A stretch of 41,539 nt of DNA from a virus. The notes beneath the pieces are model-generated. The model did not search any database. It was not told the DNA's origin and saw nothing but the letters and a program-made list of their open reading frames with translations. Location of the stretch: positions 1-41,539 of the IMG/VR virus record IMGVR_UViG_3300040801_002695, one strand, 5' to 3'. Below, piece after piece: positions 1-41,539 of the stretch. The position numbers and the translations under genes are program-made. Positions within the stretch are counted from its first letter, which is position 1. The number at the start of each line of letters is the position of its first letter.

Positions 1-31
1 CCCCGACCACGACCCCGACCTCGACCCCGAC
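1..31. repeat. GACCYC hexamer array, left end
   Basis: Tandem hexamers of the type CCCGAC/CTCGAC/CACGAC. Bases 1-26 are identical to 41506-41531, and the next eight bases differ by two C/T changes. Together with the array at the right end this suggests the window was cut inside one microsatellite of a circular or terminally redundant molecule. The array is read through by the small gene starting at base 66. Confidence 0.8.
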
Positions 32-66
32 TTCAAAGCCGCTTCGTTCATCATGTGGGCGTTCAC
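1..66 (-). CDS. Ser-Gly/Ser-Arg repeat small protein (N-terminal part, continues across the window end)
   Basis: A GTG start (66-64) overlaps the TGA of the upstream gene as GTGA, with a strong ribosome site (GGAGG, seven bases away). The product begins MNAHMMNEAALK and then enters Ser-Gly/Ser-Arg dipeptides encoded by the hexamer array. If the two window ends are joined by their shared 26 bases, the same frame continues from 41505 and stops at TAA 41451-41449, giving about 40 residues. Each repeat unit is 6 bp, so copy-number changes would lengthen or shorten the protein without shifting its frame. The function is unknown. The alternative is that the array is only an untranslated spacer. Confidence 0.45.
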   Translation of the reverse strand, partial: MNAHMMNEAALKSGSRSGSWSG

Positions 67-398
67 TTCTGCTCCTCCACCAAGTCGTGTTCCCACTCAA
101 CGGCATCGACGATCGCGCCGCGGCCGATGATGCAGTTGCCCATCGGCTCGACTTCGTTCAACGCCGACGGCCCTTTGCTGATCGCGTCGTGGAACCTGCC
201 GGTATCGGCGATCCATGACACCTTGCGCATTGTCAGTTCCTGCTCGTAGACGCCGGTCAGTTCACCGAGCTGGATCATTGTGCAGGTCCGCACAAGGTAC
301 TTCTTGCCAACCACCCACGGGTCGTCATGGTTTCCAGCGCCGCCGAGCAACTTTGCCAACTGCTTCGCCTCGCCAATCTTCATTTCATCAATGTTCAT
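63..398 (-). CDS. Conserved small phage protein (111 aa)
   Basis: Starts at ATG 398, which overlaps the TGA of the upstream gene as ATGA. The sequence opens MNIDEMKIGEAKQLAKLL and has a compact mixed alpha/beta character with a GRGAIVDAVEWEH segment near the C-terminus. I recall similar 100-120 residue proteins in tailed phages, often annotated only as hypothetical, but cannot name a function. There is no signal peptide, membrane segment or metal motif. It is the second-last gene of the accessory operon running from 6626 before that operon reaches the hexamer array. Confidence 0.7.
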   Translation of the reverse strand: MNIDEMKIGEAKQLAKLLGGAGNHDDPWVVGKKYLVRTCTMIQLGELTGVYEQELTMRKVSWIADTGRFHDAISKGPSALNEVEPMGNCIIGRGAIVDAVEWEHDLVEEQK

Positions 399-1015
399 CG
401 CTGTCGCTCCAATCGTGTTCCAACGGCGTAGTAGTGGTAAACGATCCGCCACTGCATCCAGCCGCTCTTGTCGATCTCGGTCGTCGTCCCGCCCCCGGGA
501 GCGCGACGGTTGATCCGCACGCTCTGCCCGCCCACGTCAACCGTGAACGTCCCCGTCCCCACGTAGTAACTGAGGTCGTCGGTCAACCAGATGGACCGCT
601 CGGTCGCCGGTATCTCCATCGTGGCCTGCTGCTCATCCGCACCCGGCGCGCTGAACGCCCACGCCTGCTCGTGCAGGTCTGCCGCGTGATAGACGTACTC
701 GATCGGCCGGAACTGGAACGTGGCGTCCAGCACCAGCTCCGCCTGGCCGTCGCCCCACGCCGTGAAGCCGTCGAACTCGACCTCACCCTCGGCGCCCCAG
801 TTCACCCGCAGCTCCACCGCCACCAACTGCCCATACGCCGGATCGAACTGGTCCACCTGCACTGGCGGCGTGCTCACGGGCGGGTAGTCCATCGCCACAT
901 CATGCTGAGCGGCCGTGTATTGGCTGACGGGCTGCGGCTGTTCGTCGGGAAACGCCCAATGCAACAGTCCGCCAAGTGCTAGCGGCGTCAGAATCACAAA
1001 CGCGAAAGTCTTCAT
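395..1015 (-). CDS. Exported beta-rich protein, resembling choice-of-anchor E type proteins
   Basis: A 206-residue protein with an N-terminal signal or anchor: MKTFAFVILTPLALGGLLHW is a short basic start followed by a hydrophobic core. The rest is beta-rich with alternating hydrophobics and a GTGTFTVDVGG strand-turn-strand near the C-terminus. This resembles the surface-exported family annotated as choice-of-anchor E domain proteins, although no C-terminal sorting signal is visible. It overlaps the neighbours on both sides by four bases, so it is co-translated with them. A secreted protein outside the tail and lysis modules may be a lysogenic-conversion or surface-exclusion factor. That role is inferred from context only. 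Confidence 0.6.
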   Translation of the reverse strand: MKTFAFVILTPLALGGLLHWAFPDEQPQPVSQYTAAQHDVAMDYPPVSTPPVQVDQFDPAYGQLVAVELRVNWGAEGEVEFDGFTAWGDGQAELVLDATFQFRPIEYVYHAADLHEQAWAFSAPGADEQQATMEIPATERSIWLTDDLSYYVGTGTFTVDVGGQSVRINRRAPGGGTTTEIDKSGWMQWRIVYHYYAVGTRLERQR

Positions 1016-1365
1016 GTCGTCCCTTTCGCCGCCTCTGCGGCCTCGTATCGAACGGCCGGCCCCTCACCCGGCGGCTTCGCTGGAGCCGTGTACGGCTTGG
1101 TGGCCGTGTACGGCTTCGGGTCACGATTCAGCGCCTTCCGTTCAGCGATCAGCTTCTCGGTGCATTCGCATTCCTTGCACGACGCGCCACACTGAGGACA
1201 GTAATGAACCATGCCGCGAAGCTCTTCAAGCTCCTCCCCCAGCGGCCGGAACACCTGCTCGATGTAATCCTCGCGGTCGTGCCACGAATGCGCGTGATGC
1301 TGGTTCTCATCGAACGACCACCACTTCCGCAGTTCCGTGATCCCTACCTTCACGTTATCACTCAT
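1012..1365 (-). CDS. Small Cys-containing hypothetical protein (117 aa)
   Basis: ATG at 1365 overlaps the upstream gene by eight bases. The middle carries CPQCGASCKECEC (about residues 56-68), with five cysteines spaced like a zinc ribbon or knuckle. The N-terminal half is rich in His, Trp and acidic residues and probably helical. The C-terminal 40 residues are Ala, Pro and Lys rich and look disordered, with a near repeat YTATKPYTAPAK. No family recognised. Confidence 0.65.
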   Translation of the reverse strand: MSDNVKVGITELRKWWSFDENQHHAHSWHDREDYIEQVFRPLGEELEELRGMVHYCPQCGASCKECECTEKLIAERKALNRDPKPYTATKPYTAPAKPPGEGPAVRYEAAEAAKGTT

Positions 1366-1849
1366 CGGTCGTTTCCTTCACCGCCTCGGCGGCCTCGTCC
1401 ATACCCAGTGCAAACCGCGTCTCATCCTCCAGCGCTTCCAGATCGCCATATGAGTAGTCGTGATGCTCGCCGGGATCGACGATGATCTCCGCCACCAACC
1501 AACGATGGAGCAGAGCCCGCAGCCGCTTGTTGTCCTCACGAAATCGTTCAAGCTCTGACTTCTCGGGCGATGGAGCCGCTAACTGACGTTGGATTTCGAG
1601 CAGTTCAGCACACAGTTCAGGCATCGTCATATGTGCTTGTTTGAGGTTCCGTTCCAACACGGTGTTGTCAGCCCGCAGCCGCTCGACCTCAGGAAACAGT
1701 CCTTCAATCACATCAGCGGCTGCTGTCATCGAATAACGCCAGTTATTGTCATACGGCTCCGCCTGTTGCTCGTCGTGCCTGTATGTCACGGACTGGATAG
1801 CCGAAGCGAAGTACCTCAATCTCTCACACAGGGATTTCATGTCATCCAT
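1358..1849 (-). CDS. Coiled-coil hypothetical protein (163 aa)
   Basis: Start at ATG 1849, preceded by GGAG seven bases upstream. A second in-frame ATG lies three codons later. Mostly helical, with a heptad-like region around residues 50-115 (EVERLRADNTVLERNLKQ and the following segment) and an acidic C-terminus ending EAVKETTDE. It overlaps the upstream exported-protein gene by 13 bases. Function unknown. The coiled coil suggests self-association. Confidence 0.65.
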   Translation of the reverse strand: MDDMKSLCERLRYFASAIQSVTYRHDEQQAEPYDNNWRYSMTAAADVIEGLFPEVERLRADNTVLERNLKQAHMTMPELCAELLEIQRQLAAPSPEKSELERFREDNKRLRALLHRWLVAEIIVDPGEHHDYSYGDLEALEDETRFALGMDEAAEAVKETTDE

Positions 1850-2802
1850 CTGGCGTCTCCTTCAATGCGGCGGGCGGGCTCCAGTCCAGACGGACAGTAG
1901 AAGAACTGCTCGCCCAACAGGAACGCCGCATACCCGTCAGGCCCACCAGCGTTCGGATCGACCTCCCACGTCCACTCCACGTCGCCGTTGATGTCGCCGA
2001 CCGCGACGTAAAACTTGATCTCGCCCTGCATTCGGTACGTCCGAACGAGCGAGTTCTGCCAGAGATTGAAGTCAACCTGATCGCCCGACCAGCAGACCGT
2101 GAACCAGTCCCGATCGCAGCCGTCGATGGGATCGCAGTCGAAGTCTTCGAGATCATGGAATCGATACGGGTCGTACTCGCTGGTCCCCGGATAGAGTTCG
2201 CGGATCTGCACGCTCGCCTGGTGCGGCTGCGGCTTGATTCCGCCCGTCGACTCCGTGCGGATGCCGCCCTCGCGTATGACCGTGCCGTCCGGCAACTCAA
2301 CCAGATTGCGGCGCACGCTGCACACCTGCCCATAGTGCGTGTACGTCCCTCCCGGCTGGTCCACGCTGCCGTAGTCGCCCGGACACACGCCCTGATTCTC
2401 AAACGTGAAGATGATGCTCGGCGGCTGGATGATCGGATGAATGGACAACTCCGTCACGTTGCCGTCAGTCGGCAGCCACCCGTCGGTCGGCAGCACGTAG
2501 GGCGGTCCTTCGGCGGGATTGTCCATGCGCCACCCGCTTGATCCGTAGTCGAGGTAGTAGTCGCTGACGAACGTGAAGTCCCACGTCACCGTCAGCTCGT
2601 TCGGACCCGTCTGCTGGATCGTGAACAAGTCGAGAGCCTCCTGACCCTCGTACAGCATGATCGCTTCCTTCCACGTCCGATCCGGACAGAAGGCCGCTGG
2701 CAGATCGTCGCCCGCCCTGATTGGCTCCACAGGCTTGGCGGCGAAGGATGCTGCGATGAGGGTGATGGCGGCGAGCGCCCCGATGATGACATTCCTGGTC
2801 AT
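1837..2802 (-). CDS. Exported Cys-containing hypothetical protein (321 aa)
   Basis: Begins with a clear signal peptide: MTRNVIIGALAAITLIAASF, then AAKP as a plausible cleavage region. The mature part is beta-rich, acidic and aromatic, with about eight cysteines, including CPGD and DCDPIDGCDRDW, that could form disulfides outside the cytoplasm. A ribosome site (GGAG) precedes ATG 2802. No catalytic motif was recognised. With the exported protein at 395-1015, it makes this operon unusual for a phage: two large secreted products that do not look structural. Confidence 0.6.
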   Translation of the reverse strand: MTRNVIIGALAAITLIAASFAAKPVEPIRAGDDLPAAFCPDRTWKEAIMLYEGQEALDLFTIQQTGPNELTVTWDFTFVSDYYLDYGSSGWRMDNPAEGPPYVLPTDGWLPTDGNVTELSIHPIIQPPSIIFTFENQGVCPGDYGSVDQPGGTYTHYGQVCSVRRNLVELPDGTVIREGGIRTESTGGIKPQPHQASVQIRELYPGTSEYDPYRFHDLEDFDCDPIDGCDRDWFTVCWSGDQVDFNLWQNSLVRTYRMQGEIKFYVAVGDINGDVEWTWEVDPNAGGPDGYAAFLLGEQFFYCPSGLEPARRIEGDARWMT

Positions 2803-3056
2803 TTTGAATCTCCGTTGATTGAATCATCCATCTCATAGTGGCCTCGCAGCCACGTCCACGGCTTCCACCACACGGCGTCGCCGACGTAGCATCCGGCGAA
2901 GCGTCTCCAGCCACGGCCAAGATCACTGTATTTGCCTGCGTGGCGGGGGCATTCATCCCCGCAGTTCGGGCAAAAGTCGGGCAGAAAAAACGGATCTCCG
3001 CTTAGAAGGTCCGGAAACTGCTCGCCGCATGGGCATTCGATGACCCACGTTCTCAT
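2799..3056 (-). CDS. Zinc-ribbon small protein (85 aa)
   Basis: ATG 3056 overlaps the stop of the upstream gene (TGATG). It has CPCGEQF (residues 9-15) followed by CPNCGDEC, arranged as a four-cysteine zinc ribbon, and then a Trp-rich stretch (WWKPWTWLRGHY). The C-terminus is acidic. Such ribbons bind nucleic acid or protein, but no specific family is recognised. Confidence 0.65.
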   Translation of the reverse strand: MRTWVIECPCGEQFPDLLSGDPFFLPDFCPNCGDECPRHAGKYSDLGRGWRRFAGCYVGDAVWWKPWTWLRGHYEMDDSINGDSK

Positions 3057-3289
3057 CACTCGCCCCCTTCCAGCGGCACGCCGATGGCGCGGAGGGTGGC
3101 GGCGACTGCGTTGAGTTGCGACACTGTTACGGTCAGCGTGTTCGGCCGATATTTGCCGTGGTGCTTGTACGCAGTGGATTGCATCGTCGCGTTCCACGCC
3201 TCCGCGATCGCGTCGAGCTGCGACTGATGCACGAGCACCCGTCCTGTCGGCTCGTAGCCCGGCATGTCCTGTGTTCCTTCGTCAGCCAT
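3056..3289 (-). CDS. Small hypothetical protein (77 aa)
   Basis: Starts at ATG 3289, which overlaps the preceding stop as TGATG. Predicted mostly helical, with no cysteine pairs or membrane segment. The middle contains LDAIAEAWNATMQSTAYKHH. The gene is held in the operon by overlaps at both ends, which is the main support for its being real. Function unknown. Confidence 0.6.
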   Translation of the reverse strand: MADEGTQDMPGYEPTGRVLVHQSQLDAIAEAWNATMQSTAYKHHGKYRPNTLTVTVSQLNAVAATLRAIGVPLEGGE

Positions 3290-3378
3290 CAGATCCCCTT
3301 CCTCAGCCCGAGCACAACGACGACCGTCGCCCAGCCCATGCAGTACGCGAATCGCAGCGCAGTCCGTGCGTGTCTCAT
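3289..3378 (-). CDS. 29-residue single-membrane-span peptide
   Basis: MRHARTALRFAYCMGW then ATVVVVLGLRKGI: a basic N-terminus, one short hydrophobic span and a basic end. Although tiny, it has a strong ribosome site (GGAGG, seven bases before ATG 3378), an ATGA overlap with the upstream DUF5131 gene and a TGATG overlap with the next gene. It may insert in the inner membrane or simply pass ribosomes on by coupling. Confidence 0.5.
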   Translation of the reverse strand: MRHARTALRFAYCMGWATVVVVLGLRKGI

Positions 3379-4553
3379 GCCGTCGCCTCCTGATTCGGGA
3401 ACTCCCGCCGTCTCAGATTCTCGGGCCACTCGTCCGGGTCGCCGCCCTTGCGGTCGTTCGGCTCCATGCGCGAGCCCTCGGGCGTGCCGTCGCCGTACCA
3501 TCCAGGGTCATACGGCCATGCCCCGAGCTGCTTCACGAACACTGGCACGCCGGCGTCATCGCACTGGCGGATGATTGATCGGATCCAATCGACGTCGCAC
3601 GGTCGAGCGCCCGGCCCCGACTCGCCGCCGACGATCACCCAGTCGACCGCCGGCAGGCACTCGAACTCACGCAGGCGAATCCCCAGCATCGAACCATCGG
3701 TCGCTTTCACCGACAGCGCCCCGTGGTGATTTCCGGTCGCGCGATACACGCCGGGGCTCGCTGTCGTGCCGCTGAACGGAAAATCGGATCGCACTTCCCG
3801 CGGCAGCCGCACCCATCGACTCGGCCATCGCGGGCAGCATTCGCATTTCGCACTTTGCAATCCGAGATCCACCGGCCCCAGCAGCGGCTCCATGCTCAGG
3901 AACCGCACGGCCGCCGGGCAGCGGAGCAGATGCGGGATCCGCTCATCGGCCGCGGCCTGATCCTCGACGCTCGTGCCGAGCCACACGTTGGGGAGGGGTG
4001 TGCCCGCCTGCGCCTCGGTAATGCGCCGGAGCCCGCTTCCAGCAAGGCGCGCTCGTTCTAGTTCCGCAGTCGTGGCGTTGGGCGGATCATCGCCCGCCGC
4101 CTCGTACTTTGCTCTGTGGACGAACTCGACATCTTCCCATACGAACGGACGGTCGTCATCGTTCAGGTACTCCGCCATCCGCTCCGGCCGCTTCGTGAGG
4201 ATCATGTAGGTGATGTGGGGCGTCAGCGCCATCACCGCGAACACCCGGTCGATGAACTCAAACGGGACGCCCGGGTGAAAGAGGTCGCTCATGCTGTTCA
4301 CGAACACGCGGCGTGGCTTCCGCCAACGGAGGGGGGTCTCGAGCCGGTCTTCGTGGCATCGGACCTCGCCGTTGAAGTGACGATCGCCCTTGCCGTTTAG
4401 CACGGTCAGCCCGGCGTACTCGTCCTGCCCCATGTGCTCCAGGCGGTGCGACTGGCGAACCGCGTAGCAGTGGTCGCAGCCGGAAGAAACGCGGGAGCAC
4501 CCGGTGACGGGGTTCCACACCTCATCGCTCCATTCGATCTTCGTGGCGGTCAT
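3375..4553 (-). CDS. DUF5131 / phage Gp37-Gp68 family protein
   Basis: A 392-residue protein with the hallmarks of the Gp37/Gp68 (DUF5131) family: N-terminal TKIEWSD, then WNPVTGC and GCDHCYA giving a C-x(n)-C-x2-C cluster (about residues 18-29), then FVNSMSDLFHPGVP, TKRPERM, NVWLGTSVEDQ, FLSMEPLLGP and WVIVGGESGPGARP. The family has a radical-SAM-like fold signature and is common in phages and mobile elements; its reaction is not established to my knowledge. There is an extra loop with CECCPRW near the middle. It starts at ATG 4553, coupled by ATGA to an 18-codon leader ORF. Confidence 0.9.
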   Translation of the reverse strand: MTATKIEWSDEVWNPVTGCSRVSSGCDHCYAVRQSHRLEHMGQDEYAGLTVLNGKGDRHFNGEVRCHEDRLETPLRWRKPRRVFVNSMSDLFHPGVPFEFIDRVFAVMALTPHITYMILTKRPERMAEYLNDDDRPFVWEDVEFVHRAKYEAAGDDPPNATTAELERARLAGSGLRRITEAQAGTPLPNVWLGTSVEDQAAADERIPHLLRCPAAVRFLSMEPLLGPVDLGLQSAKCECCPRWPSRWVRLPREVRSDFPFSGTTASPGVYRATGNHHGALSVKATDGSMLGIRLREFECLPAVDWVIVGGESGPGARPCDVDWIRSIIRQCDDAGVPVFVKQLGAWPYDPGWYGDGTPEGSRMEPNDRKGGDPDEWPENLRRREFPNQEATA

Positions 4554-4606
4554 GACGCCTCCTCTGATTTGATTTGCCGCCACTCTTCCGGCGTCAGTTC
4601 ACTCAT
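4550..4606 (-). CDS. 18-residue leader ORF coupled to the DUF5131 gene
   Basis: ATG 4606 has a good ribosome site (GAGGTG, five bases upstream). It encodes MSELTPEEWRQIKSEEAS, and its TGA overlaps the next ATG as ATGA. The DUF5131 start lies 7 bases after a GGAGG that is itself inside this leader. It is probably a translational-coupling peptide. It may also be a small functional protein. Confidence 0.45.
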   Translation of the reverse strand: MSELTPEEWRQIKSEEAS

Positions 4607-4674
4607 TGCTCACCTCGTCCGTTGTAAAAGCCTCGCCGCCAGGTCTCCCCAGCGGCGCGGTGGATGCGGTCTGG

Positions 4675-5634
4675 TCAGTCGTCCATGCGTCCCGCCATCC
4701 CGGCGGCGATGGCTTGAAGCTGCTCGGCCTGGCGGCTCATCAGCTCGCCGATGGACTCGGGGAGCTTGGGCTCGATCCAATCGACCTCGTTGAACTCCCC
4801 TCGGATCGTGAGGAGGGGCTGTTCCATCGCGGTAGCGTCGTCGGCGAACTCCTGCAGCCGGCGGTCAATGTGCTCGGATTCGAGGGTGGGGAGGTCGAAG
4901 GCCTGAAGGCGGAACATGATGCCGCCATCGCTCCCCGCGCTGGCGTCAATCTCGATTTCGATCATGGTGGGCTTCACGTCGTCGGGCAGGATCGGGACTT
5001 CAACCCGGAAGGCGACGGGCACGTCCTCGACCGTGACCTCCTTCTCCTTGCCGCCTCGCCGCTTCTGCTTCACGGTGAACGTCGCCGATTTCGCCTTGCG
5101 GTCGAGGTACTCGTCCGAATCGTGGATCAGCTCGCCGCGGATGGAGGCGTAGAAGTCGATGAGCGTGGTGATCTCGTGCGGGCTCTCGGCTGGCGCGTAC
5201 CGGCGGAGGAACCGGAAGAGGTTGAGGAGCCCCTCGTGGTCGTGGTGGCGGTTGAGGGCGTTCCGGAGGTTCCGGAAGGGGATGGACCGATCGAGCGTGC
5301 AGAACACGGTCTCCCGCTCGGTCTCGGCGGTGTCGTCCATGACGAGCGTCACGCCATCGACGCTGTAGAAGGCGATGGCGTCGGCTTCGGCGGCCGTCGT
5401 CTTCTCGTGGTAGGCGAGCAGGTCCGTGAGGGTGGCGATGCGATGGCATCGCTTGCGAGCGTCGATGCGCCCTGGCGCGTCCGGCATGGTGGGCGCCGCC
5501 ATCGGTTCGTGGCGGAGGGTGAACTGCTCGCCTTTCCCATCGGGGCAGGCGTCGCGCAGTACGGTGAGGGCGGGCGACGGGGCGGGCATAGCGATGAGAT
5601 GGATTGGGTCCGGATCAATGGTTCGGTCGGTCAT
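4675..5634 (-). CDS. DUF2303 (YfdQ-like) family protein
   Basis: A 319-residue soluble protein resembling the DUF2303/YfdQ family found in prophages: an N-terminal HLIAMP-type segment, a central VMDDTAETE region, LIDFYASIRGE, the basic KQKRRGGKEKEV stretch and VPVAFRVEVPILPDD, where the family changes from helical to beta. The biochemical role is unknown. It lies between a small upstream partner (5711-6139) and the DUF5131 gene, and these proteins often sit among early accessory genes. No membrane or metal-binding segments. Confidence 0.75.
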   Translation of the reverse strand: MTDRTIDPDPIHLIAMPAPSPALTVLRDACPDGKGEQFTLRHEPMAAPTMPDAPGRIDARKRCHRIATLTDLLAYHEKTTAAEADAIAFYSVDGVTLVMDDTAETERETVFCTLDRSIPFRNLRNALNRHHDHEGLLNLFRFLRRYAPAESPHEITTLIDFYASIRGELIHDSDEYLDRKAKSATFTVKQKRRGGKEKEVTVEDVPVAFRVEVPILPDDVKPTMIEIEIDASAGSDGGIMFRLQAFDLPTLESEHIDRRLQEFADDATAMEQPLLTIRGEFNEVDWIEPKLPESIGELMSRQAEQLQAIAAGMAGRMDD

Positions 5635-5710
5635 GGTTTTGGGTCCTCGGGGTCTGAAGGTCTGGCGGGGTCAAGTGGGCGAGGGGTGGGGGGTGGGCTC
5701 GCAGGCGGCG

Positions 5711-6139
5711 TCAGTCGCCGAGCTTCTCCTCCGCCTCCTCCTGGGACATGGGCTCAGGCTGTCCGTCGGCGGGGTTGAAGAGACCGGCCTGCCGTGCATC
5801 AGTGACTTTTTGAGCAAGGCCGAGCCCGCGGACGAGCATCGCAGTCCGGGCGCGGGGCGGCGGCGAGGGGAGCTTCTGCTTACAGGTCGCGGCGCTCGAG
5901 AACGCGAAGGCGTCGTCGGCCATCCGCTCGAGCTCGACGGTGACGGTGAAAGAGGCTTTCGCTTTCCCGGCCTCGAAGATCGGCTCACCATTCGCGTCCG
6001 TCTGTGTCAGCCGTCCGACGGCCTCGTCACAGAACTCCTGGAAGCGGGATTGGACCGTCTGGTCGCCGAGGTCTTTGTGGAGGCCGAGCTGGAGGGCGAC
6101 GATCTCGCTGCGGTTGTCCGGGGGTGTCTGATCGCTCAT
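5711..6139 (-). CDS. Hypothetical protein (142 aa)
   Basis: Start chosen at ATG 6139 because AGGAG lies six bases upstream. It contains a likely beta-strand region (KASFTVTVELERM, residues about 62-74), then CKQKLPSPPPRA and an acidic tail EPMSQEEAEEKLGD. The strand-rich centre resembles the small protein often found beside DUF2303 genes, but I cannot assign a family. Co-transcribed with DUF2303 after a 76-base gap. Confidence 0.65.
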   Translation of the reverse strand: MSDQTPPDNRSEIVALQLGLHKDLGDQTVQSRFQEFCDEAVGRLTQTDANGEPIFEAGKAKASFTVTVELERMADDAFAFSSAATCKQKLPSPPPRARTAMLVRGLGLAQKVTDARQAGLFNPADGQPEPMSQEEAEEKLGD

Positions 6140-6159
6140 GTTGCTCCTCTCATGCGTTG

Positions 6160-6303
6160 TTATGTGCGCGCATGCGTCAGCGCCGACGCAGCGCACGCCG
6201 GCGGACATGGTTGTAAGTGGCTGATTCTCGGGTCGTTGCGCAGGTCGCCCGCTTGTATGACACACAAGCCGCGGCCGATTTGGATGGCGAAAGCTCCATT
6301 CAT
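6160..6303 (-). CDS. Possible 47-residue hypothetical protein
   Basis: ATG 6303 overlaps the stop of the upstream zinc-ribbon membrane protein as ATGA, which is the main reason to call it. The product begins MNGAFAIQIGRGLCVIQAGD, has three cysteines and no recognisable domain. The region has no competing gene. Confidence 0.35.
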   Translation of the reverse strand: MNGAFAIQIGRGLCVIQAGDLRNDPRISHLQPCPPACAASALTHART

Positions 6304-6626
6304 GACGGCGCCCCACATCCGACCAGAAGCGCGATCATCGACCAAACGAACACGCCGCCGAGCACGGCCATCACAATCACAAGCGCGATGAACATGCCGA
6401 ACCCAGATCGTTCAGGTTCCGGAACATCGCCTGGTCCGAACTGGTGGCCGCAAAGGCACATCGGCGGCAGGTAGCCGTACTCGAAGCAGGTCAGCCCGAC
6501 CCTCTCATAGCGCATCGGCGGCATCATCGGGAAGCCGCAGCGAGGGCAAGGCTTGGGCTCGTAATCCTTCGGCGGATCGATGAGGTGCGGCCGAACATCC
6601 ATCTTGCGGGCGGCGCGGCACGTCAT
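6300..6626 (-). CDS. Zinc-ribbon protein with C-terminal membrane span (108 aa)
   Basis: First gene of the leftward accessory operon. It carries CPRCGFP (residues 27-33) and later CLCGHQF, a paired-cysteine zinc ribbon, then a single hydrophobic segment (residues 75-103, FGMFIALVIVMAVLGGVFVW onward). A G-rich ribosome site precedes ATG 6626. The likely topology is a cytoplasmic ribbon tethered to the membrane. Its upstream region is the palindrome-rich stretch shared with the attachment site. Confidence 0.65.
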   Translation of the reverse strand: MTCRAARKMDVRPHLIDPPKDYEPKPCPRCGFPMMPPMRYERVGLTCFEYGYLPPMCLCGHQFGPGDVPEPERSGFGMFIALVIVMAVLGGVFVWSMIALLVGCGAPS

Positions 6627-6686
6627 AAAGCACCCCCACTACGCGCAGCGACCGCGCCGACCTTGTTTGGCGTGGACCTTTGAATA

Positions 6687-6713
6687 GGTGTCGCGACACC
6701 CGTTCGGGTGTCG
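6687..6713. promoter_or_regulatory. Overlapping perfect palindromes (candidate operator or Int/Xis arm sites)
   Basis: Two perfect palindromes share bases: GGTGTCGCGACACC at 6687-6700 and CGACACCCGTTCGGGTGTCG at 6694-6713, giving three alternating copies of the 7-mer GGTGTCG/CGACACC. They lie between the attachment site and the first gene of the leftward operon (start 6626). This position suits a repressor operator or recombinase-accessory binding sites. A further palindrome, TCGGGGTCCCGA, lies at 6739-6750. No clear promoter hexamers were found here. Confidence 0.5.
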
Positions 6714-6754
6714 TAATCTCTGTTATGGTGGTATCTGTTCGGGGTCCCGATCCG

Positions 6755-6782
6755 CGTTTCCGGGCTCATGAGCCCAAAAACG
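6755..6782. repeat. Inverted repeat next to the tRNA half
   Basis: A 14-bp perfect palindrome, GGGCTCATGAGCCC (6762-6775), flanked by CGTTT (6755-6759) and AAACG (6778-6782), forms an extended stem with a small internal loop. It stands where the 3' half of the tRNA would otherwise follow. It lacks a following T-run in either orientation, so I do not call it a terminator. It may be a recombinase or accessory-factor site. Confidence 0.45.
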
Positions 6783-6799
6783 CCCTTACCCATACGGAT

Positions 6800-6837
6800 T
6801 AGGAAACCGGCGCTCTGTCCGACTGAGCTACGGGCGC
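6800..6837 (-). other. Candidate attP: 5' half of a tRNA-Arg(CCU) gene
   Basis: Reading the minus strand from 6837: acceptor 5' strand GCGCCCG, then TA, D-stem GCTC, loop AGTCGGACA, GAGC, then CCGGT and the anticodon loop TTCCTAA (CCU). After the loop the sequence stops resembling a tRNA: the expected ACCGG is TCCGT and no T-arm follows. It lies 125 bases upstream of the integrase start and is divergent from it. This is the layout of an attachment core taken from a host tRNA gene, with identity ending at the anticodon loop. Carrying the 5' half is less common than carrying the 3' half. Confidence 0.65.
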
Positions 6838-6857
6838 AAACGATCGAACGAGAACAC

Positions 6858-6888
6858 TTTACCGCAACCCGACCGATCCGTCTACAAT
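6858..6888 (+). promoter_or_regulatory. Candidate integrase promoter
   Basis: TACAAT (6883-6888, five of six to the sigma-70 -10 box), preceded at 19 bp by TTTACC (6858-6863, four of six). The predicted transcript starts near 6895, about 65 bases before the integrase ATG. The spacing is long, so the -35 assignment is tentative. Confidence 0.4.
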
Positions 6889-6961
6889 GCCGACGACACC
6901 CGGCCCGACACCTGCCGAGAATCCGGCCCACTCCGCGATCGGTCCCAGTGAGGAGCTTGAC

Positions 6962-8248
6962 ATGGCCCAGAATCATACCAGACGCGCAAAGCCCCAGCGG
7001 CCAAAGGCTTTCGAGAGGCTCGGAATCTGGGCCCACGGAAACGGCCAGTGGATGACGAAGATCCGCGGACGACACCAGAGTTTGGGCGTCTGGGACACCC
7101 CACAGGACGTCGTGATCAACAAGTATCACCGGCTGATGGGCGCCGTCGCCGAAGGCCGCGACCTCTCCGTCATCAACCTCGCGGACATCAACGTCCGCGA
7201 CCTCTTCGAGGAGTTCATCCAGCGGTGCATCGCCCGCCGCGACGCCGGGGAGATGCGCAACTCCACCCTCCGCGACTACGTCGATTTCGCCAACTTCGCC
7301 GCCGGGGCGCTCGGCCCCGACCGGCTCGCCGACGACCTCACCCGCCTGGACTTTGAGGACCTCCGCCGGCGGATCGCCAAGCGATGGGGCGTCACCCGCC
7401 GCGGGAAGTGCATCGGATTCGTCCGCCAGGTGTTCCGCTGGGGATTCGAGGACGCCGAGCTGCTCGTCCGCCCGGCCCAGATCCCCCCCAGCTTCCGGAA
7501 GCCGGAGAAGCGGCTCTACCGCAAGGTCAAGCATGACCGCGGACCGCTGCTCTTCACGCCGGCGGAGATCGGCCGCCTGCTCCAGGCCGCGCCGCTGCAG
7601 ATCAAGGCCATGATCATGGTCGGTCTCAACGCCGCCTACACCCAGGCCGACTGCTCCGAGCTCCCGGCCGACCGCGTGGACCTCGAGCACCGCCGGATCC
7701 ACTGGCCGAGGCCGAAGACGGAGATCGATCGCGTGGCCCCGCTCTGGCCGGAGACGGCCATGGTGCTGCGCGAGGTCATGGATCGCCGAGCGCCGGAGCG
7801 GGCGTCGGATGATCATCGCCACCTGCTCTTCTTGACCCAGAACCTCCGCCAGCCGTGGGTCCGCGAGGTCTTCGGCCGCCGCAACGGCCATGCCTCCACC
7901 CGCCGCGTCGATTCGGTCGGCCTGCTCTTCGGCCGCCTGAAGCGCGACCTCGGCATCTCCAAGAGCGGCCACGGCTTCGCGGTGCTCCGGAAGCAGTTCA
8001 GGACAATCGCCGACGAGACGAACGACATCCCCGCGATCGACCTCATCATGGGCCACGCGGGCGATCGCACCATGGGCGATCAGTACCGGCAGTCCATCGA
8101 GTTCGAGAGGCTGGAGGCGGTCGTGGAGCATGTTCGCGCGTCGATCCTTCCCGAGGCCGCGAAGGCCTCGCCTTGGCTGCGTGGTCTCAACCCGGAGTTG
8201 GTTCCGGCTCAGGAAGCGGAGGCACCGTCAGGCGGCACCAGCGCTTGA
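6962..8248 (+). CDS. int: Tyrosine recombinase (phage integrase)
   Basis: A 428-residue site-specific recombinase. Start chosen at ATG 6962, seven bases after GAGGAG; an in-frame ATG at 6887 lacks such a site. An N-terminal core-binding region (about 75-170) precedes the catalytic domain (195-400). Visible catalytic elements are the WPRPKT lysine box (about 248-253), VLRKQFRT with Arg 343, LIMGH with His 365 and the nucleophile candidate Tyr 375 in DQYRQSI. The first Arg box reads GLNAAYTQADCSEL with no arginine, and box II has AVLR instead of HxLR. I recall this divergence from planctomycete integrases. It sits beside the tRNA-derived site, and its 3' end overlaps a convergent gene by 62 bases. 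Confidence 0.9.
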   Translation: MAQNHTRRAKPQRPKAFERLGIWAHGNGQWMTKIRGRHQSLGVWDTPQDVVINKYHRLMGAVAEGRDLSVINLADINVRDLFEEFIQRCIARRDAGEMRNSTLRDYVDFANFAAGALGPDRLADDLTRLDFEDLRRRIAKRWGVTRRGKCIGFVRQVFRWGFEDAELLVRPAQIPPSFRKPEKRLYRKVKHDRGPLLFTPAEIGRLLQAAPLQIKAMIMVGLNAAYTQADCSELPADRVDLEHRRIHWPRPKTEIDRVAPLWPETAMVLREVMDRRAPERASDDHRHLLFLTQNLRQPWVREVFGRRNGHASTRRVDSVGLLFGRLKRDLGISKSGHGFAVLRKQFRTIADETNDIPAIDLIMGHAGDRTMGDQYRQSIEFERLEAVVEHVRASILPEAAKASPWLRGLNPELVPAQEAEAPSGGTSA

Positions 8249-8510
8249 CGATGAGCTTCTCGTCGCTCAGGTTGATCGCGTAGAGGTCCGTCGTCTGCGC
8301 CCAAAGGGATTCGTTTCCCTCGTCTGGCTGGACGACAGCGAGCACTGGGTACGTGAATCCGCAATCGAGGGCGATGAACCTGTCTTCCGCCGTCGGCCGC
8401 TCCGCGGTGATGTCGATCCAGCGCTCGCCGAGCATCTGGGCCGACCAACCGCGTGGCAGTACCTGCAGTTCGCCCGTCAACTCGCCCTGCATCGTGATCT
8501 TGGTTTCCAT
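8187..8510 (-). CDS. Hypothetical protein (107 aa), convergent with integrase
   Basis: Starts METKITMQGELTGELQVLP after a GAGGG ribosome site. Predicted beta-rich, with a conserved-looking ITAERPTAEDRFIALD and IVKRWCRLTVPP. It lies three bases downstream of the excisionase-like gene, so it belongs to the csrA-xis operon. The last 62 bases overlap the integrase 3' end on the opposite strand. Active transcription of this operon would therefore make antisense RNA to the end of int. Function unknown. Confidence 0.6.
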   Translation of the reverse strand: METKITMQGELTGELQVLPRGWSAQMLGERWIDITAERPTAEDRFIALDCGFTYPVLAVVQPDEGNESLWAQTTDLYAINLSDEKLIVKRWCRLTVPPLPEPEPTPG

Positions 8511-8513
8511 CGC

Positions 8514-8831
8514 TCACACCCTCAGTGCTCGTTCCTTCACCGATCGCCCGCCACGCGCGAGCCGTCGCCTCTTCTGCTCCTCCTGGCTGATCCCGGTCGA
8601 GCGGGCCTCCATGAACCGCTGCAGCTCTGACGCGTTCACACGAAGGCGGCGGCGCTGGCCCTTCCCCTTGCCCGTCGAGATGTCGAAGGCGGCCAGCAGC
8701 CGCTGATCGATCCAATCCTCCACCGTCCGCCGGCTGACGCCGCAGATGGTGGCGACTTCGTCCAGCGTCAAGACCTCGTCGTTGAGAATCAGCCGGCCTG
8801 CTGCGCGGGCTTCTTCTCTCGCCCGAGCCAT
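8514..8831 (-). CDS. Excisionase-like DNA-binding protein (MerR/HTH_17 type)
   Basis: A 105-residue protein. Residues 20-75 form a winged helix-turn-helix of the excisionase/HTH_17 kind: VLTLDEVATICGVSRRTVED, then WIDQRLLAAFDI, with a basic wing KGKGQRRRLRV and NASELQRFMEAR closing the domain. Start chosen at ATG 8831. The frame is open upstream but overlaps csrA throughout. Its position beside int suggests it directs excision. A transcriptional regulator is the alternative. It overlaps the end of csrA by 43 bases, so the two are translationally linked. Confidence 0.75.
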   Translation of the reverse strand: MARAREEARAAGRLILNDEVLTLDEVATICGVSRRTVEDWIDQRLLAAFDISTGKGKGQRRRLRVNASELQRFMEARSTGISQEEQKRRRLARGGRSVKERALRV

Positions 8832-8986
8832 TCCGGCCTTGCGATCGCCACCCCCTCCGGCGCCGTCAACCCGAGCTTCACCCGGTCGCCCTTGATCTCC
8901 AGCACCTGCAGGCGGACTTCCACCGCCTGAGCCCCCGCGTGCCGCATGACGATCAGCTCGTCCTTGCGCCTCGTCAGTACCAGCAT
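8789..8986 (-). CDS. csrA: CsrA-family translational regulator
   Basis: A 65-residue CsrA homologue: MLVLTRRKDELIVM at the N-terminus (RNA-binding strand beta-1, with Leu4 and Arg6 retained), LQVLEIKGDRVKLGLTAPEG in the middle, and VAIARP, where the Arg aligns with the key RNA-contacting Arg44 of bacterial CsrA. There is a small insertion (HAGAQAVE) after beta-1. CsrA dimers bind GGA in hairpin loops or leaders and alter translation or RNA stability. The gene's own leader has AAGGAC about ten bases before the start, the sort of site CsrA uses to control itself. Its neighbours are a tRNA and a long hairpin-rich RNA candidate. Confidence 0.9.
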   Translation of the reverse strand: MLVLTRRKDELIVMRHAGAQAVEVRLQVLEIKGDRVKLGLTAPEGVAIARPEWLGREKKPAQQAG

Positions 8987-9045
8987 GATGTTCAGCGTCC
9001 TTGCTCGGCATGTTCAGCTCGTCCGTGAGACTCCAGTGTTCGCAA

Positions 9046-9119
9046 TGGCAGCGGCAGGATTCGAACCTGCGACCTGGTGGTTATGAGCCACCCGAGATTG
9101 CCCACTTCTCCACGCTGCT
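9046..9119 (-). tRNA. tRNA(CAU), initiator-like
   Basis: A complete 74-nt cloverleaf on the minus strand: acceptor AGCAGCG/CGCTGCC with discriminator A, D-stem GAGA/TCTC with a nine-base loop, anticodon stem GGTGG/CCACC with loop CTCATAA, variable AGGTC, T-stem GCAGG/CCTGC with loop TTCGAAT. CCA is not encoded. Two features point to an initiator: the first acceptor pair is mismatched (A1-C72) and the D-stem has A11:U24. The anticodon stem lacks the usual third G-C pair (it has U29-A41). It could instead be an elongator Met or a tRNA-Ile2 precursor. Confidence 0.85.
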
Positions 9120-9120
9120 C

Positions 9121-9640
9121 GAGGAAACGCCCCAGCGCCCATGGCTTCGGAGCCGCTGGGGCGTGAAGGAAGCAATACGACGCCGGGCCTGATGGACAGA
9201 CGGAGGGGGCCCGGCGCCGCGAGGTTGTCAAAGCGCCCGGCCGGCTGGGTCTGGTGGCGCGCCGGCCGGGCAGAGGGGAGGGGGTTCGCCGAATGCCCGG
9301 GCTGCGCCGGGGGACGCAGCCGCGGGCCACAAGGAGCCCCGCGCTCCGACAACGCGGGTCCGAAGAGAGTCTCAAAAACGCCGGCGGCCCCGCACCCGAT
9401 CGGACCGCCGGCACCATGTGCGCCCTGGCCGGCAACCGAGCCGGCCAACTCAGAGGAGGAAAAGGACGGCGACGGGTGGAACCGCGACGCCGCCCAGCGG
9501 GTGGGAATCACGCCCTCGGCCTGGGCGTCGTCCCAGCAGGAAGAATGGCCACCATAGGCCACGAGCCCATGGTGGCTCTCATGCCGGCCGCAATCAGGTC
9601 CGCCAAGAACATCGTGGTCGATGTCGATGCGGCCGGTCCA
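9121..9640 (-). ncRNA. Candidate large structured RNA (tandem hairpin array)
   Basis: About 520 bases with no credible protein gene and at least eleven consecutive inverted repeats. Arms: 9127-9137/9154-9164 (11 bp), 9181-9189/9208-9216 (9), 9235-9245/9261-9271 (11), 9295-9306/9315-9327 (12, one bulge), 9338-9343/9353-9358 (6), 9380-9387/9405-9412 (8), 9426-9433/9440-9447 (8), 9485-9497/9521-9530 (10, with a three-base bulge), 9548-9555/9569-9576 (8), 9584-9591/9629-9636 (8), with 9609-9614/9619-9624 nested inside the last. Strand is inferred from the adjacent minus-strand tRNA and csrA. The setting resembles GOLLD and ROOL RNAs of phages, but no family motif was identified. Confidence 0.6.
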
Positions 9641-9761
9641 TTCGGCTCTGTTCAATGTGAAGCTGGGGAATCCTTGAAGCGCCATCCGACCCATCCGCGC
9701 AAAAAGTGCTTGATCCGGGCTCCCCTCCAGATCATGCTGTCAAATGGCCCTAGCAGCCCTT
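9641..9761. other. Unassigned spacer between RNA candidate and regulator gene
   Basis: About 120 bases without a convincing gene. A TGTCAA (TTGACA on the minus strand) lies near 9738-9743, but no matching -10 box at usable spacing was found. The 5' end of the RNA candidate may lie here. Confidence 0.3.
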
Positions 9762-10067
9762 TCAGGCGGCATGGCCTCCATCGCCCGCTCCAACGGGCGA
9801 TTCATCTCGAGTCCCAGTCACAGGAACGCCCGTCGTCGCGGGCGGGAATGCCGGTGCAGCATGGATCGACGCGGCGCCGGTGGTCTGATGGAGCGAGGTC
9901 ATCTCCTCCTGAGTGAGACGCTCGGTGATCAGCTCGGCGGCGGTCTTCGCAAGTGCCTGCTTGGTCTCCCGCCCGCGCCGCTCGTGCGCCGCCGCGATTC
10001 GGCGGATGACGTGCGGGTCGCGAATGGTGATTTCGGCTGGCATCGTTTGGCGTAGCTCTTCGCTCAT
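9762..10067 (-). CDS. Ribbon-helix-helix-like regulator / VapB-like antitoxin homologue
   Basis: A 101-residue product. The N-terminal 55 residues (ITIRDPHVIRRIAAAHERRG, then TKQALAKTAAELITERL) look like a short beta-strand followed by two helices, as in VapB-like and other ribbon-helix-helix DNA-binding proteins. The remaining 45 residues are low-complexity Ala/Thr/Pro/Gly. No toxin gene stands beside it, so it is more likely a phage regulator than half of a toxin-antitoxin pair. It is divergent from the repressor, with 68 bases between the starts. A hairpin (9780-9801, 8-bp arms) lies inside its 3' end. The start could also be the internal ATG at 10043. Confidence 0.6.
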   Translation of the reverse strand: MSEELRQTMPAEITIRDPHVIRRIAAAHERRGRETKQALAKTAAELITERLTQEEMTSLHQTTGAASIHAAPAFPPATTGVPVTGTRDESPVGAGDGGHAA

Positions 10068-10135
10068 GCTGGTAGCCCAGTTTGACTGAAGATTCGGCCC
10101 CGTCAAGGCGTCCACGCCACAAAAACGAGGTAAAA
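10068..10135. promoter_or_regulatory. Divergent intergenic control region of repressor and RHH gene
   Basis: Contains TTGAC (10082-10086) and GTCAA (10102-10106) as arms 15 bases apart, and the tight inverted repeat GGCGT-CC-ACGCC (10107-10118). Each TTGAC could serve as a -35 box in one direction, but I see no good -10 box. The 10-mer TGGCGTGGAC on the minus strand (10110-10119) also occurs at 6668-6677, upstream of the leftward operon. Confidence 0.4.
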
Positions 10136-10861
10136 ATGATCCGTTCTGCGTCGAACTGCGCCGCCGATCGTGCGCAAGTGGCAACCGTGCACAGGCTTGG
10201 ACAAATAGTGAGGATGGCGAGGGGCTTGCGAAATTGGTCGCAGGATCGCCTTTCCGAGGAGACCGCCGACCCACAGTTCGGTGGACGGCCCGTGAGCAAA
10301 GCCACGATTCAGGGGCTGGAGACCGGGCGCGTCCGGAATCCCAACACATCGACCTCCATGCGGCTCCTCCGGGCGCTCGGCTACTCCAGCGAGCAGCAGG
10401 CGGCCGAGGCTCTCGGGATGGACGAATTGACAAAGGCATCGAGCCCCGGGCGGGGGATCCCTATACTGGGATTCGTGCCAGAAGACGTAGGCCAACGCCA
10501 CGCGGCCGCACACATCCCACGGGTGCTGCTGCCGACGATCGACGATGACGACGCCTACGCGTTCGTGATCCAAGATGATCGGATGGAGCCCAGGTATCCG
10601 CGTGGAAGCGTGGTGATCGCGTCTCCCGGATCCGACGTCCGCAGCGGCATGTACTGCACCGTCCGCTACCGGCACGGCCGCGAAACGCACCACGCCGTCG
10701 CGCGGGTCTTCGAGCTCGGCGGCGGGCAGATCAGCCTCGCATGGGAGAAGACCGGCGAGACGCTGACCATCCGCCGGATTGACCTGGTGGCTCACCATCC
10801 GATCATCGCGACGCTGCGTCCCGATCCGCAGGCCGAGCAGCTCCGAGGAGGCACGAGATGA
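10136..10861 (+). CDS. CI-like repressor: XRE helix-turn-helix plus degenerate S24 peptidase domain
   Basis: A 241-residue lysogeny regulator. Start at ATG 10136 with CGAGG five bases upstream. Residues 19-80 form a Cro/CI helix-turn-helix (MARGLRNWSQDRLSEE, KATIQGLETGRVRNP). The C-terminal half has the fold signature of LexA/CI dimerisation domains: FVIQDDRMEPRYPRGSVVIA, then VRSGMYCTVRYRHG. The nucleophile position normally Ser in DSMEP is Arg, the catalytic Lys position reads Ala (AVARVF), and no Ala-Gly cleavage site is seen near GIPILGFVPED. It should dimerise and bind operators but not self-cleave. It is followed by an ATGA-coupled membrane protein. Confidence 0.85.
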   Translation: MIRSASNCAADRAQVATVHRLGQIVRMARGLRNWSQDRLSEETADPQFGGRPVSKATIQGLETGRVRNPNTSTSMRLLRALGYSSEQQAAEALGMDELTKASSPGRGIPILGFVPEDVGQRHAAAHIPRVLLPTIDDDDAYAFVIQDDRMEPRYPRGSVVIASPGSDVRSGMYCTVRYRHGRETHHAVARVFELGGGQISLAWEKTGETLTIRRIDLVAHHPIIATLRPDPQAEQLRGGTR

Positions 10862-11313
10862 TGGAGCGGCAGACCCCCAAGCCTCCGGCAGGTCCGAACC
10901 TTTCCGCCTGGCAGATCCTCGCCACGATCATCTGCTTCGGGCTCATCTTCGGCAGCTTCATGAGGGCGGATTCTTCCGCCTTTCCTGATTTCGCCGTATC
11001 CATCGTTTTCATGATCCTCGCCGGGTCGATCATCATCGGCAGCAGCATTTCGAGCGCTGCGCGGGTCCACGCGCACGAGCAAAGCCTGTACCGCCAGTGG
11101 GACGCGTACTTCAAGCAGCACCCGCCGGAGCCGCGAAAGCCTTCACCGCCCGATCCGCCGCGGCTCACCCGCAGTGAGCGCAAGCAACGGAAGATCGAAC
11201 AGCTCAGCAGGCAAGTCACACACTACCCGTCGGAGACAAGTCCTGACGAGGCTTCGCCGGCACGGCCAGATTCAACGCGTCCTGCCGCTTCTGGCATCCG
11301 CCGCAATGCTTAA
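10858..11313 (+). CDS. Two-span membrane protein of the repressor operon (151 aa)
   Basis: ATG 10858 overlaps the repressor stop as ATGA, so it is expressed in the lysogen. Two hydrophobic segments are visible (about residues 19-36, WQILATIICFGLIFGSF; and 47-66, VSIVFMILAGSIIIGSS), then a basic, Pro-rich cytoplasmic tail with SERKQRKIEQLSRQ. Expression with the repressor and membrane location suit a superinfection-exclusion or lysogenic-conversion role. That is inference. Its last 98 bases overlap the convergent end of the late operon. Confidence 0.65.
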   Translation: MMERQTPKPPAGPNLSAWQILATIICFGLIFGSFMRADSSAFPDFAVSIVFMILAGSIIIGSSISSAARVHAHEQSLYRQWDAYFKQHPPEPRKPSPPDPPRLTRSERKQRKIEQLSRQVTHYPSETSPDEASPARPDSTRPAASGIRRNA

Positions 11314-11542
11314 CCTTCTTGCCCCTGACCTTCAGCATCACCGGCTGGACGTAGCGGTGGATCAGCATCTCCGTCAGGTCGCCGAGTCCGCGGATCTGGC
11401 GTGTGTACGCCGGCTGCTGGAGGCACGCTCGGCACGTCCCCTTTGACGGCCGGCCGCCGAACTTCCCGATGGCGCACCGACCCCAGTGCTTCGCGCCTTC
11501 GTCTCGCCAGTGTGGGCATGGTGGTCTTGCCGCAGTCGTCAT
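11216..11542 (-). CDS. Cys-pair small protein, last gene of the tail operon (108 aa)
   Basis: Starts MTTAARPPCPHWRDEGAKHW at ATG 11542, overlapping the stop of the upstream gene as ATGA. It has CPHW, CAIG, TCRAC and HCGGC: two C-x2-C pairs plus additional cysteines and histidines, suggesting a double zinc site. The centre (LGDLTEMLIHRYVQP) is probably helical. It ends the tail operon and overlaps the 3' end of the repressor-operon membrane gene. Function unknown. Confidence 0.6.
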   Translation of the reverse strand: MTTAARPPCPHWRDEGAKHWGRCAIGKFGGRPSKGTCRACLQQPAYTRQIRGLGDLTEMLIHRYVQPVMLKVRGKKVKHCGGCQKRQDALNLAVPAKPRQDLSPTGSV

Positions 11543-12030
11543 GACAAAACAATCGTTGAAGGCGTCGAATACGATGACACCGATCCTACTGTGGACACGT
11601 CGTATCGCGTGTATGTGCCGGTCTGTGGACAGACCTCCGTGGCACTCAGCTTGTATCCAACGCTGACGCCACGCACTAACTGGCCGCCGGAATACCTTCC
11701 GAAACCAATCCTGACATCCCACCAAACTTCAGAAGGTGTGCCACCACATTGCAGCAACGATGCGAAATAGCACGAATACTGCGACCCTGAAGATGATGAA
11801 CAGAACTCCTGACTGCTTCCGACATAGATGCACAAACCGCCCCACGTCAGGATCTCCGTCCCGGATGCGGAGCCGCAATCGTCGCAATCGCCCGATGGGT
11901 CTCCGCCGCCGAGATTGACTGAAAAACCCGACCGACTATACGAAAAAGACGACACACATCCCGAGCAACTCGAGGGACATTCGTCCAGCCCTCCGCCGCC
12001 TCCGCAACAGCACAGTCGATGTAGGCTCAT
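11539..12030 (-). CDS. Cysteine-rich tail-operon protein (163 aa)
   Basis: Begins MSLHRLCCCGGGGGLDECP and carries about fifteen cysteines in the first 100 residues, with Gly/Ser-rich spacers. The C-terminal 60 residues are beta-like, with YKLSATEVCPQTGTYTRYDV. No metal-site pattern is regular enough to name. It lies between two tail-end proteins, so a tail-tip or appendage component stabilised by metal or disulfides is plausible. The family is not recognised. Confidence 0.6.
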   Translation of the reverse strand: MSLHRLCCCGGGGGLDECPSSCSGCVSSFSYSRSGFSVNLGGGDPSGDCDDCGSASGTEILTWGGLCIYVGSSQEFCSSSSGSQYSCYFASLLQCGGTPSEVWWDVRIGFGRYSGGQLVRGVSVGYKLSATEVCPQTGTYTRYDVSTVGSVSSYSTPSTIVLS

Positions 12031-12482
12031 CAGCAGTCTCCATCGTGCGCGTTCTCGGCCGTGAAGTAGTTCCGGGCGGTGATCGTCCCAGTCGAGGGAT
12101 TGCGATGGATCGTCGTTCGCATCCAGACGATGGAGTTGTTGCTGATCGCCTGCGGCTCGAAGGACGACGCCGCGTAGTCGGTGCCCGTCGGATCGACGCC
12201 GGGGCCGACGTTACTGGAGGTGTTGCCCATCTCCATGGTGTTGAGGGCGTAGTCCGTGCTCGTCGTTCCACTGCGGCCGCCGGTCACTGCCGCCATGTCG
12301 TCACCGTCCGGCTCAACTGCCGACCATGCGTACTTCCAGCGGTAGGTCTCCCCGCCGAGCGCCGCGTTGCCGGTGATCTTCGCCCAGCCTTCCCAGGCGA
12401 CGCCGCGATTGAACGCATCGCCCGTCGGCAGACCTTGAATCCGGCCGCTGTCCCTCACCGTGGTGGACATCTTGCTCGTCAT
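12030..12482 (-). CDS. Putative tail-tip or appendage protein (150 aa)
   Basis: MTSKMSTTVRDSGRIQGLPT start, overlapping the end of the upstream tail gene by four bases. Beta-rich and polar, with GETYRWKYAWSAVEPDGDD in the middle and IVWMRTTIHRNPSTGTITAR near the end. No cysteine pairs or membrane segment. Called structural from its position between two tail-tip candidates. Specific function unknown. Confidence 0.55.
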   Translation of the reverse strand: MTSKMSTTVRDSGRIQGLPTGDAFNRGVAWEGWAKITGNAALGGETYRWKYAWSAVEPDGDDMAAVTGGRSGTTSTDYALNTMEMGNTSSNVGPGVDPTGTDYAASSFEPQAISNNSIVWMRTTIHRNPSTGTITARNYFTAENAHDGDC

Positions 12483-14506
12483 CCGGCGAACCCCGCATTG
12501 ATGGTCGTCGTGGAGGTCTGCCCGACGAAGTCCCAGGACACGGAGGTGATGGGGGCGTTGATCTGCGTCAGACCGCCGTTCTCCTCAACGGTGGTCAGGA
12601 TACCCCCGAGGTAGTAGTTCCAGTTGTCGGCCTGGCCCAGCCGGAACGAGCCGCGGTACCGCGTGAAGAGGTAGCGGCGGATCGCGCCGGCCATGGTCTT
12701 GCTGAGTATGTCCGTGTCGTCGCGGAGGGCGAGCCCGGATGATGGAGCGGTGAGCAGGCTGCCATCAGCTTCATCGATGCCCACGACGGTGTCGCCCGCC
12801 AGCCACCAGAACTCCGCCCCGTCCTCCGCGACCACCTTCTTCGGGTCGCCAGCGCCGGAGCCCTTCCTCGCGATCGAGACCTTGACGCGCTGGTCCGTCT
12901 CAAACGCGATCGTGAACGCCATCTTGGATTCGTCGAAGATCGGCCAGACGTGCTCGCTCGCCTCGGCCGAGCCGCTCATCGCCTGGAGCATGTGATTGGG
13001 CGAGGCCTGAAGGTGGAGGCCCAAGTCGCTGTCGAGCACGGCGACACCGATCCGGAACTGCTCCGGCGGCCAGTACCGATCGTTGAGGTAATCGAAGCCG
13101 GTGGAATCGAGCCAGAGGAAGACCTGCGGCGGCAGGAACTGGGCGTTCACGCCGGATGCGTTGTTGTCCGTCGGCGGGTCGGTGGTGTAGTCCACGCCAG
13201 CTTGCAGCGGCAGCCACGTCAGTGTCTCGCGAATGGCATTCTGGTAGTCCGCCGCTGACCCGCTGATGATGTCGCCATAGGCGTCGAGCTTGGGGGCCGC
13301 CTTGCCGCCGTTTCGGTCCCAGTCCGCCGGCGCCGCCCATAGCTGGAAGACCTGGTCGAACCGCGGGGCAGATCGTGCGGCGTCGTGCAGGGCGGCCTCA
13401 TCGCTCGGCGTGCCAGTGCCATCCTCATACGCCGTCTCAAGAGTCGAGCTCCACTTGCCCTCCAGCGTGGAGTCGTCAGCCCGGAGCGAGCAGCAGCAGA
13501 CGATGCGCTTGCCGATCACGTCCAGCCGGTCATACTTCATCTGGGCGTCGTCGGCGAAGCTGATTTCCTGGACGATTGGGTCGAGCGGGGCGTTGACGGC
13601 GAGCGTGAACGGATTCTTCGGGATGGTCTGTCCGTTGAAGGTCCAGTCCTCCGCGAAAACGGAGTAGATCACGATCTCGAACCATTCCTCGGAGAGGTCT
13701 GCCGAGGTCCCGTACCAGACATAGAAGTCGAGGCCGCGTGACAGCGGGATCACCTCGCGGAGCAGCTCGTGAATCGTCACCGGCTCTCCGATCTGGACAT
13801 AGTCGGTGAGCGTCTTCATCACGTCCTCGATCACCTCGTCCCGGCCGCTGATGTACCAGTCGGGCCCGCTGTCCTGCTGAACGAATCGCTTGAGCAGGTA
13901 CTCGGCGAAATCGTAGTTGGACCAGGTGTCCGTGCCGCCGAAGAGGTAGGCGCCGTCGTGCTTCGCGGCGGAGCGGCCGCCAGTGAGCCGACGCTTTCGA
14001 TCGCGTCCGTTGAGGTCCGGGATCCAGTCGGTGACGATCTCCTCCTCGCGGTCCTCATCCCAGAAGATCGCTTGATGAAGCTCGATGCGGTCGAGAGCAA
14101 AGTGCTCCATCCCGTAGGCCGTGAACTGCTGATCACCCGTTGCGCGATCGCTCGCCGTCGCGGCCATCTCGATCGGACGCCGATTGTCGGCGGCGACGCG
14201 GCCGCAGAAGATCGCCTTCTCAGTGTTGTCCGGATACACGAGCCGCACCCGAACGTAATAGCCCTCATATGCCAGCGGCGGGCGACGGACGAAGTCCGTT
14301 TCCCACTGAAGAGCCGTGTCGCCGTATCGATAGCTGAAGGTGCAGCTCGACACGCCATTCGCCGCGGCGGTGGCCGCGTTCACCCGGTCGACCCGAACGG
14401 TTGGATCGTGCGTCCATGCGTCGGACCAGTTCAGCTTGAAATCGAGCAGCGCGACCGCTGTGCGGAAGATGGTTTGCGTGCTCGCGCTGCCGGCGACATT
14501 GGCCAT
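12479..14506 (-). CDS. Large tail-tip / baseplate-hub-like protein (675 aa)
   Basis: ATG 14506 overlaps the upstream stop (TGATG) and has GGAGG and GGAG upstream. The N-terminal 100 residues describe coordinates and conversions typical of tail hub proteins (LLDFKLNWSDAW, YVRVRLVYPDN, AIFCGRVAADNRRP). A mixed central domain (about 150-480) includes LDFYVWYGTSADLSEEWFE and LDVIGKRIVCCCSL. The C-terminus contains SKTMAGAIRRYLFTRYRG. Length and place, following tape measure and distal-tail candidates, fit a tail hub or Tal-like protein. No lysozyme motif is visible. Confidence 0.65.
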   Translation of the reverse strand: MANVAGSASTQTIFRTAVALLDFKLNWSDAWTHDPTVRVDRVNAATAAANGVSSCTFSYRYGDTALQWETDFVRRPPLAYEGYYVRVRLVYPDNTEKAIFCGRVAADNRRPIEMAATASDRATGDQQFTAYGMEHFALDRIELHQAIFWDEDREEEIVTDWIPDLNGRDRKRRLTGGRSAAKHDGAYLFGGTDTWSNYDFAEYLLKRFVQQDSGPDWYISGRDEVIEDVMKTLTDYVQIGEPVTIHELLREVIPLSRGLDFYVWYGTSADLSEEWFEIVIYSVFAEDWTFNGQTIPKNPFTLAVNAPLDPIVQEISFADDAQMKYDRLDVIGKRIVCCCSLRADDSTLEGKWSSTLETAYEDGTGTPSDEAALHDAARSAPRFDQVFQLWAAPADWDRNGGKAAPKLDAYGDIISGSAADYQNAIRETLTWLPLQAGVDYTTDPPTDNNASGVNAQFLPPQVFLWLDSTGFDYLNDRYWPPEQFRIGVAVLDSDLGLHLQASPNHMLQAMSGSAEASEHVWPIFDESKMAFTIAFETDQRVKVSIARKGSGAGDPKKVVAEDGAEFWWLAGDTVVGIDEADGSLLTAPSSGLALRDDTDILSKTMAGAIRRYLFTRYRGSFRLGQADNWNYYLGGILTTVEENGGLTQINAPITSVSWDFVGQTSTTTINAGFAG

Positions 14507-15837
14507 CACTCCACCTCCGCCGGAACGCGGCCGAGCCACTGTTCGCCGCCGACTGGGGCCGACGGTCCAGCCGCATCGGCCGTAGTCTGCACCAGGAATG
14601 ATCCATCGCTGTAGACGCCGTCCCGTCGCAGATGGACGCGCACTTTGACAACAGTGCCGTCGGACTGCGCCGGCAGATCGCGTTGAACCACGATCAGGCC
14701 TGATCCGCTCAAGGTGTTCGTGTATCCCGGCGTGTTTGGCGGCAAGAGCGGCACCCCGAACCCCGTCGCGGTCCAGATGGCGATGGTGTCAGGCTGCTCG
14801 GCCGACCCGTCGCGCATCGCCCAGATGATCACTCTGATGACGCCGCCTGGCCGCTTGATCAGCCGAACATCCAGCGGCCCGATGGGCGGCGTCTCCTCCT
14901 CGGCCCCGGAGTCGATGACGATCCGCTTGTAGGGCAGGCCGTACTGGCCCATGGGCAGAAACCCGGAGTCGATGCACCCGTTGAAGTAGCTCATCGCCAG
15001 ATACCAGTCGCCGTCCGCGAAGGTCGGCGTCGGGGTGTCCGGCAGGCTGGAGGCGGTGGCGAACGGCGTGTCGCCCTCCTGCGGCGGCGAGCCGTCCGTG
15101 CGATAGAAGCGGTACTCCGTGGCGTTGAAGATCCGGTAGAGGCCCCGCAGGTCGCTGTAGTGCGTCGTGGAGTCGTAGACGAAGCTCGCGTGGAGATGCG
15201 TCAGGACCTTGGGGTCGTACGACGTCGAGGATCCGATCGTCCGGCGCACGTGGAGCGTGTCCGTGCCGCTGGCCGTGATCGTCCCGAGGCTGAGCCCTCC
15301 GCCCTCCGTCGTCGGGCTGACCCACGTGGACCCGTCGTCGCTGATCTCGATGCCGCTGACGCCGGAGTCGATCCAGACGGTCACGGAGGTGATGCTGAGC
15401 CCGGAATCGTTCGCCAGGGTGAGCGTGTACGTCTCCACGTCGCCCGCGGACGCCTCGGCGGCCGACACGTCGTCTGAGGCCACCGCGTTGCCGTAGCGGT
15501 CGTCGAGGTGCACAACGGCCTCCGTGGCGTTCTCGTCGAGCGAGGCGGCCGTGACCTCGATCCTGAGCCACGCGTCGCTGTCGTCGCCGTCCTCGAGCAG
15601 GAAGGTCCCGCCGGCGGACACGTCCACCGCCGCGCCGGCGGTGCTGGAGCCCGGCGCCCGCCACTGGAGCGACTCCCCATCGGCCGACGCGAGCAACCGT
15701 CCGGCCCCGGGGCCGTTGATGGCCGCCACCGCCAGGATCTCCACGCCGGGCAGGGTGCCGATCCATGACAGGTGATGGACCTCCGAGCCGCCGGACTCGA
15801 TCCGCAGGGCGTCCGCGTTGGTGGCCGCCGTCGCCAT
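14506..15837 (-). CDS. Tail-tip structural protein (443 aa)
   Basis: Beta-rich throughout with Ig-like or jelly-roll character: repeated strand patterns such as ETYTLTLANDSGLSITSVTV and GTDTLHVRRTIGSS, then GLYRIFNATEYRFYRTDGSP. No catalytic motif. It follows a fibronectin-like protein and precedes the hub candidate, coupled to both by overlaps. Probably part of the distal tail or its decoration. Confidence 0.6.
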   Translation of the reverse strand: MATAATNADALRIESGGSEVHHLSWIGTLPGVEILAVAAINGPGAGRLLASADGESLQWRAPGSSTAGAAVDVSAGGTFLLEDGDDSDAWLRIEVTAASLDENATEAVVHLDDRYGNAVASDDVSAAEASAGDVETYTLTLANDSGLSITSVTVWIDSGVSGIEISDDGSTWVSPTTEGGGLSLGTITASGTDTLHVRRTIGSSTSYDPKVLTHLHASFVYDSTTHYSDLRGLYRIFNATEYRFYRTDGSPPQEGDTPFATASSLPDTPTPTFADGDWYLAMSYFNGCIDSGFLPMGQYGLPYKRIVIDSGAEEETPPIGPLDVRLIKRPGGVIRVIIWAMRDGSAEQPDTIAIWTATGFGVPLLPPNTPGYTNTLSGSGLIVVQRDLPAQSDGTVVKVRVHLRRDGVYSDGSFLVQTTADAAGPSAPVGGEQWLGRVPAEVE

Positions 15838-16406
15838 CAGGAGGCCTCCGAGAAGGTGATCTTGGCCGTGCCCTCGTCAAAGCTGATGTCGAAGTCCGGC
15901 GCGTCCGGTTTACGCACGATGGTCTCGGCCGCGGCATCGAGGGCAAGCGTCGTCCCGGCATTGCCGGCAGCGTCGTACGGTTTCACCCGGAACCGATACG
16001 TGGAGAGGTCATCCAATGGCGGAGTCAGGAAGCGATACTCCCATGCCCCCGTGTCCCGCACCCGGCCGATCTCCTCCCAGTCGCCGCCGTCCTTCTGCTG
16101 CTCGATGGCGTAGAGCTCAACGTCGCTCGCCGCCGAGGCCAGCCACCAGAGCGTCTTGCGGGCCGGGAAACCGTCCGGGGCGTTTGCGATCGGGTCGTAG
16201 GAGGTGCTCGTGGTGTCCTGGCAGATGACGTCCGCCTGCTCGCCGGCCTGGAGCGTGAACTGACGGACGTTCGTCAGGCTCTTGCCGTCGTAGCGCCCGT
16301 CGACGTACCAGTGGTAGTAGATCGGGCTTCCGCCCAGGTCGCTCGTCACGGACACCTGGATCGTCAGCGGGCCGAGCCGGCGGATGTCGTAGGCGGTGAT
16401 CGTCAT
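15837..16406 (-). CDS. Fibronectin-III-like tail protein (189 aa)
   Basis: ATG 16406 overlaps the upstream stop as ATGA. Residues 90-165 match an FnIII-type module: LWWLASAASDVELYAIEQQK, then GAWEYRFLTPPLDDLSTYRF and RVKPYDAAGNAG, the typical Y-x-Y-R-V-x-A-x-D-x-A-G-N ending. The N-terminal region is also beta-rich (LTIQVSVTSDLGGSPIYYHW). Such modules are frequent on phage tails and bind cell-surface carbohydrate or pack between tail proteins. Confidence 0.7.
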   Translation of the reverse strand: MTITAYDIRRLGPLTIQVSVTSDLGGSPIYYHWYVDGRYDGKSLTNVRQFTLQAGEQADVICQDTTSTSYDPIANAPDGFPARKTLWWLASAASDVELYAIEQQKDGGDWEEIGRVRDTGAWEYRFLTPPLDDLSTYRFRVKPYDAAGNAGTTLALDAAAETIVRKPDAPDFDISFDEGTAKITFSEAS

Positions 16407-16774
16407 GAGGTTGCGTTCCGATCCATGTCGAAGACCACGCTGCACAGGTAGTTGCCGTGCGGCGAGATGATGACGCGGTGCGGCCGACGCCGGATGTCCT
16501 TCACCATGCAGAAGTTGAACGTCGTGCCGTGGTCATCGACGATCGAGACGTAGCTGCCGACCTTGTTCTCCATGTTCACGTACCACTGCAGAGCGTTGAC
16601 CAGCGTGTCGATGTACGCGATCGCTTCGACCTGGAACGGCTTCGCCCGGTAGCCGAGCAGTGCGTAGGCGGTGCCGGACTGGCCGAGCACGTTCCACGAG
16701 CGCACCGTCTCCGTCGCGCCCGGCGGGCCGGCGACGCGGATGATGCTGCATGCTGTTCCGCCGATGGTTCCCAT
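16403..16774 (-). CDS. Distal-tail-like protein (123 aa)
   Basis: Start at ATG 16774, overlapping the tape-measure stop as TGATG. Compact beta-strand pattern: VRSWNVLGQSGTAYALLGYR, AIAYIDTLVNALQWYVNMEN, YVSIVDDHGTTFNFCMVKDI. The position directly after the tape measure is where distal-tail or tail-completion proteins are found in siphophages. Family assignment is by context and size only. Confidence 0.55.
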   Translation of the reverse strand: MGTIGGTACSIIRVAGPPGATETVRSWNVLGQSGTAYALLGYRAKPFQVEAIAYIDTLVNALQWYVNMENKVGSYVSIVDDHGTTFNFCMVKDIRRRPHRVIISPHGNYLCSVVFDMDRNATS

Positions 16775-18261
16775 CACAGGTCATCCTGCCTGCTGACGCC
16801 AGTGTTGGCCGGGTTGTTGACGGACTTGATCTGCTCGAGCGTGCGCGGAATGTCGGCAATCACATCTGGAATCACACGGAGAAGGCTGTCTTGTTGAATC
16901 CCGGACCCCGGGGAAATGACCGGCTGGCCGAATCGCTCTTCGTCGTACGGGATCGGTTCTGATTCCTCCATGCGGCGCTGGGCCTCTCGCATCATAAGCT
17001 GATGGGATATAATGGCGTCCCCGCCGAAGAATCGACGGGCTCTCAAGACCCACTCGTTGACGCTCTGTTGAAACGGAGACACATTCTCCATTTCTTGCCG
17101 CACGAGCTCGTTCTCAATCGCTGATTCGGATTCGATTCTCGCGATGCCTCGATCGCGACGAGCGATCTCGAGGCGACCGGCGGACCGACGCCCTTCTCGA
17201 GCAGCTCGAACATCCTCCTGAGTCAGGGCCACATCGACCGTCCTATCGAACAGCCTCGTGGCCTGTGCGTCCTCGATGTCGGAAAGCATCTTCGTGTACA
17301 GGTTCTGACCCGTCACCGGATCGACACTGGACATCGTCTGCTTAAAACCCGCCAATGCCTCTTCACTGCCGAACAGCTTCTTGAGTTCTTCGTTCGACAG
17401 ATTCATTCCCTGAATCGACTGGAGCGACTGCATCAACGGCGCGCCCTCATCAAATCCCATCGTCATCATCTTGTTCAAAAGGGCCTTCGAGATGGTGCCG
17501 GCCTGCTCAGGGCTCTTTGTGACGTTGGTCAGCACGGCCATGAGCGCCATGACTTCCTCGTCGCGGATCTTCATGATGGAGGCCGGGCTCAAAGCCTCCA
17601 GGGCGTTCGACATGATCGCCATCGCCGTCTCCGGCGTGCCGCCGGATGCACCGAGCGATTTCGACAGAACATCGCGGAGCGAACCGGCCTCGTCCGCCCC
17701 GATTCCCCGCTGGAACTTCGAGGCATCGCGAAGGAACTTCTCCGGCTGGCCTCGCGTGACGATGAAGGCATCGGCTGCGAGTTGAGTCTCCGTCCCGATG
17801 CCACCGGACTCGAGCGAGAACTGAATGTCCTTCGCGTGTTCAAGATCACGCGCGCCGCCTGCGGCCAGCAGCGCCTCCGCGCGTGCATTGAACATCTGCA
17901 GCTTTTGCGGATCGCCGTCGGCCAACTGCGCCAGCTCGCCGGAAGCGGCCGCGGTTGCGGTGACCTTCTGGGCCGCCTCCTCGGCGATCCTGTCCAGATC
18001 TTCGAGTGTCCGCATGACGAGGCTGACTGCACTGCCAACGGACACGAACCCGGTCGCCAGCTTGGCGACGGACTTGATCGTCGAATCCACTTTGCGCGTG
18101 GCGCCGTCCATAGAGCTGGCAGTCTGCTCGCCGGACTCCTTTCCAGCCTGCTTCGCGTCAGCGAGCTTCGCCTTCAGCTTCCCCACCTCGCCGGTGAGCT
18201 TGGCGATTTCGCGATCCACCTGCGCCGAATCGCCAGTCATCGTGACTTCAAGACCGGCCAT
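16774..18261 (-). CDS. Tape measure protein (495 aa)
   Basis: Helical throughout, with an N-terminal coiled coil (EIAKLTGEVGKLKAKLADAK, about 19-38), a hydrophobic stretch (VAKLATGFVSVGSAVSLVM, about 65-83) and Ala-rich helices resembling TMP family proteins (PETAMAIMSNALEALSPASI). In siphophages the TMP sets tail length; 495 residues would mean a fairly short tail. It directly follows the frameshifted tail chaperone, whose -1 frame ends inside this gene, the classic gpG/GT-H order. Start ATG 18261. Confidence 0.8.
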   Translation of the reverse strand: MAGLEVTMTGDSAQVDREIAKLTGEVGKLKAKLADAKQAGKESGEQTASSMDGATRKVDSTIKSVAKLATGFVSVGSAVSLVMRTLEDLDRIAEEAAQKVTATAAASGELAQLADGDPQKLQMFNARAEALLAAGGARDLEHAKDIQFSLESGGIGTETQLAADAFIVTRGQPEKFLRDASKFQRGIGADEAGSLRDVLSKSLGASGGTPETAMAIMSNALEALSPASIMKIRDEEVMALMAVLTNVTKSPEQAGTISKALLNKMMTMGFDEGAPLMQSLQSIQGMNLSNEELKKLFGSEEALAGFKQTMSSVDPVTGQNLYTKMLSDIEDAQATRLFDRTVDVALTQEDVRAAREGRRSAGRLEIARRDRGIARIESESAIENELVRQEMENVSPFQQSVNEWVLRARRFFGGDAIISHQLMMREAQRRMEESEPIPYDEERFGQPVISPGSGIQQDSLLRVIPDVIADIPRTLEQIKSVNNPANTGVSRQDDL

Positions 18262-18373
18262 GTTCGCACTCCAATCCGAAACGCCACCAGTCGGCGAGAG
18301 TTGGGGCGTAGCCCCGGCTCAATCCTCTGGCCCAACGGTGATATTGGGCCGATCGAAGGCCAGGGCCTACGCT
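18248..18373 (-). CDS. Tail assembly chaperone, -1 frameshift extension (gpT-like part)
   Basis: After slippage at GGGAAAA (18379-18373) the -1 frame is open for 41 codons across the whole apparent gap before the tape measure and stops at TGA 18250-18248, 12 bases inside the TMP gene. The peptide starts SVGPGLRSAQYHRWARG and ends LADWWRFGLECEHGRS, which reads like real protein rather than random translation. The fused product would be about 285 residues. This reproduces the lambda G/GT arrangement. Confidence 0.75.
   Translation of the reverse strand, partial: SVGPGLRSAQYHRWARGLSRGYAPTLADWWRFGLECEHGRS
18329..18350 (-). promoter_or_regulatory. Hairpin downstream of the frameshift site
   Basis: GGCCCAA (18329-18335) and TTGGGCC (18344-18350) form a 7-bp stem with an 8-base loop, 22 bases past the slippery heptamer. 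A second stem GGGGC/GCCCC lies at 18303-18315. Either could influence frameshifting, though 22 bases is longer than usual spacing. Confidence 0.4.
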
Positions 18374-19104
18374 TTTCCCTCCGAGTCGCTTTCGCTTCGT
18401 GAGATCCATTTCTCGATCGTCGGCCAGTCGATGACGTACTTCATGAAGCCGACGAGCTCGATGTCAGAATCAAACAACCCGAGCATGACGATTTCGTGCG
18501 GGCCGACGCGGTAGTTCGTGCTGAGTGCGCAAAGGGCAGCGTCACGCAGTGCGCCTTGCCTCAGCTCGTTCTCTTCGCTTCGATCGAAGACCCACTCGTA
18601 GAACTTCAGTGCGAACTCCCACAGTCGTCGATACTCCTCTTTCAGTTCGCCGCGCACCCATTCGCCGTCGACGTATTCCACCGTGGTCGGCAGCCGATTG
18701 ACGGTCGCGATCTGCCCTTCGGACTCAACGAGTTCCCGCGCAATCGGGGCCATCCACTGCCTACCGGCCAACTCGGCGAAGTGTCCGTGGATGCGCTGAT
18801 TCCTTCGGAGCGACTCCGGCCCGGGCGGGTCCGCCTTCCACATCCCGAGCCAGATGCCGCGGTCGTCGATCTTCCGCCACTCCTGCTCGTGCGGCTTGTA
18901 GCGCACGTCGGTGTCGGGGTCGTAGGTGACGACGTGGCCGCCCTCGTCGCCCGGTCCGACTCCGTTCGGGTGCTGCTGGCGAAGGCCCTTGTCGGTCGCC
19001 TCGAAGGCGTAGCCGAGGTCGAGGCCGCGCAGCTGCTCGACCGAGAGCCTCGCGCCGGCGCCTGGCACGGCCGAATCAGGAATGAAGTACAGGAATCCGC
19101 TCAT
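18367..19104 (-). CDS. Tail assembly chaperone, zero-frame product (gpG-like, 245 aa)
   Basis: Lies between tail tube and tape measure, the usual chaperone slot. Largely helical, with WRKIDDRGIWLGMWKADPPG, LKEEYRRLWEFALKFYEWVF and ALCALSTNYRVGPHEIVMLG. It ends SDSEGKA at TAG. The penultimate codons GAG GGA AAA contain the -1 slippery heptamer G-GGA-AAA, one base different from lambda's GGGAAAG. Most ribosomes should make this short form and a minority the longer fusion. The sequence itself does not closely resemble any chaperone I can recall. The call rests on position and frameshift. Confidence 0.75.
   Translation of the reverse strand: MSGFLYFIPDSAVPGAGARLSVEQLRGLDLGYAFEATDKGLRQQHPNGVGPGDEGGHVVTYDPDTDVRYKPHEQEWRKIDDRGIWLGMWKADPPGPESLRRNQRIHGHFAELAGRQWMAPIARELVESEGQIATVNRLPTTVEYVDGEWVRGELKEEYRRLWEFALKFYEWVFDRSEENELRQGALRDAALCALSTNYRVGPHEIVMLGLFDSDIELVGFMKYVIDWPTIEKWISRSESDSEGKA
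18373..18379 (-). promoter_or_regulatory. -1 ribosomal frameshift slippery site GGGAAAA
   Basis: The minus strand reads G GGA AAA in the zero frame, an X-XXY-YYZ heptamer allowing both tRNAs to re-pair after a one-base backward slip. It is two codons before the zero-frame TAG. The downstream -1 frame is open for 41 codons. Confidence 0.75.
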
Positions 19105-19115
19105 CAGTCATCCTC

Positions 19116-20036
19116 TCAGGTGATGGCGCTGGTCTCGTCGACGGTCAGTGGTGCGTTGGTGCCGTCGTGGCGGCACGGGATGCGGATCGAACTCTCCGCC
19201 GGCGAGCCGCTGCTGCCGTCCCGACTCTCGTTCACGCTCAGGCCGCAGGCGGTGAGCTTGACGTGCTCCGCCGTCCCGTCGGCCACGAACGAGCCGCCCA
19301 GGGCTCGCTTGCGGAAGTAGATCGTGGTGTTGGCGTGGCTCGCGTCGAGCCCGCCCAGCGGGATCTTGCCGCTCGAGAAGTAGGTCGGGTCGATGCCGCG
19401 AATCGTGATCGAAGGGGAGATGTTCTCGACACTCGAGAACGTCGGATCGACGTCGCTGTCGGCTCCCTCCGCCGTCACGCGGTGTCCGAGGTCGATCTGA
19501 ATCGATCGCATGCCGGTGATCGACTCCTCCTCGAGCGTGACGGATCCCATCGTCCACCGCTCCTGATCCGGATCGATGCTCGGCAGCGCCACGTTGTCCG
19601 CGACCTGAACGATGTCGTTCACGCCGTCCGAGGTCGCGATGACCTCGTAGGTCAGCATCGCATCGCCCTGGTGGTCGCAAGTGAGCATGCGCGGGACCAA
19701 GATGCCGTTGACGATGGTCTCCGTCCGGTGGTCGCTCGACGAGGACCGCGTGCCGCCGTCCGCGTGCTTGGACAGGTAGAGCACCACGCCGCCGCTGAGC
19801 GTGGACACATCGACCGGCGCGAGGCCCGTAACGCCCAGCGCCGCCGCCAGGTCGCGCGTTCCGAACGTCGCGACCGGCGCGCGACCCCGGATCGACTGGA
19901 ACTCGTCGTAGACGGTGCTCGTCGTGCGCTCGGCGCTGACGTTCTCATTCAGCGTCAGACCGCTGCTGCCGATGGCCTTGATGACCGTCGCACCGAGCTT
20001 GACCGCATGGATTGAGTACCTGACGCTCTGGCTCAT
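19116..20036 (-). CDS. Major tail (tube) protein (306 aa)
   Basis: A beta-rich protein in the tail-tube position, after the tail-completion proteins and before the chaperone. It opens MSQSVRYSIHAVKLGATVIK, with IRGRAPVATFGTRDLAAALG and VTLEEESITGMRSIQIDLGH in the body and a possible second small beta domain ending TNAPLTVDETSAIT. The single tube gene with no contractile sheath next to it supports a siphovirus-type tail. Confidence 0.75.
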   Translation of the reverse strand: MSQSVRYSIHAVKLGATVIKAIGSSGLTLNENVSAERTTSTVYDEFQSIRGRAPVATFGTRDLAAALGVTGLAPVDVSTLSGGVVLYLSKHADGGTRSSSSDHRTETIVNGILVPRMLTCDHQGDAMLTYEVIATSDGVNDIVQVADNVALPSIDPDQERWTMGSVTLEEESITGMRSIQIDLGHRVTAEGADSDVDPTFSSVENISPSITIRGIDPTYFSSGKIPLGGLDASHANTTIYFRKRALGGSFVADGTAEHVKLTACGLSVNESRDGSSGSPAESSIRIPCRHDGTNAPLTVDETSAIT

Positions 20037-20055
20037 GGCTCAGCCTCCGTGATGG

Positions 20056-20559
20056 TCACCGAATCTGTTCGCGGTGACTTCCGCTTCTCTGCTGCTTCAG
20101 TCGTTTGTCGATCGCCTTGTCCAGGACCCGCACGAGACGACGCTGCTCCGATGTGGTGATCGTCCGAAGCTCCGACTTCATGTCCGGCGAGAGCTTCCCG
20201 TCCTCCCTGCGGCGACGGAAGTTGAACACCCGGGCGCCCTGCATCCGCACCCGGCAGCCCTTCGACGTGGACGTAATCCGCTTGATGCGCGTCAGAGCTC
20301 GGCCCTGGCCGGTGAAAACGAGCTCGCGTGTGTGGCCGAAGATTCGGCGCTTCCGGATGTTGTAGGCCTTCGTCCGCGTCTGGTAGCCGTAGCGCTGGGC
20401 GGCGCCGTGCGTGAAGTGCCGAGGCAGCATCTCCCCGTGCCAGTGGTCGGCGGGCTCGCGCCACGACTCCTTGAGGATGCGGTTCATGTCCGCCCTCGCA
20501 AGGCGAGCGTCAGTCAGCCTGACGGCGCCGTTGGACTTGATGACCACGGTTCCGATCAT
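20056..20559 (-). CDS. Tail completion / neck protein, gp10-like (167 aa)
   Basis: Strongly basic, with RADMNRILKESWREPADHWH near the N-terminus, RKRRIFGHTRELVFTGQGRA and a long Arg/Lys-rich C-terminal helix. This charge pattern and its place between the connector genes and the tail tube suit an HK97 gp10-like or minor tail completion protein. The start ATG 20559 overlaps the preceding gene's stop. Specific family not confirmed. Confidence 0.6.
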   Translation of the reverse strand: MIGTVVIKSNGAVRLTDARLARADMNRILKESWREPADHWHGEMLPRHFTHGAAQRYGYQTRTKAYNIRKRRIFGHTRELVFTGQGRALTRIKRITSTSKGCRVRMQGARVFNFRRRREDGKLSPDMKSELRTITTSEQRRLVRVLDKAIDKRLKQQRSGSHREQIR

Positions 20560-21068
20560 CAGTACGTCACCTCGATCTCGCCCTGCAGCCAGTCGCCGCT
20601 ACCGGCTCTCGCGCTCTTCGGTCCTCTCGCCATCTGCTCTCGCATCGTCTGTTTGATCTCGATCCGGCCCGCCTGGCCGGACTGCGTCCAGAGCTCATCC
20701 TCGATGCCGCTCAGGACGTTCTCGAACCAGACGTACGGGTCTCCATACTGGTTCGCGCCCTCCTGCTCGAACGTCGGCACCGGCGTGTCGATCAAGATGA
20801 AGAGCTGGCCGGACGGGACGTAGGTCTCGACGGACTCACGCGACCTCGTCGCGCTCGTGATGCCGATCAGAGCCCACGTCGCCCGCGTTGCCCCCTCGCC
20901 CTCGGCGTCTTCGTTCGGCGTCTCGCCCTCGAAGATGTAGGCCTCGGCCTCGGTGGCGTCGTCGGCGTCGACCAGCGACTGGAAGGTCGAGCAGTTGGCG
21001 AGTTGCTTGGCGAGGTAATACATCGCCAGAGCCGTCTCGCTCGTGCGTGTGACGGTGGAGAGGGCCAT
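20559..21068 (-). CDS. Tail terminator-like protein (169 aa)
   Basis: ATG 21068 overlaps the upstream stop as TGATG. N-terminal helix ALAMYYLAKQLANCSTFQSL followed by a beta sandwich-type region (TRATWALIGITSATRSRESV, GQLFILIDTPVPTFEQEG) and a helix-strand end. This helix-then-sheet order, size and position before the tail tube match tail terminators (lambda gpU type). Call by architecture and context. Confidence 0.6.
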   Translation of the reverse strand: MALSTVTRTSETALAMYYLAKQLANCSTFQSLVDADDATEAEAYIFEGETPNEDAEGEGATRATWALIGITSATRSRESVETYVPSGQLFILIDTPVPTFEQEGANQYGDPYVWFENVLSGIEDELWTQSGQAGRIEIKQTMREQMARGPKSARAGSGDWLQGEIEVTY

Positions 21069-21463
21069 CACTCACCCCCCGTGAATTGTCGGCGATCACG
21101 GCGATAGCCCTGCTTGTGGCGTTCCTGCGGCTCAATTCGCACGGCCGTGCCCTGCCAGTCGTTTCCGAGCTCGCGCACAGAGTCGATCCACCAGTTGTCG
21201 CCGTCGTACTCGAGGATGTTGTCCTCGGCGCATGTTTCGAGCGAGGCCTTCGTGAGGATGAAATCGATGACCTGGCTGCGCATGATGCCGTCGCGGTCCT
21301 CGTACTGGCCGGTGCGGCGACGCCAGACAGAAGCCGTCTGAATCGTCGTTTCCAAGGTCACAGCTCCGGTCGCGTCGTTGACGGCCTTGTACCTCACGAT
21401 TGCCGCGAAGTGGGTGCTGCCCACTTCAGACACGCTGGCCATGATGGAGTCGAACTCGCTCAC
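21068..21463 (-). CDS. Head-tail connector / stopper-like protein (131 aa)
   Basis: MSEFDSIMASVSEVGSTHFA start, then beta strands (IVRYKAVNDATGAVTLETTI) and DFILTKASLETCAEDNILEY, which recalls the phage head-closure proteins that report on DNA-contact loops, followed by NWWIDSVRELGNDWQGTAVR and a basic tail. The head-closure (stopper) role is inferred from place between capsid and tail terminator. Confidence 0.55.
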   Translation of the reverse strand: MSEFDSIMASVSEVGSTHFAAIVRYKAVNDATGAVTLETTIQTASVWRRRTGQYEDRDGIMRSQVIDFILTKASLETCAEDNILEYDGDNWWIDSVRELGNDWQGTAVRIEPQERHKQGYRRDRRQFTGGE

Positions 21464-21475
21464 CGCGTCTCCCGA

Positions 21476-22456
21476 TCAACCGCCGGCCGTCTGGGCCTCG
21501 ATCGCGGCCTCCACGTCGGCCTTTGTCACCTTGCCGTCATGGCCGGTGCCCTTGATCGTGGTGATGTCGAGACCGACGTCCTCAGCCAGCTTGATGGCGT
21601 GCGCGGAGGCGTGCGGCCCATCGTCATTCGACGCGGGCTCCTCGGCCTCCGACGACTCATCGACCTGCGCGTCGGCGCCGGCCGTCTGGGCCTCGATCCT
21701 GCCGACAGGGTTCCCGCCATCGGCCTTGACGAAGTGGCCGGCATGAATGACATCGTTGCCCCACGCCTCGCCATACCCAAGCCGCGAGCACACCTCCTTG
21801 AGAGTCGTGCCTGGCTCGAACGTCACGCCGTTGACCACGATCCGCCTGCTCGCGATGTATTCGCCGAAGTTGTTCATGTCGAGTTCCTTGTCCGGGCTCC
21901 AGAGCCCTCTCCAACTGAACCTGTAACCGTGCCGCTCCATCTGGCGGACGATATGTGTGATGTTGCTCCGCTCCCTCGCCCAGCGGCGTTGCGTCCGACC
22001 GCCCGTCTGCTCACCCGTGAAATCGGAGATCCCGAGCATGTCGCATCCGAAGATCTCGACCTCGCGGGCCCGCCGGAACGAGCAGACGAAGCCGAGGGCC
22101 ATCGGCATGCTCCATCGCATCCAAAGCTGGTATGACAGGAACCGCGTTTCGAGACGCTCGCGGTTGATTGGCCGGTGACGCATGAAGCGATCGCGGAGCT
22201 CATCGGGAGCTTCATGCTTGTACCAGCGGATCGTTTCCTGCGTGCAGACGATGCGCCCATTCCAAGGGTCTCCGGCCGGCTCGAACTTCTTGAACGCCTT
22301 GACATCGCCCGCACACCAGTAGTCGCATGGCCATCGTTCAGCCGAACGATTGACCGCCACCACGGTCGCCCCCGCAACCGCCCGCTCGAGCTCGTCGTCC
22401 GTGACGAGCCCGAGGGACGGACCTGCGGTGAGGATGACGACCTTGCCATCGCCCAC
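21476..22456 (-). CDS. MptE/DUF115-like protein with C-terminal peripheral-subunit-binding domain (326 aa)
   Basis: Two parts. Residues 1-215 begin KVVILTAGPSLGLVTDDELE and contain VVAVNRSAERWPCDYWCAGD and EVEIFGCDMLG, a Rossmann-like pattern similar to DUF115/MptE-type proteins found in sugar and phage loci. After an acidic Ala-rich linker, residues 285-322 read ASAHAIKLAEDVGLDITTIK, then GTGHDGKVTKADVEAAI, a close match to the peripheral-subunit-binding domain of 2-oxo-acid dehydrogenase E2 proteins. The linker and end share the motif IEAQTAG, encoded in 23-bp direct repeats. It lies inside the head genes, so it is probably a capsid or neck component. Confidence 0.75.
   Translation of the reverse strand: MGDGKVVILTAGPSLGLVTDDELERAVAGATVVAVNRSAERWPCDYWCAGDVKAFKKFEPAGDPWNGRIVCTQETIRWYKHEAPDELRDRFMRHRPINRERLETRFLSYQLWMRWSMPMALGFVCSFRRAREVEIFGCDMLGISDFTGEQTGGRTQRRWARERSNITHIVRQMERHGYRFSWRGLWSPDKELDMNNFGEYIASRRIVVNGVTFEPGTTLKEVCSRLGYGEAWGNDVIHAGHFVKADGGNPVGRIEAQTAGADAQVDESSEAEEPASNDDGPHASAHAIKLAEDVGLDITTIKGTGHDGKVTKADVEAAIEAQTAGG
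21481..21503. repeat. 23-bp direct repeat, copy 1
   Basis: Identical to 21676-21698. The two copies are 195 bp (65 codons) apart and bracket the peripheral-subunit-binding domain in frame. Both encode IEAQTAG. Confidence 0.85.
21676..21698. repeat. 23-bp direct repeat, copy 2
   Basis: Second copy of the repeat at 21481-21503. It suggests the domain was gained, or can be lost, by recombination between the copies. Confidence 0.85.
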
Positions 22457-22459
22457 GTA

Positions 22460-22822
22460 TTACGGGGTCGGGGCGGTGGCGTTGATCTTGAGACGCACGA
22501 CCGTCTGTCCGCTCGTCTTCGCCTCGAAGGCGTAGCCGAGCCGGGCGTAGTCGCTGCCGGACGTGGAGGCGATGGACGTCTCGTTGTTCTTGTCCCAATC
22601 GACGCTCGCGCCGGCTGAGAACGTGGTCGCACTCGCAGCGACAGCGTCGGCAATGCCCTGGATCATCAGCTCGACAGCGTCTCCGGACGCCACGGAGTTG
22701 AGGCCCATGACGACGCCGACGTCGCCAGAGTCGAGAAAATACGGATCGCCGGGGTCGTAGGCGCCGTCGGACGTGACGGTGATGCTGCCCCAGACCTCGA
22801 TGGGTCGAATCTTGACAGACAT
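22460..22822 (-). CDS. Capsid decoration protein, DUF2190 type (120 aa)
   Basis: Start at ATG 22822 with GGGAG eight bases upstream. The small beta-barrel pattern of DUF2190 decoration proteins is visible: DPGDPYFLDSGDVGVVMGLN, AVELMIQGIADAVAASATTF, SAGASVDWD, and GYAFEAKTSGQTVVRLKINA at the end. These trimers coat the capsid three-fold axes and lock the shell. It directly follows the capsid gene, separated by a strong hairpin. Synonymous database names such as RecA-like capsid protein refer to the same family and do not mean recombinase activity. Confidence 0.8.
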   Translation of the reverse strand: MSVKIRPIEVWGSITVTSDGAYDPGDPYFLDSGDVGVVMGLNSVASGDAVELMIQGIADAVAASATTFSAGASVDWDKNNETSIASTSGSDYARLGYAFEAKTSGQTVVRLKINATAPTP

Positions 22823-22862
22823 GATGAATCTCCCTGTCTGCGAATGTCGCCTAGCTCGAACC

Positions 22863-22886
22863 GGGGCGAGCCCGAGGGCCCGCCCC
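22863..22886 (-). terminator. Hairpin between capsid and decoration genes
   Basis: Nested stems GGGGCG/CGCCCC (22863-22868, 22881-22886) and GCCC/GGGC inside, separated by single-base bulges. It has no T-run, so it is more likely an attenuator or RNA-stability element setting the capsid-to-decoration ratio than a full terminator. Confidence 0.4.
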
Positions 22887-22908
22887 ACGAACGCTCACAC
22901 CGCCTGAA

Positions 22909-25203
22909 TCAGGCCGCGCCGGTGCTCTTGTGCATGCCCCGCCAGTCCTCGACGCGGATGCCGATGTCGAAGTTGATGTCGAAGCCCATGCCCCACTGGC
23001 CGTTGCTGAGGGCGTAGGACCGCGTCTGCGGACGCCGGCCGGTGCCGGTCCGATAGATCACCGTGATCGTCTTGCGGGGGCCGGCCAGGAACCAGTTCGT
23101 GGCCGTGCCCGTGTAGGTCGTGCCGGTGATCGGATCGACCACGCCGGCCGCTCCGAGGCGGGCATCAGCGCGCAGCTTCATGCCGTAGTTCACGAACGGA
23201 TTCATCGTGTAGTACGCGTCCGAGGTCGATCCGTCGCCGGTCTCGCGCTGCTCAATCGAGTTCAGGATCTGCCAGCCGGTGACCTGCAGGTCGGTCGGAA
23301 CGATGAGCCATTCAGGCATGATGTCCGCGAGCCGCCCGCCGAGCTTGGTCTGCTTCGACATCGCGACCACCGCCGCCTGGAAGGCGGCTCCGCTCAGCGC
23401 GGCGGTCGTCAGGTTCGCGTGCGTCGAACTGTCGAAAAGGGCCGTGCTGTCCTCGGCCATGTTCGCATTCTTGAGCATCGCCGCGTAGACGAGCCGAGGA
23501 CGAAGCTCGGATGCATCCGCCAGAAGCTCGGTCGGCAGATCTGCGAGCAGACCGAGCATGTCATCGATCATGTCCTGCTCGTCGATCGCGAACCGCTCGC
23601 CGTACCGGATCGCGGCGCCGGTCTCAGCCTTGTCCGACCAGGTCGCGAGCTCGGCCTTGCCGCCCCGAGCGACGCGGGCCATGCCGGAGGTCGCACCGAG
23701 AGTGATCGCCTTCGAGTCCTTGAAGTCGCGGACGTCTCGCGAGCCTGCCCAGTCCGTGGTGTCCCGAGCATTGTCGAACGCCTCGGCAGCCTGAGCGTTG
23801 ACCGAATCCGTGAAGACGTGCTGCAGGTACGACGTGCTGACCGCCTCGCGGACCAGATCCTCGTCCGTCGCGACTGTGGTGCTCCGGCCGCTCTCACGCA
23901 GGGCGATTTCGCACAGATCGAGCGTGTGGCGGAACCGGAACCGATTGGCGTCGTTGATCGCGCGTTCCCGGAGCTGCGACCACTCATCATCATCCATCCG
24001 GAGGCCGATCGGTCGCTGCATGGAATCCGCACGAAGGCCGATGTGCTCCATGACCGCAGCCGACATCGCGAGCCGCGTTTCGAGGCCATGCAGGTCGCGT
24101 CGGTCGCCAGACCGACCGATCGGCGGCGTCGCGCGATTGTCGCGCCAGTTGATGATCCGCTCGGCCGCGGCACGGACGGTCAGGTTCTGGTCGTTGATCA
24201 GCGCCCGCGCCTCGTCCGACGGCATCCCGGCCGTGGCGGCGAGCGACAGGATCTCGTCGGCCCGCTCGGCCCGGGCGGCGTCCTGCCGGCCGTTGTCGGA
24301 CATCTGGTCGTCCGACCTCTGGCCATCGTCGCTCTGGCCGCTCGGCTGGGTCTGGGCAGTCTGCGGCTGCGCGTTGCGCTGCCCGTCCTGCGGCTGATTC
24401 TGGGTCGCCGGCGCCGTCTGAGACTGCGTCTGACGCCCAGCGTCGCCATTGGTTTCGGGCGGCGCGTCCTTGCCGCCGTTGAGCTCGATGGCGCGCTGCC
24501 GCTTGTCCCCTTCCAGCTCACGCATCTTGGCGTAAGCCTCAGAGTCACTTGCGTCAGCACGCAGCCCGAGGAACTTCAGAAGTTCAGGGTTCATCTCGTG
24601 TGCCTCCGTGCTGTTGCGATGACGCGCACGCGCCATCTCTCGGATCTTGGCCTCCTCGTCCGCGCCGATCGGGACGAGCGAGACCTCCCTGAGCCGCCAT
24701 TCCGTGGCGACTCGAAGTGGCTTGTTCTTGGCGGTGTAGGTGCGGCCGCCTACGTCCTGAGACTTCCCGGCCGGGATGTCCACGTAATTGTCAACGCGGT
24801 AGCCGACCGAGACGTCCGTGAGGTGGCCCTCTCTCACGAGCTGCCACGCGCGTTCTGAGTCGGCGTCGCTGGCGAATCGCAGCGTGCCGACGATGCCGCT
24901 GTCCGTCTTGCGGATGTTCGTCACCGAGCCGCGAACGTTCGCGACCTGGAATCGGCTGTGAGCGTCCAGCAGCACGATCTGCGGCGGCATCCGTGCTCCA
25001 TCGACGAGGAGCACCTCGTCAATGACCTCGTATCGATTCCAGTCCATTACCTCGACGGGGTTCTGCGTCGAGAGAGTCGCCTCCGCCGTCCGCGTCTCCT
25101 CGTCCACGCTATCTGCGCGAACCTGGATGCTGCGCGTCATCAGATCAAGCTGATCCGGCACGCGGTCATCGCGCTGGCCGTAGATCGGTCGCTTACGTCC
25201 CAT
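22909..25203 (-). CDS. Fused prohead protease and HK97-fold major capsid protein (764 aa)
   Basis: One frame encodes two classical head proteins. Residues 22-195 are an S78-type prohead protease with DAHSRFQ (His 82) and LTDVSVGYR (Ser 132). Residues about 204-245 may be scaffold or delta-domain, then a Gln-rich linker (about 248-308, QTQSQTAPATQNQPQDGQ). From about 310 to the end lies the HK97-fold capsid region (EDLVREAVSTSYLQHVFTDS, RYGERFAIDEQDMIDDMLGL, EWLIVPTDLQVTGWQILNSI). The protease should release itself and the capsid during maturation. Start ATG 25203 has GGAG upstream and overlaps the portal end by 11 bases. Confidence 0.9.
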   Translation of the reverse strand: MGRKRPIYGQRDDRVPDQLDLMTRSIQVRADSVDEETRTAEATLSTQNPVEVMDWNRYEVIDEVLLVDGARMPPQIVLLDAHSRFQVANVRGSVTNIRKTDSGIVGTLRFASDADSERAWQLVREGHLTDVSVGYRVDNYVDIPAGKSQDVGGRTYTAKNKPLRVATEWRLREVSLVPIGADEEAKIREMARARHRNSTEAHEMNPELLKFLGLRADASDSEAYAKMRELEGDKRQRAIELNGGKDAPPETNGDAGRQTQSQTAPATQNQPQDGQRNAQPQTAQTQPSGQSDDGQRSDDQMSDNGRQDAARAERADEILSLAATAGMPSDEARALINDQNLTVRAAAERIINWRDNRATPPIGRSGDRRDLHGLETRLAMSAAVMEHIGLRADSMQRPIGLRMDDDEWSQLRERAINDANRFRFRHTLDLCEIALRESGRSTTVATDEDLVREAVSTSYLQHVFTDSVNAQAAEAFDNARDTTDWAGSRDVRDFKDSKAITLGATSGMARVARGGKAELATWSDKAETGAAIRYGERFAIDEQDMIDDMLGLLADLPTELLADASELRPRLVYAAMLKNANMAEDSTALFDSSTHANLTTAALSGAAFQAAVVAMSKQTKLGGRLADIMPEWLIVPTDLQVTGWQILNSIEQRETGDGSTSDAYYTMNPFVNYGMKLRADARLGAAGVVDPITGTTYTGTATNWFLAGPRKTITVIYRTGTGRRPQTRSYALSNGQWGMGFDINFDIGIRVEDWRGMHKSTGAA

Positions 25204-26797
25204 GGCTCGCTCCGTTCAGTTGTGGCCGCCCACCGGCGAACGCCTGCGATTCGAGACGGTCCTCGAGGTCCTCGAGCCTCTCTCGCAGTTCGATCACGTC
25301 CACGTCGATCGCCGAGCGATCGCCGCCGCCCGCGCCGGCTCCGGCGGAGAAGGCTGCATCCGTCGGATGACGCATCCCGCGGTCCCGCCAGCGCTGGACC
25401 TCGGCGAAGATGGACTCCTCCTCGACCTCGGGGTCTCCGCCGCGCCGGCTGACCGTCGAGGCGATGCTGCTGGTGCCGTTCTTGATGTTCCGCTCGTCCG
25501 CCCGGCTTTCCTTGTCGGGGTCGGTGTGGAGTCGCTGCGGCCAGATCCAGGTGATCTTCAGATCGTCGGGGACGTTGCGAAGGGCGTCAGCGAGGCGCTG
25601 CGGCAGGCGACCGGCGACCGCGGCGAGCTGCATGTCGTTGATCAGCATGCCGATCAGACGGTCGAGCTTCCGCCGCTCGATGATGCTGTGATACTCCTGC
25701 ACCGTCTGAAGCCAGCCGTTCAGGTCGAACCGGGCGCCGGAGTAGTTCCAGGAGCTCGAGTCCGCGATCACGAGGTTGAGCGGCATGTTGAGCGGCCGGC
25801 CGATGGACCGGAGCTGCTCGAGGACGAACTCGCGGAAGTTCGCGCTCGGGTGCTCGGGCCGGATGTGCTTCGCCGTCCGGCCGGGCGGGAGGTTCGTCCA
25901 CATGCCCCGCTGGAACTTCTCGTAGGTGCTCGTGACGTCCTTGCTCGGGTCGTACGCCTCGTCTCCAGTGGCCTCCGTGACGATGCCCCACATCGCCGCC
26001 TGGCGGGCGGCATCGAGCGTCACGATGCCGAACTCTCGAAGATCGGCGATCGGGTCGAGGCTCGGGGCGATCAGCGGGATGCCGCGAAGCTGATCGTCCT
26101 CGCGGTAGGGGAACAGGTGGATGATTTCGCTCGCCGGGACCTCGCGCGTCTTCATCGAGAAGCTGCCGGTCGTCGGATCTTGCATCTCCTCGATGTGGTA
26201 GCGAACGGCTCGGCCGAGCTCGTTCGTCTCGATTCCGTCCACGATGCGAGGATCGCTGATCTTGCCGAGCGGCTTCTTCACGCGGCCGGGGTAGATGCCG
26301 TTCAGCCGCAGGTTCCAGTAGCGCGGGCTGTCCTTCACCCGCACCATCTGCGAGATGTCCTCGCCCGCCGACATCCACTGGCCGAGCGACATCGACAGGT
26401 GCTCCGCGAGCGACATATCGCTGGTGAGCATGGGCCGCTTCGCCCACTGCGTGAAGACCTCCTCGAGCGCGGCGGCGTAGGCCTTGTCCTCGGTCTTCAC
26501 CCGCAAAGTCGGACCGGCGCCGCCCACGACCTCGGTCTGAAGGGTGTGCTGGACGCCGGCAAGGATGCCGTTGCGTCGCATCTCGAGCTCAGCCCGCTGA
26601 CGGAGCACCCGCAGGTTGTTTAGGCTCAGGCGATTAAGCCGGTCGTCCGTCGCGTCCACCCAGTGGTGAGTGTTGAGCCGTGTCGTCTCGGCGGACGGCC
26701 ACCCGCCGTACGAGGCTCGTTCATCGAGCTGGACGCCGAGGAATCGGTCGATCAGTCGGTGAAGGGCCGAGCCGAGCTTGGGGGCGATCGCACTCAC
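25193..26797 (-). CDS. Portal protein, lambda family (534 aa)
   Basis: Matches lambda-type portals: RRNGILAGVQHTLQTEVVG near residue 75, then YWNLRLNGIYPGRVKKPLGK, IIHLFPYREDDQLRGIPLIA and the central DLREFGIVTLDAARQAAMWG. The C-terminal region is Gly-rich with a final coiled coil (IDVDVIELRERLEDLEDRLE). The portal forms the dodecameric vertex through which DNA is packaged. ATG 26797 overlaps the upstream small gene as ATGA. Gene order terminase-small protein-portal-protease/capsid is lambda-like. Confidence 0.9.
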   Translation of the reverse strand: MSAIAPKLGSALHRLIDRFLGVQLDERASYGGWPSAETTRLNTHHWVDATDDRLNRLSLNNLRVLRQRAELEMRRNGILAGVQHTLQTEVVGGAGPTLRVKTEDKAYAAALEEVFTQWAKRPMLTSDMSLAEHLSMSLGQWMSAGEDISQMVRVKDSPRYWNLRLNGIYPGRVKKPLGKISDPRIVDGIETNELGRAVRYHIEEMQDPTTGSFSMKTREVPASEIIHLFPYREDDQLRGIPLIAPSLDPIADLREFGIVTLDAARQAAMWGIVTEATGDEAYDPSKDVTSTYEKFQRGMWTNLPPGRTAKHIRPEHPSANFREFVLEQLRSIGRPLNMPLNLVIADSSSWNYSGARFDLNGWLQTVQEYHSIIERRKLDRLIGMLINDMQLAAVAGRLPQRLADALRNVPDDLKITWIWPQRLHTDPDKESRADERNIKNGTSSIASTVSRRGGDPEVEEESIFAEVQRWRDRGMRHPTDAAFSAGAGAGGGDRSAIDVDVIELRERLEDLEDRLESQAFAGGRPQLNGASHGT

Positions 26798-27063
26798 TGC
26801 GGACCCCCCGTCTTCTCGTGCTGGTACTTGATCCGCTGAATCCCGGTCCCGGACCCCTCGGTCTTCGCCAGGGCGTTCAATTCCTTCAGCAGGTCCGTCG
26901 CCTTCCGCGCGAACTCGTAGTGCTCAGGGCCGCGCTCTCCGTCGGGGATCGCGATGAGCAAAGCCTCGGCCGCGAGGACGTACTTACGAGCGCTGGCATA
27001 GTTGCCCGCGATGATCGCGTTCGCTGCGGTCGTAAGATGGCTCTTGGCGTCGGCGTACGACAT
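26794..27063 (-). CDS. Small helical head protein, gpW-position (89 aa)
   Basis: Helical, opening MSYADAKSHLTTAANAIIAG with NYASARKYVLAAEALLIAIP and FARKATDLLKELNALAKTEG. In lambda-like phages the gene between terminase and portal is the head-tail joining protein gpW, which also begins with a short helix. I do not see gpW's signature clearly, so the role is by position only. Coupled to the portal gene by ATGA. Confidence 0.6.
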   Translation of the reverse strand: MSYADAKSHLTTAANAIIAGNYASARKYVLAAEALLIAIPDGERGPEHYEFARKATDLLKELNALAKTEGSGTGIQRIKYQHEKTGGPQ

Positions 27064-27133
27064 GCTAAGAGCATCGACGCCGCTAAAGAACGCGGGAGGC
27101 CGTCAATACCAGATTCTAGGCGAACCCCTCGAA

Positions 27134-27155
27134 AACTTGCTCTGTGGAGCAAGTT
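27134..27155 (-). terminator. Intrinsic terminator-like hairpin
   Basis: A perfect 9-bp stem AACTTGCTC/GAGCAAGTT with a four-base loop, followed on the minus strand by TTTTC. It lies between the terminase-zinc ribbon genes and the portal-capsid genes, so it could lower expression of the head operon or end the packaging transcript. I see no convincing second promoter downstream. Confidence 0.5.
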
Positions 27156-27166
27156 CTGTTGCGCCG

Positions 27167-27475
27167 TCACTCGATCGACTTGAATCGAAGGCCGCAGCCC
27201 GGCTCTTTGCACCGGTGGTAACGAATCGGCCGGCGTGTGCAGGTGACGAGCGTGTTCGTCGAGCCGCAGCGCGGGCACGGCGTCACGCCGTACCTCACCG
27301 CCGGATAGACCTCATCGGCCTCGTCCTCTTCAGCGTCATCCGTCACAAACCGCTCGGATCCGCAGTGCTCGCACCTCACCTTGAGCTGAGTCGGCCCCGC
27401 GCCGCCGAAGCCCCGCAGCCGCTCGATGACCTCGTACGCCTCGGATCCGCAGTGCTCGCAGCGTCCGGCCGTCAT
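27167..27475 (-). CDS. Multi-zinc-ribbon protein (102 aa)
   Basis: Four Cys pairs: CEHCGSEAYE (about 6-15), CEHCGSERFV (about 35-44), CPRCGSTNTL (about 68-77) and HRCKEPGCGLRF near the end, suggesting two zinc ribbons that use tandem CxxC knuckles. The acidic segment DDAEEDEADEVYP separates them. ATG 27475 overlaps the terminase stop as ATGA. A packaging-accessory or RNA-binding role is possible but not shown. Confidence 0.7.
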   Translation of the reverse strand: MTAGRCEHCGSEAYEVIERLRGFGGAGPTQLKVRCEHCGSERFVTDDAEEDEADEVYPAVRYGVTPCPRCGSTNTLVTCTRRPIRYHRCKEPGCGLRFKSIE

Positions 27476-29514
27476 TGCGGGGCCACCCCGAACGGCGCCG
27501 ACGGATCGCGCCGCCAGCGGGACTTCCCTGGCGACCGCTGCCGCTCCCGAGCATGCCAGAGCGCTCCGATGAGCATGGCGGTCGTGTCCAGGAAGTGATT
27601 GTTCTTGCTGAGCTTGTGCCATGACCAGATGGAGCCCTTCCTCGGATCCCAGATTTGCCGACGCTCCTCGGACGTGATGTGCTTCGCGAAGTCCAGGTGG
27701 GCGTTGCCGATGCCGTGATAGAGCGTGATGAACCCCTTCGGCATGGTGCTGGCGTCCTGATCCTGCGGCCGGATCAGGAACCCGTCGTGCACCCGCGCCT
27801 TCGCGGCGTCCGCGTCGAAGATCACGAGGTTCAGCTTCTCGTTGCGGAGGCGGGACTCGTGGAAGAACGAGCCGATGAACGGCGTGGTGGCGGATCGCCG
27901 GGTTGGGCGCTGGTACGGGCGGCCCTTGTCTCCGACGCCGCGGCCCTTCACCGCGTAGAACGGCTCCTTCGACTCCTTCACGAAGTCGTAGACCGGAGCC
28001 TCCGTCTCCGTGTCCGACTTCGCCTGCCAGCTCGAATCGACCCAGCAGATGTCCGCGAACCGCATCTCCCCGTGCTCATCGATGAAGCCCTCCTCGATCA
28101 CGTCGTCGCGGATCATGCGGAGGGCCAGCCGAATCGCGTCCTGCGTTCCCATGAAGTTGGACTCGACCGCCCAGACGTTGTAGTCCAGCACGTGCACCGT
28201 GTCGTCCGGCATGAGCACGCCGGCCTGGTAGTGCATCGAGTACTTGCCGACGTCGATCGCGTAAGCCAGCACCTCGGCGTCCGACGGCACGATCCCGCGG
28301 CCGATGTACTGCCCCGTGAGATCCTTCCGGACTTGGCCGCGGGAGATGACCGACTGGATGGTCAGCGCCTCGGCCTCGTCCTCCTCGTCGGGAGGCGTGG
28401 CCCAGATGAACTGCGCCATCTCCCGGTCCGCCGACTCGCTGTCCGTTCGTCGCTCCGACCGCCATTCCTTGACGCCGATATCGCCGGCTTCCCAGAAGAG
28501 GTTGTTGAACGCCGACCAGCGGAAGCTGAACGTCTCGGTCTCCGGCGTCGAGCCGACGGCGGCGCCGTCAGTCACATCCTGGCCGCGATGAACGAGCACG
28601 CTGCGACCGTGCGCGTCCCGGCGCTCCTCATCCGTCCACTCGTGACCGCATAGCGGGCACTCGAAGAACGACGACGCCCTGGCTTCGACCTCGGACGACG
28701 CCTCCTGCCAACCCTTCAGATCCTCACGCTCGAGCGTCGTGTACGCCTCGCAGCCCGGGCAGGGTAGAGCCAGTCGTGATCCTGTGCCCTTCTGATGCTC
28801 CTGCCACGTCCGCCCAATCTCGCTCGATACGGTGCATTCCATGTAGACCCGCGCCCTGGCCCCAAACGCCAGCACGCGGGCCTCGAGCTGGGCGATCTTG
28901 TCCGCCTCGCGCGAGGCGTCCGCAATCTCATCCATGCCATCCGTTTCGGTGATCAGCAGGTGCCGCGCCGTGAACGCCGCCCGGCTCTTGTCGCCGCCGC
29001 CGCCCGTCATGAACCGGAGCGTCGCACCGTTCCGCATCAGGATCGAGTGCGAGAAGCCGCCGTTGGAGCCGCGGCCGCGGTTCGGCAGCAGATCCTCATA
29101 TTGCGTCTGCCGGATCACCGGCAGAATGTCCGCGCCCCACTTGTCTTCGGCCATCTTCGCGTCGGGAACGCCGCAGATCACCGATTCGCGGAGCTCGAAG
29201 AGGATCCACAGCAGCGGAATGACCAGGCAGTGAAGCGTCTTGCCGCTTTGGCTCGGGCCGGTGAAGTTGTACCGCTTCCACTGCCCGCGGCTGATCGCGT
29301 CGAACACGGGCCTGGCGTACGGCTGGCGGGCCAGGCTGAAGCGCCGGCCTGCAAACGGGCCGTTCGGGAGAACGATCTCTTCCTCGGCGAATTGGGCGAG
29401 GTCGCGCACCCTCGGCGTTCGGGCGGCCGAGATGAACCGCTGCATGGCCTCGCGGCGTGGATCAGGCCTGAACCTTCGCTTCCGAGGCCTCGCCGCCTTC
29501 GTCATCGCCAGCAT
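27472..29514 (-). CDS. Terminase large subunit, GpA family (680 aa)
   Basis: ATPase and nuclease that packages DNA. Walker A GPSQSGKT lies at about residues 86-93, Walker B LLITETDG at 186-193, a two-pair zinc site CPGC...CPLC at 252-289, and the nuclease domain begins near AIDVGKYSMHYQ (Asp 421). The start is taken at ATG 29514 (alternative 29505), overlapping the small subunit gene. The GpA group includes lambda and related cos-type terminases, so cohesive ends are likely. No cos site was recognised. Confidence 0.9.
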   Translation of the reverse strand: MLAMTKAARPRKRRFRPDPRREAMQRFISAARTPRVRDLAQFAEEEIVLPNGPFAGRRFSLARQPYARPVFDAISRGQWKRYNFTGPSQSGKTLHCLVIPLLWILFELRESVICGVPDAKMAEDKWGADILPVIRQTQYEDLLPNRGRGSNGGFSHSILMRNGATLRFMTGGGGDKSRAAFTARHLLITETDGMDEIADASREADKIAQLEARVLAFGARARVYMECTVSSEIGRTWQEHQKGTGSRLALPCPGCEAYTTLEREDLKGWQEASSEVEARASSFFECPLCGHEWTDEERRDAHGRSVLVHRGQDVTDGAAVGSTPETETFSFRWSAFNNLFWEAGDIGVKEWRSERRTDSESADREMAQFIWATPPDEEDEAEALTIQSVISRGQVRKDLTGQYIGRGIVPSDAEVLAYAIDVGKYSMHYQAGVLMPDDTVHVLDYNVWAVESNFMGTQDAIRLALRMIRDDVIEEGFIDEHGEMRFADICWVDSSWQAKSDTETEAPVYDFVKESKEPFYAVKGRGVGDKGRPYQRPTRRSATTPFIGSFFHESRLRNEKLNLVIFDADAAKARVHDGFLIRPQDQDASTMPKGFITLYHGIGNAHLDFAKHITSEERRQIWDPRKGSIWSWHKLSKNNHFLDTTAMLIGALWHARERQRSPGKSRWRRDPSAPFGVAPQ

Positions 29515-30160
29515 CTGCTTCGCGATCGGGCTCGTATGGGAAGCGCTTGAGGACACGTCGATTGAACTCCGTGAGCGTCTCGTCGATGATCTGCATCGCA
29601 TCGGGGCCGTACTCCCGCTGAAGCTGGTCGCCGGCGCCGCGCAGCAGATCGGCCAGCTCCATCAGCGACTCGTGCACGTCCTCCAGCCGCAGCAGCGAGC
29701 CTTCCCGCTCGAGCCGGTCGAGACGGGCGAGCTTCGCCCGCTCCTGGCGGTACATCTCGAGCCCGGGCGTCTCCGGACCCGACATGAGGTCCTCGCCGGC
29801 TCCCAACTTGCGGTAGTTCTCTGCCAGGAACCGATGAATCCACCGCACGACCTCGCCGAGGTCGATCGTCCGCACGCCTTTGCCGATCGGGATGCCGTAC
29901 CGCTCGGCCTGCTCGTTGATCTGCTTGACCTGGCAGCCGGACATCTGCTGCCAGTGCTTCTTCGGGATGGTCTCGTAGTACGCCCAGCGCTGCTCCTCTT
30001 CGCGCTCGTTCTCGAAGCGCTTGAGCGCCCGGAGCTCCTGCTGGGTCGGCGACTCTCCGTCTCGCCTCTTGCGGAGAGCCCTCTGGGCCATCTCCCGGTC
30101 GATGGCCTCGCTCGCCTTCGGCGCAGGCTTCCGCTTCGTCGTCTTCTTCTTCGTCGCCAC
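29462..30160 (-). CDS. Terminase small subunit, Nu1-like (232 aa)
   Basis: A basic Lys-rich N-terminus (MATKKKTTKRKPAPKASEA) and a helix-turn-helix-like region (WQQMSGCQVKQINEQAERYG, about 70-90), followed by LARLDRLEREGSLLRLEDVH, a helical motif frequent in Nu1-type small subunits, and an acidic C-terminus. It recognises the packaging site and presents it to the large subunit, with which its gene overlaps by about 50 bases. Confidence 0.8.
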   Translation of the reverse strand: MATKKKTTKRKPAPKASEAIDREMAQRALRKRRDGESPTQQELRALKRFENEREEEQRWAYYETIPKKHWQQMSGCQVKQINEQAERYGIPIGKGVRTIDLGEVVRWIHRFLAENYRKLGAGEDLMSGPETPGLEMYRQERAKLARLDRLEREGSLLRLEDVHESLMELADLLRGAGDQLQREYGPDAMQIIDETLTEFNRRVLKRFPYEPDREADAGDDEGGEASEAKVQA

Positions 30161-30162
30161 AC

Positions 30163-31245
30163 CTATGAGGCCTCCGCGCGACGCTCATAGAGCTCGCGGA
30201 ACACCGAGCCGTCTGATTCCCGCTTGGGCGACTCGCCGGTGTGGTCCCGGTACCGCTTACAGATCACGTCGACGTAGCCAGGGCTGATCTCCATCCCGAC
30301 GCAGATGCGGCCGAGGTCGTGTGCCGCGATCAGCGTGGTGCCAGAGCCGAGAAACGGGTCGTAGACCACGTCGCCCTTCTGGCCGTGGTTGCGGATCGGC
30401 CTGGCCATGCACTCAAGCGGCTTCTGCGTACTGTGCCCACCGTCCTCGCCTCCGAGGTTGTTGTCTAGCGTGATGTCACCCCAGACGGTGCACTGCTTTC
30501 GATCACCGCTGAACCTGCTGGCCTTGCCCTTCCGCACGGCGTACCAGCACGGCTCATGACGAACGTGATAGTCGCCGCGGCCGATCGGGAAGTGCCGCTT
30601 CGCCCAGATGATCTGGATGCGGCACACCAGGTCGCAGGAGTGAAGCGAATCCATGACCACCGCGCTATTGGGGCCTGGCGCGTGCCAGACGTATGCGACA
30701 TCGCCCGGGAAGAGCGCCCAGGCCTCAGCCCAATCGGCCCGATCATCATTGGACACCTCGCCGGGCTTCGTGATCGGCTCGACCGGCGGCGCCTCCGGCT
30801 CGGTGTCGGTCAGCGGCTCCGGCTCCTCCTCCTCGATCCGAAGCTCGTCCAGCAGCAGCTCCTCGTAGAGGTCCGGCAGATCGCCCTGAATCTCATCGAG
30901 CAGGGCGTCCAGGCTCTCGGTGAACTCGCCGCTGATCGTCGGGCTGTTGAGCGTGACGTTGAGGGTCTTCTCCTCGTCCTGCGGTAGATCGACCACGACG
31001 ACCTGAACGGTCTCCTCGCCGGCCGCAGCGAGTGCGGCCACGCGCTGATGGCCGCCCACGATCCGCCCCGTCCGCTTGTTCCAGACGATCGGCTGCACGA
31101 CGCCAAAGCGATCCAGCGAGGCCCTGAGCCCAGCCATCGCCTCATCGCTGATCCGGCGCGGGTTGTACTCCGCCGGCGTCAGATCGGCGATCGCCATCTC
31201 TTCAATCTGGTGCCGCCGCTTGACCTTTTTGCTGCTCCGCGCCAC
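30163..31245 (-). CDS. ParB/Srx-fold N-terminus fused to a degenerate beta-class DNA methylase (360 aa)
   Basis: Residues 10-115 are a ParB-like domain: LTPAEYNPRRISDEAMAGLR and IVGGHQRVAALAAAGEE. The rest follows N4/N6 adenine or cytosine methylases of phages: IIWAKRHFPIGRGDYHVRHE, then HSTQKPLE and the AdoMet motif I YDPFLGSGTTLIAAHDLG. In full-length relatives a DPPY catalytic block stands between TKPGE and NDDRADW. Here ITKPGEVSNDDRADWAEAWA runs straight on, so that stretch, about 50-70 residues, is missing in frame and no DPPY occurs elsewhere. It should bind but not methylate DNA by the usual chemistry. First gene after the 31348-31376 promoter; ends at TAG. Confidence 0.8.
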   Translation of the reverse strand: MARSSKKVKRRHQIEEMAIADLTPAEYNPRRISDEAMAGLRASLDRFGVVQPIVWNKRTGRIVGGHQRVAALAAAGEETVQVVVVDLPQDEEKTLNVTLNSPTISGEFTESLDALLDEIQGDLPDLYEELLLDELRIEEEEPEPLTDTEPEAPPVEPITKPGEVSNDDRADWAEAWALFPGDVAYVWHAPGPNSAVVMDSLHSCDLVCRIQIIWAKRHFPIGRGDYHVRHEPCWYAVRKGKASRFSGDRKQCTVWGDITLDNNLGGEDGGHSTQKPLECMARPIRNHGQKGDVVYDPFLGSGTTLIAAHDLGRICVGMEISPGYVDVICKRYRDHTGESPKRESDGSVFRELYERRAEAS

Positions 31246-31347
31246 ACTTACTTACCGCCAGATTCGCACGTCGTGCGCAAAAAAGTGCGTCGAAAATGAG
31301 AACGGCGGCGCGTTTCCGGCCCCAGGAAGGACCCGCGACCCCCGGTT

Positions 31348-31376
31348 TTGATAGCGCCAGTGCGGTTCCGTGTCAA
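31348..31376 (-). promoter_or_regulatory. Candidate sigma-70 promoter of the packaging/head operon
   Basis: TTGACA (31376-31371, perfect) and TATCAA (31353-31348, four of six) are 17 bases apart on the minus strand. Predicted start near 31341, giving a leader of about 95 bases to the ParB-methylase gene. It is the only clear promoter in the 250-base gap 31246-31495, and it drives the genes toward 11216. Confidence 0.6.
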
Positions 31377-31495
31377 ACCACCGATGTGTCGCGTTGCTGT
31401 CATCATGTCGTCATCCTCATTGATCGCGGCTTCGCCCAGCGCCAGCCGTCGGCGCGGTCAACTGGGCGGCGGGTGTGCCGCGCCCCGGGGGCCGA

Positions 31496-33601
31496 TCACT
31501 CGGTCACGAAAATGTCGCCGGCATATATGTCGGCGGCGGGGATTTCACCGGCTGGAATTTCGCCGGCGTCAATTCTGCTTCGGACGTTCAGTTGAGCGAT
31601 GTCGTCCACAATGGCGCTAAATGCGCTGATCCACGCATTGATGGCATCGCCGTTCCCCCAATGAATCTCGTCCGTGTATTTGTCAGTGATGCCGCTGTTG
31701 TCGGAGCCGTCCGGCAGAGGGGTAATCCAACCAGCGTCCTCCTCCAGCTTGCGCCGCATGTTGATGAACAGCGTGTAGTCGTTCTCGTCCGCGCTGTCCG
31801 CCATGAAGTACGGATACGCGACCGACCGACCGTGCTCCTCTTCATCGCCCGGGGTGTGTCCGTCTCGGAACGGCATCATCGGAAGGTAGATGATCGGCAG
31901 ATTGGCGGCGGCGGCGTCGGACCGGATCAGCGCCGCCATGGCTTCCAGGCCCGTATCCCCCTTGCCCCAGATGTCGGGCCAAGCGTTGCCCGATACGTCA
32001 ACGTCCGCGCTGTTGGTGCCGAGCATGATGAACGCCATGTCCGGATCCATGAGCGCCACCTGGTCGGCGCAGTCGTCGTAGGTATCGACGTAGTTCAGCA
32101 CACGCCGGCCGCCGTCAGCGATCGGGATCCACGTAATGCCCTTGTCGCACGACGTATCGACCAACTCGACCGCCCAGTATTCGAGCGACCCGCTTGCGGA
32201 GTCAATGGCGATCTGCGGGCTGTTTGATCCGATGGGGCTTGTCAGCGCGATCAGCGGCGAAACGTACTCGTCACCGTCAGACAGCGTTCCCCAGTCAGTG
32301 GAACTCGCGTCGTGCGAGTCGCCCTCGACATCGCCGTGGTACTCGCGGATCCTCGGCGTCTCGCCGGATGACCGGAAAATGCCGTAAAGCCGGACGGCGA
32401 GCGATGACTTGTCCATCTCGGTCGTCGTGCCGATGATGTCTTCGTGGAACTCAGAGAAGTCGGTGTCGAACGAGATGATTTCTGCGTCGCCAATCGAGGC
32501 CGCGGTTCCGACCGTGATGGTCTCGTGTCCAGGCAGATTCTTCGTGCCCGGCGTCCCAGCAGATCGAGTCGCGGCCTGCGTGATGCTGCCGATACCAGGA
32601 GCCACGCCGCCGTTTCCGGGGCCGAACCAGATCGACGGCGTGCCGCCATATCGCTGATTGAAATACTGGACAATCGACTCATTGAGCAGTCGGCCAGCAC
32701 CGTTCGGCGTTCCGGTCGAGTCGCTGTAGAACGCGGCCCGCTTGGCAGAAGACGCAGCGCCGTCGGATCCAAGCAGAGAGTCCCACACCGAGTCTTCTGA
32801 CTTGCTGACGGTGTAGTCAAGATCATTGAGCGCATCCTCGATGTCGCCGGACGACGGGTTGAACTGGAATGGTCCGGTGCTGAATTGAGTGATGTTGCCG
32901 GTCACGGATCCCACAGTGCCCGTAACCTCGTCTTTGATGTCATTCACGTCCGACGGGTGGAGGAGGAACGCCAGGTTGCCGGAGTGCATCGCCCTGAAAT
33001 CAAGTCCGGCTTGCAGCTCCATTTCTTCATCGAGCGTGAGTTGACGATACCACACGGCGCACTGGCCGATGGCCTGCAAATCGTTGGTGAACGTGAAGCC
33101 GCCGAGGCTCAGATGTCCGATCTCAAGGTCCGATGAACCAGTGTCGACCGTGCCCGCCAATGATGTTTGCGCCGGAGCAATGTCGTCGCCATTCAGCATC
33201 CACGAGAGCGGCGTCTTGCTTGCGTCATCAATGACAATGACCTGACAGAACCACTGTTGCGATGGCAGCGAAACGCCACCGGCGAGCGATCGGTCTGAAT
33301 ACGCGAACGCCCTTGTGCCGCTGCTGTGTTTGTAGGTTTGAGCCAACGCGGCAACGGCAGCCTGGTATCTGAACCCCCAGCCCATGTGCGTGTGGCCGAA
33401 GTGCATGTGCCGCTGAACCAGGCTCGAGCTAAGGGGAATGGTTTCATTCCACCAGGAAGCGATCGTCATCGGCGCGCGCGGAAAGCCGCCATTCTCGAAT
33501 ACGGAGCCAAGACCAGAGAACGTGATTCGGTTCGGGTTGTACGAGGTTGGACCCGAGCCGGTCGGGTTGCTGAAGTCAAATGCTGGTCCTGCGTAGGCCA
33601 T
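31496..33601 (-). CDS. Fibre-like protein with LamG-like and SGNH hydrolase domains (701 aa)
   Basis: N-terminal 1-225 is a concanavalin/LamG-like beta sandwich (QQWFCQVIVIDDASKTPLSW, LSLGGFTFTNDLQAIGQCAV). Residues about 285-670 show GDSL/SGNH hydrolase blocks: AAFYSDSTGT (block I Ser), MLGTNSAD (block III), DEIHWGNGDAINAW (block V Asp and His). The last 25 residues repeat AGEIP, AGEIP, AADIY, AGDIF, close to the A-[DN]-[LI]-x-x pattern of pentapeptide repeats. The likely role is a deacetylating tail spike or fibre acting on surface glycans. It sits away from the other tail genes, after the lysis-type cluster. Confidence 0.75.
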   Translation of the reverse strand: MAYAGPAFDFSNPTGSGPTSYNPNRITFSGLGSVFENGGFPRAPMTIASWWNETIPLSSSLVQRHMHFGHTHMGWGFRYQAAVAALAQTYKHSSGTRAFAYSDRSLAGGVSLPSQQWFCQVIVIDDASKTPLSWMLNGDDIAPAQTSLAGTVDTGSSDLEIGHLSLGGFTFTNDLQAIGQCAVWYRQLTLDEEMELQAGLDFRAMHSGNLAFLLHPSDVNDIKDEVTGTVGSVTGNITQFSTGPFQFNPSSGDIEDALNDLDYTVSKSEDSVWDSLLGSDGAASSAKRAAFYSDSTGTPNGAGRLLNESIVQYFNQRYGGTPSIWFGPGNGGVAPGIGSITQAATRSAGTPGTKNLPGHETITVGTAASIGDAEIISFDTDFSEFHEDIIGTTTEMDKSSLAVRLYGIFRSSGETPRIREYHGDVEGDSHDASSTDWGTLSDGDEYVSPLIALTSPIGSNSPQIAIDSASGSLEYWAVELVDTSCDKGITWIPIADGGRRVLNYVDTYDDCADQVALMDPDMAFIMLGTNSADVDVSGNAWPDIWGKGDTGLEAMAALIRSDAAAANLPIIYLPMMPFRDGHTPGDEEEHGRSVAYPYFMADSADENDYTLFINMRRKLEEDAGWITPLPDGSDNSGITDKYTDEIHWGNGDAINAWISAFSAIVDDIAQLNVRSRIDAGEIPAGEIPAADIYAGDIFVTE

Positions 33602-33606
33602 GTGGG

Positions 33607-34263
33607 TCAGCCCTTCCTTCGCTGCCTGTCGATCAGCTCTTGAGCCTTCGGGTCGATGCGGCCTGTGATCTCAGGAGTCGCCTCGTCAAACGCCTCGTTC
33701 AGCTTCGCGTTCCGCTTCTTCGCCTTGTCGATCGCCCGGACGAGCTGGCCGAACGCCGTCCGCACCTTCGCGTTTCGCTTGTTCTCGCCGATGACTCCAC
33801 CGAACAGTCCGACGAGCAGTCCGGCAACCGCATTCCACGGTGGCGGCAGCAATCCGGCGGCAGTCTGCGCAGCGGCGTTGATGTCGGGCTGGCCGTCATG
33901 GGTCGTCAGGCCCTCCGCCACTCCGACGCTCTGCTTCAGATCGTCGAGGTCATCTCGTAGCTCGGCGAGGAACGTCTGGGCGGCAGATTGATCCTTGCCC
34001 TCCGCTTCGAGCTCGGCGATGACGGCCTGTTGCTCGGCAGTCTTCGTCTTCAGGTCGTCGATCAGCGCGTTGGCGGTGTTGAGGCCAGCCTGCCACAGCG
34101 TCACGTCCCCGCCGGCGGCGCCCAACGCATCGAGACCGGCCGAGTCTGCCGGCGCTTGCGTCGGGGCGGGGCCGTTCCAGTAGTTCGGGTCGTACTGCCT
34201 GGTCTGACACCCGACAATGAACAGGCCGCAGCAGAGAAGCACGATGATTGCGTTGGCCTTCAT
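33607..34263 (-). CDS. Phage lipoprotein with internal hydrophobic segment (218 aa)
   Basis: MKANAIIVLLCCGLFIVGC ends in a lipobox (FIVGC) at residues 15-19, so it should be lipid-anchored. A helical region (LIDDLKTKTAEQQAVIAELE) and LPPPWNAVAGLLVGLFGGVI, a possible membrane-active span, follow, then a basic helix ending DRQRRKG. AGGAGGT six bases before ATG 34263 is a strong start. Next to a coiled-coil membrane protein, this could be an outer-membrane spanin or other envelope factor. A holin partner is an alternative. Confidence 0.65.
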   Translation of the reverse strand: MKANAIIVLLCCGLFIVGCQTRQYDPNYWNGPAPTQAPADSAGLDALGAAGGDVTLWQAGLNTANALIDDLKTKTAEQQAVIAELEAEGKDQSAAQTFLAELRDDLDDLKQSVGVAEGLTTHDGQPDINAAAQTAAGLLPPPWNAVAGLLVGLFGGVIGENKRNAKVRTAFGQLVRAIDKAKKRNAKLNEAFDEATPEITGRIDPKAQELIDRQRRKG

Positions 34264-34550
34264 TGGCCACCTCCTGTTGCCGAGAAGTTCATAAGCCCGA
34301 TGATCATCGCCCCGCCCGTCGTGGTGACGACGCCGCCGAGGATCCCGAAAAGCCATCGCCAGCGCTTGTCGTCCTGCCTGCGTGCCTCTTTCAGCAAAGC
34401 GACCTCAGTCTTCAGGCCAGGGGTGCTGCCGTTGCCGTGGATCGCTCGCACGACCTCGGTGATCAGCACGTTGGTCTGGCTGAGCTGCGAGTTGATGCCG
34501 CGGATCTGCTCCGACAGCACCTGCACCGCGTTGCCTTCGGCTTCGTTCAT
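34260..34550 (-). CDS. Coiled-coil single-span membrane protein, XhlA-like (96 aa)
   Basis: MNEAEGNAVQVLSEQIRGIN starts a helical coiled coil of about 50 residues, then DDKRWRWLFGILGGVVTTTG with GAMIIGLM forms one membrane span near the C-terminus. This N-out coiled coil plus C-terminal span resembles XhlA-type haemolysin/holin-accessory proteins. It overlaps the lipoprotein gene by ATGA. Probably part of lysis or the cell envelope. Confidence 0.65.
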   Translation of the reverse strand: MNEAEGNAVQVLSEQIRGINSQLSQTNVLITEVVRAIHGNGSTPGLKTEVALLKEARRQDDKRWRWLFGILGGVVTTTGGAMIIGLMNFSATGGGQ

Positions 34551-34915
34551 TCGGCTGGGGCTCCCGTCGATGCGGAGCGCCCAACTGCTCCATTGGTAAG
34601 GTGGAGGCTCGCCGGCGTCCGCTGAAACAGCCGCAGGCCGCTCAGTTCGCCGTTGATGTCCGATTCGGGGATCTCGACGCACTTGAGCAGGCCCTGATCG
34701 ACCAGGCGGGTGCGCTCCGCCCGAACGAACTGCTCGAGCGTAGCCGGCGGCACCGGCGGCAGATTCGAGTCGAACCTGAACCACAGGGACGCGAAGTGCG
34801 TCAGGGATTGGAGGGGGTGACGGGAGCCGTACGGTATATCGAGGAGCGCATGGCGAACGCCGCGCTCGACTCGGCCACGATCAATCGGGCTCCACCGCTC
34901 AGTAGGCACGAACAA
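34547..34915 (-). CDS. Hypothetical protein in the lysis-type cluster (122 aa)
   Basis: Called with a TTG start at 34915; GTG at 34909 is an alternative. Contains ALLDIPYGSRHPLQSLTHFA, then FASLWFRFDSNLPPVPPATL and a helical middle with RAERTRLVDQGLLKCVEIPE. No lytic catalytic triad, no signal peptide and no known family. The gene is coupled to the next by ATGA. A weak candidate for an envelope-active protein purely from its neighbours. Confidence 0.45.
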   Translation of the reverse strand: MFVPTERWSPIDRGRVERGVRHALLDIPYGSRHPLQSLTHFASLWFRFDSNLPPVPPATLEQFVRAERTRLVDQGLLKCVEIPESDINGELSGLRLFQRTPASLHLTNGAVGRSASTGAPAE

Positions 34916-35099
34916 GCCCCGCCGCTCGGCGGAGCCAATCGAGTGTTCCTCGGTTGTGCAGCTTCATTCGAAGGTCCGCCGGCATCGATCCGTCGAAAGC
35001 CCTTCTGGCGGGTGATGGCCGAGCGTCCTGCTCGCCAATACGTGAGGAGGTCTTTCTCCCCTCCTGCACCATCATGCGGTCGAGGTCATCCTCGGTCAA
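34899..35099 (-). CDS. Small basic hypothetical protein (66 aa)
   Basis: Begins at TTG 35099, overlapping the upstream stop as TTGA, with GAGGG just before it. Basic and helical, containing RRAFDGSMPADLRMKLHNRG. It overlaps the next gene by 17 bases. Function unknown; its start and reality depend on coupling. Confidence 0.45.
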   Translation of the reverse strand: MTEDDLDRMMVQEGRKTSSRIGEQDARPSPARRAFDGSMPADLRMKLHNRGTLDWLRRAAGLVRAY

Positions 35100-35494
35100 G
35101 GCCCCTCTGTATTCTTCGGCTGGGAATCCGCGTTTTCATCGAAATCGCGGGGCCATCGCTTCTCGATCAGAAGCACCGGGGAATCGAACGACCAATACCA
35201 GCTTCGCCCGCTGCATTCGGTGGCATCCCTCCGAATGTCACTCCAGAAGACGTACTGCCCATCGCCGATGTGCCACCTTCCGCCCTCACCACGCTGGTAG
35301 AACGTCTCGTATCCACCCTCGACCGCGACGAACAGGTACGGACCACGCGGCTCTGGCGTCTGGTCTGTGATGAGTGAATACTCGAGCCCGGCAGCCTGCT
35401 CCAACTGACGGATGCGCTCCCGCTTTTGCGCCAGCTTCTCCTCAAGGTGCCTGATCTTCGCGGCGGGGTCGTGTCGCCATGGCTCGTCCTTCAT
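35096..35494 (-). CDS. Hypothetical protein with N-terminal coiled coil (132 aa)
   Basis: ATG 35494 overlaps the previous stop as ATGA. The first 35 residues (KIRHLEEKLAQKRERIRQLE) are a coiled coil. The rest is a beta-rich, aromatic domain with GPYLFVAVEGGYETFYQRGE and YWSFDSPVLLIEKRWPRDFD. Composition suggests a small beta-barrel or SH3-like fold. No family recognised. Confidence 0.6.
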   Translation of the reverse strand: MKDEPWRHDPAAKIRHLEEKLAQKRERIRQLEQAAGLEYSLITDQTPEPRGPYLFVAVEGGYETFYQRGEGGRWHIGDGQYVFWSDIRRDATECSGRSWYWSFDSPVLLIEKRWPRDFDENADSQPKNTEGP

Positions 35495-35703
35495 GCTGTC
35501 GCCTCCGGACAACGATGCAGCTTCACGCGAAGTCCACGCACAAATGCCTCGCCGTTACTGGCCTCGTAGTCGACCGTGAATCCGATCCGAACCCCGTTGT
35601 CCAACTCGATGAACCGCAACTGCGTGGATGGACCGACCTGCGACGACACCCGCTGTTGCTTTACGGCCACGATTCGCCGTCCGATCAGATCGTGCGCTTT
35701 CAT
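35491..35703 (-). CDS. Small beta-barrel-like protein (70 aa)
   Basis: MKAHDLIGRRIVAVKQQRVS followed by strands LRFIELDNGVRIGFTVDYEA suggests a small OB/SH3-like barrel, typical of phage regulatory or nucleic-acid-binding proteins. Joined to both neighbours by four-base overlaps. Function unknown. Confidence 0.6.
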   Translation of the reverse strand: MKAHDLIGRRIVAVKQQRVSSQVGPSTQLRFIELDNGVRIGFTVDYEASNGEAFVRGLRVKLHRCPEATA

Positions 35704-35936
35704 GACGTGCCCTTCCAGCTCTTCTTCATCCGCCGCCGCACACGCTGCAGCGCCTTGCGATCCTCAGCCGTCTCGTCTATCAGCCCATCCACCAGCTTCT
35801 CGATCGTCGCCAGGGCGATCGTTGCCCTCCCGGCCAGCCAGTTGGAGATGGCCGTGTGATTCACGCCGGCCAGCGAGGCGCAGTGGTTCACCCCTCGCCG
35901 GCGGATGATGGGCTCGAGTGTCTGGCGGAGGTTCAT
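35700..35936 (-). CDS. Small helix-turn-helix protein, Cro/XRE-like (78 aa)
   Basis: MNLRQTLEPIIRRRGVNHCA then SLAGVNHTAISNWLAGRATI is a compact Cro/C1-type helix-turn-helix, with the recognition helix HTAISNWLAGR at about residues 27-37, ending in a basic C-terminal helix. It is a credible second regulator of the phage, possibly acting on the palindromic promoter upstream of this operon at 36498-36515. Confidence 0.65.
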   Translation of the reverse strand: MNLRQTLEPIIRRRGVNHCASLAGVNHTAISNWLAGRATIALATIEKLVDGLIDETAEDRKALQRVRRRMKKSWKGTS

Positions 35937-36208
35937 TCGCCATACACCTCGTCCGCGCGATCAATGGCCTCGTCGCGACTGAACGGTCCAGCGTAGTTCG
36001 CGTCGCCGTTGTACTGCGGCGTCAGAATGTGCTCCGGCCAGCTCACGACGTACCACTGCGTGTCCGCTGGAATCGGACACACACGCTCACCGTCGAGGTC
36101 TGCGCACTCAAGTCCGAGAGCGTCGGCCATTTCCTCGTCGCGCCAGTCGAACTCGTCCATTCGAGTGGACAGGTTGATTCCGTCGATCGCGATTGATTTG
36201 TGTGTCAT
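35933..36208 (-). CDS. Acidic hypothetical protein (91 aa)
   Basis: ATG 36208, ending in TGA that overlaps the next start. The composition is acidic (MDEFDWRDEEMADALGLECA), with VCPIPADTQWYVVSWPEHIL and GPFSRDEAIDRADEVYGE. No motifs are recognised. It is the first intact gene after the amber-interrupted small gene. Confidence 0.6.
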   Translation of the reverse strand: MTHKSIAIDGINLSTRMDEFDWRDEEMADALGLECADLDGERVCPIPADTQWYVVSWPEHILTPQYNGDANYAGPFSRDEAIDRADEVYGE

Positions 36209-36235
36209 TGTAGTGTCCTCCGATTCTTCAACGCT

Positions 36236-36472
36236 TTAGGCGGCGACCGGCTCGCTCAGAAGCTGGTCGATCCACTTCGAGGCGGCCCTTTTGGTCAGTC
36301 CGCGGCAGGTGTCGCAGGGGCCGAAGCCGAGGTCGCTGGCGGTCATGTTGCGTTCGGCGAGCAGCCCGGCGATGTACCAGCACTACTTCGAGGTCGCTGG
36401 CTCCAAATCGACGCAGTGGCAAAGGGCGGCTGCTCGGTCGAGGCTCTGGCAGATGGTCTTGCGGTCGTTCAT
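36236..36472 (-). pseudogene. Small early gene interrupted by an in-frame amber codon
   Basis: From ATG 36472, with a strong AAGGAG ribosome site, the frame encodes MNDRKTICQSLDRAAALCHC and nine more residues, then TAG (36385-36383). The same frame continues for 48 sense codons (CWYIAGLLAERNMTASDLGF, then GPCDTCRGLTKRAASKWIDQ) to TAA 36238-36236. The downstream part looks like real protein, with a CDTC pair. Possibilities: amber readthrough, a nonsense mutation, or a second start at ATG 36346. It is the first gene behind the promoter at 36496-36523. Confidence 0.6.
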
Positions 36473-36495
36473 ATCTGTCTCCTTGATCTGCCTAT

Positions 36496-36523
36496 ATGAT
36501 AACCGATCGGTTATCGCAGTCAA
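36496..36523 (-). promoter_or_regulatory. Promoter with embedded 18-bp palindromic operator
   Basis: TTGACT (36523-36518) and TATCAT (36501-36496), five of six each, spaced 16. The spacer and -10 overlap the perfect palindrome GATAACCGATCGGTTATC (36498-36515). A bound repressor would block it directly. Transcription should start near 36489, with the first start codon only about 19 bases later. Confidence 0.7.
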
Positions 36524-37239
36524 GGGGGCGAGGAGTCGATTTCCGAATTTTTTTCCAGCCTCAGCACCAGCCGTCCGCCCTGCCGCTCGGCGACCACGCC
36601 GTCGATGCCGCGCTGCTCGATGACCTTCTCGATGTCGTTCATCCACGGCCGCTTGCCGGTTCGCAGCCCGCGGATCGAACCCGGCCCCAAGGCACGCCAG
36701 CAGTCCAGAAGAGTCGCCTCGCCGGCCTCGGCAAGGAACTCCCTCAGTGGGTCGAACTTCGTGCACGAGTGGACCGTGCGCGCCATCCCGGGCGATCCGG
36801 CAGGCTTCATGGCCTTCGGAGCCGTGCCCCGCTCAAGCTGCTTCGTGAACACCGTCCGGTTCGGATTCTGGCATGGCGACGGGCGGCCGGCCAGGTCGCA
36901 CCGTCCGTTTTCATGCACCACCATGACGCCGATGCCGTGGTGGACGGCGTCCAGCACCCGCTTCGCCCACGCAGAGGTCCTCTTCTGCGGCGCCGGAACG
37001 GCCAGCCACGACTGATCGACCCAGCCAAGCCAGTTCACGCCCTGTTTGATCAGTTCCGAGGTCATCCGCAGCTTGCCCTCGACCGAGATGATGAGGTCCT
37101 CCCGCTTCACGGCGAGGATGTCAGGGCAGCCGCTCAGATCCGGATGGTCTGGCCGGAGCTCCTGGTAGACGTCGTAGCCCTGCCGCTGCAGGTGGGCCAC
37201 GACGTGCTTCAGCATGGCGGACTCGGTGGGGAAGGTCAT
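36520..37239 (-). CDS. PD-(D/E)XK nuclease-like protein (239 aa)
   Basis: N-terminal 1-110 fits the restriction-endonuclease-like fold: HVVAHLQRQGYDVYQELRPD, CPDILAV (catalytic Asp candidate) and DLIISVEGKLRMTSELIKQG with the E-x-K pair. A second region (about 170-239) has a helix-turn-helix feel (LLDCWRALGPGSIRGLRTGK). It may act in recombination or in processing replication intermediates of phage DNA. It is the last gene of the replication operon. Confidence 0.65.
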   Translation of the reverse strand: MTFPTESAMLKHVVAHLQRQGYDVYQELRPDHPDLSGCPDILAVKREDLIISVEGKLRMTSELIKQGVNWLGWVDQSWLAVPAPQKRTSAWAKRVLDAVHHGIGVMVVHENGRCDLAGRPSPCQNPNRTVFTKQLERGTAPKAMKPAGSPGMARTVHSCTKFDPLREFLAEAGEATLLDCWRALGPGSIRGLRTGKRPWMNDIEKVIEQRGIDGVVAERQGGRLVLRLEKNSEIDSSPP

Positions 37240-37529
37240 TATCTGGCCTCGTCATGCTCATCGCCGGCGTCACGGCCGTGAATCGGCTTCTTCCGGCTCC
37301 TCAGGGACTTGAGGTCAGAGACCAAGTGCTCGTTCCTCGCCTCCGCCTGCTCCAGCAACGCCCGCGTTGATGCGATCCTGTCCTCAAGCTCGGCCCGCTC
37401 GATCCGCAGGCTCAGCACTTGCGACGCGGCTCGGTACGTCAGGTCCTGCGCGGCCTTGAGCTGCTCCAGCACCAGCGTGATGTTCACCGGCTCCCGCTCC
37501 TGTCCGGCGTGCCCATTGTTCGACGTCAT
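37239..37529 (-). CDS. Coiled-coil protein (96 aa)
   Basis: A long heptad pattern (ASQVLSLRIERAELEDRIAS, LLEQAEARNEHLVSDLKSLR) over residues 35-80, with polar disordered ends. It sits between the nuclease-like gene and the replication-partner gene, all with short overlaps. Probably an oligomeric accessory protein. No family identified. Confidence 0.6.
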   Translation of the reverse strand: MTSNNGHAGQEREPVNITLVLEQLKAAQDLTYRAASQVLSLRIERAELEDRIASTRALLEQAEARNEHLVSDLKSLRSRKKPIHGRDAGDEHDEAR

Positions 37530-38125
37530 TCCGTTGCTCCAATCGCCTCCATGGCGTCTGAGAGGTTCCGAGGTTCAGGATGATCCGCCGGGCGGTCGGC
37601 TCGCTCGAGGACGCGCAGGGCATGCTCGGGGATTTCGAGGTACGTCCATCCCCACTCGTCGTTCTGACCGAAGACCGCCTGCAGAGCCTCCGGAGTGCTG
37701 ACGCCGTGCGCGGCCAGGCGGTCCAGCCGCTGGCGCTGCACCGAGGTCTGCCGGATCTTGAGGACCGTCTCGCAGAGGTGGAGTGGCGGGCGGCCTCGGT
37801 ATCCGGTGATCGGCCGTTCGTTCCGCAGGTCCTGACGCTCTGGCGTCATCTGACGCCGCTGCTGCTTCGCCTCGGAGTTCTCGCTCCGGATCTGCTCGAA
37901 GGCCTCGATGATCCACTTCAGCTTCGGCGTCTCCGACGCGAAATGCGCAAAGACCCGGTCCATCGCCTGCCTCACCCAGACCTGATTCCCGCAACGCGTG
38001 CCGGGCCCGATCGAGTCGAGCCAGACGCGCGCCTGCTCGTCGTTCAGCACGGCCTTCCACGCCGGCCAGAGGGCCTTCGCTTTCTCGATCGTCTTGTCCC
38101 AGTCCATGGTCGGGTCAGTCGTCAT
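37526..38125 (-). CDS. Replication-module protein, partner of the initiator (199 aa)
   Basis: Helical and mixed, with WPAWKAVLNDEQARVWLDSI and TPKLKWIIEAFEQIRSENSE. It lies directly downstream of the initiator, the lambda-P position, and its start overlaps the initiator gene by ATGA. I see no AAA+ motif, so a DnaC-like loader is not supported. A P-like or other helicase-recruiting role is only suggested by place. Confidence 0.5.
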   Translation of the reverse strand: MTTDPTMDWDKTIEKAKALWPAWKAVLNDEQARVWLDSIGPGTRCGNQVWVRQAMDRVFAHFASETPKLKWIIEAFEQIRSENSEAKQQRRQMTPERQDLRNERPITGYRGRPPLHLCETVLKIRQTSVQRQRLDRLAAHGVSTPEALQAVFGQNDEWGWTYLEIPEHALRVLERADRPADHPEPRNLSDAMEAIGATE

Positions 38126-39108
38126 GCCGTCTTGCTCCGTTGCTCCTGCTGGACTCTGGCGAACACGTCCACCACGTCCTCTCGTTCATCGCCTTCGCCC
38201 CACGTCGCGGGGTCGTCCTCCCATCCCATCTCGCGAATTTTGCGCAGCGGCTTCGGCACGAACCTGCGTTTCTGTAGGTCTGGGTCCATCGCATCCGCCG
38301 CGGAGTACCTGCGGCCCAGCCACTCGTCGAGCTCGTCCGCCGTCACGCCGTGCCGATGGATCGCCCAAGCGTAGTGGTCGCGGAATCCGCCGCGAGACTC
38401 CCGGAACCCCGGAGGCAGTGCTCGCCAGGCTGCGTCAGCCCTGGGCGTGAAGAACCTCACGATCTCCCGATCGACGTCGCGTGGGTCATCGACCTGCGGC
38501 ATCGCAGCGAGCTCCGGTGGGAGATCCCACTGGCCAATCGATCGATCGAACGCATCGCGCGCACCCGATGGTTCCGTTGGTCCTGTTCCTTGGTCTGGTT
38601 CCTTGGTCTGGTTAGGGCGCACGTAGGTGCGCGTTGCAGGCGCACGTAGGTGCGCGTTACGGGCGCACGTAGGTGCGCGTTGGGTGCTCTGAGGTGCGCG
38701 TTGGTCAGCGCACGTAGGTGCGCATTGCCCCCCGTCATGCGCACCTTGGTGCGCGTCGCTATGCGCACGCTGGTGCGCGTTGGTCGGCGTGATGTCGTAG
38801 GTGTTAAGCGTCTTTCCGCCCACGGATCGACGCTTGACCCCGATGTGCCCGCCGGCATGAAGCCGCCTCACAGCCTCCTGGACGGCCCGCAACCCGACCC
38901 CACATTCACGACCGATCGCCTCCTGAGAGGGCCAGGCGAGCCCCGTCTCGGCGTCCGCGTACATGCAGATCACCACGTAGACGTTCACCATCGTGGCGAC
39001 GTCTACCTTCCAGCCCTTCGACTTCCGGCCATCGGGCGCAGGGGTGTCGTCGGCCATCACGCGGCGGAGGCGGGCGTTGTCGAGCTTGGTCCATCCGTTG
39101 GGGGTCAT
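38122..39108 (-). CDS. Replication initiator, O-like, with iterons in its gene (328 aa)
   Basis: N-terminal 60-110 is a winged helix-turn-helix of the replication-initiator kind: WPSQEAIGRECGVGLRAVQE, then AVRRLHAGGHIGVKRRSVGG. The middle (about 110-170) is a low-complexity stretch rich in Ala, His, Arg and Thr, encoded by the iterons. The C-terminal 180 residues (DREIVRFFTPRADAAWRALP, ITYAWAIHRHG-like DHYAWAIHRHGVTADELDEW) probably contact replication partners. This is the layout of lambda O, where the origin repeats lie within the gene. ATG 39108 overlaps the Dam gene's end. Confidence 0.75.
   Translation of the reverse strand: MTPNGWTKLDNARLRRVMADDTPAPDGRKSKGWKVDVATMVNVYVVICMYADAETGLAWPSQEAIGRECGVGLRAVQEAVRRLHAGGHIGVKRRSVGGKTLNTYDITPTNAHQRAHSDAHQGAHDGGQCAPTCADQRAPQSTQRAPTCARNAHLRAPATRTYVRPNQTKEPDQGTGPTEPSGARDAFDRSIGQWDLPPELAAMPQVDDPRDVDREIVRFFTPRADAAWRALPPGFRESRGGFRDHYAWAIHRHGVTADELDEWLGRRYSAADAMDPDLQKRRFVPKPLRKIREMGWEDDPATWGEGDEREDVVDVFARVQQEQRSKTA
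38617..38781. repeat. Seven iterons: candidate replication origin
   Basis: Repeats of GCGCACGTAGGTGCGCGTT at 38617-38635, 38640-38658, 38663-38681, 38708-38726 (one change), 38763-38781, 38739-38757 (more divergent) and 38684-38702 (most divergent). Each is itself a GCGCAC-N4-GTGCGC palindrome plus GTT. The first three are 23 bp apart, not a multiple of three, so the repeat is kept as DNA and not as protein. No AT-rich unwinding element was noted inside the window nearby. Confidence 0.8.
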
Positions 39109-39989
39109 GCGAATAGGCCGCCTTCCTGCCGGGTGTTGAGGGGTCCATTGACGAGGAGGACCTCGGTGACGCGGACGTCGCTCTTCCCTCGTGAGCCGGA
39201 CGATGCCATCGCCTTCGATACTTCAATCTCTCGCCGCTTCCAGCGGTCGACGGGGTAGAGGGTGTTGAGAAGGGGATGCTGGTAGTAGCTGACGACGACG
39301 CGGGCCTGCCGGAACCGGCTGAGGCTCTCGGCAAGGCGTTCGTGGTCGCCTTCTCTGAGCTTGTGCAGGTACTTCGCCCCCTTCACGAGGTATGGGGGAT
39401 CGACGTAGATGGCGGCTCCCGGGGCATCCTCGATGCGCTCGAGCAGCTCGAAGGCGTCCATCGTGAGGGCTGTGACGTGGCGGAGGCGGCGTCGCCATGC
39501 CGGGATGGATCGGATGGCGTTGTGGAAGCGGCGAGCGGCGTGGCCGCCGTTGTGCGTGTACCTGGCGCAGTAGTGGTTGTCGTAGTTGCTGCATCCAGCG
39601 ACGCCATTCCGCCCAAGCCATGCGGCGAGGAAGTAGGCCTCGGCGCGGTCGAGGTCCGGGGCGGCCGCCGGCGTCCAGTCGCGTCGGATCTCCTCAGCCG
39701 CGGCCGCGTGGATCTGCTGCGCCATGATGGTCCGGCGGAGGCGGCGATAGAGCATGGGGCCGAGGGTCCGGTCCTGCACGACCCGGGCGAGATTGATGAG
39801 GTCGCCGTGCAGGTCGTTGACGGTCTCCATCGACGCCGCCGGCTTGGCGAGCAGCACGGCCATCGAGCCGCAGAACGGCTCCCAGTAGCTTCGGTGGTCG
39901 CCGAGCTCCTCGATGATCGTTCGAGCGAGGTTGCGCTTGGCGCCGAACCATGGCGAGAGGGCTTTGATGGGCATGTCCGCCGACGTCAT
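39105..39989 (-). CDS. dam: Dam-type N6-adenine DNA methyltransferase (294 aa)
   Basis: Typical D12/Dam-class enzyme: SPWFGAKRNLARTIIEELGD, motif I WEPFCGSMAVLLAKPAAS with ND for AdoMet contact, catalytic motif IV IYVDPPYL (about residue 195) and KYLHKLREGDHERLAESLSR. It transfers a methyl group to adenine N6 in phage or host DNA, which may protect from restriction or mark replication state. The start at ATG 39989 overlaps the upstream gene as ATGA. An alternative start is five codons later. Confidence 0.85.
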   Translation of the reverse strand: MTSADMPIKALSPWFGAKRNLARTIIEELGDHRSYWEPFCGSMAVLLAKPAASMETVNDLHGDLINLARVVQDRTLGPMLYRRLRRTIMAQQIHAAAAEEIRRDWTPAAAPDLDRAEAYFLAAWLGRNGVAGCSNYDNHYCARYTHNGGHAARRFHNAIRSIPAWRRRLRHVTALTMDAFELLERIEDAPGAAIYVDPPYLVKGAKYLHKLREGDHERLAESLSRFRQARVVVSYYQHPLLNTLYPVDRWKRREIEVSKAMASSGSRGKSDVRVTEVLLVNGPLNTRQEGGLFA

Positions 39990-40357
39990 GCTTTTGCGAC
40001 CTCCCGTTTCAGCACCGGAGCTCGCCTGATGTGCTCCAAGCGGTCGCGAAGACGCTGGCTATGCCGTCCGTGGCGATGGGACGGGGTCTCGGTCTTCGGG
40101 GCGTGCGCGTGCGGGAAATCGTCGCAGAGGACGAGCTGGTCCGCCCTGCATCTCCATCGGTTGCGCAGAGCCATGCGGTCGCCGGGGGCGGGGCGGACGG
40201 TGAATCCGACCATGGCGAAGTCCACCAGGTAGACCCCGTTTCCGACCTGACGCTCGACGACCCCGCAGAGTCGACGGTGTCCCTTGCGATAGTCGCGCTC
40301 GGCGACGATCGTCCCGGGCTCGAGGATGGCGTCCGATGGACATGGGCGGTTTGTCAT
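39986..40357 (-). CDS. Hypothetical protein with N-terminal beta domain (123 aa)
   Basis: MTNRPCPSDAILEPGTIVAE leads into an SH3/Tudor-like beta pattern (GVVERQVGNGVYLVDFAMVG), ending in a basic Arg/His tail (HAPKTETPSHRHGRHSQRLR). It is likely nucleic-acid-associated. Coupled to the Dam gene. No family recognised. Confidence 0.6.
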   Translation of the reverse strand: MTNRPCPSDAILEPGTIVAERDYRKGHRRLCGVVERQVGNGVYLVDFAMVGFTVRPAPGDRMALRNRWRCRADQLVLCDDFPHAHAPKTETPSHRHGRHSQRLRDRLEHIRRAPVLKREVAKA

Positions 40358-40362
40358 GCTGC

Positions 40363-40599
40363 CTACTCTCCCGCCTCACGCTTTGCGTCTGATTCGATCT
40401 GGAGCGCGAGCGGGGAGATGCGGGCTCGGATATGACGGATGTCGAGTCCGAGCTGGTCGAGTCGCTGCTGGCGCTCCGCGTTCTTTGGGACCTTCACGTT
40501 GCCCATCTCTCGAGCTGCTTCCTCCAGGAAGGCAATCACGCTCCTGATGTGGGAGAGGGGCTCGGCGTGCGGCGTGTTGCTCTTCGGCATGAACGCCAT
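40363..40599 (-). CDS. Small helical hypothetical protein (78 aa)
   Basis: ATG 40599 overlaps the upstream gene's stop as TGATG. Helical, with HIRSVIAFLEEAAREMGNVK and RQQRLDQLGLDIRHIRARIS. A possible DNA- or protein-binding helix bundle. Function unknown. Confidence 0.55.
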   Translation of the reverse strand: MAFMPKSNTPHAEPLSHIRSVIAFLEEAAREMGNVKVPKNAERQQRLDQLGLDIRHIRARISPLALQIESDAKREAGE

Positions 40600-41429
40600 C
40601 ACGCGACCTCCACTCCAGCCTTGTCGAACGCCTGCCGCACCACTTCGGTGAGGTACCCGGCGTGTTCGGCCGTATCAGATCCGCCCCACCAGATGATGGT
40701 GTCGATTCGCGGCCACATGATGAGCAAGTGCGTCATCGCCTCGACCTGCAAATCCATCGGCGCAAGAATTCCGTCCTTGCGTCCCTTGTGGATGAACGGG
40801 TTGAAGCTGGGAATGATCTCCTCCCAGCCATTGACGACGGCCGCTTGCATCTTCCGGTCGAGGTAGTTGCATTGGGCGGCGATCTTGTACGGATCCCGGT
40901 TGCCGGACGAGTTGTAGGTTGCACGAATGAACCCGACGCCGCAGTCGGGCAACTCATCCTTGAGCGTTGTCGATGCGAGGTTGTAGTAGCCCGCTCGCCA
41001 CCGCTGATGGACACGGATGCAGCCGTAAAACCGATCTCGATGATCTCGCAGTTGCTTCCCGTCGAGCGGCAAGCGGACGCCGTTCTCACACCAGTTGAAC
41101 ATGATCGGAACATGGCTGGGCAGCTTGGCAATATCATCCTGCACGGCTTCCAACTCCAGCATTCGGTCCCAGTTGCCATAGAGGCACTCTGGAATGGTGA
41201 CGCCGTTCTCGTTGATCGTGCCTTCACCCTTGAACGTGTGGAACACCCGCACCTTTCGCTGCGGCTGCGGCGTCGGCGGGATGAACGGCTTCGTCTCCGG
41301 GCCGTCGTTCTGCTCGCTCGGCACGTCGGCCGTCATGGCGTCAAGGATCTGCTCAGCCTCGGTCAGCTTGCCTTTCGCCACTCGAACCATCTCGTTGATC
41401 TGCTTCTGGTTCATGTTTATCCGTTTCAT
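40599..41429 (-). CDS. Unrecognised conserved-looking protein, first gene of replication block (276 aa)
   Basis: MKRINMNQKQINEMVRVAKG leads to a linker (about 35-55, rich in Pro and Gln) and a dense globular domain with PIMFNWCENGVRLPLDGKQL, YGCIRVHQRWRAGYYNLAST and IDTIIWWGGSDTAEHAGYLT. Aromatic and charged residue spacing resembles a TIM-barrel or glycoside-hydrolase-like fold, but I could not name one. The gene starts right after the hexamer array, so its leader depends on copy number of that array. Confidence 0.55.
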   Translation of the reverse strand: MKRINMNQKQINEMVRVAKGKLTEAEQILDAMTADVPSEQNDGPETKPFIPPTPQPQRKVRVFHTFKGEGTINENGVTIPECLYGNWDRMLELEAVQDDIAKLPSHVPIMFNWCENGVRLPLDGKQLRDHRDRFYGCIRVHQRWRAGYYNLASTTLKDELPDCGVGFIRATYNSSGNRDPYKIAAQCNYLDRKMQAAVVNGWEEIIPSFNPFIHKGRKDGILAPMDLQVEAMTHLLIMWPRIDTIIWWGGSDTAEHAGYLTEVVRQAFDKAGVEVA

Positions 41430-41448
41430 GCTTATCCATTGTGCGTCA

Positions 41449-41539
41449 TTACCTCGACCCCGACCCTGACCCCGACCCTGACCCCGACCTCGACCTCGAC
41501 CTCGACCCCGACCACGACCCCGACCTCGACCTCGACCTC
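41449..41539 (-). CDS. Ser-Gly/Ser-Arg repeat small protein (C-terminal part)
   Basis: The frame continuing from the gene that begins at 66 ends SGSGSGSGSR and stops at TAA (41451-41449). This TAA overlaps ATG as TAATG, making a five-codon MTHNG ORF just before the next gene. It applies only if the window ends are joined. Confidence 0.4.
   Translation of the reverse strand, partial: RSRSRSGSWSGSRSRSRSGSGSGSGSGSR
41453..41539. repeat. GACCYC hexamer array, right end (14.5 units)
   Basis: Tandem CTCGAC/CCCGAC/CCTGAC/CACGAC units, truncated by the window end. Bases 41506-41531 equal 1-26. On the minus strand the frames read Ser-Gly/Ser-Arg or Glu-Val/Gly-Val. Confidence 0.85.

Follow-up and report, generated by a model that had tools for sequence, protein, structure and literature searches.

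The window analysed here, an IMG/VR virus record taken at its full length of 41,539 bases, belongs to a temperate tailed phage, recognizable by an integrase, a CI/S24-type repressor, a lambda-type portal, a capsid and an extended block of structural genes that runs leftward. Between positions 9121 and 9640 this phage harbours an array of about ten abutting stem-loops, the inverted repeats of which are packed end to end from 9127 to 9636. On the minus strand, the array is preceded by a small open reading frame with a weakly coding-like composition (9762-10070), and directly followed by a phage-borne tRNA-Met (CAT) (9046-9119), by csrA (8789-8986), by the gene of an excisionase-like HTH_17 protein (8514-8834) and by another small open reading frame. 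This minus-strand run of genes is flanked by two plus-strand genes, the convergent tyrosine integrase (6887-8248) and the divergent CI-like HTH/S24 repressor (10214-10861). The csrA product matches PF02599 with 49 bits, for a cut-off of 27, and retains in the alignment the RNA-contact residues L4 and R6 together with the conserved arginine of the helix start (R50); a search with the HTH_17 protein yielded one distant match. A preliminary sequence-only reading had placed the array directly against both a tRNA and csrA. The tRNA is indeed 7 nt away, but csrA lies beyond it.

With respect to the host, relatives of the terminase occur in Planctomycetota genomes at 40-48% identity, and one of these genomes holds relatives of the terminase, the portal and the capsid together. 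Homologous integrases are similarly present in Planctomycetota, and all seven that were examined adjoin a host tRNA. Judging from these relatives, the host of the phage is very probably a planctomycete. The host tRNAs lie 40-330 bp off the seven integrases, with their 5' side facing the integrase, which suggests that integration would take place at the anticodon region, the phage bearing the 5' half of the tRNA instead of the usual 3' end. A degraded tRNA occurs in the phage on the minus strand at 6769-6838, about 50 nt before the start of the integrase; it reaches 25.4 bits with the Rfam tRNA model, below the cut-off, and its 5' half (positions about 4-44) resembles planctomycete tRNA-Arg/Lys. 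The region 6769-6887, which includes this tRNA half beside the integrase, is probably attP and is located away from the array.

The hairpins of the array, designated HK to HA from the tRNA side, differ in the length and the regularity of their stems. The first of them, HK (9127-9164), consists of 11 perfectly paired bp out of 11 and lies 7 nt from the 5' end of the tRNA. It is followed by HJ (9178-9219), in which 11 of 12 bp are paired, by HI (9235-9271), another perfect stem of 11/11 bp, by HH (9294-9327), with a bulged GCCCG-CGGCTGCG stem, and by HG (9335-9362), built on a CCCGCG core that forms 6 bp at 9338-9358. HF (9380-9412) pairs 10 of 11 bp and is followed on the minus strand by GTTTTTG, and HE (9426-9447) is a perfect stem of 8/8 bp closed by a loop of 6 nt. 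The stretch 9467-9532 contains two mutually exclusive hairpins, HD (9467-9491), with the minus-strand tail TCCTTTTC, and HC (9486-9532). Finally, HB (9548-9576) pairs 11 of 12 bp and looks like a terminator on the minus strand, and HA (9584-9636) comprises an outer stem of 9/9 bp with further pairing inside it. The single mismatch of the three long stems HJ, HF and HB is a transition which, in all three, gives A.C on the plus strand and G.U on the minus strand. The eleven hairpins with long perfect arms that had been announced from the sequence are thus reduced to about ten non-overlapping ones, eleven being reached only if both competing hairpins are counted, and several stems are truly perfect whereas three carry the A.C mismatch on the plus strand.

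The excess of pairing has been measured by counting perfect Watson-Crick stems with a loop of at most 30 nt in the array and in 200 shuffled versions of these 520 nt with preserved dinucleotide composition. Six stems of at least 8 bp were found, against 0.6 +/- 0.8 in the shuffles (maximum 3 in any of the 200), and eight stems of at least 7 bp, against 1.7 +/- 1.1. In addition, 9121-9640 ranks as the most hairpin-dense stretch of 520 nt in the whole 41.5 kb, with no other stretch near it, and none of 9,288 windows from 2.53 Mb of fetched related phage and planctomycete DNA matches its density. Local folding, with a pairing span limited to 60 nt, gives z values of -4.65 for the plus and -5.55 for the minus strand, whereas folding of the RNA over its whole length gives -2.8 and -3.2, respectively. 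The hairpin array is therefore real and beyond chance, and GC content provides no explanation for it, as the sequence-only reading had maintained. Its assertion that the stretch contains no protein-like reading frame is borne out as well, since all six frames and every listed open reading frame score below zero against the codon usage of the phage itself, the 20 annotated phage genes taken as a control all being positive (+0.13 to +0.56 bits per codon).

Both GOLLD and ROOL RNAs often occur near tRNAs in phages (PMC12286853), and the array shares with them a non-coding, highly structured nature and a position beside a tRNA in a phage, so that the kinship with GOLLD, ROOL or OLE initially proposed was a reasonable lead. 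It has not survived the search with cmscan against Rfam 15, in which the tRNA was the only match at the gathering score; at E <= 5, the array stretch returned only the tRNA and sub-threshold chance matches to unrelated families. Apart from this missing covariance-model match, the array differs from GOLLD and ROOL in that it is not conserved in related phages, adjoins a single tRNA instead of a tRNA island, and consists of a simple string of separate short hairpins over about 520 nt rather than a pseudoknotted multi-junction fold, many GOLLD RNAs exceeding 800 nt. A divergent GOLLD, ROOL or other known large ornate RNA accordingly appears very improbable, and this reading is largely refuted. 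The array is an orphan candidate RNA, outside any known family.

Relatives were sought at different levels. The array returned tRNA matches or nothing from GenBank phages and plasmids. Exact-peptide scans of IMG/VR with the integrase, the terminase and the portal did not find a close relative of the phage, nor did the scan with the small open reading frame 9762-10070, and the scan with csrA found distant csrA genes only. An alignment-based terminase scan provided 260 relatives, of which 80 were kept, 50 records being searched for csrA and about 25 being read nearly whole. No comparable array occurs in the 80 terminase loci or in the about 25 related phage records read whole or largely, and the hairpin-dense spots encountered among these relatives correspond to coding sequence, to terminators of the usual kind between genes or, at locus L192, to operator-like palindromes in tandem. 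The array is similarly absent from 72 csrA-bearing viral loci, in which the csrA-adjacent hairpins inspected turned out to be ordinary terminators of AT-rich phages or coding sequence. A DNA search of 367 genomes, from the class to which the host of the relative G345 belongs, gave short chance matches with no array around them, mostly in coding genes. No homologue that could display covariation, i.e., compensatory change in the stems, was thus encountered, and the new class of RNA envisaged at first besides a divergent known one is a candidate only. The array also serves as a caution that an extreme hairpin density may exist without any conserved homologue.

No direct-repeat family occurs within the array and the hairpins are mutually unrelated in sequence. 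For lack of repeated units, readings as attC sites of an integron, as REP elements or as a CRISPR-like locus were ruled out. The resemblance to REP/BIME clusters is confined to the density of extragenic palindromes; the hairpins of the array have no consensus and occur neither elsewhere in the phage nor in the 367 genomes. A role at the level of DNA, in which extruded or single-stranded hairpins would be read by proteins during replication, packaging or recombination, could account for an excess that is equally strong when the array is folded as DNA (z -4.4) and is nearly symmetric between the strands. However, the hairpins lack the repeated recognition motif that is usual at origins and recombination sites, and the probable attP lies elsewhere, at the tRNA half 6769-6838 beside the integrase. 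A DNA element of this type must consequently be regarded as unlikely.

The explanation favoured here, tentatively and with a confidence short of even, is that the array forms an untranslated structured minus-strand leader or attenuator of an early operon comprising tRNA-Met and csrA. A leftward early operon would be transcribed from a divergent promoter near 10.07-10.2 kb, to give a transcript carrying successively the small open reading frame, the array, tRNA-Met, csrA and the HTH protein. The serial hairpins, some of them U-tailed and one pair (HC/HD) mutually exclusive, would slow or partly terminate transcription and protect a leader that is long and untranslated, and this pausing or partial termination would gate and delay the expression of tRNA-Met and csrA. 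The model starts from observed features, namely hairpins in excess, a stretch free of coding frames and the arrangement of the surrounding genes, to which it would add transcription of the minus strand and an attenuating or gating role.

Several features agree with such a leader, besides the hairpin excess and the absence of a coding frame. The gap of 7 nt between the last stem and the tRNA is too short to accommodate a promoter for the tRNA; unless they are silent, tRNA-Met and csrA should hence be expressed by minus-strand transcription that crosses the array. The single-transition mismatches are G.U on the minus strand in three cases out of three, and the local fold is slightly better on this strand, but the difference in fold energy between the strands is not significant (z -1.2). 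The 3' tails of the stems contain on average 3.1 T out of 8 on the minus strand, against 1.2 on the plus strand; two minus-strand stems were called terminator-like, and a TransTerm-style scan reported two candidates within the array on the minus strand and none on the plus strand. However, the array spacers contain 35% A and 33% G on the plus strand, and the U-richness of the minus-strand tails, of which only one scores strongly, does not go beyond what this spacer composition predicts and hence is not independent evidence for the strand. Also at odds with the leader model are a scan of the divergent region that found no sigma-70-like promoter, the excess of A over T in the plus strand of the array (skew +0.31), which points to the other strand, and the lack of a homologue, hence of covariation or positional conservation.

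The same U-rich minus-strand tails, such as the GTTTTTG that follows 9380 and the TCCTTTTC that follows 9467, lend themselves to a simpler reading, a tandem stack of intrinsic terminators. These would one after the other halt leftward transcription in the absence of an antiterminator, and the RNA would play no other part. Only one of the about ten hairpins passes a moderate tail score, the tails fit the composition of the spacers, and stems such as HE and HA lack a U tract, which makes a stack of this kind unlikely. In their location, with a putative promoter divergent from the repressor on one side and delayed genes on the other, the hairpins recall early-operon regions such as tR1 and tL1 of lambda with their antitermination, but their number is about ten where such regions have one or two, the U tracts are weak, and no nut-like repeat was seen. 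Should the array be only a leader or a terminator stack, a temperate phage would still provide an extreme example of a structured leader that is not translated.

The main rival to the leader model reads the other strand. A stand-alone plus-strand RNA, comparable to CsrB or RsmZ, would titrate the CsrA of the host or of the phage through unpaired GGA motifs exposed in purine-rich spacers. CsrA-family proteins recognize GGA exposed in the loops of hairpins, and RNAs that mimic such targets titrate them; phages are known to carry alleles of csrA (PMC7366521). On the plus strand of the array, 14 of the 15 GGA fall outside the stems, and the unpaired GGA amount to 14 for an expectation of 8.8 +/- 2.4 (p about 0.03). 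The excess is sharper for AGGA, with seven copies in unpaired segments for 2.1 expected (p about 0.003). Unpaired bases of the plus-strand MFE structure consist of 38% A and 31% G, and the A > T skew is that of a sense strand, A exceeding T in the sense strand of all 32 phage genes examined. Purine-rich unpaired parts are a usual property of structured RNAs. The adjacent csrA, with its RNA-contact residues retained, would offer a partner. In contrast, a total of 15 GGA is nothing unusual in this phage, where 520 nt contain 10.1 +/- 4.1 on average, and the motif is found in only about half of the loops. Furthermore, a plus-strand promoter would fall inside the tRNA of the opposite strand, no plus-strand terminator is present, and the other csrA-bearing phages lack such an array.

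The likeness to CsrB, CsrC, RsmY and RsmZ thus extends to the serial hairpins, the A/G-rich spacers, the unpaired GGA of the plus strand and the adjacent csrA, but the stems of the array are very GC-rich, the GGA excess is modest, transcription of the plus strand is putative and the CsrB/RsmZ families of Rfam are unmatched. A CsrA-titrating RNA is considered rather unlikely. Taken together, the evidence on the strand is split, read-through, G.U pairs and U tails pointing to the minus strand, and purine-rich spacers, skew and unpaired GGA to the plus strand.

A broader proposal is that phage CsrA and an adjacent multi-hairpin RNA unrelated to CsrB could form a regulatory pair, the RNA either titrating CsrA or gating csrA, and such a pair would possibly be the first in Planctomycetota and in phages. 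This proposal is unlikely at present. If the array does act as RNA, it would be an orphan large structured RNA with a direct link to csrA, in a host phylum that has received little study, and a single phage would combine the CsrA regulator with a structured RNA that controls or captures it.

Some observations concern the related phages themselves. Genes resembling csrA occur in the terminase-related IMG/VR phages G1130, G1138, G1143, G1149, G1150, G1153 and G1165, with E values from 2e-7 for the best to 0.004 for the weakest, and this recurrence indicates that phage-borne csrA may be common in the terminase-related group of planctomycete phages. In the distantly related G1165 (locus L154, 16812-17112; terminase identity 39%), a tRNA-Met adjoins csrA in the reverse order, csrA preceding the tRNA, without the array. 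Another related phage, G1129, contains at 7211-7283 (L192) near-perfect tandem copies of an operator-like palindrome of 20-21 bp, GGGCTAGACACGGTGTCTAG, and a hairpin with a perfect stem of 20 bp, GCCGCTGGGACAAAGTGCTA, separates the capsid gene from the next gene in a third one (G1159, about 39652-39696, at the junction of L160 and L161). Finally, the phage encodes at 3375-4583 a DUF5131 protein (291 bits) which is also carried by several related planctomycete phages.
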